Notes under the pieces: generated by a model
The model's input: only the letters and a program-made list of their open reading frames with translations
Told to the model about the DNA's origin: nothing
The model's database searches: none
Origin: an uncultured Lachnospiraceae bacterium
GTDB taxonomy: Bacteria > Bacillota > Clostridia > Lachnospirales > Lachnospiraceae
Assembly (NCBI GenBank): GCA_949840915.1
Contig: CATKXY010000010.1
Span: forward strand, 40,021-104,020
Length of the DNA: 64,000 nt
Direction of reading: 5' to 3'
Part shown: positions 1 to 64,000 of the stretch, in pieces
Position numbering within the stretch: position 1 is the stretch's first letter
How the letters are laid out: every line of letters starts with the position of its first letter
Position numbers and translations under genes: made by a program

Positions 1-1003
1 AATTCTTGAACATGCCCGCAGGTATCGTGGCCATGTTCGCATGAAGCTTCACTGTCGTCAGATATGTGCAGTTCTCAAATACGGATGTACCCCATGTGGT
101 GATACTTGCACCGGATTTATTGTTCAGCTCGATTATCTTAATACCGATTCCCGAAAATGCGAAATCTCCGATCTCCTTAAGCTTCTCGCCCCAACCGATG
201 GAAACCAGCTGGGTACAGCCCCTGAATGCACCGTTGCCGATTGACTCCACATTGTGCAGAGCCACATTCGTCATGGCCGAACAGTTGCCGAAAGCCGAGT
301 CGTCGATCCGGGTCACCAGGACCGGAATATCCATTTTGGTCAGACCGCTTCCAAAGAAAGCCTCCTCACCGATAAAAGTCAGCTTACTGCCGGATGTAAA
401 AGAAATATTCTGCAGCTGAGAATTCTTGAATGTCTCCTTCTTAATCTCCGTCACGGCGTCAGGCATGTTCAGCGCTCTGATGCCCGAGCCCTTGAATGCT
501 CCCTCGTCGATCACGGCCAGCTGGCTGTCCGCAGTGATCGTCAGCCCTGTAATCCTAGTATTATTGTTGAAAATTCCTGCAGGAATTCTCTTTGCCTCCT
601 TGGGAAGCTCCACGGTACCGCTGAGACTGCTGACAGGTTTCCCCACCTTCTCTCGCAGAATACCGCTCTCGGTCACCGCGAAATAATTGTTCTCCGCCAC
701 GATCTTCTCGTCGCTTCCGTCCCCGGTGCCGGCTTTTTCTTCTGCATAACTGCCGTTCTCCTCCAGAATATCGCTTCCGTCTCCGATATTACTTTCGGAC
801 ATATCCTCGTCCCCGGGCACTTCCTCCCCGGGCAGTTCCTCATCGCCGGGCAGCTTTGTGCCCGGCGTGACCTGACCGTCCTCCACGACGACAGGGGGCG
901 CATCACTCCCGTCCTCCGTCGCATGGGCGTCCAGCGTAAAATTTCCTGAGGTAGCAAGCAAAACTACACTCATTATGGTTGCCAGTATTCTTTTCGCCTT
1001 CAA
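1..1003 (-). CDS. Leucine-rich-repeat (BspA-like) secreted surface protein, N-terminal part; C-terminus truncated by window edge
   Basis: Manual minus-strand translation from TTG at 1003 with GGGAGG SD: LKAKRILATIMSVVLLATSGNFTLDAHA (signal peptide), acidic linker, then LRR_5-type repeats (IPAGIFNNNTRITGLTI, IDEGAFKGSGIRALNMPDAVTEIKKETFKNSQL, IGEEAFFGSGLTKMDIP). Absent from ORF track because it runs off the window. Confidence 0.85.
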   Translation of the reverse strand, partial: MKAKRILATIMSVVLLATSGNFTLDAHATEDGSDAPPVVVEDGQVTPGTKLPGDEELPGEEVPGDEDMSESNIGDGSDILEENGSYAEEKAGTGDGSDEKIVAENNYFAVTESGILREKVGKPVSSLSGTVELPKEAKRIPAGIFNNNTRITGLTITADSQLAVIDEGAFKGSGIRALNMPDAVTEIKKETFKNSQLQNISFTSGSKLTFIGEEAFFGSGLTKMDIPVLVTRIDDSAFGNCSAMTNVALHNVESIGNGAFRGCTQLVSIGWGEKLKEIGDFAFSGIGIKIIELNNKSGASITTWGTSVFENCTYLTTVKLHANMATIPAGMFKN

Positions 1004-1154
1004 CTCAATTCCTCCCAATCGTCTGAAAAGACTAATTTATTATATACACTGTCATTCTATCATTCCGAAATCATTATTGCAACCGAGGTGCGGCGAAAAA
1101 ATTCTTAAGATTCTATATACTTTTCCTTCATTTTCCTTTATTTTGCCACATTTT

Positions 1155-2786
1155 TCATCTCCCGGCAGCCTCCTTCACATGACCCGTCCCCGGGTCTGCA
1201 GGCACGGCTACATACCAATCGCGAAACTTGATCAGATCAAAGTCTTTTTCAAATTTTTCCCTGTCAATAAAATACAGAATATACACGCTGTCTTTGTCTA
1301 TCCGATCCTGGTCAATGCGCGTGCGGATCAGAATATCCTCCACCGCAAAGCTTGCGGGAGCAGGAGCCACATCGTAGACCACGGTTTCCAGATACTCCGA
1401 GGGCAGAGTTTCCGTGTAGAGCAGCAGCCGGGGCCACTGAGCGGCCTTCTCCACCGTGATCGTTTTCAGTCCGGTCTGTCTGCACACTTCCATCGCACGG
1501 TCCACGCATTCCTCAATCCCCGCCCCGAAATAAGCATCCGCCACCTCCCGGTATTCCGTGAAATAATCCCGCCAGAAACCCGCGAGACAAAACAGCCAGA
1601 CCGCGGCCAGCATCCCGCCGCACACCCTGCTCAAAGCCTCCCGCCGTCTGCTCAGTGTATCCAGAAGCCCAAACACGCCGTAGCCCTCGCATAAGACCAG
1701 CGGAATATAAAGTGCGTTGATCTGGTGCAGCACCGCCGTCACCAGAAGGCACACCATGCCTCCCCCCAAAAGCTGTATCCACAGAAATGTCTCCCGCGTA
1801 TACTCCCGCCGCCAGAGTCCGCGCACCACTTTGACGGAAAGCGCAATCGCGCCGACGACGATAAACACACGCCCGATATCATAGAACAGCCCCCAGGGGA
1901 GCAGCACATCATAGGGGGCTCCCGTATTCTGATTCCACAGAAGAGACAGCGCCGTACGCAGATTGGACCACATATTGCGAAGATCAAAGGCAATCTCTCC
2001 GCCGCGATAACCGCCCATCACCGGAATCGTCATAAACGGCAGTCTGATCTCCCCGATCATACCGGAATTCACCAATATAAACAATAAAAGCGGCAGCGCC
2101 ATGACAAAAAGCAACGCTGAGGAGGCGAGACTCCAGCCGTCTATCCGCAGCCTTTTATGCCAAATCCCATATAAGATCTGCAGTATCAAAAGAAACGGCA
2201 CCACGGGCCAGATCACCGCGTAAGCGTACAGCGTCAGTCCGTAAAACAGAGCTGACAGCAATAAAAACCTTCCTCTCGCGGAAGCTTTCGTCTCCTCCGC
2301 TCCCCGTATGAAAAAGTACAGTCCAAACATTAAAAATCCGGGCGCCAGATTTGCATCCAGCCCCCATCTGCACATCATGATATGCCACGGACAGACAGCC
2401 AGCAAAAAGCCTGTCCAGTCTGCCGCCCTTCTGCCCAGCGTGCGGTCGGCGATCCCATAGACCGCCGCGATGGTGAAGATTCCCGCCAGAGCCTGGGGCA
2501 GACGACTGCAAAGCGGCGTCACATGCCCGCCCCAGAGCGCCACAAAGGGCAGTGTAAGCCAGACATAAAGAGCACTGTGTCCGTCTCCCCAGTCCGCCAT
2601 ATAAACCGGCATGACATGCCCCGCCGAATCCATGCCCTCATGATAGATCGCAAAGGCATTCCACGCCACAAAGCTTTCATCCTGATGCATGCCGCCGGGC
2701 ATGGAGCCCAGGCAGAAAAGACGCAGGGCCGCCCCCAGCAGCAAGATCACGACAAGCAGATAATTACGCCGCCTCCAAAAACTCAC
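1155..2786 (-). CDS. Multi-pass membrane glycosyltransferase, family 39/PMT-like
   Basis: GT39-like N-terminus (LRLFCLGSMPGGMHQDESFVAWNAFAIY), many TM helices. GTG start at 2786 chosen (GAGGAGGACTATCGTG SD) rather than the track's TTG at 2831. Confidence 0.7.
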   Translation of the reverse strand: MSFWRRRNYLLVVILLLGAALRLFCLGSMPGGMHQDESFVAWNAFAIYHEGMDSAGHVMPVYMADWGDGHSALYVWLTLPFVALWGGHVTPLCSRLPQALAGIFTIAAVYGIADRTLGRRAADWTGFLLAVCPWHIMMCRWGLDANLAPGFLMFGLYFFIRGAEETKASARGRFLLLSALFYGLTLYAYAVIWPVVPFLLILQILYGIWHKRLRIDGWSLASSALLFVMALPLLLFILVNSGMIGEIRLPFMTIPVMGGYRGGEIAFDLRNMWSNLRTALSLLWNQNTGAPYDVLLPWGLFYDIGRVFIVVGAIALSVKVVRGLWRREYTRETFLWIQLLGGGMVCLLVTAVLHQINALYIPLVLCEGYGVFGLLDTLSRRREALSRVCGGMLAAVWLFCLAGFWRDYFTEYREVADAYFGAGIEECVDRAMEVCRQTGLKTITVEKAAQWPRLLLYTETLPSEYLETVVYDVAPAPASFAVEDILIRTRIDQDRIDKDSVYILYFIDREKFEKDFDLIKFRDWYVAVPADPGTGHVKEAAGR

Positions 2787-2868
2787 GATAGTCCTCCTCG
2801 CTGGCAAACAAGATATATCTGCCCTCCACAAAACCCATATAACCCATCGCCGTCATATATCCTTTCAT
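2764..2868 (-). CDS. Small protein, 34 aa (MKGYMTAMGYMGFVEGRYILFASEEDYREFLEAA)
   Basis: ATG with strong SD (AGGAGGTATCGGATATG); overlaps the start of the GT39 gene in another frame; below the track's length cutoff. Resembles short MKGY..GYMG..GRY.LFASE.DY proteins seen in Clostridia (recollection). Confidence 0.6.
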   Translation of the reverse strand: MKGYMTAMGYMGFVEGRYILFASEEDYREFLEAA

Positions 2869-2940
2869 ATCCGATACCTCCTGCCGAACTCTGTCTGTTT
2901 TGTTCTGACAAGAAGATACCAGATATACAGTCCAATAAAA

Positions 2941-5900
2941 CTACCTCAATAATTCCAACATCCACGCCAGCAGCGTCTGTGTGCGCTCCAGCAAAAGTTC
3001 CCCGTCCTTCTCCAGAAGTCCTGTTTTTTTGTACCGGTAGGCAAAAAAGGGATTGCCGTAGGCGGTGAAGGTCAGATCCTCCCCCGCGCGCTTCAACAGA
3101 GCGGGAATGCCCGCGGGATTTACATCCGCGTCCGGCTTAAAGATAAAGAGAATCTTGTCGTTTTTGCTCTTTACCTCCGTGAGGAACAGCTTCTGTGCCG
3201 CCACCCGGATCAAGGCCACAGCCAGCAGATTGTCCACTGATCCGGGTACCTCGCCAAAACGGTCCAAAAGCTCATCCCGCATGTCATCCCTCTCCCTCTC
3301 ATTTTCAATACCTGCAATACGCTTGTAGATGTCCAGCTTCTGCACTTCGTTGACAATGTAGGCAGGCGGAATGAACGCATCCACATCCAGATCGATGACT
3401 GTGGCAAAAGACTCTCCTCCCGGTCCCGCGGAGCCGCCTTTTAAGCGCAGCACCGCCTCATTCAGCATCTTACAGTACAGATCATAGCCCACGGCCTCCA
3501 TATGTCCGTGCTGCCTCATACCCAGCAGATTCCCTGCTCCCCGGATCTCCAGATCCCTCATAGCGATTTTAAATCCGCTGCCAAGATCCGTAAATTCCCG
3601 AATGGCCTCCAAGCGCTTCTCCGCCACCTCCTTGAGCATTTTGTCTCTCTTATACATGAGAAACGCGTACGCAGTACGATTGGAACGCCCCACACGCCCC
3701 CTGAGCTGATAGAGCTGGGACAGACCCATATTGTCCGAGTCATGAATGATCATGGTATTCACATTGGGAATGTCAAGGCCTGTCTCAATGATTGTGGTGG
3801 TTACCAGCACGTCGATATCACCGTTCACAAAATCATACATGATGTGTTCCAGTTCCTGCTCCTTCATCTGCCCGTGTGCAAAAGCCACCGCTGCCTCCGG
3901 GATCAGTGCGGCGATTCTCGCAGTCATGTCAGCAATATTATTGACGCGGTTGTATACATAGTATACCTGTCCGCCCCTGGCAAGCTCCCGGGAGATAGCC
4001 TCCCGGACCATTACTTCATTGTGTTCACACACAAAGGTCTGAATGGGCTGACGATCCCCGGGAGCCTCCTCCAGCACACTCATATCACGGATGCCCACAA
4101 GGCTCATATGGAGCGTGCGCGGAATAGGAGTCGCTGTCAAAGTCAGTACATCCACATTCTCCTTCAGCTTCTTGATCTTCTCCTTATGCGCCACGCCAAA
4201 ACGCTGCTCCTCATCCACCACCAGAAGCCCCAGATCCTTAAACTGCACATCCGCAGACAGAACCCGATGCGTGCCGATGACTATGTCCACCAGACCCTTC
4301 TGAAGATCTTTCACTGTCTTTTTCTGCTCTGCGGGAGAGCGGAAACGGCTGAGCAGATCGACACGCACCGGAAAATCTTTCATACGCTGGGTAAAGGTGC
4401 TGTAATGCTGTCCTGCCAAAATAGTGGTGGGCGCCAGATAAACCACCTGTCTGCCCTCCTGCACCGCCTTGAAAGCGGCCCGGATCGCGATCTCCGTCTT
4501 GCCATAACCGACGTCTCCGCAGATAAGCCGGTCCATGATCCTGCGGCTCTCCATGTCCGCTTTGATGTCGCCGATAGCCGCCAGCTGATCCTCCGTCTCC
4601 TCAAAGGGAAACATCTCCTCAAACTCACGCTGCCATATCGTGTCTTTGCCGTACTGATAACCTTCTGTCTGCTGTCTCACGGCATAGAGCTCCACCAGGT
4701 CCCTGGCGATCTCATTCACCGCCGAGCGAACCTTCGTCTTGGTATTCTCCCACTCCTTGCTGCCCAGCTTATTGAGTTTGGGCTTCTTGGCGTCGGCAGA
4801 ACCGTATTTTTGAATCACATCCAGCCCGGTAGCCAGCACATAGAGATTGCCGCCGTCCCGATACTCTATCTTGATATAGTCCTTGACCACATGCTCCATC
4901 TCCACCTTCTCGATACCCCGATAGATACCGATGCCGTGGCTCTCGTGGACCACATAGTCCCCCACTTTTAATTCATTGAAATCATTGATCTTCTGACCCT
5001 GATATACCTTGCGCTTCTTTTTTTTCTTTTTCTCCGCGCCAAAGATATCCGTCTCGGACAACACGACAAATTTCAGCAGCGGGTACTCGAATCCCTTGCT
5101 CACATGTCCGTAACAGGTCACGATCTCCCCCGCCTGCACCTCCCGCATGGGATCCTCCGTGTAGACGGCAGCCAGCTCCTGATCCCGCAGATCCTCCGCC
5201 AGCCTCCTGGCCCTGGTGCGGGAACCGGACAGCAAAAGCACCCGATATCCCTTTTTCCGGTAATTTTTTAAATCTTTTACCAAGGCTTCAAAGCTGTTGT
5301 TGTAGGGTGCAACACTCCTGACATTAATGTCGTATTTTTGATTCGGCCTGAAATAACCACCGGAGCCGTCCAGTGTAGATAATGTCACCACCGTGCCGCA
5401 CTGCAGTTTTGCCGCCACCTGCTCCCCGCCGTAGAGAATATGCATCTGGCCGGGCAGAATATATCCTTTCAGCACACGCTGTTCCATACTCTCGCGGAAC
5501 TCTGCTTCCACCGCATCCGCCTGTTCTCTCACACGGACCGGCTCATCCACAAAAAACACCGGAGGCATATCAAGACTCCGCAGGATCTCCGGCAGAGTCA
5601 CCCGCTCCTCATAAAAATACGGGAGATAGCTCTCCAGATTCACTTTGTTCTGAAATTCCACAAGCTGCTCTCTCAGCTCCGCGATCTGAGACACAATGCG
5701 GTGCGCCTCCTCAGGCTTATGTCTCTCCCGAAAATACCGTTCACGTTCTGCGGCCTCATTCTCCAGCTTCTTCAGCCCGGCGTCTATGCGCTCATCGGAC
5801 AGCACAAACTCCGTTGCCGGATAAATGCTGATACTCTCCAGTTTCTCGATGGAACGCTGACTCAGGATATCAAAGCTTCGGACAGAATCCACCTCGTCCC

Positions 5901-6519
5901 CCCACAGCTCTATACGGTACGGATTCTCCTCCGTCAGATCAAACACATCCACAATACCGCCCCGGACAGAAAACTGCCCCGGACTCTCAACCTGATAGCA
6001 TTTTTCATATCCCATGGCCACCAGGCGCCCCGCAAGCGCTCCCTCATTCAGACTGCCTCCCCGGCTGATCCGGACCACATCCCGATCCCTGTCCCAGAGC
6101 ACCTGAGGGGTCATCAGTGCGGCATAAGTCGTAATGATCGTCAAGGACTTTCTCTCCATCAGACGGCGCAAGGTACCTATCCGCTCTCTCACAAGCTGAT
6201 TGCCATGGATGTCCGCCTGAAAAAAGATCAGATCCTTGGCCGGATAAAGTGTGACATTTCTGTCATAAAACTTGTATTCCTCATACAATTCTTTTGCTTT
6301 TATATCACTATAAGTAACGATGACCTTACAACGAAAGCCATCGCTGAGTCCGTATATCATATGAAGCTTCTGTGCATCCACACAGCCCGTCAGCGCCATG
6401 ATCCTGTTTGCCGGCTGCCCGAAGGCATCCCGGCCCGGTCCTCCGGCCTGTCTCCCCATCGCCTCACGCATGGAACCATATTCCGCAAGCTCCTTCAAAG
6501 GCGCAAGCAAAGCCTGCAT
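2941..6519 (-). CDS. mfd: Transcription-repair coupling factor
   Basis: 1192 aa; RNAP-interaction domain, helicase motifs [50 protein letters not shown]. Confidence 0.97.
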
Positions 6520-6520
6520 A

Positions 6521-7096
6521 CTACGCCTCCTTCCTGGTGTTGAATCGATTCATGGCCGCATCCGCCTCCCCGGCCGTCATCATACGGACAGCCTCCGCTG
6601 CCCGCTCGCAGGCATCGTCCAAAAGCTCCCGCTCCGGTCCCGAGAAATGTCCCAGCACATAGTCCGCCAGATCCCATCCCCGCGGCTTCTCACCCACGCC
6701 CATCTTCACCCGCATAAAACCGTCATGTCCCAGATGCGCGATAATGCTTTTTAAGCCATTGTGTCCGCCGGCACTGCCCTTTTTGCGCACTCTGATCTGC
6801 CCCACATCCAGACTGATGTCGTCAGAGATCACAATGAGCTCCGACGACTCGTCTATCTTATAATAGTCCGCCATCGCTCTCACGCTCTCGCCGCTCAGGT
6901 TCATATAGGTGAGCGGCTTTGCAAGCACACACTTCTGCCCTGCCACAAAGCCCTTGCCTATCAAAGCCTTGTGCTTCTTCTCCAGAACATCGATCCCTTC
7001 CGCCTCCGCTAATCTGTCTATGACGTCAAAACCTATATTATGCCTGGTATTGCGGTATTCTTTTCCCGGATTACCCAATCCAACGATTAAAAACAT
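6521..7096 (-). CDS. pth: Peptidyl-tRNA hydrolase
   Basis: MFLIVGLGNPGKEYRNTRHNIGFDVID...; start at 7096 preferred to the upstream in-frame start at 7213. Confidence 0.96.
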   Translation of the reverse strand: MFLIVGLGNPGKEYRNTRHNIGFDVIDRLAEAEGIDVLEKKHKALIGKGFVAGQKCVLAKPLTYMNLSGESVRAMADYYKIDESSELIVISDDISLDVGQIRVRKKGSAGGHNGLKSIIAHLGHDGFMRVKMGVGEKPRGWDLADYVLGHFSGPERELLDDACERAAEAVRMMTAGEADAAMNRFNTRKEA

Positions 7097-7276
7097 ACTG
7101 TTTCCTTCCTGTCCAAATACAATATTTTCCAATGTATTTGATATTATACCGCATTTCATTTCTCTTATCAAATCAAACTTCAAAGACGAAAGTGCTGTTG
7201 CGAATGCCCCCAAAATATGCTAAACTGTTTGCATCTGAGAAAGGATTCTGAGCGATGATATAGAAAGGATTCTGAT

Positions 7277-8188
7277 ATGATAAAAGAAGTTAAATGGAAT
7301 GACCGGTTTAACATTGGCGTAGACAGCATTGATAAAGCGCACCACAGGCTTTTTACGATCGTAGACAAGCTCATCAATCTCAACGAAAATGAGACCAAGC
7401 AGGAACACGCCTGCCGCGAAGGCATCAAGTATTTTAAGAGCTATACTCTGAAACACTTCGCAGATGAAGAAGCCTACATGCAGTCCATCGGATACAGCGG
7501 ATATGCGGTACATAAAAGTCTGCACGACAATCTGCGGGACAAGACGCTGCCCGCCCTGGAAGCAGAACTGGAAGAGCAGAATTACTCCCCCGAGTCCGTC
7601 CAGCATTTTGTGGGCATATGCGTAGGCTGGCTGAACGGACACATTATGATCGAAGACCGCGCCATCATCGGCAAAACATCTAACAAGTGGGTGATGCAGC
7701 CCTCCGAGAACGAACTGGCAGCGCTGGAAAAAGCCATTGTCCAGGCCCTGCAGAGCCTGTTCCGGATACAGGCAAAGCCGGTCAGCAACCATTACAGCGG
7801 CGAAGATTTTTCCACAGGAAACGCTCTCTGCTACCGCTTAAATTATCGCGGCGAAAAGGGGGACCTGCTGCAGGTCTATCTGACCTATGAGGAGAGGCTG
7901 ATGCTTGAAATATTAGGCGATATGTTCGGCAAACAGATAGCGCGGGCCGATAAAACGGTAGTCTACGCCATGAAGATTCTGTCGCAGCATATCATGGAGC
8001 TCATCACAAAGCACTTTGTCCTGACCGACAATTATCATCTGGAAAAGAACGATCTGCTCACCTTCGAGCAGTTCCTCAGAATATTTGAAAAAGAAAATCC
8101 GCCCTACAGCCTGCTGTTTGGTACCGGCGGAAAAGGATACTTCGCTTTCAGCGTCAAGGGGAAACAGCTTGTGAAGCCCCAGGCGTAA
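7277..8188 (+). CDS. Bacteriohemerythrin-domain protein with additional C-terminal domain (CheX-like?)
   Basis: Hemerythrin ligand pattern DKAHHRLF, HFADEEAYM, HKSLHDNL, HIMIEDRAI; C-terminal half similar to the protein at 47178-48524. Confidence 0.88.
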   Translation: MIKEVKWNDRFNIGVDSIDKAHHRLFTIVDKLINLNENETKQEHACREGIKYFKSYTLKHFADEEAYMQSIGYSGYAVHKSLHDNLRDKTLPALEAELEEQNYSPESVQHFVGICVGWLNGHIMIEDRAIIGKTSNKWVMQPSENELAALEKAIVQALQSLFRIQAKPVSNHYSGEDFSTGNALCYRLNYRGEKGDLLQVYLTYEERLMLEILGDMFGKQIARADKTVVYAMKILSQHIMELITKHFVLTDNYHLEKNDLLTFEQFLRIFEKENPPYSLLFGTGGKGYFAFSVKGKQLVKPQA

Positions 8189-8220
8189 GCGGAGCAAACT
8201 GTAATAGCGCATAGAGCAGT

Positions 8221-8252
8221 AAAAGGAGAGACCCGCCAGTCTCTCCTTTTAT
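8221..8252 (+). terminator. Intrinsic terminator downstream of hemerythrin gene
   Basis: AAAAGGAGAGAC-ccgcca-GTCTCTCCTTTTAT. Confidence 0.8.
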
Positions 8253-8291
8253 ATTCCGGCTGTCCGTACAGCCGCTGTTCCTACTCATCAA

Positions 8292-8573
8292 TTACATCTG
8301 CTGCTCTTCCTCCGGCTCGTCCAGAGCCTTCTCATAGGCATCCAGAATAATACTCTGGATATGCGCTCTGGCGGCGGAATGGATGGGATGTGCGATATCA
8401 CGGAATTCCCCGTCCGAAGCTTTCTTGCTGGGCATCGCGATAAACAATCCCTTATCTCCCTCGATCACCTTAATGTCATGCACCACAAACTCATCGTCCA
8501 GCGTGATGGACACAATAGCTTTCATCTTACCTTCCTTGGTAATTTTACGGACGCGTACATCTGTAATCTGCAT
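8292..8573 (-). CDS. spoVG: Septation/sporulation regulator SpoVG
   Basis: [39 protein letters not shown]...FIAMPSKK. Confidence 0.96.
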
Positions 8574-8646
8574 ACGTTTTCCCCCTTATCTCATCAACCA
8601 TCCGTTCATGCCGTCACGGACGGCGCAAACGATCAACAAGAATCCC

Positions 8647-9765
8647 CTACAACATATACCTCTCATTGCGCTCCAACACAATCCTGATACCGTCCTCCCC
8701 CACAAAACGGGAATTGGCCCGGATGGTATCCCGGCTTTCCACGATACAGTTTTCTATGTATGAATTGTCGCCGATGTAGACATCATTTAAAATGATGGAA
8801 TTTTTTATCACACAATTATTGCCGATATAGCTCTTCTTAAAGATCACAGAATTCTCAACCACACCGTTGACGATACAGCCGCTTGAGATCAGACTGTTCT
8901 GAATCCGGGCTCCCACATTGTACTTGGCGGGCGGCAGATCATCCACCTTGGAATATATATCAGGGTACTGCTTGAAGAAATAATCCCGCACATCCGACTT
9001 CAAAAAGTCCATGTTAGTCGAGTAATAATCTTCAATGGAAGCGATATTCCGCCAGTACTCCTTCATTTTATAACCATAGATCCGCTTCAGATCTTTATAG
9101 CGGATCAGGACATCCCGCACAAAATCATAACGGTCCTCCTCCGCGCATTTCTCCATCATTTCAATCAGGAGACGCCTGCGGATAACATAGATGCCGCAGG
9201 ATATGGTATTCGTCTTCGCCTGGAGCGGCTTCTCCTCAAATTCTTCGATCCGGCTCTCCTCATTCATATGTATCGTGCCAAAGCGCTCCACATTACAGCC
9301 GGGTTCCATATCGCGGCAGACTACCGTAATATCTGCCTTTTTCTGGATGTGATACTCCAGTACCCTGCCAAAATCCAGTTTGTAGACCCCGTCTCCCGAA
9401 GCGATCACCACATAGGGCTCATGGCTGGCTTTCAAAAAGTGCAGATTCTGATAGATAGCGTCTGCCGTCCCCCGGTACCAATTACTGTTGTCTGCCGTCA
9501 CGGCAGGAGTAAATACAAACAGACCTCCCTGCTTGCGCCCGAAATCCCACCACTTGGAGGAATTCAGATGCTCATTCAGACTTCTGGCATTGTACTGCGT
9601 AAACACCGCCACCTTCTGAATATGGGAATTGGACATATTGCTCAGGGTAAAGTCGATACTTCTGTAGCTGCCGGCGATAGGCATGGCGCAGATAGCCCGC
9701 TTCTGAGACAATTCCTTCATTCTGTGATTGTTGCCGCCCGCTAAAATAATTCCAATCGCTCTCAC
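8647..9765 (-). CDS. glgD: Glucose-1-phosphate adenylyltransferase regulatory subunit GlgD
   Basis: Nucleotidyltransferase plus left-handed beta-helix; degenerate [17 protein letters not shown]; adjacent to glgC. Confidence 0.93.
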
Positions 9766-11036
9766 TGCTGTTCACCTGCCTTAATCAAAGTTTTGCCGCT
9801 GGCAAGACATGAATCCTTATAATCCGAGGCACTGGTAATGCCCGATATCACGGTATTCCTGCCAACCGTCACGCCGCCCGGTATCACACTCTTTTCTCCC
9901 ACCGTCACAATACCGTGATTATAGATGTGGGGAGCCGTCTCGTTCTCAGCCTCCTCTCCCACGCCAAGCTTCACATTGTCGCCGATGGTCACGTTCTCGG
10001 CCACTATGGCCTTATTGAGCTCACAGCCCGCGCCGATCACTGTCTCGTTCATAATAATGGAATCCCGCACCACAGCGTCCTTTCCCACCGTCACACCGCA
10101 GCCGATCACGGAATTGTAGACCTTGCCGTATATATTCGTACCCTCACCCACGATACTGCGCTCGATCACGCTGTCCGCTGAAAAGTACTGAGGCGGCTGA
10201 ATTTCGCTCTTGGTAAATATTTTCCAATATTCCTCATAAAGATTGAACTCCGGCACAATATCGATCAGTTCCATATTGGCCTCCCAATAGGAATTTAATG
10301 TTCCGACGTCCTTCCAATAACCGGTAAATTCGTAGGCATACAGGGGTGAACCTTTTTCATGACAATACGGGATCACATGTTTTCCAAAATCCAGAGCCGG
10401 CTGGTCCGCCATGGCGATCAAAGCGCTCCGCAGTGTCTTCCAGTTAAAAATATAGATTCCCATGCTGGCCAGATTGCTTCTGGGATGTTCGGGCTTCTCC
10501 TCAAATTCCGTGATGCGTTTGTTCTCGTCGGCGATCATGATGCCGAAACGGCTTGCCTCCTCCATGGGCACAGGCATGACTGCTATGGTGACCTCCGCCC
10601 CGTTCTGTTTATGGAAATCCAGCATCACCTCATAATCCATTTTATAGATATGATCGCCGGACAAAATCAGCACATACTCAGGATTATAGCTCTCCATGTA
10701 CTCCAGGTTCTGATATATGGCATTCGCGGTACCCGTGTACCACTCACTGTTAGAGCTTTTCTCATAGGGGGGAAGCACGGCCACGCCGCCTATATTGCGG
10801 TCCAGATCCCACGGAATACCGATACCGATATGTGTGTTCAGCCGAAGCGGCTGGTACTGCGTCAGCACTCCCACCGTGTCCACGCCGGAGTTAATACAGT
10901 TGGACAGCGGAAAATCGATTATCCGATACTTTCCGCCAAATGCCACCGCAGGCTTTGCCACCTTGGCTGTCAGGACACCCAGACGGCTTCCCTGTCCTCC
11001 AGCCAGCAACATGGCTATCATCTCTTTTTTAATCAT
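9762..11036 (-). CDS. glgC: Glucose-1-phosphate adenylyltransferase GlgC
   Basis: [47 protein letters not shown]... Confidence 0.96.
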
Positions 11037-11293
11037 GTCATCACCCCTTCTGCCTTTCACCGTTATCAATGGTACGCAGACCATTTTCTGCCTTACATTA
11101 GATGCATTATACCATACTTTCCCGTTTTAGTGAATATAAACCACCAAAAAAATTCTGTTTTTTTCCGTTTTTATAGATAAATTTCACAATATTTATCTTA
11201 TGAATAAATATTTGTTTTTTTGCACCACACTGTATATAATATAATATGTAATCACAGCCGTATTACATATCCGAAATCTGAAAGGACATCATT

Positions 11294-12691
11294 ATGTATA
11301 AAATTGATTTTTCAAACCCCTCCTCCATTTATTTTGCAGGAATCGGGGGAATCAGTATGAGCGGCCTGGCCGAGATTCTAGCGGACGCAGGTTTTAGGGT
11401 TTCCGGTTCTGACCGCAGCAAGAGCCCTCTGACTGAGCGGCTGGAGCAGAAGGGCATTCAGGTTTTCTACGGACAGCGGGCACAGAATATCACGCCCGAT
11501 ATTGACTGTGTAGTCTTCACCAGCGCCATCCGTCAGGACAATCCCGAGTATATCTCCACCGTGGAACAAAACATTCCCCATCTTACCCGGGCAGAGCTTC
11601 TGGGCCAGTTGATGCAGAATTACCGCACGGCTGTGGCCGTCAGCGGCACTCACGGAAAGACCACCACCACCTCTATGATCAGTGAGATCCTGCTTCAGGC
11701 AGACCTTGATCCCACGCTGTCCATCGGCGGTATCTACAAAAGCATCGGCGGTAATATACGGGTGGGCGGCCCTGATTATTTTGTCACCGAAGCCTGTGAG
11801 TACACCAACAGCTTTTTGAGCTTTTTCCCCACTGTCGGCATTATCCTCAACATCGAGGAAGACCACCTCGATTTCTTCAAGGATCTGGCGGACATCCGCC
11901 GCTCTTTTCGGGAATTTGCCAAACTTCTGCCCCCGGACGGCTGTCTGATCATCAATGCAGACATTCCCGACTGGCAGGAGATTGCAGCAGATCTGCCCTG
12001 CCGGGTGATCACATACTCTCTGACGGATACCTCTGCGGATTATTATCCCACAGATATCTCCTATGGTGAATTTGGGCATTCCGCCTTCAGCGCTCACGCC
12101 TCACGGTCCTGTCATGCCAAAAAGCCTGTCCGTCCCGTGCAGCTTCAGGTATCCGGCGAACACAATATCAGCAATGCGCTCGCGGCGCTTGCGCTGGCAG
12201 ATCTGGTCCGTGTACCCACCGACGCCGCTCTCCGGGCACTGGAGACCTTTGCAGGCACGGACCGACGCTTCCAGCTCAAAGGCAGCATCGGCGGCGTTAC
12301 TATAATAGATGATTATGCACATCACCCTACAGAAATTACTGCCACCTTAAAAGCTGCAAAAAATTATCCTCACAACACTCTCTGGTGCGTGTTTCAGCCC
12401 CACACGTACACTCGCACCAAGGCGTTTCTGGAAGAGTTTGCGCAGGCCTTGTGTCTGGCGGATAAAGTAGTTCTGGCCGACATCTATGCCGCCCGTGAGA
12501 CCGACACACTCGGAATCAGCTCCCGCACCCTGCAGTCGCACATTCAGGCCAACGGAGGCGAATGCTTTTACTTCCCCACCTTTGACGAAATTGAAAATTT
12601 TCTTTTAGAAAATTGCACAAAGGGCGATCTGTTGATAACTATGGGCGCGGGGGACGTGCTGAAAATCGGTGAAAATTTACTGGGAATCTAG
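11294..12691 (+). CDS. murC: UDP-N-acetylmuramate--L-alanine ligase
   Basis: FAGIGGISMSGLAEIL, GTHGKTTTTSM, DDYAHHPTEI. Confidence 0.97.
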   Translation: MYKIDFSNPSSIYFAGIGGISMSGLAEILADAGFRVSGSDRSKSPLTERLEQKGIQVFYGQRAQNITPDIDCVVFTSAIRQDNPEYISTVEQNIPHLTRAELLGQLMQNYRTAVAVSGTHGKTTTTSMISEILLQADLDPTLSIGGIYKSIGGNIRVGGPDYFVTEACEYTNSFLSFFPTVGIILNIEEDHLDFFKDLADIRRSFREFAKLLPPDGCLIINADIPDWQEIAADLPCRVITYSLTDTSADYYPTDISYGEFGHSAFSAHASRSCHAKKPVRPVQLQVSGEHNISNALAALALADLVRVPTDAALRALETFAGTDRRFQLKGSIGGVTIIDDYAHHPTEITATLKAAKNYPHNTLWCVFQPHTYTRTKAFLEEFAQALCLADKVVLADIYAARETDTLGISSRTLQSHIQANGGECFYFPTFDEIENFLLENCTKGDLLITMGAGDVLKIGENLLGI

Positions 12692-12870
12692 TTTTCCACA
12701 ATATCCACGGCCGGGATAAAAATATATTTTTTACTTAATGTGGATATTGCACTTTTTCATGTGGATAGTCTCCCCCAAAAATCATCACCGTTTCGGCATA
12801 GCCTCAGGACTCCCCGGAGTTCTTCCCCGCATATTATACACACTATCCACATTTTCCACATTATTTCACA
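12692..12870. promoter_or_regulatory. Cluster of DnaA-box-like 9-mers upstream of dnaD-like gene
   Basis: TTTTCCACA 12692-12700 and 12852-12860; CTATCCACA 12843-12851; reverse-strand ATATCCACA 12739-12747 and CTATCCACA 12760-12768 (consensus TTWTNCACA). Confidence 0.5.
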
Positions 12871-12968
12871 TTTTTTGTCTCCGCCGGGGTTTCGGGATTT
12901 TGACTATTTCTTTTTCAAAAATCTTATGCTATACTCAAACATACTTTGACGAAGAAAGGTTCGTGGCC

Positions 12969-14039
12969 ATGGCGCGTTTGACGATTTATAAGGATTCCAA
13001 TATGAATTCCACAGCGATTTCCAATCGTTTTATAGATGAATATATGGAGGGTGCGAATGAAGCCCAGCTCAAGGTATATCTGTACCTGCTCCGCATGCTG
13101 GGAGCAGGACAGGCTACCAGTGTGTCCGATCTTGCGGACAAGTTTAATCACACGGAGCGGGAGATCATCCGTTCTCTGAAATACTGGGAAAAACAGCAGC
13201 TTCTGACCATGGACTACGATGCGCAGGGTATCCCTGTGGGTATTCACTTCAAAGATTTGGAGAACGGGTCCGCGACGGATGCAAGACCCGCGCCCACCGC
13301 TCAGTCGCTGGCCATGTTTATGGAGCCTGCCGCAGAGCACTCCAGACAGGCTCAGTCAGCAGAAACTCCGATATCTTCTCCTTACGCCAAACCTTCCTAC
13401 TCGGCGGATCAGCTCCGGGAATTCAAGGGACGTGATGAGACCGCACAGCTTCTGTTTATTGCAGAGTCCTACATAGGCCGCCCTCTGACCCCGGCGGAGA
13501 TGAAATCGATCCTGTTCTTCACCGACGTGCTTCACTTTTCGGAGGATCTGATCGACCATCTGATCGCCTACTGTGTTGACAGAGGCAAAAAAGATTTTAA
13601 ATATATGGAAAAGGTGGCCGTAAACTGGGCTGAGAACAGTGTTTCCACACCCGCGCAGGCCAGAAAATTTGCAACAAAATATGACAAGAATGTCTACACT
13701 ATCATGAACGCACTGGGCAAAAACAATGCCCCCACTGCCAAAGAGGCAGAATACATCACCCGTTGGACCTGTCAGTATGGGTTTGACATGGACATTATTC
13801 TGGAGGCCTGCGAGCGCACCGTGATGGCCACAGACCGTCACCGCCTGGAATATGCGGAAAGCATCCTGAGCAGCTGGCGCCAGGAAAATGTGCATCACAA
13901 AGCGGACATCCACAAGATCGACGAACTTTATCACCGCAAAAAAACTGCCGCCAAACCGGCAGCCGGCAATAAATTTAATCAATTCTCCCAGAACAGCTAT
14001 GACTTCGACGAGCTTGAGAAAGAGCTTCTGCGCAACTAA
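12969..14039 (+). CDS. DnaD-domain replication initiation protein
   Basis: DnaD/DnaB-like winged helix N-terminus, C-terminal DnaB_2 domain (YITRWTCQYGFDMDIILEACERTV..YAESILSSWRQENVHH). Confidence 0.88.
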   Translation: MARLTIYKDSNMNSTAISNRFIDEYMEGANEAQLKVYLYLLRMLGAGQATSVSDLADKFNHTEREIIRSLKYWEKQQLLTMDYDAQGIPVGIHFKDLENGSATDARPAPTAQSLAMFMEPAAEHSRQAQSAETPISSPYAKPSYSADQLREFKGRDETAQLLFIAESYIGRPLTPAEMKSILFFTDVLHFSEDLIDHLIAYCVDRGKKDFKYMEKVAVNWAENSVSTPAQARKFATKYDKNVYTIMNALGKNNAPTAKEAEYITRWTCQYGFDMDIILEACERTVMATDRHRLEYAESILSSWRQENVHHKADIHKIDELYHRKKTAAKPAAGNKFNQFSQNSYDFDELEKELLRN

Positions 14040-14057
14040 TGCCGAAAGGAGAGCAGT

Positions 14058-15050
14058 ATGGCACTGAGCAATCAGCAATACGAGTCCATCATGAGACGCT
14101 ATGAACAGACCCGGGACGCCAATCGGCATCTAATGGACGAGCGCAGGGAGACTGTTTTGAGCCTCATTCCCCAATACGGGGAACTGGAGGCGTCCGTGGC
14201 GGACGTCTCTCTCTCCAAGGCTCGCAGTCTGTTAAACGGCGATGAAACGGCGCTCCCCTCTCTGCATGCCTTTCTGGAGGAGACCAGGCTGAAAAAACGG
14301 GAACTTCTCACAGCCGCCGGGTTTCCCGCCGACTTTCTGGATCCTGTTTATACCTGCGCGGACTGCAAAGATACAGGATATCTGGACGGCGAATACCCTC
14401 AAAAGAACAAATGCCGCTGTCTTCGTCAACAGGAAATTTCAATTCTTTATGAACAATCCAACATTCAGGCATCCATTGCCCGGGAGAATTTTTCCACCCT
14501 CTCCTATGAGTATTATCAGGGAGAGGATCTGGAACGCTTTCAGGGCACCGTGAATATCTGCAAAGACTTTGTGCAGGACTTCGGCAAAGAATACCGCAAT
14601 CTCTTTTTCTATGGAACAGTGGGAACCGGTAAGAGCTTTCTCTCAGGCTGTATAGCCGCAGAGCTTCTGAAACAGGGCTGTTCCGTGATCTATTTCAGCA
14701 GTTCCGCCCTTTTTGACACATTGGCACGATATACTTTTGACACAAAAATAAAAGAAACTCTTTACAATTTTTATGAAGACCTTTACAATTGTGAATTGGT
14801 AATCATTGACGATTTGGGCACGGAGGTAACCAACACCTTTGTGGCGTCACAGCTGTTCTCCTGCCTGAACGAACGTCATCTGCGCCAAAAGGCCACTGTG
14901 ATCTCCACAAACCTGGGCCTGGAGGAACTGCGAGATCGCTATTCGGATAGAATTTTTTCCAGAATTACCAGCAACTATACTCTTTGTAAGCTGACCGGTT
15001 CAGATATCCGCATGCGCAGGAAACTATCAAACCTACATATGACAGAATAG
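14058..15050 (+). CDS. DnaI/DnaC-like AAA+ helicase loader
   Basis: Zn-binding CADCKDTGYLDG..KCRC; Walker A YGTVGTGKSFLS; Walker B LVIIDDLGTE. Confidence 0.93.
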   Translation: MALSNQQYESIMRRYEQTRDANRHLMDERRETVLSLIPQYGELEASVADVSLSKARSLLNGDETALPSLHAFLEETRLKKRELLTAAGFPADFLDPVYTCADCKDTGYLDGEYPQKNKCRCLRQQEISILYEQSNIQASIARENFSTLSYEYYQGEDLERFQGTVNICKDFVQDFGKEYRNLFFYGTVGTGKSFLSGCIAAELLKQGCSVIYFSSSALFDTLARYTFDTKIKETLYNFYEDLYNCELVIIDDLGTEVTNTFVASQLFSCLNERHLRQKATVISTNLGLEELRDRYSDRIFSRITSNYTLCKLTGSDIRMRRKLSNLHMTE

Positions 15051-15069
15051 AAAGCGAGGATATTTTTGC

Positions 15070-16254
15070 ATGGGCAACCGCGAAGAAAAGCGTAATTTGG
15101 AGACCATTCCCGTCGGTTCACTGGGCATTATTGCTCTGGAAAGCTGCCAGACTCTGAGCGAGATGGTGGACAGTTATCTGGTAAAATGGAGAACCGAGCG
15201 GGAGAGTGAACACAAAGAATCCCTGGCCTTTTCGGGATATATGCGCGACACCTATCTGCTGGATACCAAAGTACCCCGTTTCGGTTCGGGTGAGGCAAAA
15301 GGCATTATCATGGAGTCTGTCCGCGGTACGGACTTATATCTGCTGGTGGACGTATTGAATTATTCCAAGACATACTCTCTCTGCGGACATGAGAATCACA
15401 TGTCCCCTGACGACCATTATCAGGATTTAAAACGTGTCATCGCCGCTGTGGGGGGCAAGGCGAGACGGATCACAGTCATCATGCCCTTCTTATACGAAAG
15501 CCGCCAGCATAAGAGAACTTCCAGAGAGTCTCTGGACTGTGCGCTGGCTCTGCAGGAGCTGGTGGCCATGGGCGTGGACAATATCATTACTTTTGACGCA
15601 CACGACCCCAGAGTACAGAACGCCATTCCTCTGCATGGATTTGAGACGGTACAGCCTGCCTATCAGTTTATCAAAGGTCTGCTGCGCCATGTGGACGACC
15701 TGAAGATCGATTCCGATCACATGATGGTGATCAGCCCGGATGAGGGCGGAATGAGCCGTGCGATCTACATTGCCAATGTACTGGAACTGGATATGGGAAT
15801 GTTTTATAAGCGCAGAGATTACACCCGCATTGTGGACGGCCGCAATCCCATTGTCGCCCATGAATTTCTGGGAAGCAGTGTGGAAGGCAAGGACATGATC
15901 ATCATCGACGATATGATCTCTTCCGGCGAGAGCGTTATCGAGGTTGCCACTGCCCTGAAAGAGCGCAAAGCAGGCAAAATTTTCGTATTTGCCACTTTCG
16001 GCCTCTTTACCAGTGGTCTGGACCGATTCGACAAAGCCTACGAGGAGGGTATCATCGACCGCGTGCTGACCACGAATCTGATCTATCAGACCCCGGAGCT
16101 TCTCAAACGCAGCTGGTATATTGACTGTGATATGAGCAAATATATTGCTTACATTATAGATACTCTGAACCACGACTCCTCCATCAGCGATCTTTTAAAT
16201 CCCAACGAGAGGATTCAGAGTATTGTGAACAGATATAAGGCAGGGAAGCTGTAG
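15070..16254 (+). CDS. prs: Ribose-phosphate pyrophosphokinase
   Basis: PRPP synthase motifs FDAHDPRVQNA, MIIIDDMISSGESVIEVA. Confidence 0.93.
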   Translation: MGNREEKRNLETIPVGSLGIIALESCQTLSEMVDSYLVKWRTERESEHKESLAFSGYMRDTYLLDTKVPRFGSGEAKGIIMESVRGTDLYLLVDVLNYSKTYSLCGHENHMSPDDHYQDLKRVIAAVGGKARRITVIMPFLYESRQHKRTSRESLDCALALQELVAMGVDNIITFDAHDPRVQNAIPLHGFETVQPAYQFIKGLLRHVDDLKIDSDHMMVISPDEGGMSRAIYIANVLELDMGMFYKRRDYTRIVDGRNPIVAHEFLGSSVEGKDMIIIDDMISSGESVIEVATALKERKAGKIFVFATFGLFTSGLDRFDKAYEEGIIDRVLTTNLIYQTPELLKRSWYIDCDMSKYIAYIIDTLNHDSSISDLLNPNERIQSIVNRYKAGKL

Positions 16255-16308
16255 ACTTATTTTTATGACATATTTCCGCTTAGCTTGAAATATTGCGATC
16301 GCCGTGCT

Positions 16309-16335
16309 TGACTTTTTTATAATTTTCTGTATAAT
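16309..16335 (+). promoter_or_regulatory. Sigma-A-like promoter for queT
   Basis: TTGACT - 16 nt - TATAAT just upstream of hairpin and preQ1 motif. Confidence 0.6.
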
Positions 16336-16340
16336 AAGTT

Positions 16341-16383
16341 TTTGGAAAACCTTGGAGCGCCGACGATTCCAAGGTTTTCCAAA
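16341..16383 (+). repeat. Perfect 16-bp inverted repeat (hairpin) at predicted 5' end of queT transcript
   Basis: TTTGGAAAACCTTGGA-gcgccgacgat-TCCAAGGTTTTCCAAA. Confidence 0.85.
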
Positions 16384-16389
16384 TCATAC

Positions 16390-16432
16390 CGTCAGTTCGA
16401 AACCATCCTGACGTAAAACAAAACTAAGGAGA
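16390..16432 (+). ncRNA. preQ1-I-like riboswitch
   Basis: CGTCAG-ttcgaaaccatc-CTGACG-taaaacaaaactaAGGAG: P1 stem, C-rich loop able to pair with SD GG, A-rich tail; immediately upstream of a QueT-family gene. Confidence 0.8.
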
Positions 16433-16439
16433 CCAAAAA

Positions 16440-16964
16440 ATGAACAAAAAAGTATTGTCACTCGTTCACGCGGCAGCCATTGCCGCTCTTTATGTTGTGC
16501 TGACGCAGTTAGCCAACGCTCTGGGACTGGCGAATAACGCCATTCAGATCCGTTTCTCGGAAGCCCTGACGATCCTTCCCTTTTTCACTCCGGCCGCCAT
16601 ACCGGGACTGTTTATGGGCTGTCTGCTGGCCAATCTTCTCACGGGCGCCATTCCCTGGGACATTCTCTTCGGAAGTCTTGCTACTCTTTTGGGGGCGCTG
16701 GGTACCTACCTGATCTGCGGATGCGCAAAACCCGACAAGCAGACCGGAACAGCCAGAGTCTTTCTCGCTCCTCTTCCACCAATTATCGCAAACACGATCA
16801 TCGTGCCCTTTGTGCTGGCCTACGCTTACGGCTTTGAAGGCGGAGTCCCTTATTTCATGCTCACTGTGGGTATCGGCGAGATTATCTCCTGCGGCATACT
16901 GGGCATCATACTCCTGAAAATACTGCAGAAATACCGCAAATACATCTTCCCGTTCATCGTCTGA
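16440..16964 (+). CDS. queT: QueT-family queuosine precursor transporter
   Basis: Hydrophobic; LTQLANALGLANNAIQIRFSEALTILPFFTPAAIPGLFMGCLLANLL; preceded by preQ1 motif. Confidence 0.92.
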   Translation: MNKKVLSLVHAAAIAALYVVLTQLANALGLANNAIQIRFSEALTILPFFTPAAIPGLFMGCLLANLLTGAIPWDILFGSLATLLGALGTYLICGCAKPDKQTGTARVFLAPLPPIIANTIIVPFVLAYAYGFEGGVPYFMLTVGIGEIISCGILGIILLKILQKYRKYIFPFIV

Positions 16965-19479
16965 TATAAGTGACAAAATTATTTCCGTTCTCCCGAAGCC
17001 ACTCTGCAGAATCGTTCATGCCCTGCTTTGCCAGTGTTCCTTTTTCGGGGTTCAGCACAACAATATTATACTCGTTAAAACCGGTGATAAGGACTGCCTC
17101 GCCATTGTTTAAAAGGGCGAGCACCGGAATGTCCCGATCCACATAATAGAGCACGGAATCCAGATCGCATCCCGCCAGATCCAGGATCTGCGCTCCCTCA
17201 AGATTTTCCTGCAAAATCTCCAGAACAGTCTGTCCCTGTGCCAGCAGATAATCGGAATTGCGTATGATTCCTTCATACTTCAGCATTGTGTCCAGACACA
17301 CGGCCAGACTGTTCTTCTCCTCTGTCACTGAAGTCTCTGTGATAGCCATGATCTGATTCCGGGGTACTCGATTGCCCTTTCGCCACACGAGGCTTCCCTC
17401 CTGATTGACCACCACTCCCGCTGTACTGTTTGCCAGATTCACAGCCTTCGCGGGGGAACTGAAGCTTCCGGACACACCGTAAGCGCCGTACACAAAATAC
17501 TTTGTGGCGTCTCCGCCCATCTCCAGCGCAAGCTCTCTGCCGCCCTCAAACACCACTTCCTTAGGCGTGAGTATCTGCATGGTTTTACTGTCTATGGTCT
17601 TTCTGGTCTGTATCTGCACATAGCGCTCATAGATATCGATGCTGGGAGCTACGATCAAATACTTTCCCTGTTCTATTTCCACGCTGTTCATGATATGATC
17701 CTGAGATGCTTCCGCATAGCTTCCATCCTCACGGCGCTGTACTCTCTGCAATGTGATCTGATTGTCCTCCACGCTGCAGTCGGTGACATACATCCCATCC
17801 TGTCGATATTCCTTGAGCAGTTCCCCGTCCGAGTCACAGATACAGACCTTATACATCGGGAAGAATATCCTCCCGGAATTTTCCTGATAAATATCTTCCT
17901 CATTGGCCACGCCGTAAATGATATCCTCGCCCATAAAGCCCAGCGGCCGGATTGCTTCCCCCACTCCCGCCGTGATCACCTTCTGAACCTCCGTGTTGAG
18001 ATTGCGCACATTTAATTGATCGCAGTTATAAATATCGGTGCCCTCCTGCCACACGATAATGCGGTTATTCACGGAAACCTGTATACTGTCATCCCGGGTA
18101 ATCTCCACCATCGGGTAATACGTTTTCTTTTCCAGATCTACGCCATACACCACATCCTCCAGCATGAGATACAGCTGCTGTTCTCTGTTAAGATATAAAA
18201 GCTGCTCCATCTGTGCTTTCAGAACGGCATAATTCTTGTCATAAGGGATATAGACATTCTCCTCAATCGTGTTCAGCGCACTGTCGTAGGTGTAAATCTG
18301 AATACCCACTTCTCCCTCATGCCTTCCCCTGTTCATATAGCCGTATACTGCAAAGCTGACGTTTCCGCCCTCTGTCACATCCAGCATCTTAATGGAATGC
18401 CCGTCGTACAGAGTGCGGCTGTCCGCATGCTCCTCGTCAAAAAAGCTGAATATAACCGTCAGCTTGTTGCTGTCCGAATTATAGCTGAAAAGCTGGTTGT
18501 TTACCTCAAAGACCACATTGCTGCCGTCCTCGCTCTCCATCATGGGGATATCGGTGCCGGTAATGCCCAGAAGCAGCTTGTCATTGGCGCACATCCTGTC
18601 CACATTTGGCATCTGCGTCATGGTACGTTCATAGTCCAAAAGATAGATCCGTTCCGTCGTATAGCGCACCCGGTAATGTTCTTTCACGCGGTAATAGACG
18701 GTCTCTTTACCGCTGCCGCCGGAGACATAATAATTCACCAGGAAAGACGCCGTCTGCTCTCCGATCTCCGTGAGCTGAATCACAGGCTCCACCACCTCCG
18801 TCACCTTTAACTCTCCCCATGTGATCTGCCGGAAGCTGCTGTGTATATTAACCTTGTGAAAGGAGCTGTTATCCTCAATCAGGGAATTGGTCTCCAGATA
18901 TTTGGTCAGTTCCCTGGCCGCATCCCGATCATAAAGCCTCTCATGAAAGTCCTTTACAAAAGCAAGCTTCTCATCAATATGCAGACTTTCGCTCCAGATA
19001 ACACGGGTATAATAATAAACCTCCTGATTCTCGTCCAATGTCAGAATCAGGACCAGCGCATACTCTGTATCCTTGTCGAGCAGATCCTTCAACGTAAAAT
19101 CTGCAGACAATACTCCGTCCTCCGTGGAATACTCTGTAATATCCGTCTTTTCCACCAGTCGTCCGCCGTCGATGCTGCGAACCTCCATGGACAGCGCCGA
19201 CACGTTCCGCCCATAGGTATCTATCCTGACTGACAGATTCCGGCTCTCTCCCAGCACTGTGACTGTAGATCTCTCAAAGGCGGTATCCATTACAGTCGTA
19301 TACCCGTGAAGCTCATTGTACGCCACTCCGCCTCTGTCCATCATCATGACCGGCAGCGTAGCGTCCGCCATCTCCATGGTCATATTGTTGTGACCTTTAT
19401 TCATAGCCTTCTCCGCCACAGCCAGAGCCGCCAGAAAGACTGCCAGAAAGACCGCCAATTTAATCAATATCTTCTTCAT
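16954..19479 (-). CDS. Membrane-anchored/secreted 841-aa protein with degenerate C39-peptidase-like C-terminus
   Basis: N-terminal hydrophobic segment; propeller/beta-rich middle; C-terminus VLALLNNGEAVLITGFNEYNIVVLNPEKGTL resembles C39-like fold without the His. Confidence 0.75.
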   Translation of the reverse strand: MKKILIKLAVFLAVFLAALAVAEKAMNKGHNNMTMEMADATLPVMMMDRGGVAYNELHGYTTVMDTAFERSTVTVLGESRNLSVRIDTYGRNVSALSMEVRSIDGGRLVEKTDITEYSTEDGVLSADFTLKDLLDKDTEYALVLILTLDENQEVYYYTRVIWSESLHIDEKLAFVKDFHERLYDRDAARELTKYLETNSLIEDNSSFHKVNIHSSFRQITWGELKVTEVVEPVIQLTEIGEQTASFLVNYYVSGGSGKETVYYRVKEHYRVRYTTERIYLLDYERTMTQMPNVDRMCANDKLLLGITGTDIPMMESEDGSNVVFEVNNQLFSYNSDSNKLTVIFSFFDEEHADSRTLYDGHSIKMLDVTEGGNVSFAVYGYMNRGRHEGEVGIQIYTYDSALNTIEENVYIPYDKNYAVLKAQMEQLLYLNREQQLYLMLEDVVYGVDLEKKTYYPMVEITRDDSIQVSVNNRIIVWQEGTDIYNCDQLNVRNLNTEVQKVITAGVGEAIRPLGFMGEDIIYGVANEEDIYQENSGRIFFPMYKVCICDSDGELLKEYRQDGMYVTDCSVEDNQITLQRVQRREDGSYAEASQDHIMNSVEIEQGKYLIVAPSIDIYERYVQIQTRKTIDSKTMQILTPKEVVFEGGRELALEMGGDATKYFVYGAYGVSGSFSSPAKAVNLANSTAGVVVNQEGSLVWRKGNRVPRNQIMAITETSVTEEKNSLAVCLDTMLKYEGIIRNSDYLLAQGQTVLEILQENLEGAQILDLAGCDLDSVLYYVDRDIPVLALLNNGEAVLITGFNEYNIVVLNPEKGTLAKQGMNDSAEWLRENGNNFVTYIRR

Positions 19480-20722
19480 TCAATAATTGCTCCAATATGG
19501 GTTTTACATGTAAAAGCTCTGTCACCCCCCGAATGTCAGATCCGGCCCCTCTTCTCTTCATGCCGATGCTCTCTCTCTTTACCGCGCGTATCAAGAGATT
19601 CTTGGGGGTATGCTCCATGTCGATAAACTCCAGGATCTGTGTGTCATAGCCGTGCTGTTCCAACAGATCCGCCCGCAGTGCATCCGTCACAAGCGCCGCA
19701 ATACGCTCCTTTATCAAACCGTATCTGAACACAGGCTGCAGTGTCTCACAGTGCATTTGAGCGTTCAGTTCGTGCTGGCAGCACGGCACGGCAAGAATCA
19801 CCTCCGCCCCCCACTTCACCGCCTTCTCCAGGGCATAATCCGTAGCCTTATCGCAAGCGTGAAGGCTCACAACCATGTCCACTTCAGCGGTATTCTCATA
19901 AGTGCTGATGTCTCCTCGCTCAAAATGCAGGCAATCATATCCAAGTTTCCCGGCCAGCTCATTACAATGTGCAATTACATCCTCCTTCAGATCCAGCCCG
20001 GTGACCCTGATATCCCTCTCCTGCAGCTTACGCAGATAATAATACATGGCAAAGGTCAGATAAGACTTCCCGCAGCCAAAATCAATAATGTGGAGCGTGC
20101 GGTCCGCGGGCAGCGCATCCAGCACATCCTCGATAAATTCCAGATAACGGTTAATCTGGCGAAATTTATCGTATTTTGCCTTTGTCACTCTGCCCTCGGG
20201 CGTCTGTACTCCCAGTCCAACCAAAAAGTCCACCGGCGTGCCATCCGTGAGAATATACCGTTTGGCCCGATTATGGGAAAGGGCGGCCAATCTCTCCATT
20301 GACGGCCTGTCCGCTGTCGGAACCGAATCCTGCACAGCGGGAAGCGGACGCTGTTTTCTACGCGTCTTTATCGTCATCCTGCCCTTCTTTCCCACCAGCA
20401 CCGTACTCTCCAGTCCTTCACTCCGAAATACTCCCTGCCTGAAGAGTGTTGCGAGGTACATGCCAATACGAGCCCTCATAGCGTCCCCCTCCAGGTTGGT
20501 ATGAAACACCTGCGTGCCTTTATACAGAGTCTCCTGAAACACAAGCTCTCCCCTTATCAGCACAGGGCGCACCTTTACCTTGGTGCCCTGTGCCTCATCG
20601 CGGGTGTTACTCAGCACGATTCCCTGTAAATCTATAGTTAGGATTTCTTCCAATAGTCTGTCTAAATCATCCAAATATTTTTCCTCTTCTGCCGCCATGC
20701 CTGCGTTTGTAAATCTCGTCAC
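19460..20722 (-). CDS. Class I SAM-dependent methyltransferase
   Basis: HIIDFGCGKSYLTFAMYYYL; VSLHACDKATDYAL; VPCCQHE; start may be 20698. Confidence 0.88.
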   Translation of the reverse strand: MTRFTNAGMAAEEEKYLDDLDRLLEEILTIDLQGIVLSNTRDEAQGTKVKVRPVLIRGELVFQETLYKGTQVFHTNLEGDAMRARIGMYLATLFRQGVFRSEGLESTVLVGKKGRMTIKTRRKQRPLPAVQDSVPTADRPSMERLAALSHNRAKRYILTDGTPVDFLVGLGVQTPEGRVTKAKYDKFRQINRYLEFIEDVLDALPADRTLHIIDFGCGKSYLTFAMYYYLRKLQERDIRVTGLDLKEDVIAHCNELAGKLGYDCLHFERGDISTYENTAEVDMVVSLHACDKATDYALEKAVKWGAEVILAVPCCQHELNAQMHCETLQPVFRYGLIKERIAALVTDALRADLLEQHGYDTQILEFIDMEHTPKNLLIRAVKRESIGMKRRGAGSDIRGVTELLHVKPILEQLLNEEDID

Positions 20723-21086
20723 ACAAAAGCACCTGTATCATATCCGTCAGCCATGGCCATTTCTCAGCCGGCATTCTCTGATCTTCCGGCCGCTCCTGAT
20801 CCTCATTCTGCAGTATCTTTACAACGCTCTCCGCCATTCTTCTGAGACATCCGTAATCGGGATACTCATCGTAGATCATACTGCCCTCATAATCCATTTT
20901 GTCCAAAATCTCCGCCACTCTGCGCTGATAGCGCTTCACCTCACACGGATACGCCTGCTGCAGATACTCCATATCCTGCAGCAGCGCCCGCTCACGCTCT
21001 GCTCCCATATAACCGGGATAGGTCATATAGAAAGGCAAGGGAACATGGCTGGGAAACGTGTGAAGTAATTTGGGTTTCAAGTCCAT
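20667..21086 (-). CDS. Conserved hypothetical protein (139 aa)
   Basis: Intact ORF in the same operon, short overlap with the methyltransferase gene. Confidence 0.7.
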   Translation of the reverse strand: MDLKPKLLHTFPSHVPLPFYMTYPGYMGAERERALLQDMEYLQQAYPCEVKRYQRRVAEILDKMDYEGSMIYDEYPDYGCLRRMAESVVKILQNEDQERPEDQRMPAEKWPWLTDMIQVLLCDEIYKRRHGGRRGKIFG

Positions 21087-21159
21087 ATGCCGTGCCTCAT
21101 CGCCATTTTTTATAGCATATGCGCCGGCACGAGGTTTTGTGTCTGCAAACAGAAAGCTC

Positions 21160-21194
21160 CCGAGTGAAGTATCATCGCTCGAGAACTTCCTTCT
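21160..21194 (-). terminator. Terminator-like hairpin after atpC
   Basis: Minus strand AAGTTCTCGAGCGA-tgatact-TCACTCGGGAGCTT. Confidence 0.6.
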
Positions 21195-21200
21195 GCCCTA

Positions 21201-21605
21201 TTATTTTAAGACTTCTATCCTTGCCATTGCCCGCATGAGCGCCGTCTCGGCCCGGGCGATATCCGTCTCGGGAGTCTTGCTGGCAAGACGATCCTGCGCG
21301 CGGTGCAAGGCCTCCTCAGCACGATGCGCGTCGATTTCTTCAGGCCATTCCACGATCTCGGCCAGAATTGTGATACCCTCCGGCAGGATCTCTGCAAATC
21401 CGGCGTGAAGCGCAGCATCCTTCTCTCCGTCCTTCTCGGTGATGACCAGAATCCCCGGCTTCACGATAACCGTCAGGGGAATATGTCCCGGCAGCACGCC
21501 TATTTCGCCCTCTGTGGTATTAAATTCCACCATATCCACATCGCCTTCGTAGAACAGTCTGTCCGGTGTGATGATGCGCAGATGAAAATTTTGATTGTCA
21601 GCCAT
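21201..21605 (-). CDS. atpC: F1Fo ATP synthase epsilon subunit
   Basis: FHLRIITPDRLFYEGDVDMVEFNTTEGEIGVLPGHIPL. Confidence 0.96.
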   Translation of the reverse strand: MADNQNFHLRIITPDRLFYEGDVDMVEFNTTEGEIGVLPGHIPLTVIVKPGILVITEKDGEKDAALHAGFAEILPEGITILAEIVEWPEEIDAHRAEEALHRAQDRLASKTPETDIARAETALMRAMARIEVLK

Positions 21606-21624
21606 ATTCTCGGTCCTTTCCCTA

Positions 21625-23082
<1,458 letters not shown>

Positions 23083-23097
23083 TTATATCCCATCGTC

Positions 23098-23958
23098 TTA
23101 TCCGAGAGCCTCCGCACCCGCAATGATCTCTGTCAGCTCCTGTGTGATGGAGCCCTGTCTTGCTCTGTTATACTTCAGCGCCAAATCATTTATGATTTCC
23201 TCGGCATTGCTGGTAGCGCTGTCCATAGCCTGCATACGGGCGCCGTTCTCACTGGCCACGGCTTCCACCATGGCGCCGTAGATGAGACTGGTGATATATT
23301 TGGGGATGATCATGTCCAGCGCCTCAATATCCTCGGGCTCGAAATTCATGATCGCATCCGCTTCCTTCCCGCTGCTCTCAAGCTCCTCCCTGTTCACGGG
23401 CAGAAGCCTCAAAAGCTTGGGCTCATGGCTCACCGTATTCTTGAAGGAGGTATAGGCGAGATAAATCTCCCCGAACTCTCCCTCCGCAAACCGCTCCAAA
23501 AGTCTTTTGGACAACAGCATTGCATCCGCATAGGCAGGATCCTCAATGACCTCGGGAAGTGTCTCCCTGACGGTATACCCGTTTCTCGCAAACGCCTCCC
23601 GACCCTTGTTGCCCAGCGCGTAGATGCTCAGATCCTCTTTCTGCCAGGTCTCATGTCTGGTGACGAGCTTGATCACATTGGAATTATAGCCGCCGGCCAG
23701 ACCGCGGTTTGAAGTGATCACGATCACAGCCTTCTTCGGAGATTCTCCCGGCACAAGATACCTGTGCTCTACATGTCCTACGCGGGACAAAATACTGTTC
23801 ACCGTATCAAACATGCTCTCAAAATATACCTTGGAGCGCTCTGCATTTGCTTTGGCACGCTGCAGCTTTACCGTGGACACCAGCTTCATCGCTTTCGTGA
23901 TCTGCTGAGTACCCTGAATACTGCTCTTGCGGCGCTTTATATCACGCATTGATGCCAT
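23098..23958 (-). CDS. atpG: F1Fo ATP synthase gamma subunit
   Basis: MASMRDIKRRKSSIQGTQQITKAMKLVSTVKLQRA; ITQELTEIIAGAEAL. Confidence 0.97.
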   Translation of the reverse strand: MASMRDIKRRKSSIQGTQQITKAMKLVSTVKLQRAKANAERSKVYFESMFDTVNSILSRVGHVEHRYLVPGESPKKAVIVITSNRGLAGGYNSNVIKLVTRHETWQKEDLSIYALGNKGREAFARNGYTVRETLPEVIEDPAYADAMLLSKRLLERFAEGEFGEIYLAYTSFKNTVSHEPKLLRLLPVNREELESSGKEADAIMNFEPEDIEALDMIIPKYITSLIYGAMVEAVASENGARMQAMDSATSNAEEIINDLALKYNRARQGSITQELTEIIAGAEALG

Positions 23959-23994
23959 AACTTACTCCTATCTGCCTCTTTGACGGCGAGGGAA

Positions 23995-25530
<1,536 letters not shown>

Positions 25531-26109
25531 TTATCCGAGCTGGATTTGTAATAATTGTCTTGTTAATTCATCTAATTTCGAGCGGACGCTGCTGTCCACC
25601 ACTCTGTCGTTGATTCGGATAACCATGCCGCCGATCAGGGATTCATCCACCGCAAACTCCGACTCGATGCTCTGATAGGATGTGGTCTCCAACAGCCGGG
25701 CCACCGTGGCCGCTTTCTGTGCGTCAGTGAGCGCTACCGCCGAAGTGACATGCGCCACACCGATGCCCTTCACCGCTTTTACCTTATCGATAAAATAACG
25801 GAATATCTCCTGCAGATCGCCATAGCGTTCCTTCCGAACCACAATCTCCATCAAGCCCATAAGTCCGTCGTTCACTCTGCCCTGAAAGACAGCTTCCATA
25901 GCCGCGAGCTTCTCGGACTTGGAGATACCGGGGTGCATCATCAGATCGTCAAACTCCGGATTCTCTTCCAGTATCCGGCTCACCTGCTGCACCTGTGCAA
26001 ACAGCTCGTCTGCTGCCCCGGGCTCCTGTCCCGCGGCCATATCCGGCTGTGCATCCATGGCTATCTCAAACAGCGCCTCTCCATATGTCTTAGAAACTAA
26101 TTTAGCCAT
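25531..26109 (-). CDS. atpH: F1Fo ATP synthase delta subunit
   Basis: Operon position; C-terminal IGGMVIRINDRVVDSSVRSKLDELTRQL. Confidence 0.95.
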   Translation of the reverse strand: MAKLVSKTYGEALFEIAMDAQPDMAAGQEPGAADELFAQVQQVSRILEENPEFDDLMMHPGISKSEKLAAMEAVFQGRVNDGLMGLMEIVVRKERYGDLQEIFRYFIDKVKAVKGIGVAHVTSAVALTDAQKAATVARLLETTSYQSIESEFAVDESLIGGMVIRINDRVVDSSVRSKLDELTRQLLQIQLG

Positions 26110-26639
26110 GTATCCTTACCCATTTCCTTCAGAGTCTCGTCAATCAGCTGATTCTGAACCGTGGTGTCGATGGATGCGGCCACAACCTTGCCTGCCATCA
26201 GAGATGCCACGGAGATGATCTCCGTCTTCACCTCATCGGACACCTTCTTCTTCTCCAGCTCGGCCTCCATGCGGGCTCTCTCCATAATGCGAGCAGCCTC
26301 TTCCTTCGCCTCGGCAACAATCCGGTTTTCGCTGGCCAGCGCTTTCTTGCGGGCCTCGCTCAAAATGCTCTCCGCTTCCTTGTTGATCCCGGCAAGCTTT
26401 GCCTCATATTCCTCTCGCAAGCGGTTTGCCTCATCCATGTTCGCCTTTGCGTCGTCCAGCTCGCCCTTGATCCTGGCCTGACGGTCTGTCAGCATCTTGC
26501 GGGCCGGATTGAACAGGAAGTAGCTCATTATGGCAAACAGAACAAAGACAGCTATGATCGTGAGCGTGGAATCGGCTAACAGCTGCCAGTCGATGCCAAA
26601 CATTCTCTCATAGGTCTCTCCTGCGGTTAATAGTATCAT
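26097..26639 (-). CDS. atpF: F1Fo ATP synthase b subunit
   Basis: Single TM then long charged helix; FLFNPARKMLTDRQARIKGELDDAK. Confidence 0.95.
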   Translation of the reverse strand: MILLTAGETYERMFGIDWQLLADSTLTIIAVFVLFAIMSYFLFNPARKMLTDRQARIKGELDDAKANMDEANRLREEYEAKLAGINKEAESILSEARKKALASENRIVAEAKEEAARIMERARMEAELEKKKVSDEVKTEIISVASLMAGKVVAASIDTTVQNQLIDETLKEMGKDTWLN

Positions 26640-26695
26640 TTCTGCCTCCTTTCCGGTAATGAATTACCATTTCTTCAGGTAATTTTTACCGTGCC

Positions 26696-26983
<288 letters not shown>

Positions 26984-27718
26984 TTAGGCCTCTTCACCAA
27001 TTGCATTATTGATGTAGGTCATTGTCAACATACAGAATACATAGGTCTGAATTGCTCCTGAGAACAAATCAAAATACACATGCAGTGCCGCGGGCCAAGC
27101 TGTTGCGATGATTCCCAGCAGTCCGTAGATCAGCGCCATCATGATCGTCCCCGAAAGGACGTTTGCAAACAGACGCAGCGAGAGCGATATGGGTACCGCC
27201 ACCTCACTGATGACATTGATCGGGAACCATATGGGCAGCCACGGCGGCAGCGGGGAACACATATCCGCCCAGATATCCTTGAGCTTCTGATGCTTAAACT
27301 GATTGAAATGAATCAGTATGAAGGTCAGAACACCCAGCGGAAAAGTGACGCCATAATCTGCGGTGGGCGGTCTCAGGCCCAGCAGACCGGATATGTTGCT
27401 GAACAGAATAAAGATGAAAACCGTGCCAATATAGTTGTAGAACTTAGAGGCGTGGTTTCCCATGGTAGAGTTGGCCATACCGTCCAGCTTTTCCACGATC
27501 AGTTCAACCACATTCTGAAATCCACCCGGCACCTCCGTGCCCTTTTTCACGGCCCGCCCTGCCGCTATGGCAAACCCACACAGTATGAGCAACACCAAAA
27601 GCAGACTGACATGCGTCGTTGTTATCCAGACTGTATGCCCAAAGAACTGGTATGACACCAGACCATGCACCATAACATCCACGTCCGTGGAGCCGGATAA
27701 CAATATGCCATGAGCCAT
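26984..27718 (-). CDS. atpB: F1Fo ATP synthase a subunit
   Basis: Hydrophobic; PISLSLRLFANVLSG; LHVYFDLFSGAIQTYVFCMLTMTYI. Confidence 0.97.
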   Translation of the reverse strand: MAHGILLSGSTDVDVMVHGLVSYQFFGHTVWITTTHVSLLLVLLILCGFAIAAGRAVKKGTEVPGGFQNVVELIVEKLDGMANSTMGNHASKFYNYIGTVFIFILFSNISGLLGLRPPTADYGVTFPLGVLTFILIHFNQFKHQKLKDIWADMCSPLPPWLPIWFPINVISEVAVPISLSLRLFANVLSGTIMMALIYGLLGIIATAWPAALHVYFDLFSGAIQTYVFCMLTMTYINNAIGEEA

Positions 27719-27743
27719 ATTTTCACCTCCTTTTCATATATTT

Positions 27744-28310
27744 TCAGGACTCTTGTGCCTCCTGCTCCTCCACGAGCGGCTCCGCCTCCGGATCCTTCTC
27801 ATGGAACAGCCTGTTATAGCACTTATGGGTAAACGGTTGTGAATAAACCGCTACTTTCACAATCAAAAGATAGGCAAGGCCTATGAACACGGGATTTGAT
27901 ATCCCCGCAAACGCCACGGTCACGAGGACCAGACCCACGGACAGATAGCGAATGAGATAACCGCGGAAGATCAGTTTTGAGGCAGTACCCTCGTCAAAAT
28001 CCAAAGCTCTGTCCGTACAGCGGTACATGTGCCGGATGGAAATCATGGCCATGACCGCAGCCGCGGCAATCCCCGTGAGCCATTCGAGCCTTGTAAAATT
28101 CCAGATATGCAGAGGAAGCGCCATGCCGGCCAGAACAGCCGCAAACATCCAGAAGATAATCGCCGTATTCAGCTCCAACAGGATTCTGTTTTTACTTTTC
28201 AGTATCTCGATGTTGCGCATGAGCCGAATCCTGCCCCTCTCCGTCTTCTTCACCATATATTTTCTTTGCCATACGGTAAATATTCTGTCCGCCGGCAACC
28301 GCTCCGGCAA
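27744..28310 (-). CDS. atpI: ATP synthase subunit I-like membrane protein
   Basis: Multi-TM protein directly upstream of atpB; real start may be downstream (28220). Confidence 0.7.
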   Translation of the reverse strand: MPERLPADRIFTVWQRKYMVKKTERGRIRLMRNIEILKSKNRILLELNTAIIFWMFAAVLAGMALPLHIWNFTRLEWLTGIAAAAVMAMISIRHMYRCTDRALDFDEGTASKLIFRGYLIRYLSVGLVLVTVAFAGISNPVFIGLAYLLIVKVAVYSQPFTHKCYNRLFHEKDPEAEPLVEEQEAQES

Positions 28311-28482
28311 AAAACAACAGAATCGTCCAAAAAGACGTGTGAAACCTGCCGTCCAGCCAGATGCCGAGCGCCGTCATCATACCGATGGGTACCAGCATAT
28401 TGATGCCAAACTGCGTGATCAGCACCAGAGAGCGATACACACTTTTATCATATTTGGGATTGTGTTTCCGCCTGTGACTCAT
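28192..28482 (-). CDS. AtpZ/AtpI-family membrane protein
   Basis: Two-TM protein ITQFGINMLVPIGMMTALGIWLDGRFHTS..WTILLFFAGAVAGGQNIYRM at head of atp operon. Confidence 0.8.
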   Translation of the reverse strand: MSHRRKHNPKYDKSVYRSLVLITQFGINMLVPIGMMTALGIWLDGRFHTSFWTILLFFAGAVAGGQNIYRMAKKIYGEEDGEGQDSAHAQHRDTEK

Positions 28483-28684
28483 CCGCCGACCTCACCGTCT
28501 CATATATAAACTCCGACATAGTTGATTATACCCATTTTTCCAAAAAATGTCTACCAAAAACACTCTTTCGGAATCAAAAAACTAAAAATCATTTTCTGCA
28601 TACGGAAGAATCCTCAAATTATCATTGACTTGTCCATTTGACAGAGGTAGTATTCTTACAAAAGAGTCTGAGAGGTATATACTT

Positions 28685-29293
28685 ATGAACGGATCATCAC
28701 AGATCAGACTGCGCGTCGCTGTCCCTGAAGACGCGCAAGCCCTGCTCGCCATCTATGCCCCTTATGTGGAAAAAACTTTTATCTCTTTCGAGTACGAGGT
28801 TCCCTCACCGGAGGAATTTTGCGCGCGCATCGAGCATACTTTGGAACATTACCCCTATCTGACAGCCGTCGGGGGCGATGAGATTCTGGGTTACGCCTAC
28901 GCGTCCCCCTTCAAATCCAGAGCTGCTTACTACTGGTCCGCGGAGACATCCGTCTATCTGCGGGAGGATGCCAGAGGCAGAGGGATCGGCAGCGCACTCT
29001 ACCGGGCTCTGGAGCAGTATCTTTACAGGCAGCATGTCTGCAATCTCTGCGCCTGCATCGCTTATCCTCATCCCGAAAGCCAGATTTTCCACGAGAAGCT
29101 TGGCTATCGGACCGTGGCTCACTTTCACAGATCCGGCTATAAAAACGGTCAATGGATCGACATGATCTGGATGGAGAAAACACTCTGTCCGCATACCATA
29201 CCGCCCGCCCCCTTTATTCCCTTCCCCCAGCTTCCTCCGGACACTGCGGATCTGCTCCTGCATCCGTCTTATCCCTGCACCGGGGATGCTTAA
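28685..29293 (+). CDS. GNAT N-acetyltransferase (phosphinothricin acetyltransferase-like)
   Basis: IRLRVAVPEDAQALLAIYAPYVEKTFISFEYEVPS; YLREDARGRGIGSALYRALE. Confidence 0.9.
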   Translation: MNGSSQIRLRVAVPEDAQALLAIYAPYVEKTFISFEYEVPSPEEFCARIEHTLEHYPYLTAVGGDEILGYAYASPFKSRAAYYWSAETSVYLREDARGRGIGSALYRALEQYLYRQHVCNLCACIAYPHPESQIFHEKLGYRTVAHFHRSGYKNGQWIDMIWMEKTLCPHTIPPAPFIPFPQLPPDTADLLLHPSYPCTGDA

Positions 29294-29356
29294 TAAGAGA
29301 ATATTTTAAGAGGAATCGACCCGGCAAATTCAGTCATCCCAAAAGGAGAAACCGAC

Positions 29357-29845
29357 ATGGCAAACCACAACGACCTGCAGATCTATCGCAAACGCTACAT
29401 ACCGCCCGAATGCATCCTTCTGAAAGACGATGTGATCGTGGAGCAGAACGAGGACTATATCCTTACCACCTGGCATACCATCAACCCTAAAACCCATTTT
29501 GACCACGGCTCGTCCTGCTATCTGCTGAAGGAGGGGCTCAAGATCAGCAAATTCTACAGACCGGACGACTCTCTGCTGTTTTGGTACTGCGATATCGTGG
29601 AATACGATTATAACAACAGGGAGAATGTGCTGACGGTCACAGACCTTCTGGCCGACGTGATCCTCTATCCCGACGGACGCATGAAGGTTGTGGATCTGGA
29701 TGAGCTGGCCGAAGCGCTGGAAAAAAATATGGTGACGCAAAAGCAGACGACTGCCAGCCTCCGCCAGCTGCATCATCTGCTCTCCATGATCTATCGCGAT
29801 AAATTCGACCGGCTTCAGGCAATCTTAAACGACAGGGGACTGTAG
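29357..29845 (+). CDS. DUF402 domain protein
   Basis: LFWYCDIVEYDYNNRENVLTVTDLLADVILYPDGRMKVVDLDELAEAL. Confidence 0.85.
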   Translation: MANHNDLQIYRKRYIPPECILLKDDVIVEQNEDYILTTWHTINPKTHFDHGSSCYLLKEGLKISKFYRPDDSLLFWYCDIVEYDYNNRENVLTVTDLLADVILYPDGRMKVVDLDELAEALEKNMVTQKQTTASLRQLHHLLSMIYRDKFDRLQAILNDRGL

Positions 29846-29902
29846 TCTGCCTACAGCCCCCTGTCCTATCGTGATACGACCCAAGTACCGGTCGCTGACA
29901 TG

Positions 29903-31156
29903 TCAGTAAAAGATATGGCCTCCGATGGAAATTCCGGTAAGTCCATCCACAGGCGTCCTGAAAAACACACAATTCCCCACATTCGTCACACCGCTCATGG
30001 CCTCATCCGCCGCCTGATAACAGCTCAGCGTCGCCTTATTGGTAGCCAGTGCCAAATCCAGTCTTCCGCTGGCCACCGGAGAGAACTGTTTGTTTTGATA
30101 AATGACACCCACTACGCTGTCGGGAAACTTAGCGCTGAGCACGCGATTAATGACCACGCTGCCCACGGCCAGCTGCCCTGCGTAGGGCTCCCCTCCGGCT
30201 TCACAGTAAATCAGATTCGCCAGAAGGTATCTGTCTCCGTCCGCAAAAGTCACATCAGAGATATCCCGCCACTCTCCGTCTGCCGCCTCTTTTGACAGCG
30301 CCATCTCCTCCGCCAGCTTCTGGCGCAGATACTCCGCATCCTCTTCTTTCTTTTTGATCTCCGCCTCATACTCGCGGGCCTGCTGCTCCGCCTCGGATAT
30401 CTCATCGGCATACTTTGTGATAGAGTTGGAAGTCTGGCCGATCAGACCGGAAACCTTGCTTTTGTGCGCCTCAGCCTCCACCTTCAGCTCATCCAGCTCT
30501 GCCTTCTCCTGTTTCAGAAGGGCCTCCTGCTCCTCGATCAGACGCCGGTTCTCTTTGAACTCATCCAGCATAGTCTTGTCATAGCTGGCGACCCGCTCAA
30601 TGCTGTCCGCCGCACTCAGCATATCCGAAAAGCTTCCCGCATCAGTGACGGCTCCGATAAACGCATTGAGATAGTCAGAGTCACTCCGCTCATACATTTT
30701 GCGCATTCTCAGCACCATGTTGACATACTGCTCCTCCTCCGTCTTGAGGGCTTCCTCCAGGGCCGTCTGCGTATCCGCTATCTCCTGCTTCTTATTCACG
30801 ATCTGCCCTTCCAGGTCCTCCAGATCCAGACTGATCTCGGAAAGCTGCGTATTTAATTTCTTTAATTCGCCCTTGAGCGTATTCTGCTCTCCCTTCAGGC
30901 CGTCGATATCATCCTGAAGTTCGTCACGCCTGTCCTCCAGCGCGTCTTTTTCCTTCAATGTCTGATCCAACTGTTCTTTGGTGCTGGTAGCCATGACCCG
31001 TACAGCGCCGAAACTGCTGTCGTCTGCAGTGAGCGCCGCCCCTAGCACAAACACTGTCAATATAGCTGCAGTCCTCTTTGCGTATCTCACCTTTTTACCC
31101 TGTCTGTGCGCTGCGAAACGCACCTGAATCAACGGTTGAACGCGCATTTTTTTCAA
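29903..31156 (-). CDS. Coiled-coil protein with C-terminal SleB/CwlJ-type cell wall hydrolase domain
   Basis: Signal peptide, long coiled coil, then LLANLIYCEAGGEPYAGQLAVGSVVINRVLSAKFPDSVVGVIYQNKQFSPV. Confidence 0.9.
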   Translation of the reverse strand: MKKMRVQPLIQVRFAAHRQGKKVRYAKRTAAILTVFVLGAALTADDSSFGAVRVMATSTKEQLDQTLKEKDALEDRRDELQDDIDGLKGEQNTLKGELKKLNTQLSEISLDLEDLEGQIVNKKQEIADTQTALEEALKTEEEQYVNMVLRMRKMYERSDSDYLNAFIGAVTDAGSFSDMLSAADSIERVASYDKTMLDEFKENRRLIEEQEALLKQEKAELDELKVEAEAHKSKVSGLIGQTSNSITKYADEISEAEQQAREYEAEIKKKEEDAEYLRQKLAEEMALSKEAADGEWRDISDVTFADGDRYLLANLIYCEAGGEPYAGQLAVGSVVINRVLSAKFPDSVVGVIYQNKQFSPVASGRLDLALATNKATLSCYQAADEAMSGVTNVGNCVFFRTPVDGLTGISIGGHIFY

Positions 31157-31163
31157 CCTGATA

Positions 31164-31685
31164 TCATACTTCTATTTCTATTTTGCGTCCCGATCCGCGG
31201 TAAGCGATGTATTCTACTCCGGCCGCCTCAAACATCCGCTTGGACGCCACATTTAGCGGAGTACCCTCATATTTGTCGCTGGCATATACCACAGTCCGTA
31301 TACCTGCCTGAATAATGGCCTTTGCACATTCATTGCACGGGAACAAGGACACATACAGTTTGGTACCCTCCAGCGAACCGCCCCGGTAATTTAAAATGGC
31401 ATTCAACTCACTGTGGGTCACAAAAGCGTACTTCGTGTCCAAGGTGTCACCGTCCCGTTCCCAGGGGAACGTATCGTCGGAACAGCCGCAGGGAAATCCG
31501 TTATATCCCATGGATAATATTTTATTGTCCATGCTGACGATACAGGCTCCCACCTGTGTGTTCGGATCCTTGGAACGCATCCCCGACAAATGGGCCACTC
31601 CCATAAAATACTCGTCCCAGCTGATATAATCTTTTCGCTTGCCCGCCCGGGGCCGTATCTTTTCGCTCTGATTCCCGCTATTCAT
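31164..31685 (-). CDS. dCMP/cytidine deaminase family (ComEB-like)
   Basis: HSELNAILNYRG; FPCNECAKAIIQAG. Confidence 0.92.
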   Translation of the reverse strand: MNSGNQSEKIRPRAGKRKDYISWDEYFMGVAHLSGMRSKDPNTQVGACIVSMDNKILSMGYNGFPCGCSDDTFPWERDGDTLDTKYAFVTHSELNAILNYRGGSLEGTKLYVSLFPCNECAKAIIQAGIRTVVYASDKYEGTPLNVASKRMFEAAGVEYIAYRGSGRKIEIEV

Positions 31686-31775
31686 AATATAGTCTTTATC
31701 TCTCGCATCCTGTTTTCATTGTTCTATTACGGCTTTCCTACCCGTCAACAGCCGGCGTCAGCGCTTGCGCCCGTG

Positions 31776-32405
31776 CTATTTCGTTCCGAAAATACGATCT
31801 CCCGCATCTCCCAGACCGGGCATGATATAGCCATGGTCATTGAGTCTCTCGTCCAAAGCACCCACATACAGATCCACATCGGGATGCGCATCCTGCATTG
31901 CCTTCACTCCCTCCGGAGCGGCGATAATGCACAGAAAGCTGATATTCCGGCAGCCCTTTTCCTTCAGCATCCGGATAGCCTCCACGGACGAACCTCCCGT
32001 GGCCAGCATCGGGTCAACCACAAAAACCTCCCGCTCTGCACAATCCGCAGGAAGCTTACAGTAATATTCCACAGGACTCAGCGTCTCCGGGTCTCTGTAG
32101 AGACCGATGTGTCCCACCTTTGCCGTGGGAATCAGTTCCAGCATACCGTCCACCATGCCGAGTCCGGCTCTGAGAATGGGTACGATAGCCAGCTTCTTGC
32201 CTTTCAGTTCCTGTACCTTAGCGACACACAACGGCGTTTCGATCTCCACCTCGTCCAATTTCAGACTCCTGGTGGCCTCATAGCAGATCAGCATCGCGAT
32301 CTCACTGATTGTCTGCCTGAAATCTTTTGTTCCGGTATCCTTTCTTCTGATGAAACCTATTTTGTGCTGAATCAAAGGATGATCCATGATCATCAGTTTC
32401 CCCAT
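31776..32405 (-). CDS. upp: Uracil phosphoribosyltransferase
   Basis: [54 protein letters not shown]. Confidence 0.97.
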
Positions 32406-32407
32406 AG

Positions 32408-32839
32408 CTATTCCTCCTCAATTAAGCTCACTCTCCTGCAGTGCCTCTCATCTCCGGAAAACTCCGTCTCCAAAAAGACATCCACGATCTCCATTGCAAG
32501 CATATCGCCCACGATGCCCGCACCTATGGCCAGCATATTCGCATTATTGTGCAGGCGGGTCATCCTGGCGGAAAACGGATCCGAACACAGCGCGCAGCGG
32601 ATACCTTTTACCTTATTGGCCGAAATGCTGATTCCGATTCCCGTTGTGCAGATGACAATACCCTTCTCACAGTCCCCGGAGGCCACCGCCTGCGCAGCCG
32701 CACGTCCAAATACAGGATAGTCACAGCTGGATCTGTCCGTACATCCCACATCCCTGCAGGGTATGCCTTTTTCTTCCAGATGACGGATTACCTTCTGCTT
32801 CAAATCAAACCCGCCGTGATCACTTCCGATTGCTATCAT
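32408..32839 (-). CDS. rpiB: Ribose-5-phosphate isomerase B
   Basis: [45 protein letters not shown]. Confidence 0.96.
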
Positions 32840-33953
32840 TTTCTCCGCCCTCCTGCAGCGCCCGCAGATCTATCACCCGGTGTCCCGCCGCCTTTAACAG
32901 TCTGTTCATGATTGCCTGTCCAAGGCCGTCCCCGGAAAAAGCCTCCGAGTAGATCTTTGTCGCGCCTTCCCTGTCAAACTCTCTCAATATCGCATAAAGT
33001 CCCGCCGCAATGGCCTTCTTATCAGCCCTGCTGCCGACGCTTTTTATCAAATCTGCCCGGTAACGCCCAAGCATTTCCTCCGTTCCTATCACGCCCACCC
33101 GATGCCCGGCTCTTTGGTCCTCGTCCGCCCGGCAGTTGATGTACTCCACCACCGTTTCCGGCTCTCCGCACACCACCGTGAGCTCCCCGGCAGGCGCATA
33201 GTGCCTGTATTTCATTCCGGGCGCCTTGGGTGCCTGTCCGCATTCCGCCTGCGACTGCAGTATCGTGACATCCACCTCCACATGCCCCAGCACCTGCTCC
33301 AGCATTTCCCGGGTGATATATCCCGGGCGCAAGATGCGCGGAGGCGATACTGTCAGATCCACAATGGTAGACTCCAGTCCGATTCCCAGCGCGCCGCCGT
33401 CTATGATCATATCGATGCGGCCGCCCATGTCCTCCGCCACATGTGAGGCGAGGGTCGGGCTCGGTTTCCCCGATGTGTTGGCACTGGGGGCCGCCACAAA
33501 ACCGCCGCCCTCACGGATCACCGCAAGCGCCACCGGATGAGACGGCATGCGCACCGCCACCGTGTCCAATCCACCCGTGGTTTCCGGAGGCACTGCATCG
33601 GACTTATGGAGAATCATGGTGAGGGGCCCCGGCCAGAATGCCTCGGCCAGTTTCTCCGCCTCCTCAGGAATCCCGGAGGCGATGCAGGACAGATCACCCC
33701 GGTCGGCTATATGCACGATCAGGGGATTATCAGACGGCCGCCCCTTTGCCGCATAAATTCTGCGGGAAGAATCCGGGTTCAGCGCATCTCCTCCCAGGCC
33801 ATACACGGTCTCTGTGGGAAAAGCCACCAATCCGCCTTCCCTAAGTATCTCCCCGGCTCTGTGCAGTCCATCCTGCTCCCGCTCCGTAAAACCCGCAAAA
33901 TTTTTAAAATCGTTTCCGGCAGAAGCGATCGCAATCCATTCTGTCTGTCTCAT
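32820..33953 (-). CDS. L-threonylcarbamoyladenylate synthase (Sua5/YwlC)
   Basis: GGLVAFPTETVYGLGGDAL; KGRPSDNPLIVHI; C-terminal Sua5 domain. Confidence 0.95.
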   Translation of the reverse strand: MRQTEWIAIASAGNDFKNFAGFTEREQDGLHRAGEILREGGLVAFPTETVYGLGGDALNPDSSRRIYAAKGRPSDNPLIVHIADRGDLSCIASGIPEEAEKLAEAFWPGPLTMILHKSDAVPPETTGGLDTVAVRMPSHPVALAVIREGGGFVAAPSANTSGKPSPTLASHVAEDMGGRIDMIIDGGALGIGLESTIVDLTVSPPRILRPGYITREMLEQVLGHVEVDVTILQSQAECGQAPKAPGMKYRHYAPAGELTVVCGEPETVVEYINCRADEDQRAGHRVGVIGTEEMLGRYRADLIKSVGSRADKKAIAAGLYAILREFDREGATKIYSEAFSGDGLGQAIMNRLLKAAGHRVIDLRALQEGGENDSNRK

Positions 33954-34070
33954 CTTCGCATCATTTCCTGTTTTTCTGCAATTGCTATAAAGATGCATTA
34001 AGTATATCACATAAGAGCAAAAAGGAAAAGAGCTTTGAGCGGTTAATTTAACGCCTTATCCTATTCCATT

Positions 34071-34778
34071 TTATTCTATTTCACTCAAATATTGAAGAAT
34101 ACCGATATGTACAGCCCATGCCACACGCTCCTGATAACTTTTATTGCAGAGCTTTTCTGCCTCTTCGCTGTTGGACAGAAAACCGCACTCCACTATGACG
34201 ATGGGTGTCGATGTCTTTTTCAACAGGTAATAACTGTCATTGGCTTTCACCTGTCTGTGATTTTCGGAGTCCAAACGCTCGATCAGGCTTTTCTGCAGAT
34301 AGCCGGCAAGTTTTTGTCCCTCTGTGCTTCCCGTGTAATAGAATACCTGCGCCCCCTTAACATATTCCTCCGGATAACTGTTTTGATGGATGCTCACGGT
34401 CAGGCTTGGAGCCGTCTCGTCAATAATTGCGATTCTTCGCTTCATATCCTGCACTTTCTTGTTGGAGGCATTCGCATCATAAAGTCCTTCCGCAGTCTCC
34501 CGGGTCATGATTACCTCCACATCCTGCAGCTCCAGATAACGCTTTACCAGCTCCGCGATCTGAAGGTTGATGTCCTTTTCCTCCGCGCCGTTTATACCGA
34601 TCTTTCCCGGATCGCCTCCGCCATGTCCTGCATCTATCACCACGCGGACAGGCGATTCTCCCTGCAGCAATTTATTCCCGTTGGCGGATGTGGCTTCCTC
34701 CTGCTCGGCAAACAGAAGGACTACAAACAATAGACCTGAGACGAGAATTGTCAGAAATTTCTGATCTTTTATTTTCAT
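34071..34778 (-). CDS. cwlD: N-acetylmuramoyl-L-alanine amidase, CwlD-like
   Basis: VVIDAGHGGGDPGKIGINGAEEKDINLQIA; SIHQNSYPE; IVECGFLSN. Confidence 0.93.
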   Translation of the reverse strand: MKIKDQKFLTILVSGLLFVVLLFAEQEEATSANGNKLLQGESPVRVVIDAGHGGGDPGKIGINGAEEKDINLQIAELVKRYLELQDVEVIMTRETAEGLYDANASNKKVQDMKRRIAIIDETAPSLTVSIHQNSYPEEYVKGAQVFYYTGSTEGQKLAGYLQKSLIERLDSENHRQVKANDSYYLLKKTSTPIVIVECGFLSNSEEAEKLCNKSYQERVAWAVHIGILQYLSEIE

Positions 34779-34838
34779 TTTCGTACCTCAGATAACTCTT
34801 TTTACTATATTATTCCTTCTTAATTATTTCTAAAACTA

Positions 34839-34867
34839 TTGCATTATCTATTTGGGGTGCGTATAAT
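34839..34867 (+). promoter_or_regulatory. Putative promoter of sortase gene
   Basis: TTGCAT-17 nt-TATAAT ending 6 nt before the ATG. Confidence 0.5.
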
Positions 34868-34873
34868 AGGGGC

Positions 34874-35722
34874 ATGAATAATCTAAAGAAGCAATTATCT
34901 ATTCTGTTGGCAATTTTGGCAGTGATTTGTCTTGCGGCGGCAATCTCTCTGGTGATTTACCGACAGGCGGCAGACCGGCGCACGGAGGAGCTGCTGGACA
35001 GTATGCGGCTGCAGGCTGAAAATGAGACCGAATCCGCAGAAGCTCCAGCCCCTTCGGAGGATACAGGGAGTGAAGCCGAGTCCGAGAGTTCTCAGGAACC
35101 GCCTCGCGAACTGGTGGACAATCCTTATCAGGACAGTTATCTGGCCAACGAGGACATGGCTGCATGGCTGAAGATCGACGGAACCGTCATTGACTATCCC
35201 GTGATGTGGACCCCCCGGGAGGAAACCTATTATCTTTACCGGAACTTCGAGGGCAAGGACGATCAGAACGGCAGCCTGATTTTGGACACTGACAGTTCTC
35301 TGGATCCTGTGACCACCAATTTGATCATTCACGGTCACAATATGCGTTCCGGCGCAATGTTCGGCAGTCTGACCGAATATGAGAAGGAAAGCTATTGCCG
35401 GGAGCACAATATCATTACTCTTTACACAAAAGAATGTGAGCGCCGCTACGAAGTGCTTGCAGTGTTCCGCTCTCAGGTCTACAAGAAGACAGATCAGGTA
35501 TTTAAGTTCTACAAGTTTTTTCAGGCCGACACCCAGGAGGAGTTTGATGACTTTTATCAAAATATAAAAGCTTTATCACTATATGACACCGGTGTCACCG
35601 CGGAATTCGGAGACCGCTTTATCACCCTCTCAACCTGTGTATACCATGTAGAGCATGGACGGTTTGTGGTGGTGGCAAAAGAAATTGAACCCGGCGATTT
35701 TTATGCCCAAACGAATAACTAA
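34874..35722 (+). CDS. srtB: Class B sortase
   Basis: N-terminal TM; LIIHGHNMRSGAMFGSL; FITLSTCVYHVEHGRFVVVA (catalytic TLSTC). Confidence 0.94.
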   Translation: MNNLKKQLSILLAILAVICLAAAISLVIYRQAADRRTEELLDSMRLQAENETESAEAPAPSEDTGSEAESESSQEPPRELVDNPYQDSYLANEDMAAWLKIDGTVIDYPVMWTPREETYYLYRNFEGKDDQNGSLILDTDSSLDPVTTNLIIHGHNMRSGAMFGSLTEYEKESYCREHNIITLYTKECERRYEVLAVFRSQVYKKTDQVFKFYKFFQADTQEEFDDFYQNIKALSLYDTGVTAEFGDRFITLSTCVYHVEHGRFVVVAKEIEPGDFYAQTNN

Positions 35723-35741
35723 ACTTAGGAGGTCAATACCC

Positions 35742-36641
35742 ATGAAAAAATTCAGGAAATGTATCTCGCTGATAGCAGCGGCCGCTATCCTGGCACTGCT
35801 TCCCAATGCAAATGCCCTGCAGGCTTCTGCGGCACCCGCCAAGACCATTTATATACGATTTGACACTGATCTGCACGAATGGCGTATGCAGGTCGGTTCC
35901 TGGGACGAAGGCGATGCCGGTCTGGAGCTCTATTATCTCAACAATGGCAATGACAGCCAGAAGGCTCTCGACGGCGATACTCTGGTGGTTCTCCCCAATA
36001 CCCCTGAGGCCGAACCCGATGAAGACGGCAAAAGACCTAAACAGGAAACCGGAAATGTGGATCTGAAAGTGAATGCACGTCTGGGCAACCTGACTGTAAA
36101 CCGCACCAATGTAGTTATTTCTGCAAATGGCATTGACGAATGCCATGTACAGGGCGACAGCAGTGCAGCAGTCAGCGGCAACGTGACCAATGCCTATGTA
36201 TATGATAACGCGGCCTGCACCTTCAACAACAATGTAACGAATCTCCGGTTGATCGCCACCGTTGAAAACACGGTTGACACCAATGTCTCTGTAGGCGGCA
36301 CTGTTGCTTATGCCTCCACTGCCAACGGCGGCGGCGTCCTGAAAGAGTATTACAATTTTGCGGCAGGTTCTTTCTACTTTGACAAAAACAGCGGTCTGAT
36401 GACAGACCCCAGCCAGTACAGCACTACCGGCAGCGGTCCCGCCGCAGCGCCTCAGGCTCCGGCTCAGACCACAGCACCCTCTCAGACTCCGACTCAGACT
36501 ACATCTCCCTCCTCTTCCGGAGAGTATGATGATGTTCCCAAAACCGGAGAGAGCAATCTGCTGATATGGCTGTTTGCAGGAATGACAATTCTCTCCGCAA
36601 TGTGTGCAGGAGGATGTCTTCTGGTTAGAAAATGTAAATAA
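35742..36641 (+). CDS. Secreted surface protein with VPKTGE sorting signal
   Basis: Signal peptide; C-terminal DDVPKTGESNLLIWLFAGMTILSAMCAGGCLLVRKCK; next to sortase; paralog at 46133-47140. Confidence 0.88.
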   Translation: MKKFRKCISLIAAAAILALLPNANALQASAAPAKTIYIRFDTDLHEWRMQVGSWDEGDAGLELYYLNNGNDSQKALDGDTLVVLPNTPEAEPDEDGKRPKQETGNVDLKVNARLGNLTVNRTNVVISANGIDECHVQGDSSAAVSGNVTNAYVYDNAACTFNNNVTNLRLIATVENTVDTNVSVGGTVAYASTANGGGVLKEYYNFAAGSFYFDKNSGLMTDPSQYSTTGSGPAAAPQAPAQTTAPSQTPTQTTSPSSSGEYDDVPKTGESNLLIWLFAGMTILSAMCAGGCLLVRKCK

Positions 36642-36667
36642 CGAATCATAAACTCATAGCAGATCAT

Positions 36668-36701
36668 AAAAGCTCCGTGAAGCGATTCACGGAGCTTTTT
36701 G
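36668..36701. terminator. Terminator between convergent surface-protein gene and feoB
   Basis: AAAAGCTCCGTGAA-gcga-TTCACGGAGCTTTTT. Confidence 0.85.
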
Positions 36702-36730
36702 CTTATCCGGTTCTGTTTCTTCAGATCCGG

Positions 36731-39127
36731 TCACATCCAACCGAACATCAAACCTATGCTTCGCACTGCAAAAGCTACAAGCCACGCGATCAGGCATTGT
36801 ACCGTCACAGTCACCGCAGCCGCACGCATCCCGCCCATCTCTCTCTTAACCGTGGCAATGGCAGCCACGCAGGGCGTATAAAGCAGCGTAAACACCAGAA
36901 ATACCAGAGCCGTAAAAGGGGTGAACAGCGTGGGAAGCAGAGTTGTCTCTCCGCCCAGCAGAACAGTCAGGGTAGACACCACACTCTCCTTGGCCGTAAA
37001 CCCGGTCAAAAGTGCCGTGGCAATCCGCCAGTCTCCAAAGCCCAAAGGTGCAAACAGCGGAGCGATCACTCCCCCGAGCATGGCCAGCAGACTGCTGTCC
37101 GGCGTTTCCACCACATTCAATCTGGCATCAAAACTCTGCAAAAACCAGATGACAATAGCAGCCATGAAGATAATGGTAAAGGCCTTCTGTATAAAATCAT
37201 TCGCTTTATCCCAGATCAGTTGTCCCACACTTCTCGCGCTGGGCCATCTGTAATTGGGAAGCTCCATCACGAAAGGCACCGGTTCCCCCCTGAACCATGT
37301 TCTGCGCAGAAGCAGAGCATACACAATACCGCAGGCGATTCCCAAAAAATAGAGTCCCACCATTACCAGCGCGCGCTGACTCCTGGGGAAAAAGGCATTG
37401 ACGAACAGTCCGTAAATGGGAAGCTTAGCGCTGCAGCTCATAAAGGGCGTCAGCAGAATAGTCATCTTCCGGTCCCGCTCACTGGCCAGAGTCCTGGTGG
37501 ACATGATGGCCGGAACCGAACAGCCAAAACCGATCAGCATCGGGACAATACTCCGGCCGGACAGACCGATCTTTCGCAGCAGTTTGTCCATGACAAACGC
37601 CACCCTTGCCATATATCCCGTATCCTCCAGAATCGACAGGAAAAAGAACAGGGTCACGATCGTGGGCAGAAAGCTGATAACGCTTCCCACACCACTGCAG
37701 ACACCGTCTATTACCAGTGAATGGACCACCGGGTTTACTCCCCAAGCATTCAGCCCTCTGTCAATCAAAGCAATGACACAGTCCACCAGCAAAGCCATCA
37801 GATCTGACAGCCAGGCCCCGACAAAATTGAAGGTAGCCACAAAAACAAGCGCCATAATTCCAACAAAGCAGGGGATTGCAGTATGCCTGCCTGTGAGAAC
37901 TCTGTCTATTTGCACACTTCGTTTATGCTCCAGGCTCTCTTTGGGCTTCGTTACCGTCCGGCGGCAGAGCTTCTCAATAAAATCAAAGCGCATATTGGCC
38001 AGTGCAGCTTCCCGCTCCAGCCCGCCTTCCTTTTCCATATTCGTAATGATGCGCTCCAGTGCAGCCATCTCCTCCTGCGGAAGTCTGAGCGCCTCCTTCA
38101 CCAGCGCATCTCCCTCCACCATCTTCGTTGCTGCAAATCTCACCGGCAGCCCCGCATCTCTGGCAAACGGCTCCAGCAGATGAACAGACGCATGAATACA
38201 GCGATGTACTGCGCCGATCCGGTCTCCCTTCCGCTCACAGTCGGGACAGAAGTCGATCCGTCCCGGAGCCTCCCTGTAGCGCGCCACATGAAGAGCATGA
38301 TCGATCAGCTCCTCGATTCCCTCGTTTTTTACGGCGGAAATGGGCACCACAGGAATTCCCAAAATCTCCTCCAGCTCATTGATATGTATTGTGCCGCCGT
38401 TTGCGCGCACCTCATCCATCATATTCAAGGCAAGAACCATGGGAATATTGAGTTCCATCAACTGCATGGTAAGGCATAGATTCCGCTCGATATTGGAGGC
38501 ATCCACAATATTGATAATACCATCCGGCTTTGTTTTCAGCAGAAAATCTCTGGTGACGATCTCCTCATTGGAATAGGGAGACAGAGAATAGATTCCCGGC
38601 AGATCTGTCACCGTGGCCTCAGGGTGATTACGCATGGAGCCGTCCTTTTTGTCCACTGTCACTCCCGGGAAATTGCCCACATGCTGATTGGCTCCTGTCA
38701 GTTGATTAAACAGAGTGGTCTTGCCGCAGTTTTGATTGCCCGCCAGAGCAAAAGTGACAGGCTGTCCTCTGGGAATCTTCTCACCGATTCTGTTTCTGCG
38801 ATAATCGCCGGCTTTGCCAAGCTCACCCACTCCGGGATGCGCCATGTCCTGTCTTCTCCCCGCGTCTTCGGGCTGCCCCGGCATCCTGTCCACCGGCTCT
38901 ATCTCTATATTTTCGGCCTCCGCCAGTCTCAGCGTCAGCTCATATCCCCTCAGCTCTATCTCTATGGGATCCCCCATGGGCGCCGTCTTCCGCAGAGTCA
39001 CAACTGTCTGCGGCGTCAGGCCCATGTCCAGAAGATGATGCCTGAGCGCCCCTTCGCCGCCTGTATTTATGATTCTTGCACTCTCGTTTTCCTTCAGCCT
39101 GTCCAGTGTCATAGAAGTCAAAGTCAC
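36731..39127 (-). CDS. feoB: FeoA-FeoB fusion ferrous iron transporter
   Basis: N-terminal FeoA-like SH3 domain, then GNQNCGKTTLFNQLTGANQHVGNFPGVTVDKK, DLPGIYSL and Gate domains. Confidence 0.94.
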   Translation of the reverse strand: MTLTSMTLDRLKENESARIINTGGEGALRHHLLDMGLTPQTVVTLRKTAPMGDPIEIELRGYELTLRLAEAENIEIEPVDRMPGQPEDAGRRQDMAHPGVGELGKAGDYRRNRIGEKIPRGQPVTFALAGNQNCGKTTLFNQLTGANQHVGNFPGVTVDKKDGSMRNHPEATVTDLPGIYSLSPYSNEEIVTRDFLLKTKPDGIINIVDASNIERNLCLTMQLMELNIPMVLALNMMDEVRANGGTIHINELEEILGIPVVPISAVKNEGIEELIDHALHVARYREAPGRIDFCPDCERKGDRIGAVHRCIHASVHLLEPFARDAGLPVRFAATKMVEGDALVKEALRLPQEEMAALERIITNMEKEGGLEREAALANMRFDFIEKLCRRTVTKPKESLEHKRSVQIDRVLTGRHTAIPCFVGIMALVFVATFNFVGAWLSDLMALLVDCVIALIDRGLNAWGVNPVVHSLVIDGVCSGVGSVISFLPTIVTLFFFLSILEDTGYMARVAFVMDKLLRKIGLSGRSIVPMLIGFGCSVPAIMSTRTLASERDRKMTILLTPFMSCSAKLPIYGLFVNAFFPRSQRALVMVGLYFLGIACGIVYALLLRRTWFRGEPVPFVMELPNYRWPSARSVGQLIWDKANDFIQKAFTIIFMAAIVIWFLQSFDARLNVVETPDSSLLAMLGGVIAPLFAPLGFGDWRIATALLTGFTAKESVVSTLTVLLGGETTLLPTLFTPFTALVFLVFTLLYTPCVAAIATVKREMGGMRAAAVTVTVQCLIAWLVAFAVRSIGLMFGWM

Positions 39128-39164
39128 CGCCTCGATTCCGTTTTGTCATAACCCTGCCGGCGCA

Positions 39165-40871
39165 TCAGTATGCGCTGTAGGCATTGATCAGTTCCCATAC
39201 GGCAGGCGTTCCGTAACCCAGTCTCCAGACAGCCACGCCGCCGATCTCATTGACAGTCATCACATTCAGCTTTACCCTGATGGAATCGGCATCCTCCAGC
39301 CATACCTGCTTGAGTCCGCTGCCGCTCTGCCACTCCAGATAATTCTGACAGGTAATCTCATCCCACTGAGGTTCTGCGCTGACCTGATTCAAAAAGTCTG
39401 CCATATTATTCATCGTCAGATACTCATCCGTCACTGTGGTGCCGTTGGTTGTCCATACAATAGTATATAACGGCAGGGCATTGACCACCTTTTCAGCCGG
39501 AACCTCCGATATGGTCTTGGTGATACCGTTGGTGACATAATCAATGCTTGCCACACTCCCCGGCTCGCCGCTTCCGTGCCAGTGCTCGTCATATCCCATA
39601 ATGATCACATAATCCGCAATCTCTCCCTGAATATCCAGTCTGTAATGCTCATTAAAGTGGAAGGGAACATAATTATCTACGGAGAGTACCAATCCGTTTT
39701 GTCTGCAGGCCACGGACAACTCTCTCAAAAACTGCACATAATGTACTCCTGTCGCTTGCGCTACCTGCTCAAAATCAATGTTGATGCCGTCCAGTCCCAG
39801 ATTCACTGCCGCCGCAGTGATACCGTCCACCAGCTTCTGGCGTTTTGCAGTGGAAGACAGCACCGCATACTCGTCCACTGCCGTCCCGGTTTCATTCCGG
39901 TAGTTAAAATTGTCCAGCACGCCCCAGACCTGCAGGCCTATGGAATGTGCCGTATTCACATAGCCGGAATCTCCGAAGCTTCTGAAATTTCCCTCCTCGT
40001 CGCAGAGGCTGAACCAGGTGGGTGCGATGACATTCATTCCCTTACTGCCCGAGGCCATCTCATAGAGCGTACTGTTGCCGCCCGCTCCGCCAATGGAATG
40101 AAATCCCAGGCTCACCTTGCCCGCCAGGGGGAGCCCGCTGTACTCCGGCGCAGCATAATCCGTCACGGGAGTCTCCTTTATTGTTTGTATATCGCTCAGC
40201 CTTTTATTTTCCACATAACCGATCAGCGAATCCGATGTCTTCACCTTGCTCCAGGTGTCCATCTGTTCCAGTACCTCTACCGTCTCACCCGACTCCATAT
40301 CCCGCAGGATCGGGCTCTTGATGCCGCCCTTTTCCCGGACTGCTGTCTTTTTCCGGATCTCGGCCGTCTGACGCTCTCCCCATTGAGTGTAAACCTGCAC
40401 ATGCCTGTCAAAGATTTCATAGGAATAATTGGTGAAGAGCTTGACATAATCTGCCGCCAGGTAAACTTTCTCACCCTCCGTCAGACACACCGGATACCCA
40501 AGGTTCTGTTCTCCCTGAACCGTCCTATAGCTCCCGTCATTGCCATCGAGAACGGCGCTGACCGTCTCCACCGCATCCGTGTAGAGCAGCAGGTTTTCCG
40601 CAACGTCCACATAGAAGACTTCATTCATATAGCTGTGAACGGTTTCAAGATCAAAATAGCAGATGCCGTTTCTCACCAGCGCCTGCTCGGCCAGCATCTC
40701 ATCCTGCAGGATTATGGCCGACCTCTCTCCCGACACGCCGAAATATTCATCCATATCGGCCCGTTCATGACTGTAGGAATATTTGTCTATCAACGGTTTC
40801 CCCAGAGCGATAAGAGCTATCACTCCAATGAGAATAATTGCGATCACTGCCATCATAAATTTTTTCTTCAT
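39165..40871 (-). CDS. GH18-family glycoside hydrolase with SH3b domain
   Basis: N-terminal TM anchor, SH3-like segment, GH18 motif LGLDGINIDFEQV and YDEHWHGSGEPG. Confidence 0.85.
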   Translation of the reverse strand: MKKKFMMAVIAIILIGVIALIALGKPLIDKYSYSHERADMDEYFGVSGERSAIILQDEMLAEQALVRNGICYFDLETVHSYMNEVFYVDVAENLLLYTDAVETVSAVLDGNDGSYRTVQGEQNLGYPVCLTEGEKVYLAADYVKLFTNYSYEIFDRHVQVYTQWGERQTAEIRKKTAVREKGGIKSPILRDMESGETVEVLEQMDTWSKVKTSDSLIGYVENKRLSDIQTIKETPVTDYAAPEYSGLPLAGKVSLGFHSIGGAGGNSTLYEMASGSKGMNVIAPTWFSLCDEEGNFRSFGDSGYVNTAHSIGLQVWGVLDNFNYRNETGTAVDEYAVLSSTAKRQKLVDGITAAAVNLGLDGINIDFEQVAQATGVHYVQFLRELSVACRQNGLVLSVDNYVPFHFNEHYRLDIQGEIADYVIIMGYDEHWHGSGEPGSVASIDYVTNGITKTISEVPAEKVVNALPLYTIVWTTNGTTVTDEYLTMNNMADFLNQVSAEPQWDEITCQNYLEWQSGSGLKQVWLEDADSIRVKLNVMTVNEIGGVAVWRLGYGTPAVWELINAYSAY

Positions 40872-41146
40872 TTGATCTCTTCTTTCTTTGCTTTTGAATT
40901 CTTGGCTTTGCAATGTGTTCTGTGCAGAATGTAACTGTCCGCGGACGGAACAGTTACATTCTAACACACGAACCCGACATAGTCATTACCAATTTTGACA
41001 AATTAAGATTTTCAGAGGTAACCGGAGCGTCAGCAAACTGCAGCAAAGGACAGATCTTCCCCGTTAAACAGATATTTCCGATTCTCTTAACTCTTCCATT
41101 CAAAAACGCGGAACCAAAAGAAATGTGATACATTGATGTGATATAC

Positions 41147-41499
41147 TAATTGTAAATGCTCCGGCGGCACGGACTGTTATCCTCAGTCCAAATAAATAGC
41201 AAAAAAATACATAAAGAAAACTGATTAAAATGAATTATAAGTGTGAAAATTATAGTTGATATACTATGAATCCTATCGATCAAGCGCGGATGCACCTGTA
41301 AGACATCACTGCGTGGCAAACAAAGCAGACATAATACCGAGCACTGAAAATCAAAGAACAAAGTGCTGAAGAACCGAAAATTAAATACTGCACCTTTGCC
41401 ATACAATGTGATATAATAAGTATAGAAATAATAGCCAACTGGATAAAAAGAACTGCCCGCCTCCCTCCCGCACCGGATTACCGGAGGCATTTACAATTA
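41147..41499. repeat. Putative MITE-like element or paired inverted repeats
   Basis: taattgtaaatgctccgg at 41147-41164; its reverse complement with a 1-nt indel, ccggaggcatttacaatta, at 41481-41499. Confidence 0.4.
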
Positions 41500-41709
41500 T
41501 GATTATATCTTATGATCTATGTTTTGGCAAGCTTTTTCTTTACAAAAAACATCAAAAAATTATATTAATTTTTTTTAAACTGTTCACTGCCTCTATTGAC
41601 GAACAGCGCATGAAAGTATAGAATTCAATATTATCAATATGATATTCAGAAACCAGTTATAAAATCGAACCATTCACTCCGCAGTCCCAATGCAGAAAGG
41701 AAGGGTCCT

Positions 41710-42438
41710 ATGAAAATAGAAAAAGTAAATGAAAATCAGATTCGCTGCACGCTGACCAGAGAAGACCTGGCCAGCCGCGAATTAAAGATAAGTGAACTCG
41801 CTTATGGCACTGAGAAAGCCAAAAATCTTTTTCGTGATATGATGCAGCAGGCCAATTTTGAATTTGGATTTGAAGCCGAAGATATACCCCTGATGATCGA
41901 GGCGATTCCTCTCAATGCGGAATGTATTGTGCTGATCATCACCAAAGTGGAAGACCCGGAGGAGCTGGACACCCGCTTTTCCCGCTTCGCCCCCTCCGTC
42001 ACGGAGGACGACGAGGACGAGGATTATGACGATCAGGAGGAACATCACGAGATGCTGGATCTGTTCCGCAGGCTCCAAGAGACAAAGGCAGATACAGCCG
42101 TGGCAGAAACAGCTCCCAGAGAAAATGCAGAGGAGGAAAAGCTCCGCACCCGCATTTTCCGTCTGGATTCCCTGCAGCAGGTCATGTCCGTCGCCGCTGT
42201 CACAGACGCACGTTTCCACGGTCTGAGCACATTGTATAAGGATGAACATGATGAAAAATACCTTCTGGTGCTGACACAGGGCGACGCCGCCAGAGAGGAT
42301 TTCGACCGCGTCAGCAATATGATCTCCGAATACGGAAGTCTGCAGCGCACCATGCCCGCCAGCCGCACCTTTCTGGAGGAACATTATGAGGCGCTGGTAT
42401 CGGAAAACGCGCTGAAGGTTCTCTCTATGAAAGACTGA
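41710..42438 (+). CDS. mecA: Adaptor protein MecA
   Basis: MKIEKVNENQIRCTLTREDLASRELKISELAYGTEKAKNLFRDMMQQAN. Confidence 0.9.
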   Translation: MKIEKVNENQIRCTLTREDLASRELKISELAYGTEKAKNLFRDMMQQANFEFGFEAEDIPLMIEAIPLNAECIVLIITKVEDPEELDTRFSRFAPSVTEDDEDEDYDDQEEHHEMLDLFRRLQETKADTAVAETAPRENAEEEKLRTRIFRLDSLQQVMSVAAVTDARFHGLSTLYKDEHDEKYLLVLTQGDAAREDFDRVSNMISEYGSLQRTMPASRTFLEEHYEALVSENALKVLSMKD

Positions 42439-42554
42439 TTCCCTGCCCCTTGAGCCGCCGGATCATTTTATTGATAATTCTTGAGATAATTGATTGCAAA
42501 ATCTCAAAATTTCTATTATAATAATCCGGTAATTCAAATTTAAGGAGGGGAATC

Positions 42555-42998
42555 ATGAAAAAGATTATGAAAAGCAACCTGAAAGTAACTGTAGCATTAT
42601 TTACTCTTGCACTGATGTTTGTAATGTCCGGCTGCGGCAAGAAGACATACGCAACTGTGGAAGAGTGGTACACTGCCGATCCCAAGACTGCGGCAATCGT
42701 GAACAGTTCTCTTGGCTCAAGCATGGATGGCGGATCTGTCAGCATGGAGATCAAGGAGAATACGATCACATGCCGTATCGAGATGGACGAAGCAATGTTT
42801 GGTCTGGATGCAGATATGGATGCCATATACAAGGAAACGCTGGATGCCGCGTTTTCTCAGGATGAGGAATCCATAAAGTCCTACATCGACGAAATGGCCT
42901 CTGAGACGGGTGTGGACGCAAGCAAGATCACAGTTACTTATGCGGTTTACAATCCTGGAGAGAGCGATCCCGGCTATTCGATCTCTTTCACAAAATAA
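42555..42998 (+). CDS. Small lipoprotein (DUF4854-like)
   Basis: Lipobox LMFVMSGCGKK; TVEEWYTADPKTAAIVNSSL. Confidence 0.75.
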   Translation: MKKIMKSNLKVTVALFTLALMFVMSGCGKKTYATVEEWYTADPKTAAIVNSSLGSSMDGGSVSMEIKENTITCRIEMDEAMFGLDADMDAIYKETLDAAFSQDEESIKSYIDEMASETGVDASKITVTYAVYNPGESDPGYSISFTK

Positions 42999-43021
42999 GA
43001 ATTGAATAAAACACAAAACAG

Positions 43022-43056
43022 GAGCCGTGCACGAACGATGCACGGCTCTCTTTTTT
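43022..43056 (+). terminator. Intrinsic terminator
   Basis: GAGCCGTGCA-cgaacga-TGCACGGCTCTCTTTTTT. Confidence 0.9.
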
Positions 43057-43068
43057 ATCGATTTACAG

Positions 43069-43260
43069 TCACAGTGCCTCTATCGCTGCCATCAACGCAT
43101 CAACATCAATACCGTGAACCATGGCGGCCTCCTCCAGAGACTCTCCCTGGGCAGAAGGACAGCCCAGGCAATGCATGCCTGCTTCCATTAGTACAGGCGC
43201 AACATCAGGATTTGCGCGCAAAATCTCGCCGATCGTCATTTCTCTTGTAATTCCGGTCAT
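43069..43260 (-). CDS. DUF1858 domain protein
   Basis: [49 protein letters not shown]. Confidence 0.9.
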
Positions 43261-43394
43261 TTTAATCTCCTTTCATCCTGCGGGTTTTCTTTCCCACTCA
43301 GTATAATACTTTCCCGAAAATATGACAAGCTATTCGTGCGATGTATTTTTTGTCGTACAAAGCTTTTTGTATGCAAAAAAGTGCACTATCTGCC

Positions 43395-43441
43395 TTGACT
43401 CTTAATCCTCTTTTTCCTATAATAATAACAGGATTAAGAGT
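43395..43441 (+). promoter_or_regulatory. pfl promoter bracketed by perfect 12-bp inverted repeat
   Basis: -35 TTGACT 43395-43400, 17 nt, -10 TATAAT 43418-43423; ACTCTTAATCCT 43398-43409 and AGGATTAAGAGT 43430-43441. Confidence 0.8.
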
Positions 43442-43491
43442 AACGCAAGTTACTTCAAAATAATCAAAATAAAAATAGGAGGCATATCAAA

Positions 43492-45531
43492 ATGAGACCA
43501 GAATGGACAGACTTTGTAGCCGGAAAATGGGATAAGGAAGTGAATGTGCGCGACTTTATCCAGAAGAACTACCATCCCTACGACGGTGATGAGAGTTTCT
43601 TGGCCGGAGCTACACAGAACACAAAAGACTTATGGACACAGGTGCTTGATCTGCAGAAGCAGGAGAGAGAAGCAGGCGGCGTTCTCGACATGGACACCAA
43701 GGTTGTTTCCACCATCACTTCTCATGGCCCTGGTTATCTTGACAAGTCCAAGGAGACGATCGTAGGTTTCCAGACCGACAAGCCTTTCAAGAGATCTCTG
43801 CAGCCTTACGGCGGTATCCGTATGGCAGAGAAAGCCTGCTCCGACAACGGATATGAGGTTGATCCTGAGATTTCCGAGTTCTTCTCCACTCACAGAAAGA
43901 CTCACAATGCAGGTTGTTTTGACGCATACAACCAGGAGATGAGAGCCTGCCGTTCCTCTCATATCATCACCGGTCTTCCTGATGCTTATGGCCGCGGCCG
44001 TATCATCGGTGACTACAGACGTGTAGCTCTGTACGGTATTGACAGACTGATCGAAGACAAGCAGGCACAGAAGGATTCTACCGGACGTGTGATGACTGAC
44101 GATGTGATCCGTCTTCGCGAGGAGCTTTCCGAGCAGATGACAGCTCTGAAAATGATGAAAGAGATGGCTGCCTCCTACGGCTGCGATATCTCCAAGCCCG
44201 CTGCCAATGTAAAAGAGGCTATTCAGTGGACTTACTTTGGTTATCTGTGTGCAGTAAAGGAGCAGAACGGTGCTGCAATGTCCCTGGGACGTACTTCCAC
44301 CTTCCTTGACTGCTACGCTGAGAGAGACCTGAAGAACGGCACCTTCACCGAGGAAGAGATTCAGGAGTTTGTTGATCACTTCATCATGAAGCTGCGTCTC
44401 ATCAAGTTTGCCCGTACCCCTGAGTACAATCAGATTTTTGCAGGCGATCCCGTCTGGGTTACCGAGTCTCTGGGCGGCGTTGGAGTTGACGGCAGACACA
44501 TGGTTACCAGAATGAGTTTCCGTTACCTGAACACCCTGACCAACCTTGGCGCTTCTCCCGAGCCCAACCTGACCGTACTCTGGTCTACCAGACTTCCCGA
44601 GGGCTGGAAGAGATACTGCGCAAAGATGTCCATTCAGACTTCTTCCATCCAGTACGAGAATGATGATCTGATGAGACCTACTCACGGTGATGACTACGGT
44701 ATTGCATGCTGCGTATCTTCCATGGTAATCGGTAAGGAAATGCAGTTCTTCGGCGCTCGTGCAAACGTGGCAAAATGTCTGCTGTACGCTATGAACGGCG
44801 GTGTGGATGAAGTTACCAAAAAACAGGTAGGCCCCAAGTATCGTCCCGTTGTCGGCGATGTTCTGGACTATGATGATGTAATGGGCAAGTTTATCGACAT
44901 GCTTGAGTGGCAGGCAGATGTCTATGTAAATACTCTGAACATCATTCACTATATGCATGATAAGTACTGCTATGAGAGAGCAGAGATGGCTCTTCATGAC
45001 AGAGACGTTAAGCGTTACTTTGCAACAGGTGTGGCTGGTCTGTCCATCGTGGCTGACTCCCTGTCCGCTATCAAGTATGCAAAGGTTGAGCCCATCCGTG
45101 ACGAGGACGGCATCATCGTTGACTTCAAGACCACCGGTGATTTCCCCAAGTACGGTAATGACGACGACCGCGTAGACAGCATTGCACAGGAAGTTGTTCA
45201 CAAGTTCATGACCGCTATCAGAAGACATCACACCTATAGAAACGGTGTTCCCACCACGTCCATCCTGACCATTACCTCCAACGTAACCTATGGTAAGGCT
45301 ACCGGTAATACTCCCGACGGACGTAAGAAAGGCCAGCCCTTCGCTCCCGGCGCTAACCCTATGCACGGCCGCGATACTCACGGTGCTGTAGCTTCTCTGT
45401 CTTCTGTATCAAAGCTTCCTTTCAATGATGCACAGGACGGTATCTCCAACACCTTCACCATCATCCCCGGCGCATTGGGCAAAGAGGACCAGGTATTTGC
45501 AGGCGATATTGAGCTTGATCTGAACAAATAA
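43492..45531 (+). CDS. pflB: Pyruvate formate-lyase catalytic subunit lacking glycyl-radical domain
   Basis: PFL motif [40 protein letters not shown]; ends [37 protein letters not shown] before the radical domain. Confidence 0.95.
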
Positions 45532-45556
45532 TTGCAGGCATCATAGGAGGCACACT

Positions 45557-45763
45557 ATGGACGAGAAACAAATGATTGATGATCTTGTAAAAATGCTGGA
45601 TTCCGGCATGCAGAACGGTGTAGGACATGTAAATGTGGACACCACTACCGAAGAAGAGGACTCATCAAAGAATGTTCAGACAATGGGCTGTACGGATTGC
45701 TCGAGAACTCCGTTGGCCTGCAGTGTACCGACGCTTCACGAAGGATTGGACGACTATAAATAA
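45557..45763 (+). CDS. 68-aa Cys-containing protein; degenerate homolog of glycyl-radical domain N-terminus
   Basis: SD ataGGAGGcacact-ATG; IDDLVKMLDSGMQNGVGHVNVD resembles [23 protein letters not shown] of the next ORF; then CTDCSRTPLAC. Confidence 0.85.
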   Translation: MDEKQMIDDLVKMLDSGMQNGVGHVNVDTTTEEEDSSKNVQTMGCTDCSRTPLACSVPTLHEGLDDYK

Positions 45764-45787
45764 TAAATCTTAAAGGAGGATCATAAA

Positions 45788-46030
45788 ATGGCTACAAATT
45801 CTGCACAGGTTGATAACCTTGTAAACTTACTGGATGGCTATGCTACAAAGGGCGGTCATCATCTGAACGTAAATGTACTGAACAGAGACACCCTGCTGGA
45901 TGCTCAGAAGCATCCCGAGAACTATCCTCAGCTGACCATTCGCGTGTCCGGATATGCAGTAAACTTTATTAAGCTGACTCCCGAGCAGCAGGCTGATGTT
46001 ATTTCCCGTACTTTCCATGAGGCCATCTAA
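45788..46030 (+). CDS. Stand-alone PFL glycyl-radical domain (GrcA/YfiD-like)
   Basis: [55 protein letters not shown] matches the PFL C-terminus; SD AAAGGAGG. Confidence 0.96.
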
Positions 46031-46063
46031 TCGAATCTTCAACAAAATACCCGGGTAACCGGG

Positions 46064-46109
46064 GTAACAAAAGAGAGCTTCGGATTCGTCCGAAGCTCTC
46101 TTTTGTTAC
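46064..46109. terminator. Bidirectional intrinsic terminator
   Basis: Perfect 21-bp inverted repeat, TTCG loop: GTAACAAAAGAGAGCTTCGGA-ttcg-TCCGAAGCTCTCTTTTGTTAC. Confidence 0.9.
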
Positions 46110-46132
46110 ACTTTTTTATTGATCAGAACCCA

Positions 46133-47140
46133 TTATATGGTCTTCTTCCTTCGTATTAGAAGACATCCCGCAAGACACAAACCTGAGATCAGCAACATTG
46201 TCTCAGTCAAACGCATCACCAGACTGCTCTCTCCTGTTTTCGGAACATCATCATATAAGTCTGACTGCGCTGTACTCTGAGAGGCCGCCGCACTCTGAGA
46301 AGTCGCTGCAGGCGCGTTTCCGGATGTGCTGTAATTACCGGAATAAGTCTCCAGCCCCTTCTTTTCATCAAATCGAAATGTTCCGTTGGCAAATTTCCAG
46401 TATTCCGAATAGAGACCGCCTACATCCGAAACCGAAGCATAGTCCACTGTCCCGCCCACAGTCACATTGGGAAGCCATTTCTCATCACTTCTGGCATCAT
46501 CCAGTCTCCCTTTACTGTTATACAGTCTCAAATTGGAGACATTGTTGTGGAAGGTGCAATCTGCCGCATCGTACACATATGCGTTGGTGACGTTTCCGCC
46601 GATTGCCGCATAGCTGTCTCCCAGCACATGACACTCATCTACGCCTCCGGTGGAAAGGAATGCGCTGGAACGGCTTATGGTCAGATTGCTCAGATGCGCT
46701 TTGATCTCGATGACCGTCTGATCCGTGGCCTGTTTTACCCGTTTCACAGAGTATCCGTCCTCCTGCTCTTCCAATCCTTCCGTCAGAGGGAGATTGGGCA
46801 GCACCACTACTATATCTCCGTCCTTGATGGTATAATCATCTCCCTCGTTGAGATAATAAGGCTCTCTGCCCTCCTTATTGTCATCCCAGAAGCCGACCTG
46901 CCTGCGCCACTGATAAGTATGGCTTGAATCATGTCCTTCAAAAGTGGGATTTCCATGTTTGTCCTTGGTGTCTTCATCCCAGAGACATGTTGTGCAGACA
47001 TATCTGAGATAAAATGTCGTAGGCTCCTCCGCCAAAACCCGCAGCGAGCTTCCTCCGGGAAAAGCGGCGGCAGCCAATACGGAAACCGTAAGTAAAGCAG
47101 CTTTCCCAAAACTTTTCATCTTTCGCATTCTTCGTCTCAT
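46133..47140 (-). CDS. Secreted surface protein with VPKTGE sorting signal (paralog of 35742-36641)
   Basis: Signal peptide; GGVDECHVLGDSYAAIGGNVTNAYVYDAADCTFHNNVSNLRL; C-terminal DDVPKTGESSLVMRL..LIRRKKTI. Confidence 0.87.
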   Translation of the reverse strand: MRRRMRKMKSFGKAALLTVSVLAAAAFPGGSSLRVLAEEPTTFYLRYVCTTCLWDEDTKDKHGNPTFEGHDSSHTYQWRRQVGFWDDNKEGREPYYLNEGDDYTIKDGDIVVVLPNLPLTEGLEEQEDGYSVKRVKQATDQTVIEIKAHLSNLTISRSSAFLSTGGVDECHVLGDSYAAIGGNVTNAYVYDAADCTFHNNVSNLRLYNSKGRLDDARSDEKWLPNVTVGGTVDYASVSDVGGLYSEYWKFANGTFRFDEKKGLETYSGNYSTSGNAPAATSQSAAASQSTAQSDLYDDVPKTGESSLVMRLTETMLLISGLCLAGCLLIRRKKTI

Positions 47141-47177
47141 CACCTGTTCTCCCCCCGCCTGATTCCTCATCACATTG

Positions 47178-48524
47178 TCACTCTTTATTTGCCAGAAAAT
47201 CATTGACCATCTTCTTGATCTCCTCGTCCGGCATCATTTTTAACAGATATCCCTCCGGCTTAAGCTCTCTGACTTTCTTTACGCTCTCCCTGTCGGCTCT
47301 TCCCGTCAAAAAAAATACAGGAATGTTCGCCGTCGCCTTCTCGGAACGGATCATCTCCAAAGTCTGCCTTCCGTCACAGACAGGCATCTCATAATCCAGC
47401 AGAACCAGATCCGGTCTGTTAATTGTGATACTCTGAATGGCGGATATACTGGAGCCCACTTCCGTCACCTCATAATCGCTCTCAAAAAGACTGACTATCT
47501 TCTTTCTCATAAACTCCGAATCATCCACCACAAGGATTTTTTTCTTCTGCTTTTTCCATTCCGCATTCTCATTGTCCAGATATTGTTTAACCGCATCCAT
47601 TGCATTTTCGTGATCTATCCCGGACTCGATCTTACCGCGGATAGAATTTGAAGATGCCGCGCAAAATGCAAAATATCCCTCGCCCGTGTCGAACAGCAGA
47701 CTGCAGGATGGCGGAACACGGTCAAAGGAATCCAGCAGCTGCTCATGGGTCAGCAGACTCTCTTTCTCCAATTCAAACAGATCCAGAGACGGAAAGCTTT
47801 CCCGGATACGTTCCATAAACTGTCTGGAAATATATCTGCCGATATTGATGACCATATCGTCAACCTTTTTATATTCCGCATTGAAGATGGTACCTACGAT
47901 TTTAAGCAGAAGCTCCTCCTCAAATACAAGTGCGATCTCCCACTTTCCTTTATTTTCCCCGCGGTAGACAAAACGGCTGCAGATCACCTTTCCAAAGTTT
48001 TCTCCCGCATACTGCTTGCTGATCTTTTTCGCCTGCAGCTGAAACATCTCCTGAATAAGCTGGATAATGGTCTGCCCCATGACTTCCTGCTCTTTTTCAT
48101 GAGGAAGATCCACCCATTTGCTTCTCTTTTTCCCTATAATCGCCAGATCCTCTGTCAGCGTGTGCGCAACCACCCATCCGATACAGACACCAAGAAAATG
48201 CCTGATGGACTCGACAGAATATTCAGACTCCTCCATCTCTTTTTCCAGTGCCGGCAGCGTATTGTCACGGAAATCGGTATGGAGCCGTTTATGTACCTCG
48301 TATTCACTGTAGTTGATGGAACGCATATATTGTTCCTCGTGCTCGAAATGCTCTGTGGAATGGTTTTTAAGATATTTTACCCCTTCCCTGCATACCCACT
48401 CGCTTTTGTCCTCATTTTCACTGATGCGCAAAAGCTTATCCATCGTTGAGAAGAGTAGTTTGTGCTCCTTGTCAATAAAATCAACACCAAGATTATATCT
48501 GTCGTTCCATTTTATCTGTTTCAT
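47178..48524 (-). CDS. Hemerythrin - middle domain - response-regulator receiver fusion
   Basis: DKEHKLLF, HFEHEEQYM, HKRLHTDF, HTLTEDLAI; C-terminal KKILVVDDSEFMRKKIV..LVLLDYEMPVCDG..FLTGR. Confidence 0.93.
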   Translation of the reverse strand: MKQIKWNDRYNLGVDFIDKEHKLLFSTMDKLLRISENEDKSEWVCREGVKYLKNHSTEHFEHEEQYMRSINYSEYEVHKRLHTDFRDNTLPALEKEMEESEYSVESIRHFLGVCIGWVVAHTLTEDLAIIGKKRSKWVDLPHEKEQEVMGQTIIQLIQEMFQLQAKKISKQYAGENFGKVICSRFVYRGENKGKWEIALVFEEELLLKIVGTIFNAEYKKVDDMVINIGRYISRQFMERIRESFPSLDLFELEKESLLTHEQLLDSFDRVPPSCSLLFDTGEGYFAFCAASSNSIRGKIESGIDHENAMDAVKQYLDNENAEWKKQKKKILVVDDSEFMRKKIVSLFESDYEVTEVGSSISAIQSITINRPDLVLLDYEMPVCDGRQTLEMIRSEKATANIPVFFLTGRADRESVKKVRELKPEGYLLKMMPDEEIKKMVNDFLANKE

Positions 48525-48712
48525 AGGCACCTCACTGTGTTATAATATAGAATTAATTACCATTTCTATAGACCTTCCAATGGTATGCATTATATCATAT
48601 TTTCAGTATTTTGTCTATATAACAGCCCATGCTCACTTTCCAATTATGTCTTTATATTTACAGCTAAATGAGGTATAATAGATAACAAAATGATACGGAA
48701 AGGAATATTGCT

Positions 48713-49477
48713 ATGCAAGGTAAAATTCATTCTCTGGAAAGCTTTGGGACCGTTGACGGCCCCGGCACACGTTTCGTAGTATTTGTACAGGGCTGTCCCA
48801 TGCGCTGCGCTTACTGTCATAATCCCGACACATGGGAGATGAACGGCGGCACCCTCATGGAACCCTCCTACATTATAGAGCAGTATGAGCGCAACAAAGC
48901 ATTTTACGCCAACGGCGGCGGCCTGACTGTGACAGGAGGCGAACCGTTGATGCAGGTGGATTTTTTGATCGACCTCTTTACGCTGGCCAAGCAGCAAAAC
49001 ATTCACACCTGTATCGACAGTTCCGGCATTGCCTACAATCCGAACAATACAGAATGGCTGAAAAAGCTCGATCATCTCATGACCCTCACAGACCTGGTGA
49101 TGCTGGACATTAAGCATATCGACCCGGAAAAACACAAGGATCTAGTCAAACAGCCCAACACCAATATTTTGAAATTTGCCGCTTATCTGAACGATAAAAA
49201 GGTTGATATGTGGATTCGCCATGTGATTGTCCCCGGCTACACGGACGACGACAAATATCTGTTTGACCTGGGATACTTTATCGGCCAGTTTACCAATCTG
49301 AAAGCGCTGGATGCACTGCCTTATCACACCATGGGCGAAGCTAAATACGAAAAGCTCGGCATGGAATACCGCCTCAAAGGAGTTCCCGCTATGGATAAGG
49401 ACAAACTGATCGAAAAGAAAGAAGTAATACTGAACGGCATCCGCAAACGCAGAGCGGAAATGCAGTCTGCGCAATAG
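48713..49477 (+). CDS. pflA: Pyruvate formate-lyase-activating enzyme (radical SAM)
   Basis: GCPMRCAYCHNPDTW; GGGLTVTGGEPLMQ. Confidence 0.96.
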   Translation: MQGKIHSLESFGTVDGPGTRFVVFVQGCPMRCAYCHNPDTWEMNGGTLMEPSYIIEQYERNKAFYANGGGLTVTGGEPLMQVDFLIDLFTLAKQQNIHTCIDSSGIAYNPNNTEWLKKLDHLMTLTDLVMLDIKHIDPEKHKDLVKQPNTNILKFAAYLNDKKVDMWIRHVIVPGYTDDDKYLFDLGYFIGQFTNLKALDALPYHTMGEAKYEKLGMEYRLKGVPAMDKDKLIEKKEVILNGIRKRRAEMQSAQ

Positions 49478-49587
49478 CCCCAGAATAATAAATTTCTTGC
49501 TTTTACCACTTGAATCAGCCCTCCTTTTGTATTACAATAGACGCAAGAGATTGATATGAATTTATCACACAAAAGGAGGAATTTGTT

Positions 49588-49758
49588 ATGGCATTTGTGA
49601 TCGGTGATGCTTGCGTGGCTTGCGGTGCCTGTGAGGCTCAGTGTCCTGTCGGCGCTATAACCATGGGCGACGGCAAGTTTGAGATCGATGCGGATAAGTG
49701 CATCAGTTGTGGTTCTTGCGCAGGTCAGTGTCCTGTCGGCACTATTGCAGAGGACTAA
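49588..49758 (+). CDS. 2[4Fe-4S] ferredoxin, 56 aa
   Basis: Manual translation MAFVIGDACVACGACEAQCPVGAITMGDGKFEIDADKCISCGSCAGQCPVGTIAED; SD AGGAGG; missing from the track (under 60 aa). Confidence 0.96.
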   Translation: MAFVIGDACVACGACEAQCPVGAITMGDGKFEIDADKCISCGSCAGQCPVGTIAED

Positions 49759-49799
49759 ATCCCAGGCAATCATATTTATAAGAATTGATCTAACATGGG

Positions 49800-49838
49800 A
49801 AAAGGCATTTCAGATAACGAAACGCCTTTTCTTTTTTT
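49800..49838 (+). terminator. Terminator after ferredoxin gene
   Basis: AAAAGGCATTTC-agataac-GAAACGCCTTTTCTTTTTTT; overlaps the 3' end of merR. Confidence 0.8.
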
Positions 49839-50403
49839 CTCTCTGCTGACCGGACTTCAGCGGTTCTGCTTCTTTGTCCTTGCTGCTGCCCATCAGCTCC
49901 TTGATTTTCTTGCCGCTGCTCTTCTTGCGCAGAAGCTCGTCCATCTGTCTATAATAGCGCTCTGAGCGTTCAGCCTCCTGTCTGGCACGCTCCTCGTCGC
50001 GCTCCTCCTGCATACGGAACTGATAATCCAGCTCTTTGAGCACACTCTCCTTAATCTGCTTGACAAGCTCCGCATTATTCTCCTGTACCGCCTGACGGAT
50101 CAGCTGCTGCATGATCCACTGCAGTCTCTGCGCCTTTTCCTCCCGGCTCTCGGGAGCGCTCTCCTGAGGCAGCACATCAAACTTTCCGTCCTTCAGAACC
50201 ATCTTAATCGCCTTCAACTGCAATCCCCTCTCTTTCATTTTTTTGATCTGTTTAAAACATTCCACATCCTCCTGTGTATAATAGCGGTGTCCCAGCTCAT
50301 TGCGCTTGATGGGAAGATGCAGCTCCTCTTCCCAATATCGCAGCACATGGCTCTCCACCTGAACCTCTTTTGCAGCATCTGAAATCAATAAATAATTGTC
50401 CAT
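49810..50403 (-). CDS. MerR-family transcriptional regulator
   Basis: LLISDAAKEVQVESHVLRYWEEELHLPIKRNELGHRYYTQEDVECFKQIKKMKERG. Confidence 0.9.
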   Translation of the reverse strand: MDNYLLISDAAKEVQVESHVLRYWEEELHLPIKRNELGHRYYTQEDVECFKQIKKMKERGLQLKAIKMVLKDGKFDVLPQESAPESREEKAQRLQWIMQQLIRQAVQENNAELVKQIKESVLKELDYQFRMQEERDEERARQEAERSERYYRQMDELLRKKSSGKKIKELMGSSKDKEAEPLKSGQQREKKKRRFVI

Positions 50404-50485
50404 AAGCTTCCCCTTTCCGACAAAGTTTTCTATTTCCAAAAAAAGAGAATGGGCGCTCTGCTCATTCTCTTTTGTAAAAATCTCT

Positions 50486-51844
50486 CTATGTATCTGATCT
50501 TCGGGCACGCTCAAGATTAGCAAACTTGGTGTACTCGGGCAGCCATGCCAGCTCCACCGTTCCGATGGGACCGTTTCTCTGCTTTGCAATGATAATTTCC
50601 GAAATGCCTCTGCGTTCTGTGTCGTGATTATAATAGTCGTCGCGGTAAATAAACATTACCACGTCGGCGTCCTGCTCAATAGCCCCCGATTCACGCAGAT
50701 CGGAAAGCATGGGTCTGTGATCCGGTCTCTGCTCTACCGCCCGGGACAGCTGTGATAAGGCCAGCACCGGCACATTTAATTCACGGGCTACGGATTTCAA
50801 CCCCCGGGATATATCCGATATTTCCTGCTGACGGGAATCCGACCGTCCTCCGCTGCCGGACATGAGCTGCAGATAGTCGATAATGATCATGGACAGCCCG
50901 TGTTCCAGTTTCAGCCTGCGGCACTTGGAACGCAGTTCCGAGATACTGATTCCGGGTGTGTCATCGATCATCAGCTGCGACTTTCCGATGATGCCCGCGC
51001 TCTCGATCAAGCGCTCCCAGTCCTGGTCATTCAACTGCCCTGTGCGGAGCTTCTGGGCGTCCACACTCGACTCCAGGGAAAACATACGGTTCACCAGCTG
51101 CTCCTTACTCATCTCCAGACTGAATACCGCCACCGGCAAATTCTTCTTAAAGGCCACATACTGGGCTATATTCAAGGCAAACGCAGTCTTTCCCATGGAG
51201 GGCCGCGCTGCGATCAGTACCAAATCAGAGGGCTGCATACCGGCAGTGCGGTAATCCAGATCCGTAAAGCCTGTCGGAATTCCGGTGACACTGCCCTTGT
51301 TCCTGGAGGCTGCCTCGATTCGGTCCATGGCATTCATGACCACCTGACGAATCGGTACAAACTCACTGGTGTCACGCTTCTGAAGAAGCTGAAACATACG
51401 CTTCTCCGTGTCCTCGAGAATATACTCCAGACTCTCCTTCTCCGCGTAGCAATTGTTGGCAATCTCTTCATTCAGGCGGATCAGTCTGCGCAGCAGCGAC
51501 TTCTTCGCCACAATATTGGCATAATACTTTACATTGGCCGAGGTAGGCACCGCCGCAATCAGATCACGCACAAATTCCAGGCTGGATATCTCCGGCGGCA
51601 CGTCCTTCTCCCGGAGACGGTTCTGCAGTGTCACTAAATCTATGGGCTGCCCTTCCTCCCCCATCTCCACCATGGTCTCAAAAAGAATACCGTACTGTCT
51701 GCTGTAAAAGTCCTCGCCCGTGACGATCTCGGACGCCACCGTGACAGCCTCTCTGTCCATGATCATGGAACCGATCACTGACTGCTCCGCCTCCACACTG
51801 TGCGGTAATATTCTCTTTAAGACATTTTCTTCCATTCCGGGCAT
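50486..51844 (-). CDS. dnaB: Replicative DNA helicase
   Basis: LPHSVEAEQSVIGSMI; ARPSMGKTAFALNIA; SQLSRAVEQRPDHRPMLSDLRESGAIEQDADVV. Confidence 0.97.
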   Translation of the reverse strand: MPGMEENVLKRILPHSVEAEQSVIGSMIMDREAVTVASEIVTGEDFYSRQYGILFETMVEMGEEGQPIDLVTLQNRLREKDVPPEISSLEFVRDLIAAVPTSANVKYYANIVAKKSLLRRLIRLNEEIANNCYAEKESLEYILEDTEKRMFQLLQKRDTSEFVPIRQVVMNAMDRIEAASRNKGSVTGIPTGFTDLDYRTAGMQPSDLVLIAARPSMGKTAFALNIAQYVAFKKNLPVAVFSLEMSKEQLVNRMFSLESSVDAQKLRTGQLNDQDWERLIESAGIIGKSQLMIDDTPGISISELRSKCRRLKLEHGLSMIIIDYLQLMSGSGGRSDSRQQEISDISRGLKSVARELNVPVLALSQLSRAVEQRPDHRPMLSDLRESGAIEQDADVVMFIYRDDYYNHDTERRGISEIIIAKQRNGPIGTVELAWLPEYTKFANLERARRSDT

Positions 51845-51845
51845 C

Positions 51846-52292
51846 CTATGCCTCCAATACCTTGACTGTCAGTCTGGCAGTCACCTGAGGGTGCAGTTTC
51901 ACGGCAATCTCATAACTTCCAAAGTTCTTTAACGCCTCAGGCAGCTGAATCTTCTTCTTATCGATCTCCAGGCTATGCTGTTCCTTTACAGCCGCCGCAA
52001 TTTCTTTGGTGGAGACAGAACCAAAGGCTCTGCCGCCCTCGCCGGCCTTGATCTTCACGATCACCTGCTTTGTCTCCAGCTCTGCCGCCAGAGCTTTCGC
52101 CGCATCCAGCTGCTCCTGAGCAATCTTATCGCTGTTGGCCTTCTGCAGCTTCAGATCGTTCATATTCTTGGCATTCGCCTCCACCCCGATCTTTTTGGGC
52201 AGAATGTAATTCCTGGCGTATCCCTCGCTGGCTTCAATGATATCACCCTTTTTGCCGAGCTTTTTCTCATCCTGTAAAAGAATAATCTTCAT
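51846..52292 (-). CDS. rplI: 50S ribosomal protein L9
   Basis: MKIILLQDEKKLGKKGDIIEASEGYARNYILPKKIG. Confidence 0.98.
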   Translation of the reverse strand: MKIILLQDEKKLGKKGDIIEASEGYARNYILPKKIGVEANAKNMNDLKLQKANSDKIAQEQLDAAKALAAELETKQVIVKIKAGEGGRAFGSVSTKEIAAAVKEQHSLEIDKKKIQLPEALKNFGSYEIAVKLHPQVTARLTVKVLEA

Positions 52293-52313
52293 ACGATTCT
52301 ATCTTCCTTTCCG

Positions 52314-54365
52314 TCAAATTTCACCTTTTTCCAGCATATCGTCTATGGTGCGTTTCAGCACGCCGATGGCTTCGACAATGCCTACACCTTCCATCTGACA
52401 GGCCGCAACATTCAAATGTCCTCCGCCTCCCATGCGCTCCATGACAATCTGTACATTCACCTCGTCAATAGAACGGGCGCTGACATATATCTTCCCCTGG
52501 TAATCCGTCAGCACAAAACTGGCCTTGATTCCCTTGATATTCAACAGCTCGTTGGCCGCCTGAGCACCGATTACCGTAGGACTCGGCAGATCCTCCGCCA
52601 TACAGATAGAGATGGCAAAATACTGTTTATAGATCTCAGCCTGACTCACCGCGTCCGCTCTGGCTTTATACTCCTGGGCGTCCTCGCGGAACATCTTGCG
52701 CACTCTGGCCACATCCGCACCGTTTCTGCGCAGGAAAGCAGCCGCCTCAAAAGTACGCACGCCTGTCTTGGTCACAAAGTTGTTGGTATCCACCATTATG
52801 CCCGAGTACATACAGTCTGCCTCCTCGGGACGGATCTTGATGTTATCATAAGTATACTGCAGAATCTCAGACACCATCTCGCAGGCAGAGGATGCATAGG
52901 GCTCCACATAGGACAGCGTAGCGTTCTCGATCGTCTCGGTGCCCTGTCTGTGGTGGTCCAGCACCACGATAGATTTACAGTAGCGCAGCAGCTCCGAGCA
53001 CTCTGTAATAGAGGGCTTATTGACATCCACCACCACCAGGACCGCATTGCTGCCCGCCATCTCGATAGCCTCCTGTCCGGTAATGATCATATCTTCATCA
53101 TACTCCGGATTCTCTTTAAACAGATCCACAAGAGGCTGTATGGCTGTGGTAGCCTCGTCCAGCACAATATGGCATTTGCGTCCCAGAGTTGTGGCGATGC
53201 GGTAAATGCCCACCGCAGAACCAAAACTGTCCACATCCGGCATCCGGTGCCCCATCACCAGCACCTTGTCCTTTCCGGTGATGATCTCCCGCAGCGCATG
53301 CGCCTTGACACGGGCCTTGACACGGGTATTCTTCTCCACCTGCTGACTCTTGCCGCCGTAATAAGTGATACTCTCCGGCGTCTTGATCACCGCCTGATCG
53401 CCGCCCCGTCCCAATGCCAGATCAATCGCGTTTCTGGAAAACTCGTAATTCTGCGCATAGGTGAGGCCGTCCAGTCCCACGCCGATACTGATCGTCACCG
53501 CCATCTCATTTCCGATATTGACGGTTTTGACCTCTTCCAGCAAATCAAAACGGCTCTCCTGCAGCTGGGCGATCGCCTTCTTGCGCAGGATCACCAGATA
53601 CTTGTCCTTCTCCAGCTTCTTGCTGATTCCGTCCAGGGCAGAAATATATTTGTTGACCTTCCTGTCAATCAACGCGATGAGCAGAGAACGCCTGACTTCC
53701 TCAACGCTCTCCAGCGCTTCCTCATAATTATCCAGATAGATCATGCCCACTGCCAGACTCTGATCATCCACTTCCTTCAACGCAATATGCAGAGCCGTCT
53801 CATCAAACAGATACAGCGCGATGAGATAACCGTTGTAGCCCTCCGCATTGATCATATCGCTGTGCGCTGCCATTTCCTTCAGGGAAATCTTTTTCAGCTT
53901 CACCACATACTCGCAGTCCTCATGCTCCAGCTCGTACTGAGCCTCATCCACCCCCGAATCATCGGGAAGCCTGTCCCTCGTGAGAGAGGGAAACAGTCCG
54001 GTAATGGACTTATTATAGCCCTTGGGCTGGTGGATCACATTCTCAAAAGCAATGTTTGTCCAGATCACCTTTCCTGCGTCGTCCAGAAGCGCATAAGGCA
54101 CTTCCATATCCCGCAGAAGCTTTCTCTGGATCTGCCCGTATTCTGTGGCAAAGCTGATGAGCTCGTTCATAATGACAGGCTTGTTATAAAAATACATCGT
54201 CAGCGTTACCGCAAAATAGAATAAAGCAAAAAATCCCAGAAGCAGACCTGCGCGATAATCGATCATGCAGATAGCCGCATCCACGGCGCAGAGCAAAACT
54301 CCCAGATAAATGCTGAATTGTATGTAGGTCTTGATTCGGCCTTTCAGACGAATACGTTTCTTCAT
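52314..54365 (-). CDS. gdpP: GdpP-like DHH phosphodiesterase (c-di-AMP)
   Basis: Two N-terminal TMs, PAS, degenerate GGDEF, DHH (GHRMPDVDSFGSAVG, VLDHHRQG), DHHA1 (GGGGHLNVAACQ); gdpP-rplI-dnaB synteny. Confidence 0.95.
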   Translation of the reverse strand: MKKRIRLKGRIKTYIQFSIYLGVLLCAVDAAICMIDYRAGLLLGFFALFYFAVTLTMYFYNKPVIMNELISFATEYGQIQRKLLRDMEVPYALLDDAGKVIWTNIAFENVIHQPKGYNKSITGLFPSLTRDRLPDDSGVDEAQYELEHEDCEYVVKLKKISLKEMAAHSDMINAEGYNGYLIALYLFDETALHIALKEVDDQSLAVGMIYLDNYEEALESVEEVRRSLLIALIDRKVNKYISALDGISKKLEKDKYLVILRKKAIAQLQESRFDLLEEVKTVNIGNEMAVTISIGVGLDGLTYAQNYEFSRNAIDLALGRGGDQAVIKTPESITYYGGKSQQVEKNTRVKARVKAHALREIITGKDKVLVMGHRMPDVDSFGSAVGIYRIATTLGRKCHIVLDEATTAIQPLVDLFKENPEYDEDMIITGQEAIEMAGSNAVLVVVDVNKPSITECSELLRYCKSIVVLDHHRQGTETIENATLSYVEPYASSACEMVSEILQYTYDNIKIRPEEADCMYSGIMVDTNNFVTKTGVRTFEAAAFLRRNGADVARVRKMFREDAQEYKARADAVSQAEIYKQYFAISICMAEDLPSPTVIGAQAANELLNIKGIKASFVLTDYQGKIYVSARSIDEVNVQIVMERMGGGGHLNVAACQMEGVGIVEAIGVLKRTIDDMLEKGEI

Positions 54366-54694
54366 GTAGACTCCCCTATATCTATTACAGGAACCGCCGC
54401 GCGCACCCTGTGATCGTGTACCTGCTGCAGGAACCGCGGGCGCCGGTCTTATAATCATGTATCGCAGATCAAGCATTCTACCCTTACCGTACATTATAAC
54501 AGAGATTACGCCGGGATGCTACCACTTAATTTGTCGGAATTTAAAATGTTATGTTGTAATCGCAGAGAAAATCACGTTTCACAAAGCCGCAACCGTATTT
54601 TACCATACTAAAAAAGGTGCGCTAAAACAGCGGGGTCGCCCCCGCTGTCCGCAAATCCGCTCTTAAATTCAATCTCCCCGGCCATCCGGCCCTG

Positions 54695-57600
54695 CTACAG
54701 ATAATCCTGCGACCATTCTCCTTCGCCCTCTGTAGCACCGGAAGTTTTAATATCAGCCCCGTCTTTTACGAGAGACCATTTTACGAAATTACCCGGAATA
54801 ATATTCTCCGTCCGGAACTGCTCTGCGCTGCCCTGCCCGGCAGTCACCATGACTGTGCCTTCCTTGAGGCCTGCCAGCGCGTCTGCTTTGTCCACCTGAC
54901 TGACAATAAAATACCCTTTGTCGCCTGTTTTGACTTCGCCGTTTACCGTAATTGTCTTCCCTGTCAGAAGCCTGAATTCTGCGGCTTTCTCTGCCGTCTC
55001 CGACGCGGCTGCCAGAGTGAGCGTCTCGACTGTCATACCGGCGTTTCCTCGTATCACTGCACTTTCCGATACCGTGAGCTCACAGGCTCCCGTCACTGCT
55101 CCTGCAATATCCACCTGACCCTCCAGCGTCACCGCCGTACCGGCGGGTGCATTCAGGGTGTTGATTCCCGTATTATACAGCCACAGGGAAGCTCCGTTTT
55201 TCAAGATCATCCCGGGACCCGCAGCCGTCCTGTTGTCCAGCTTCACATTGCGCACTTCCAGGCTGCTGCCGTCAAGCGTCACGGAACCGGAGAGTGCAAG
55301 TGTGCGCTGTTCTCCTCCCGCCCCGCAAAGCACCAGATGCTTTCCTTTGGCAGGCTGGGTAAACACGCCCGCGGAGGGTACATCCTTCTCCAGACGAAGC
55401 ACAAACTCCATGGACGGCAAACTGTTGATATAGTCTATGGCATCATTGATTCTCACAAAACCGGCCTGCCCCGCAGCGGACGCGGCAATACAGCTCTCAT
55501 AGTCCAGCGTATCGGCAAACACGGTCACAATCGGCGCTCCAAGCTTTACCGTCGTACCGTCCCGATAGAGCGCGTAGTCGGTGGCCTGCGCCATCTGCAG
55601 CCTGCTGACATTGACCTTCGGCGCGTTTGTCAAAATCTTCTGTCCCTCAACATATGCCTGCGCCTGCCCGCCCTTGAGCGGGTTCAGCACAAGTCTCGTT
55701 CCATCCCCGGTAATGTCTCCCTTGATGGTGACGCTCTTCGCCAGATCATAGGTCAGCATATTCCCCTGTTCCGGACACACCTCTGTCACAACAATACTTC
55801 CGGTCACCTGAAGCGGACTGCCAAGCACAAGCTTTACCGTCTTGAGATTTCCGCTCAGCCGCTGCTGCGTCCCTGATGTCAGCTCCAGGCAGGAACCGGT
55901 GCTGCCTGTTACGCTCCCCAGATTGTCTATCGCTCCATCCGCCGGAACAGTCAGCGTATATTTCGAAATATTTGCCGTAATCACAAGCGCGTTGTCATCT
56001 CTGTCATTCTTCACCTTGCGCAGCACGTTCTCAAACGTCACGTTTCCTGTCAGCTTGAGATTGCCGGTTGTGCGGATGCGCTGTCCGGTAAAGGTAAGGT
56101 CCTTATAGCTTCCCGCTCCGGGAAGCGGTAAAGCTCCCTTAACAAAAGTCTCCTCCCTCACGTCCAGCCGGTAGGACGCTCCGGCATCCCTGCGCCTTGT
56201 GATCTCTGTCTTGGCGTCCGCCAAAGAGGCATATTCCCCCAGACTGATCTCTCCGCTCTCCGAGATGTGATACAGTGTGATCGGTGTGACCAGAGTCCCC
56301 TGCACCTTTAGCGCATTGCCCTTGCGGTACAGATCGAGCTCCCGTTCCTCATGATCCAAAAGCCGATACTGGGTAGCGTAGCTGCTGCCGGTCACGGTGA
56401 TCAGCGTGGTTCCCTGAGCGAGAGTGATTCGATTGTCAGATTTATCCCGCATTTTGACCGTGATACGGTCATTGCTCTGCAGCACCGTATCTTTGATAGA
56501 CGCTTTCTTTTTCTGTGTCAAAACCAGCGTTACATGCTCATCCGCATCCAGTGTCTTCTTCACGGTAAGATTCCCGCCAGCCTGCAGAAAAGCCCCTTTA
56601 CCCATGACAAGCGTACCCGCCGTCACCGCCCCGGCGGCAGTCAGTCCGGTATCCTCCGCCAGTGTCAGCTTCCAGCTTGCGCCGGAGACCGCTGCCACGC
56701 TCAGACTGACATTTGCCCCCAGGTTTAAATCCGCTGTCAGAGTGGCGTTTCCCGTAGCCATGAGCTGCACCCGACGCCCCTCCGCACCGTTTTCAATCTT
56801 AAGGCCCGCATACTTTCCTTTGCCGGGCATGGTCAGCGCTCCGGTCACCGCAAAATCATCCAAGAGTACCACCCGATAACTCATACTCTTCTGTTTACGG
56901 GTGTTGATCTGCGCGGTCATATCACTCCACTGCGCATAGACCCCCAGAAACTCATCTTCCGCATAGAGCTGTAAAATCTCTGCTCCCACATAGATGGCGC
57001 CGCTCTTTTTATAACAGATCTGTTTCTCCCCAAAAACGGCAAACTGCTCCGCCCGGGCCTTGGAAACTGTTAACAGCTTGGTCCCCGCCATAAAATACCG
57101 CTCGCTGACCTCACCATCGTCCTCTGCATATTGTCTCAAATTCAGCACACCGCTCACCGTACCGCTGATCTTTACTTTTGGAAATGCTCCCTGTCCAGGA
57201 TAGATAAGCGTTCCCTTCTCTGCGGCCGTCACATTGGTAACAGTAAAATTTTTTCCGGGCGCCAGAAAGACACTGCCCTGTTCCAGATTCAGATTCGCAA
57301 TGCCTGTCATTTGATTATTCAGCGTCAGGCTTCCCTGTACCGTCACATTCTTGAAGGTCTGCACAACTCCCTGTACTTCAATATCGCCCTCCAGCACCAG
57401 ACTGCCCGAGGAGCTTCCTTTGACCGCACCCAGATTTCTTGTACTCTTCAGTGTCAGCGGCTTTCCCTTGGTATTGATGTTCACCGGATGATTGCTGCCG
57501 TTGACAGCTAACAGGGCAGGCTCGACGGTCAGAGCCGTGGCCAGATTGACCGTACTGCCGGAAAAGGTGAGTACATTGCCATCCTGAGCCGGCTTCAGCG

Positions 57601-58015
57601 TAAGCCTTGCCGCCTTGGACGGCATGGCTGTGCCGATCATCGCGTCCTCATCCACTGTCACTGTATATTCCTGTGATTTATCGCCTGACGCTTTAAATGC
57701 GGCAAGCAGATCGTTCCAGTCCTTGTACGCGCCAAACTCTACGCCATGGCTGTCCGTCACCCGAAACATGATTTCTTCGGTCTGAATATCATTGCCGCTC
57801 ACACTCTCGTCGCCCGAATGTGTTCCCTGACTGTCTGCTTCCGTTAGATCCGTTATGTCCGTACCGTCGCCCATCTGCATATCTTCCGCGTCCAAACTGC
57901 CCGCATCTATATCCCATATATTGCTCTCCGCAGAACTGACAAACGTCATGGACAAGATCAGCGCAAACGACAATACCCATGCCAGTGTCCGCCCTATTAC
58001 TCTATTTTGTATCAT
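54695..58015 (-). CDS. Large secreted protein built of about four diverged ~250-aa modules
   Basis: Signal peptide (LAWVLSFALILSMTFVSSAES); recurrent E-LG-YA-W-D--..YR-------V-GAL-MPGKGKY--L; no TM or LPXTG at C-terminus. Confidence 0.85.
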   Translation of the reverse strand: MIQNRVIGRTLAWVLSFALILSMTFVSSAESNIWDIDAGSLDAEDMQMGDGTDITDLTEADSQGTHSGDESVSGNDIQTEEIMFRVTDSHGVEFGAYKDWNDLLAAFKASGDKSQEYTVTVDEDAMIGTAMPSKAARLTLKPAQDGNVLTFSGSTVNLATALTVEPALLAVNGSNHPVNINTKGKPLTLKSTRNLGAVKGSSSGSLVLEGDIEVQGVVQTFKNVTVQGSLTLNNQMTGIANLNLEQGSVFLAPGKNFTVTNVTAAEKGTLIYPGQGAFPKVKISGTVSGVLNLRQYAEDDGEVSERYFMAGTKLLTVSKARAEQFAVFGEKQICYKKSGAIYVGAEILQLYAEDEFLGVYAQWSDMTAQINTRKQKSMSYRVVLLDDFAVTGALTMPGKGKYAGLKIENGAEGRRVQLMATGNATLTADLNLGANVSLSVAAVSGASWKLTLAEDTGLTAAGAVTAGTLVMGKGAFLQAGGNLTVKKTLDADEHVTLVLTQKKKASIKDTVLQSNDRITVKMRDKSDNRITLAQGTTLITVTGSSYATQYRLLDHEERELDLYRKGNALKVQGTLVTPITLYHISESGEISLGEYASLADAKTEITRRRDAGASYRLDVREETFVKGALPLPGAGSYKDLTFTGQRIRTTGNLKLTGNVTFENVLRKVKNDRDDNALVITANISKYTLTVPADGAIDNLGSVTGSTGSCLELTSGTQQRLSGNLKTVKLVLGSPLQVTGSIVVTEVCPEQGNMLTYDLAKSVTIKGDITGDGTRLVLNPLKGGQAQAYVEGQKILTNAPKVNVSRLQMAQATDYALYRDGTTVKLGAPIVTVFADTLDYESCIAASAAGQAGFVRINDAIDYINSLPSMEFVLRLEKDVPSAGVFTQPAKGKHLVLCGAGGEQRTLALSGSVTLDGSSLEVRNVKLDNRTAAGPGMILKNGASLWLYNTGINTLNAPAGTAVTLEGQVDIAGAVTGACELTVSESAVIRGNAGMTVETLTLAAASETAEKAAEFRLLTGKTITVNGEVKTGDKGYFIVSQVDKADALAGLKEGTVMVTAGQGSAEQFRTENIIPGNFVKWSLVKDGADIKTSGATEGEGEWSQDYL

Positions 58016-58140
58016 TGCTTTTTCACTCCAATTGTAAAATTTAATTTCGGTTTATATAATTGATTTTATCTTTTTTATGTATAAAAAGCAATGCTTTCTG
58101 CGAAACACCATACATTTCCAAGCGCCGATTCCCGAATAGC

Positions 58141-58172
58141 AAAAGGCCGATCATCCGTAAGGACGACCGGCC
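58141..58172 (-). terminator. Terminator after rpsF-ssb-rpsR
   Basis: Minus strand GGCCGGTCGTCC-ttac-GGATGATCGGCCTTTT. Confidence 0.75.
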
Positions 58173-58190
58173 GATTCAGCTTATTCTAAA

Positions 58191-58454
58191 TTAATCCTGA
58201 ACATACGGCATCAATGCAACGTGACGCGCTCTCTTGATTGCAACGGTCAGCGCTCTCTGATGCTTTGCGCAATTGCCGGTGATACGGCGGGGAAGAATCT
58301 TTCCTCTCTCGGAAATGTACTTCTTCAGCTTTGCGGTATCCTTGTAATCAATCACATTATCTTTGCCGCAAAATACACAGACTTTCTTTCTTCTGCGCAT
58401 TCCGCCTTTTCTTCTCATAGGAGAATCGGATTTCTCTGCTTTATTGTAAGCCAT
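58191..58454 (-). CDS. rpsR: 30S ribosomal protein S18
   Basis: [62 protein letters not shown]. Confidence 0.98.
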
Positions 58455-58481
58455 GTTATTACCTCCTTTTAAAATCGAAAC

Positions 58482-58949
58482 CTAGTTAAACGGTAATTCC
58501 TCGTCTATGCCGTCAGGGATGTTCATGAAACCGTCGCCTGCGCCGGATGCCGGGGCAGGTGTACCGCCGCCAAAGCCTCCGCCGTTTCCGTAACCGCCGT
58601 TAAATCCGCCTTCATTCTGGGATGCGGCATTCTTGCTCTCTGCAAACTCAATCTCATCCACCATAACGCGGACACTGTATACCATCTGCCCGTCCTTGTT
58701 GGTGTAATTATCATTCTGAACACGACCGCTCAGAACAATCTTGGTTCCCTTGTGCAGATAACGCTCAATAAACTCTGCCTGTTTGCCAAATGCAGTACAG
58801 TTAAAGAAATCCGCGTCCGGCTCCCCGTCACGCTTGAATCTTCTGTCCACAGCGATGGAGAATCTCGCTACCGCCGTCTGGCTGGCTCCCTGCGAATATC
58901 TAACCTCGGGATCTCTGGTCAAACGTCCCATAAGAATTACTTTATTCAT
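58482..58949 (-). CDS. ssb: Single-stranded DNA-binding protein
   Basis: MNKVILMGRLTRDPEVRYSQ; acidic tail DGIDEELPFN. Confidence 0.97.
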   Translation of the reverse strand: MNKVILMGRLTRDPEVRYSQGASQTAVARFSIAVDRRFKRDGEPDADFFNCTAFGKQAEFIERYLHKGTKIVLSGRVQNDNYTNKDGQMVYSVRVMVDEIEFAESKNAASQNEGGFNGGYGNGGGFGGGTPAPASGAGDGFMNIPDGIDEELPFN

Positions 58950-58967
58950 AATTGTTTCTCGCTTTCT

Positions 58968-59258
58968 CTATGCCTCGTCCTGTCTAACGCACAAGAATCT
59001 GATGACATTGTCCATGATGCGGATACGGCTCTCAATCTCTGCGGGAGCTGTACTCTCAGCCTCAAATCTGATGAAATAGTAGAAAGCTTCCTTCATCTTC
59101 TGAACTTCGTAGGCAAGTCTCTTCTTGCCCCACTCGTCCACCTCTGTGATGGTACCGCCGAATCTCTCAACAAGAGCCTTGCACTTATCTACAACTGCAG
59201 CTCTCTCATCATCTTCGATCTTAGCGCTAACCACAACGGCTAATTCATACTTGTTCAT
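58968..59258 (-). CDS. rpsF: 30S ribosomal protein S6
   Basis: MNKYELAVVVSAKIEDDER...GKKRLAYEVQKMKEAFYYFIRFEAE. Confidence 0.97.
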   Translation of the reverse strand: MNKYELAVVVSAKIEDDERAAVVDKCKALVERFGGTITEVDEWGKKRLAYEVQKMKEAFYYFIRFEAESTAPAEIESRIRIMDNVIRFLCVRQDEA

Positions 59259-59365
59259 GCTTTGTTACCTCCTTTTGGTCTCTGGCCCACCTCTGTGTGT
59301 GAGCAAGGAAATTAGTATATCACGAAGATTTATATTAGCATGAAACCCCAATAAATGCAAGCATT

Positions 59366-59539
59366 TTACAGAATTTGCTTAATATTTTTTTCAAGCAGTC
59401 TGCGGGCAATCATGATCTGATGACCGCATCCTCTGCATTTCAACCGAAAATCCGCGCCCACACGAAGCACCTCCCATTCGCTGCTCCCACAGGGATGCTG
59501 CTTCTTCAGCTTTAAAACATCTCCTACATGGATATCCAT
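59366..59539 (-). CDS. DUF951 protein
   Basis: MDIHVGDVLKLKKQHPCGSSEWEVLRVGADFRLKCRGCGHQIMIAR. Confidence 0.9.
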   Translation of the reverse strand: MDIHVGDVLKLKKQHPCGSSEWEVLRVGADFRLKCRGCGHQIMIARRLLEKNIKQIL

Positions 59540-59554
59540 CAAAATCACTCCTTC

Positions 59555-60412
59555 TCACAAATTTCCCACGCAAAAATCCTTCGCCATGCCGAAAAACTCA
59601 CGCAAAAGATTGTTAGGCAGCATAGTCGGATGGGAATCCGCCGCCAGCCCCTCCACATGGACATATCCCTTCTTCTGAGCAATCTTCATAGCTCGGTACA
59701 GATGAAAATTGTTGGTCACGATTACCACCCGGTCCTGTGTCCTGTCTAAGAGCTCCGCACTAAATTCCAGATTTTCACCGGTGTCGGTAGAAGCGTCCTC
59801 CTGCAGGATTCTCTCCGGCTCAATGCCCGCAGCCTCCAGATACCCGGCCATACCCGCGGCTTCGGATATCGGTTCGTCACTGCCCTGCCCGCCGGATACA
59901 ATCACCTTGGCATCCGGATTATCTTTAAGATATGCCAGCGCCGCATCCAGCCGCTTTGCCAACACATAACTGGGACCTTTGCTTTTCCACTGCGCCCCCA
60001 GAACAATCACAACATCCGCTCCCGGCTCTGCATGCTGTCCGAATCCGCCAAGGATCAATCCCTCCACAAATACAAATAACAGCATGCCTGACACCATGAC
60101 CGTCAAAAAGCCCCTTCTGAGAAGTTTCGGAATGCGCTCCGAGCATTCGGGACAGAAAAACAAAAATGACATTCCCGTCAGTGCCAGAGCCATCACACCC
60201 CAGATCAGAAAGAACAGGGTTCCGTATCCCATAAAAAACATTATGCTCAGACAATATAGCATACAGAGGACTGCCAGTGCTCCCGTCACCACTCCCACCG
60301 CAATTCTGCCTCCGGATAATCTCCTTCTCCCTCTTCTGTCCAGCCGGATAATCTTTCTGGTCTGTTCAAAGGGTATTAAATTAGTCTCTTTTCTCCGCTT
60401 TCGTATTTTCAT
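59555..60412 (-). CDS. YdcF/DUF218-family membrane protein
   Basis: TM segments then DVVIVLGAQWKSKGPSYVLAKRLDAAL..VIVSGGQGSDEPISEA..SEDAST. Confidence 0.9.
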   Translation of the reverse strand: MKIRKRRKETNLIPFEQTRKIIRLDRRGRRRLSGGRIAVGVVTGALAVLCMLYCLSIMFFMGYGTLFFLIWGVMALALTGMSFLFFCPECSERIPKLLRRGFLTVMVSGMLLFVFVEGLILGGFGQHAEPGADVVIVLGAQWKSKGPSYVLAKRLDAALAYLKDNPDAKVIVSGGQGSDEPISEAAGMAGYLEAAGIEPERILQEDASTDTGENLEFSAELLDRTQDRVVIVTNNFHLYRAMKIAQKKGYVHVEGLAADSHPTMLPNNLLREFFGMAKDFCVGNL

Positions 60413-60563
60413 AACAACAATATAGCATAGAAAACCTTTGGTTCTCAATAAAACCTTTCTTAAGATTTTATAATATGATATAATTAATTTCCAAAGAATG
60501 CCTGTATAATATGTGAAGATATCAGAATTCAGGAATTATTTTTCCGGAAAGGAAGGGACTGTC

Positions 60564-61292
60564 ATGACGGAAGCAGTACAGGAATTGAACCGCATTATCC
60601 AAAAATATGACAACATTGTCTTTTTCGGGGGCGCCGGTGTATCCACCGAGAGCGGTATACCCGATTTTCGCAGCGTCGACGGACTGTATCATCAGGAGTA
60701 CGATTATCCGCCGGAGACCATCTTAAGCCACAGCTTTTACCGGGCAAAGCCGGAGGAATTTTTCCGCTTCTACCGCAAAAAAATGCTTTTTACCGATGCC
60801 GGGCCAAACGCTGCCCACAGAAAGCTGGCCGAACTGGAAAGCCTGGGCAAAGTACGCGCGGTAGTGACCCAGAACATAGACGGTCTGCATCAGGCGGCAG
60901 GCAGCAAAGTCGTTCTGGAGCTTCACGGTTCCGTGCTCAGAAACTATTGTGAAAAATGTCATGCCTTTTATGATGTAAATTACATCATCCACAGCCCGGG
61001 CGTACCCGTCTGCGAGAAATGCGGCGGAGCCGTCAAACCGGACGTAGTGCTGTATGAGGAAGGCTTGGACGATCAGATATTAAAAGATGCAGTGAGCTGC
61101 ATCCGTGCGGCTCAGGTGTTGATCATCGGCGGAACCTCTCTGGCCGTCTATCCGGCCGCCGGTCTGATAGACTATTTTAAAGGAGAAAAACTGGTCGTGA
61201 TCAACAAGGCTCCCACACCCAGGGATCAATATGCCGATCTGCTGATCCAGCAGCCTATCGGAGAGGTGTTTTCACAAATAGAGACCGTTTGA
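60564..61292 (+). CDS. NAD-dependent protein deacylase (sirtuin)
   Basis: FFGGAGVSTESGIPDFRS; TQNIDGLHQAAGSKVVLELHGS; CEKC..CEKCGG. Confidence 0.96.
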   Translation: MTEAVQELNRIIQKYDNIVFFGGAGVSTESGIPDFRSVDGLYHQEYDYPPETILSHSFYRAKPEEFFRFYRKKMLFTDAGPNAAHRKLAELESLGKVRAVVTQNIDGLHQAAGSKVVLELHGSVLRNYCEKCHAFYDVNYIIHSPGVPVCEKCGGAVKPDVVLYEEGLDDQILKDAVSCIRAAQVLIIGGTSLAVYPAAGLIDYFKGEKLVVINKAPTPRDQYADLLIQQPIGEVFSQIETV

Positions 61293-61304
61293 TCCTTTGA
61301 TATT

Positions 61305-63068
61305 TTATTTTATACGATCCTCCCCGAAGCGCTGCTTCTCCAACAAAGCAAAGAATTCCTCCTCGGGCATCGGCTTGGCATAGTAGTATCCCTGCACATG
61401 GTCACAGCCGATGCTCCGGAGCAGGTCAATCTGTTCCCTGGTCTCCACGCCTTCTGCCAAAAGTCCCAGCTTCAGTTTATTTGCCATGGAAACTACCTGC
61501 TCCAGTATCAATCTTCCCTTGCTTGACACCATCATGTTTTCCATAAATTTCTTGTCGAGCTTGATCACATCAAAAGGCGTCTCCAAAAGGATATTCAACG
61601 AAGAATAGCCGCTCCCAAAATCATCCATCAGCAGGGTATAACCTTCTTCTTTCAGCTGCAACGCTTTCATGCTCACCTGCTGATCATCTACGGTCTCTGT
61701 GATCTCCAGCTCCAGTAAAGCTTTCGATATACCGCTTTTTGCAATCAGCTCCGAGAGAACCTGAATACACTCATCATCCCGAAGATGAATTCTCGACACA
61801 TTCACCGAGACAGGGCAATCTTTGATTCCGGCATTCTCGCACTTCCCGATAAAGCGGCATGCTTCTGCCCATATATAGTAGTCCACCTTTTTGATAAAAC
61901 CGTTCTCTTCTATAATAGGAATAAATTGATCGGGATAAATCATTCCCCGCTCCGGATGACACCAGCGCACCAGCGCCTCCGCACCGATAATTTCATTTTT
62001 GACAATGCTGTACTTCGGCTGAAGATACATCTTAAACTGTCTCTCCGCAATGGCAGCCTGCATGTTCTCTTCAATGAACTTTCTGTTGTACAGGGATTCC
62101 TTGTACTGCTCTTTATAAAAGGAAATATTATTCAGAATATTCTTTTTGGCAGCCTTTCTCGCCATGGCTGCACGATCTTCCATCTGACGAAGCTCCATCT
62201 CTCTGTCCTCCGCCGTATACACGCCGTAGACAAGCTGAAGCTTTACATCCCGGTAAGCGTTGATCCGCGCATCCAGACTGTGAATAAACTCCACCAGTTC
62301 CTCCTCACAATCATACTCCGTCACAACGACAAACACATCACTGCGCAGATTGATAAAATATTGATTGTCGTGACAAATCTCTTTTAGCTGTTCGATGATA
62401 AAATCCAGAATCTCATCACCGAATTTTTCCCCGTATAAATCGTTTATTATCTTAAACTTGCGGATATCAAATTGAATAAAACCGATACCTTTCGGTGAGG
62501 AAACCAAAAGATTGTTCACATTTCTTCTAAAACGCTTCAGCTTGCTCATGCTTTTCAGCACAGCTTTCATCTCATCATCCTGAGGAAGATCTTCAGGATT
62601 AATATTACTCTCTTTCACATCTTTAAAATGCTGCTCCAGCATATCTTCCAGAATATCAATACTGATATGGATTGCCTTTGGACACTTCTGTAAGATCAGC
62701 TTTTCCTGCCGGATAACGGCCATATCCTCCGGCTTGGATATATCCTTGCCCAGGATATCACGACAATTAATCACACCGTCCATTCCCTCTGTAAAACGCC
62801 GTATAAACTCATCCGTCTTTTTATTGCCGTAGGTTTCCTGCTCCCTGTCCTGAGCATCGTAAAATCCCAAAGCCATTCCCAGCACCAGCATTGCCGCCGT
62901 AATACAGCCACAGGTTCCTCCCCGGCGCATACCGCCGCCAAAACAGGTACTGATTCTGAAAGCTGTCCGTAAATCCACTCCCAAATCTTCCGCAAACGCT
63001 CCAAACAATGCCTGCGAACAATGATACTGCTGCTTTAAAAGATGATCCGCCTTCTCTTTATGTGTCAT
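61305..63068 (-). CDS. C_GCAxxG_C_C domain - degenerate GGDEF - EAL fusion protein
   Basis: N-term CSQALFGAFAEDLGVD..CFGGGMRRGGTCGCITAAMLVLGMALG..CRDILG; GGDEF position reads RSDVF; EAL motifs GAEALVRW, DDFGSGYSSL, EGVETREQ, QGYYYAKPM. Confidence 0.92.
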   Translation of the reverse strand: MTHKEKADHLLKQQYHCSQALFGAFAEDLGVDLRTAFRISTCFGGGMRRGGTCGCITAAMLVLGMALGFYDAQDREQETYGNKKTDEFIRRFTEGMDGVINCRDILGKDISKPEDMAVIRQEKLILQKCPKAIHISIDILEDMLEQHFKDVKESNINPEDLPQDDEMKAVLKSMSKLKRFRRNVNNLLVSSPKGIGFIQFDIRKFKIINDLYGEKFGDEILDFIIEQLKEICHDNQYFINLRSDVFVVVTEYDCEEELVEFIHSLDARINAYRDVKLQLVYGVYTAEDREMELRQMEDRAAMARKAAKKNILNNISFYKEQYKESLYNRKFIEENMQAAIAERQFKMYLQPKYSIVKNEIIGAEALVRWCHPERGMIYPDQFIPIIEENGFIKKVDYYIWAEACRFIGKCENAGIKDCPVSVNVSRIHLRDDECIQVLSELIAKSGISKALLELEITETVDDQQVSMKALQLKEEGYTLLMDDFGSGYSSLNILLETPFDVIKLDKKFMENMMVSSKGRLILEQVVSMANKLKLGLLAEGVETREQIDLLRSIGCDHVQGYYYAKPMPEEEFFALLEKQRFGEDRIK

Positions 63069-63247
63069 ATTTACCCCCTGTCCCGGGACTGACAACAGCA
63101 AAGTCAACCCTCACGATCTCTAACCGGCCCTCTCCGCCATTTCAATATCGCTATAGTATACCGACTCATTTGAAGTTATTGTTACTATTTTAACATATTT
63201 GACCATAAAAGTGAAGTGCAAAATCCGATCCGCCGTGGCCGTCAACA

Positions 63248-63276
63248 AAAAACTCCTGAATGTCCTTCAGGAGTTT
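63248..63276 (-). terminator. Terminator of rRNA/tRNA operon
   Basis: Minus strand AAACTCCTGAA-ggaca-TTCAGGAGTTTTTT. Confidence 0.85.
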
Positions 63277-63281
63277 CAGAG

Positions 63282-63353
63282 AGGCGCAGACCGGATTTGA
63301 ACCGGTGAGTAACGGTGTTGCAGACCGGTGCCTTACCACTTGGCTACTGCGCC
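63282..63353 (-). tRNA. tRNA-Cys(GCA)
   Basis: Minus strand GGCGCAGTAGCCAAGTGGTAAGGCACCGGTCTGCAACACCG..GGTTCAAATCC..CTGCGCC. Confidence 0.96.
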
Positions 63354-63404
63354 ATATTTAATTATATGCACAACGATAAAACAAAATGACTCTCTATGTC
63401 ATAG

Positions 63405-63476
63405 CTCCCCGAGTAGGGCTCGAACCTACAACAACTCGGTTAACAGCCGAGTGCTCTACCATTGAGCTATCGAGGA
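63405..63476 (-). tRNA. tRNA-Asn(GTT)
   Basis: Minus strand TCCTCGATAGCTCAATGGTAGAGCACTCGGCTGTTAACCGAG..GGTTCGAGCCC..TCGGGGA. Confidence 0.96.
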
Positions 63477-63619
63477 AAATCGCTGCTCTGCAGCCGTGGA
63501 AAAACCTTCGCTCTTCCCCCGGTTACTTACAGCTTCTTCAGAGGTTTGTACCCTCAAAACCGAACACGAATCACTCTACGGAAACTCCTGTTTCCAGACT
63601 TCCTCTCTTTCCCTTCCTA

Positions 63620-64000
<381 letters not shown>

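Follow-up and report, generated by a model that had tools for sequence, protein, structure and literature searches.

The window analysed here is a 64,000-nt stretch of a contig from an anaerobic gut-type bacterium of the Lachnospiraceae type (genome G000). On its minus strand, at 47178–48524, it encodes a 448-aa protein in which a hemerythrin domain, a middle domain with a CheX fold and a REC receiver domain follow one another from the N- to the C-terminus. As the initial annotation had recognised, this hemerythrin/REC fusion lies between a split PFL and its activase, flanked by grcA3 and pflA. The features discussed below are as follows.

43492–45531, plus strand: truncated PFL (formate C-acetyltransferase), 679 aa (TIGR01255, 1103 bits)
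45788–46030, plus strand: GrcA3, the separate glycyl-radical C-terminal part, 80 aa (NF038360, 161.8 bits, cut-off 158)
46064–46109, plus strand: strong terminator-like hairpin after grcA3 (20-pair stem and T run)
46133–47203, minus strand: secreted sortase-type wall protein, longest ORF, ending in VPKTG (LPXTG anchor match below cut-off)
47181–47540, minus strand: REC receiver domain, residues 329–448, with D334/D335, D377, T407 and K429 (Pfam Response_reg, conservation, tree)
47625–48098, minus strand: CheX-fold middle domain, residues 143–300 (AlphaFold and Foldseek; CheC-like PDB profile match)
47823–47834, minus strand: site matching the catalytic ExxN of CheX, with both catalytic residues exchanged, Y231-I-S-R234 (HMMER and hhalign, same register)
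48135–48524, minus strand: hemerythrin (HHE) domain, residues 1–130 (Pfam and NCBIfam)
48589–48617, minus strand: sigma-70 promoter predicted for the hemerythrin gene, TAGACA-17-TATAAT (11/12, consensus match only)
48651–48679, plus strand: predicted separate pflA promoter, TTTATA-17-TATAAT (10/12, consensus match only)
48713–49477, plus strand: PflA activase (TIGR02493, 293 bits, cut-off 231.75)

Gene content of the grcA3-pflA gap

The ORF at 47178–48524 is a real gene. It runs from an ATG at 48524, preceded by a GAGG ribosome-site-like stretch and by a GTG 6 nt upstream, to 47178, and it is under purifying selection (dN/dS of 0.065 against the closest relative). No plasmid record covered 80% of the length of its product. 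The PFL split is genuine, the C-terminal half of the radical domain being absent from the 679-aa protein and provided by GrcA3; this two-part form is already named by NCBIfam. A second GrcA3-like gene occurs in the same genome away from the PFL locus (G000:C5:129629-129859, 160.3 bits). The gap also holds a second minus-strand gene that had previously been missed, encoding the sortase-type protein, directly downstream of the hemerythrin gene and co-directional with it. This protein matches no Pfam family, and its gene stands beside the hemerythrin gene in the sister species only.

The hemerythrin gene is on the strand opposite to the pfl operon and divergent from pflA, and the intergenic stretch of about 185 bp is common to the window and the sister species; the stretch upstream of pflA can also be aligned in G125 (L107). 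Predicted promoters on both strands, together with the 20-pair terminator, agree with independent transcription of the hemerythrin gene. The initial annotation had suggested that the protein may serve PFL and PflA as an O2 sensor or scavenger, in which case its position would reflect that role. PFL-type glycyl radical enzymes are oxygen-sensitive, the hemerythrin domain is intact, and the divergent arrangement with pflA recurs in two species, all of which speaks for such a role. The wider distribution of the gene, however, argues against it. Among the 138 genomes of a genus survey, pflA was present in 122, as compared with 48 for any strong relative of the hemerythrin protein. A full-length relative and pflA occurred together in 36 genomes, and on one contig in only two of these, the window's own (G000) and that of the sister species (G072); contig numbers were read from two tables for this count, and since the assemblies are fragmented, different contigs alone are no proof of separation. 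Flanks reaching up to about 8 kb were compared for 31 loci, and pfl was found at one of them, again that of the sister species (L036, the same record as G072). There is no conserved partner gene, as no neighbour is common to more than four of the 31 loci. Orthologs adjoin gyrA-like genes, an MCP gene (L038) or unrelated genes, and the hemerythrin/CheX-like/REC architecture recurs across three families of the order, its genes having no neighbour in common.

At the same time, the pfl-grcA3-pflA locus exists without the insert. In the close relatives L105, L106 and L108 the grcA3-pflA gap measures about 160–255 bp, and in most genus members compared it is 84–354 bp. Different unrelated genes occupy it in about six species (L056, L057, L058, L059, L060 and the window itself, 46031–48712). 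By eye, these are a glycosyltransferase-like membrane protein in L057, membrane proteins in L058, a LacI-type/GGDEF pair in L059 and an 8.5 kb stretch in L056. From these comparisons we conclude that this gap within a core operon is prone to insertion, and that the hemerythrin gene is one of the genes it has taken in. The position of the gene beside pflA is probably incidental, a chance event, and a recent one, confined to two closely related species. With co-localisation limited to the sister species, and with the gene on the opposite strand under its own predicted promoter, a service to PFL and PflA is very improbable; the neighbourhood with pflA is not conserved. Two observations had been named at the outset as speaking against that role: orthologs never near pfl genes, and a middle domain unrelated to signalling. 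The first is what we found, save for the sister species; the second is not, because the middle domain has a signalling fold.

The hemerythrin and middle domains

The hemerythrin domain is recognised by both Pfam (PF01814, E=2.8e-9, 37.9 bits against a cut-off of 25.3) and NCBIfam (TIGR02481, 77.7 bits against a cut-off of 51.75). All seven putative di-iron ligands are in place (H21, H59, E63, H78, H82, H121 and D126), so that the full motif set reported initially was confirmed, and the set H, HxxxE, HxxxH, HxxxxD is invariant in 18 homologs and likewise across a wider set of relatives, wherever these are complete. The same seven-ligand di-iron sensor domain is found at the terminus of signalling proteins such as DcrH of Desulfovibrio (PDB 2avk), Bhr-GGDEF and Bhr-HD-GYP. 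The output in those sensors is an MCP, a diguanylate cyclase or an HD-GYP domain, whereas in the window protein that place is taken by a CheX fold with a REC domain. In known cases, diguanylate cyclase and HD-GYP outputs are gated by a hemerythrin domain according to its oxidation state (PMC8846402). The host genome also encodes two REC-less paralogs of 303 and 293 aa combining hemerythrin and CheX-like parts (window 7277–8188, plus strand, and G000:C24:8632-9510, L055), and a tandem pair of hemerythrin domains in a single 280-aa frame (G000:C4:65243-66022, L001 and L002).

The full-length AlphaFold model (mean pLDDT 57.9) was too poor for domain arrangement, and the middle domain was therefore modelled separately, reaching a pLDDT of 88.9. 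The top 13 PDB matches returned by Foldseek are all CheX or CheC-like (E from 9.6e-9, TM 0.61–0.73) and matches 14–34 are CheC, FliY and FliM of the same fold superfamily; all 34 matches with E up to 0.0012 thus belong to the CheX/CheC superfamily, after which E jumps to 0.03. A profile of the middle domain of the 18 homologs gave a CheC-like protein as its best PDB match (E=0.034), with a second CheC-like chain also among the matches. None of the 18 homologs has a convincing Pfam match in this region, PF13690 included, and hhalign against a true CheX profile was not significant (probability 1.1), so that a direct sequence link to Pfam CheX was rejected and the kinship rests on the fold. By its predicted structure, then, the middle domain is a member of the CheX/CheC fold superfamily, and the CheX-like identity first suggested by eye holds at the level of the fold.

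Compared with the CheX/CheC phosphatases (PDB 6vpw, 3h2d and 3hzh; PF13690), the domain is alike in fold and element order (Foldseek E of 9.6e-9, TM about 0.7), but has no Pfam match, has lost ExxN and is fused to a sensor on one side and to a REC of its own on the other. Every REC-bearing relative examined has [Y/F/I]xx[R/K/Q] at the ExxN slot, never E and N; the REC-less forms have I or E at the first of these positions and Q or L at the second. CheX catalysis requires an acidic residue and an amide, both provided by ExxN (PMC3510030). On the evidence of these alignments, the CheX fold here is a catalytically degenerate, family-wide pseudo-phosphatase form. It could nonetheless be argued that it still dephosphorylates the REC domain in cis through the residue at the former Asn position, under the control of hemerythrin. 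The fusion of a CheX fold to an intact REC fits such an activity, as does the Q found at that position in L113 and L115–L118, given that RapH works with a single amide side chain and no acidic residue (PMC3035606). The window protein and the other aligned genus members, however, have R or K there, which means that both residues required by CheX are missing, and we regard cis dephosphorylation as unlikely.

A second architecture with the same domain order occurs in the genus: L093–L096 combine a DUF4388-like N-terminus, a CheX domain with ExxN and a REC domain, and the DUF4388-like/CheX form is also seen without REC (L097–L101). Unlike the window protein, these proteins (L093, L094) have a CheX domain with intact E and N and a Pfam match. 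Their REC domains form a separate branch (27–29% identity), which rules them out as the ancestor and makes an independent origin of the two architectures probable. In L117 and L118, which are 562–568-aa frames from another family, a repeat-like linker of about 110 aa separates the CheX fold from REC.

The receiver and its relatives

The C-terminal REC domain (PF00072, E=2.7e-20) carries the expected DD..D and K-type motifs at D334/D335, D377 and K429, in line with its first description, and the five phosphorylation residues do not vary among the complete proteins of the wider set of relatives. In a REC tree that contained no CheY, the hemerythrin RECs form one group (support 94/89) inside regulators of about 249–283 aa that belong to the same order, and are set apart from the DUF4388-like/CheX/REC proteins. 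These regulators, found beside REC-HPt hybrid kinases (L019, L020), are the closest REC relatives, the nearest at ~46–53% identity; they differ in having a short regulator-like domain as N-terminal half in place of hemerythrin-CheX. Many directly adjoin genes ending in REC-HPt. Eight such adjoining genes have REC followed by HPt, and so does the PocR kinase of L036; two of these HPt matches fall short of the curated cut-off. The pattern suggests that the hemerythrin-REC protein, too, has an HPt donor, the linkage being one of its REC relatives' genes and not of the hemerythrin gene itself. No gene for a partner kinase adjoins it at the locus. The region directly upstream of pfl, where the window carries other genes, encodes in the sister species a hybrid kinase with a PocR domain and a REC-HPt end, together with its response regulator (L036, 13295–16906, minus strand).

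Another conceivable output is aerotaxis, in which the protein would act as a CheY-like competitor, a phosphate sink or a binder of the flagellar switch, with a strength set by O2. In favour of it, the organism is chemotactic, its genome encoding 21 MCP signalling domains as well as a CheC/CheX-family protein; the CheX fold is a chemotaxis fold, and there is the one ortholog beside an MCP gene. The nearest kin of the REC domain, however, are regulators tied to HPt hybrid kinases (in the tree without CheY), and no chemotaxis gene was found as a conserved neighbour at the 31 loci. We therefore consider aerotaxis rather unlikely.

A proposed role and its meaning

Taking together the kinship of the REC domain to HPt-linked regulators and the known gating by hemerythrin oxidation state, we read the 448-aa protein as an orphan terminal receiver in a phosphorelay, tuned by oxygen or redox, with a dead CheX fold coupling the sensor to the receiver and an incidental position beside pflA. 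This is our best explanation, held at about even confidence. A hybrid kinase encoded elsewhere would phosphorylate D377 via an HPt; the di-iron site would change state with O2, redox or NO; and that state may alter, through the CheX fold as a coupling or docking module, the duration or the productivity of REC phosphorylation. The output would be protein-protein binding, as the protein has no DNA-binding or enzymatic output domain. In a more specific version, which we think quite unlikely, the CheX fold could be a redox-controlled clamp on its own REC, in which the residue that replaces Asn (Arg, Lys or Gln), together with Tyr in place of Glu, would contact the phospho-aspartate site and stabilise the phosphorylated state rather than hydrolyse it, and the di-iron hemerythrin would switch the clamp. 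If that were true, a single protein would be an AND gate of oxygen and phosphorelay.

Fusions of hemerythrin to signalling domains are already known as a class; 56 architectures have been counted, with regions unmatched by Pfam in most long forms (PMC4919030). A hemerythrin/pseudo-CheX/REC family was not found in the literature searched, nor was any paper combining hemerythrin, response regulator and CheX, in a search that covered few subscription papers. The locus is also a warning against inferring function from position, given that several species have unrelated genes lodged in the grcA3-pflA gap. What the family offers is a CheX fold of pseudo-phosphatase form, joined family-wide to an oxygen-sensor domain and a receiver within one polypeptide and conserved over three families of anaerobes, in which residues Y231, R234 and D377 allow a clear residue-level test.
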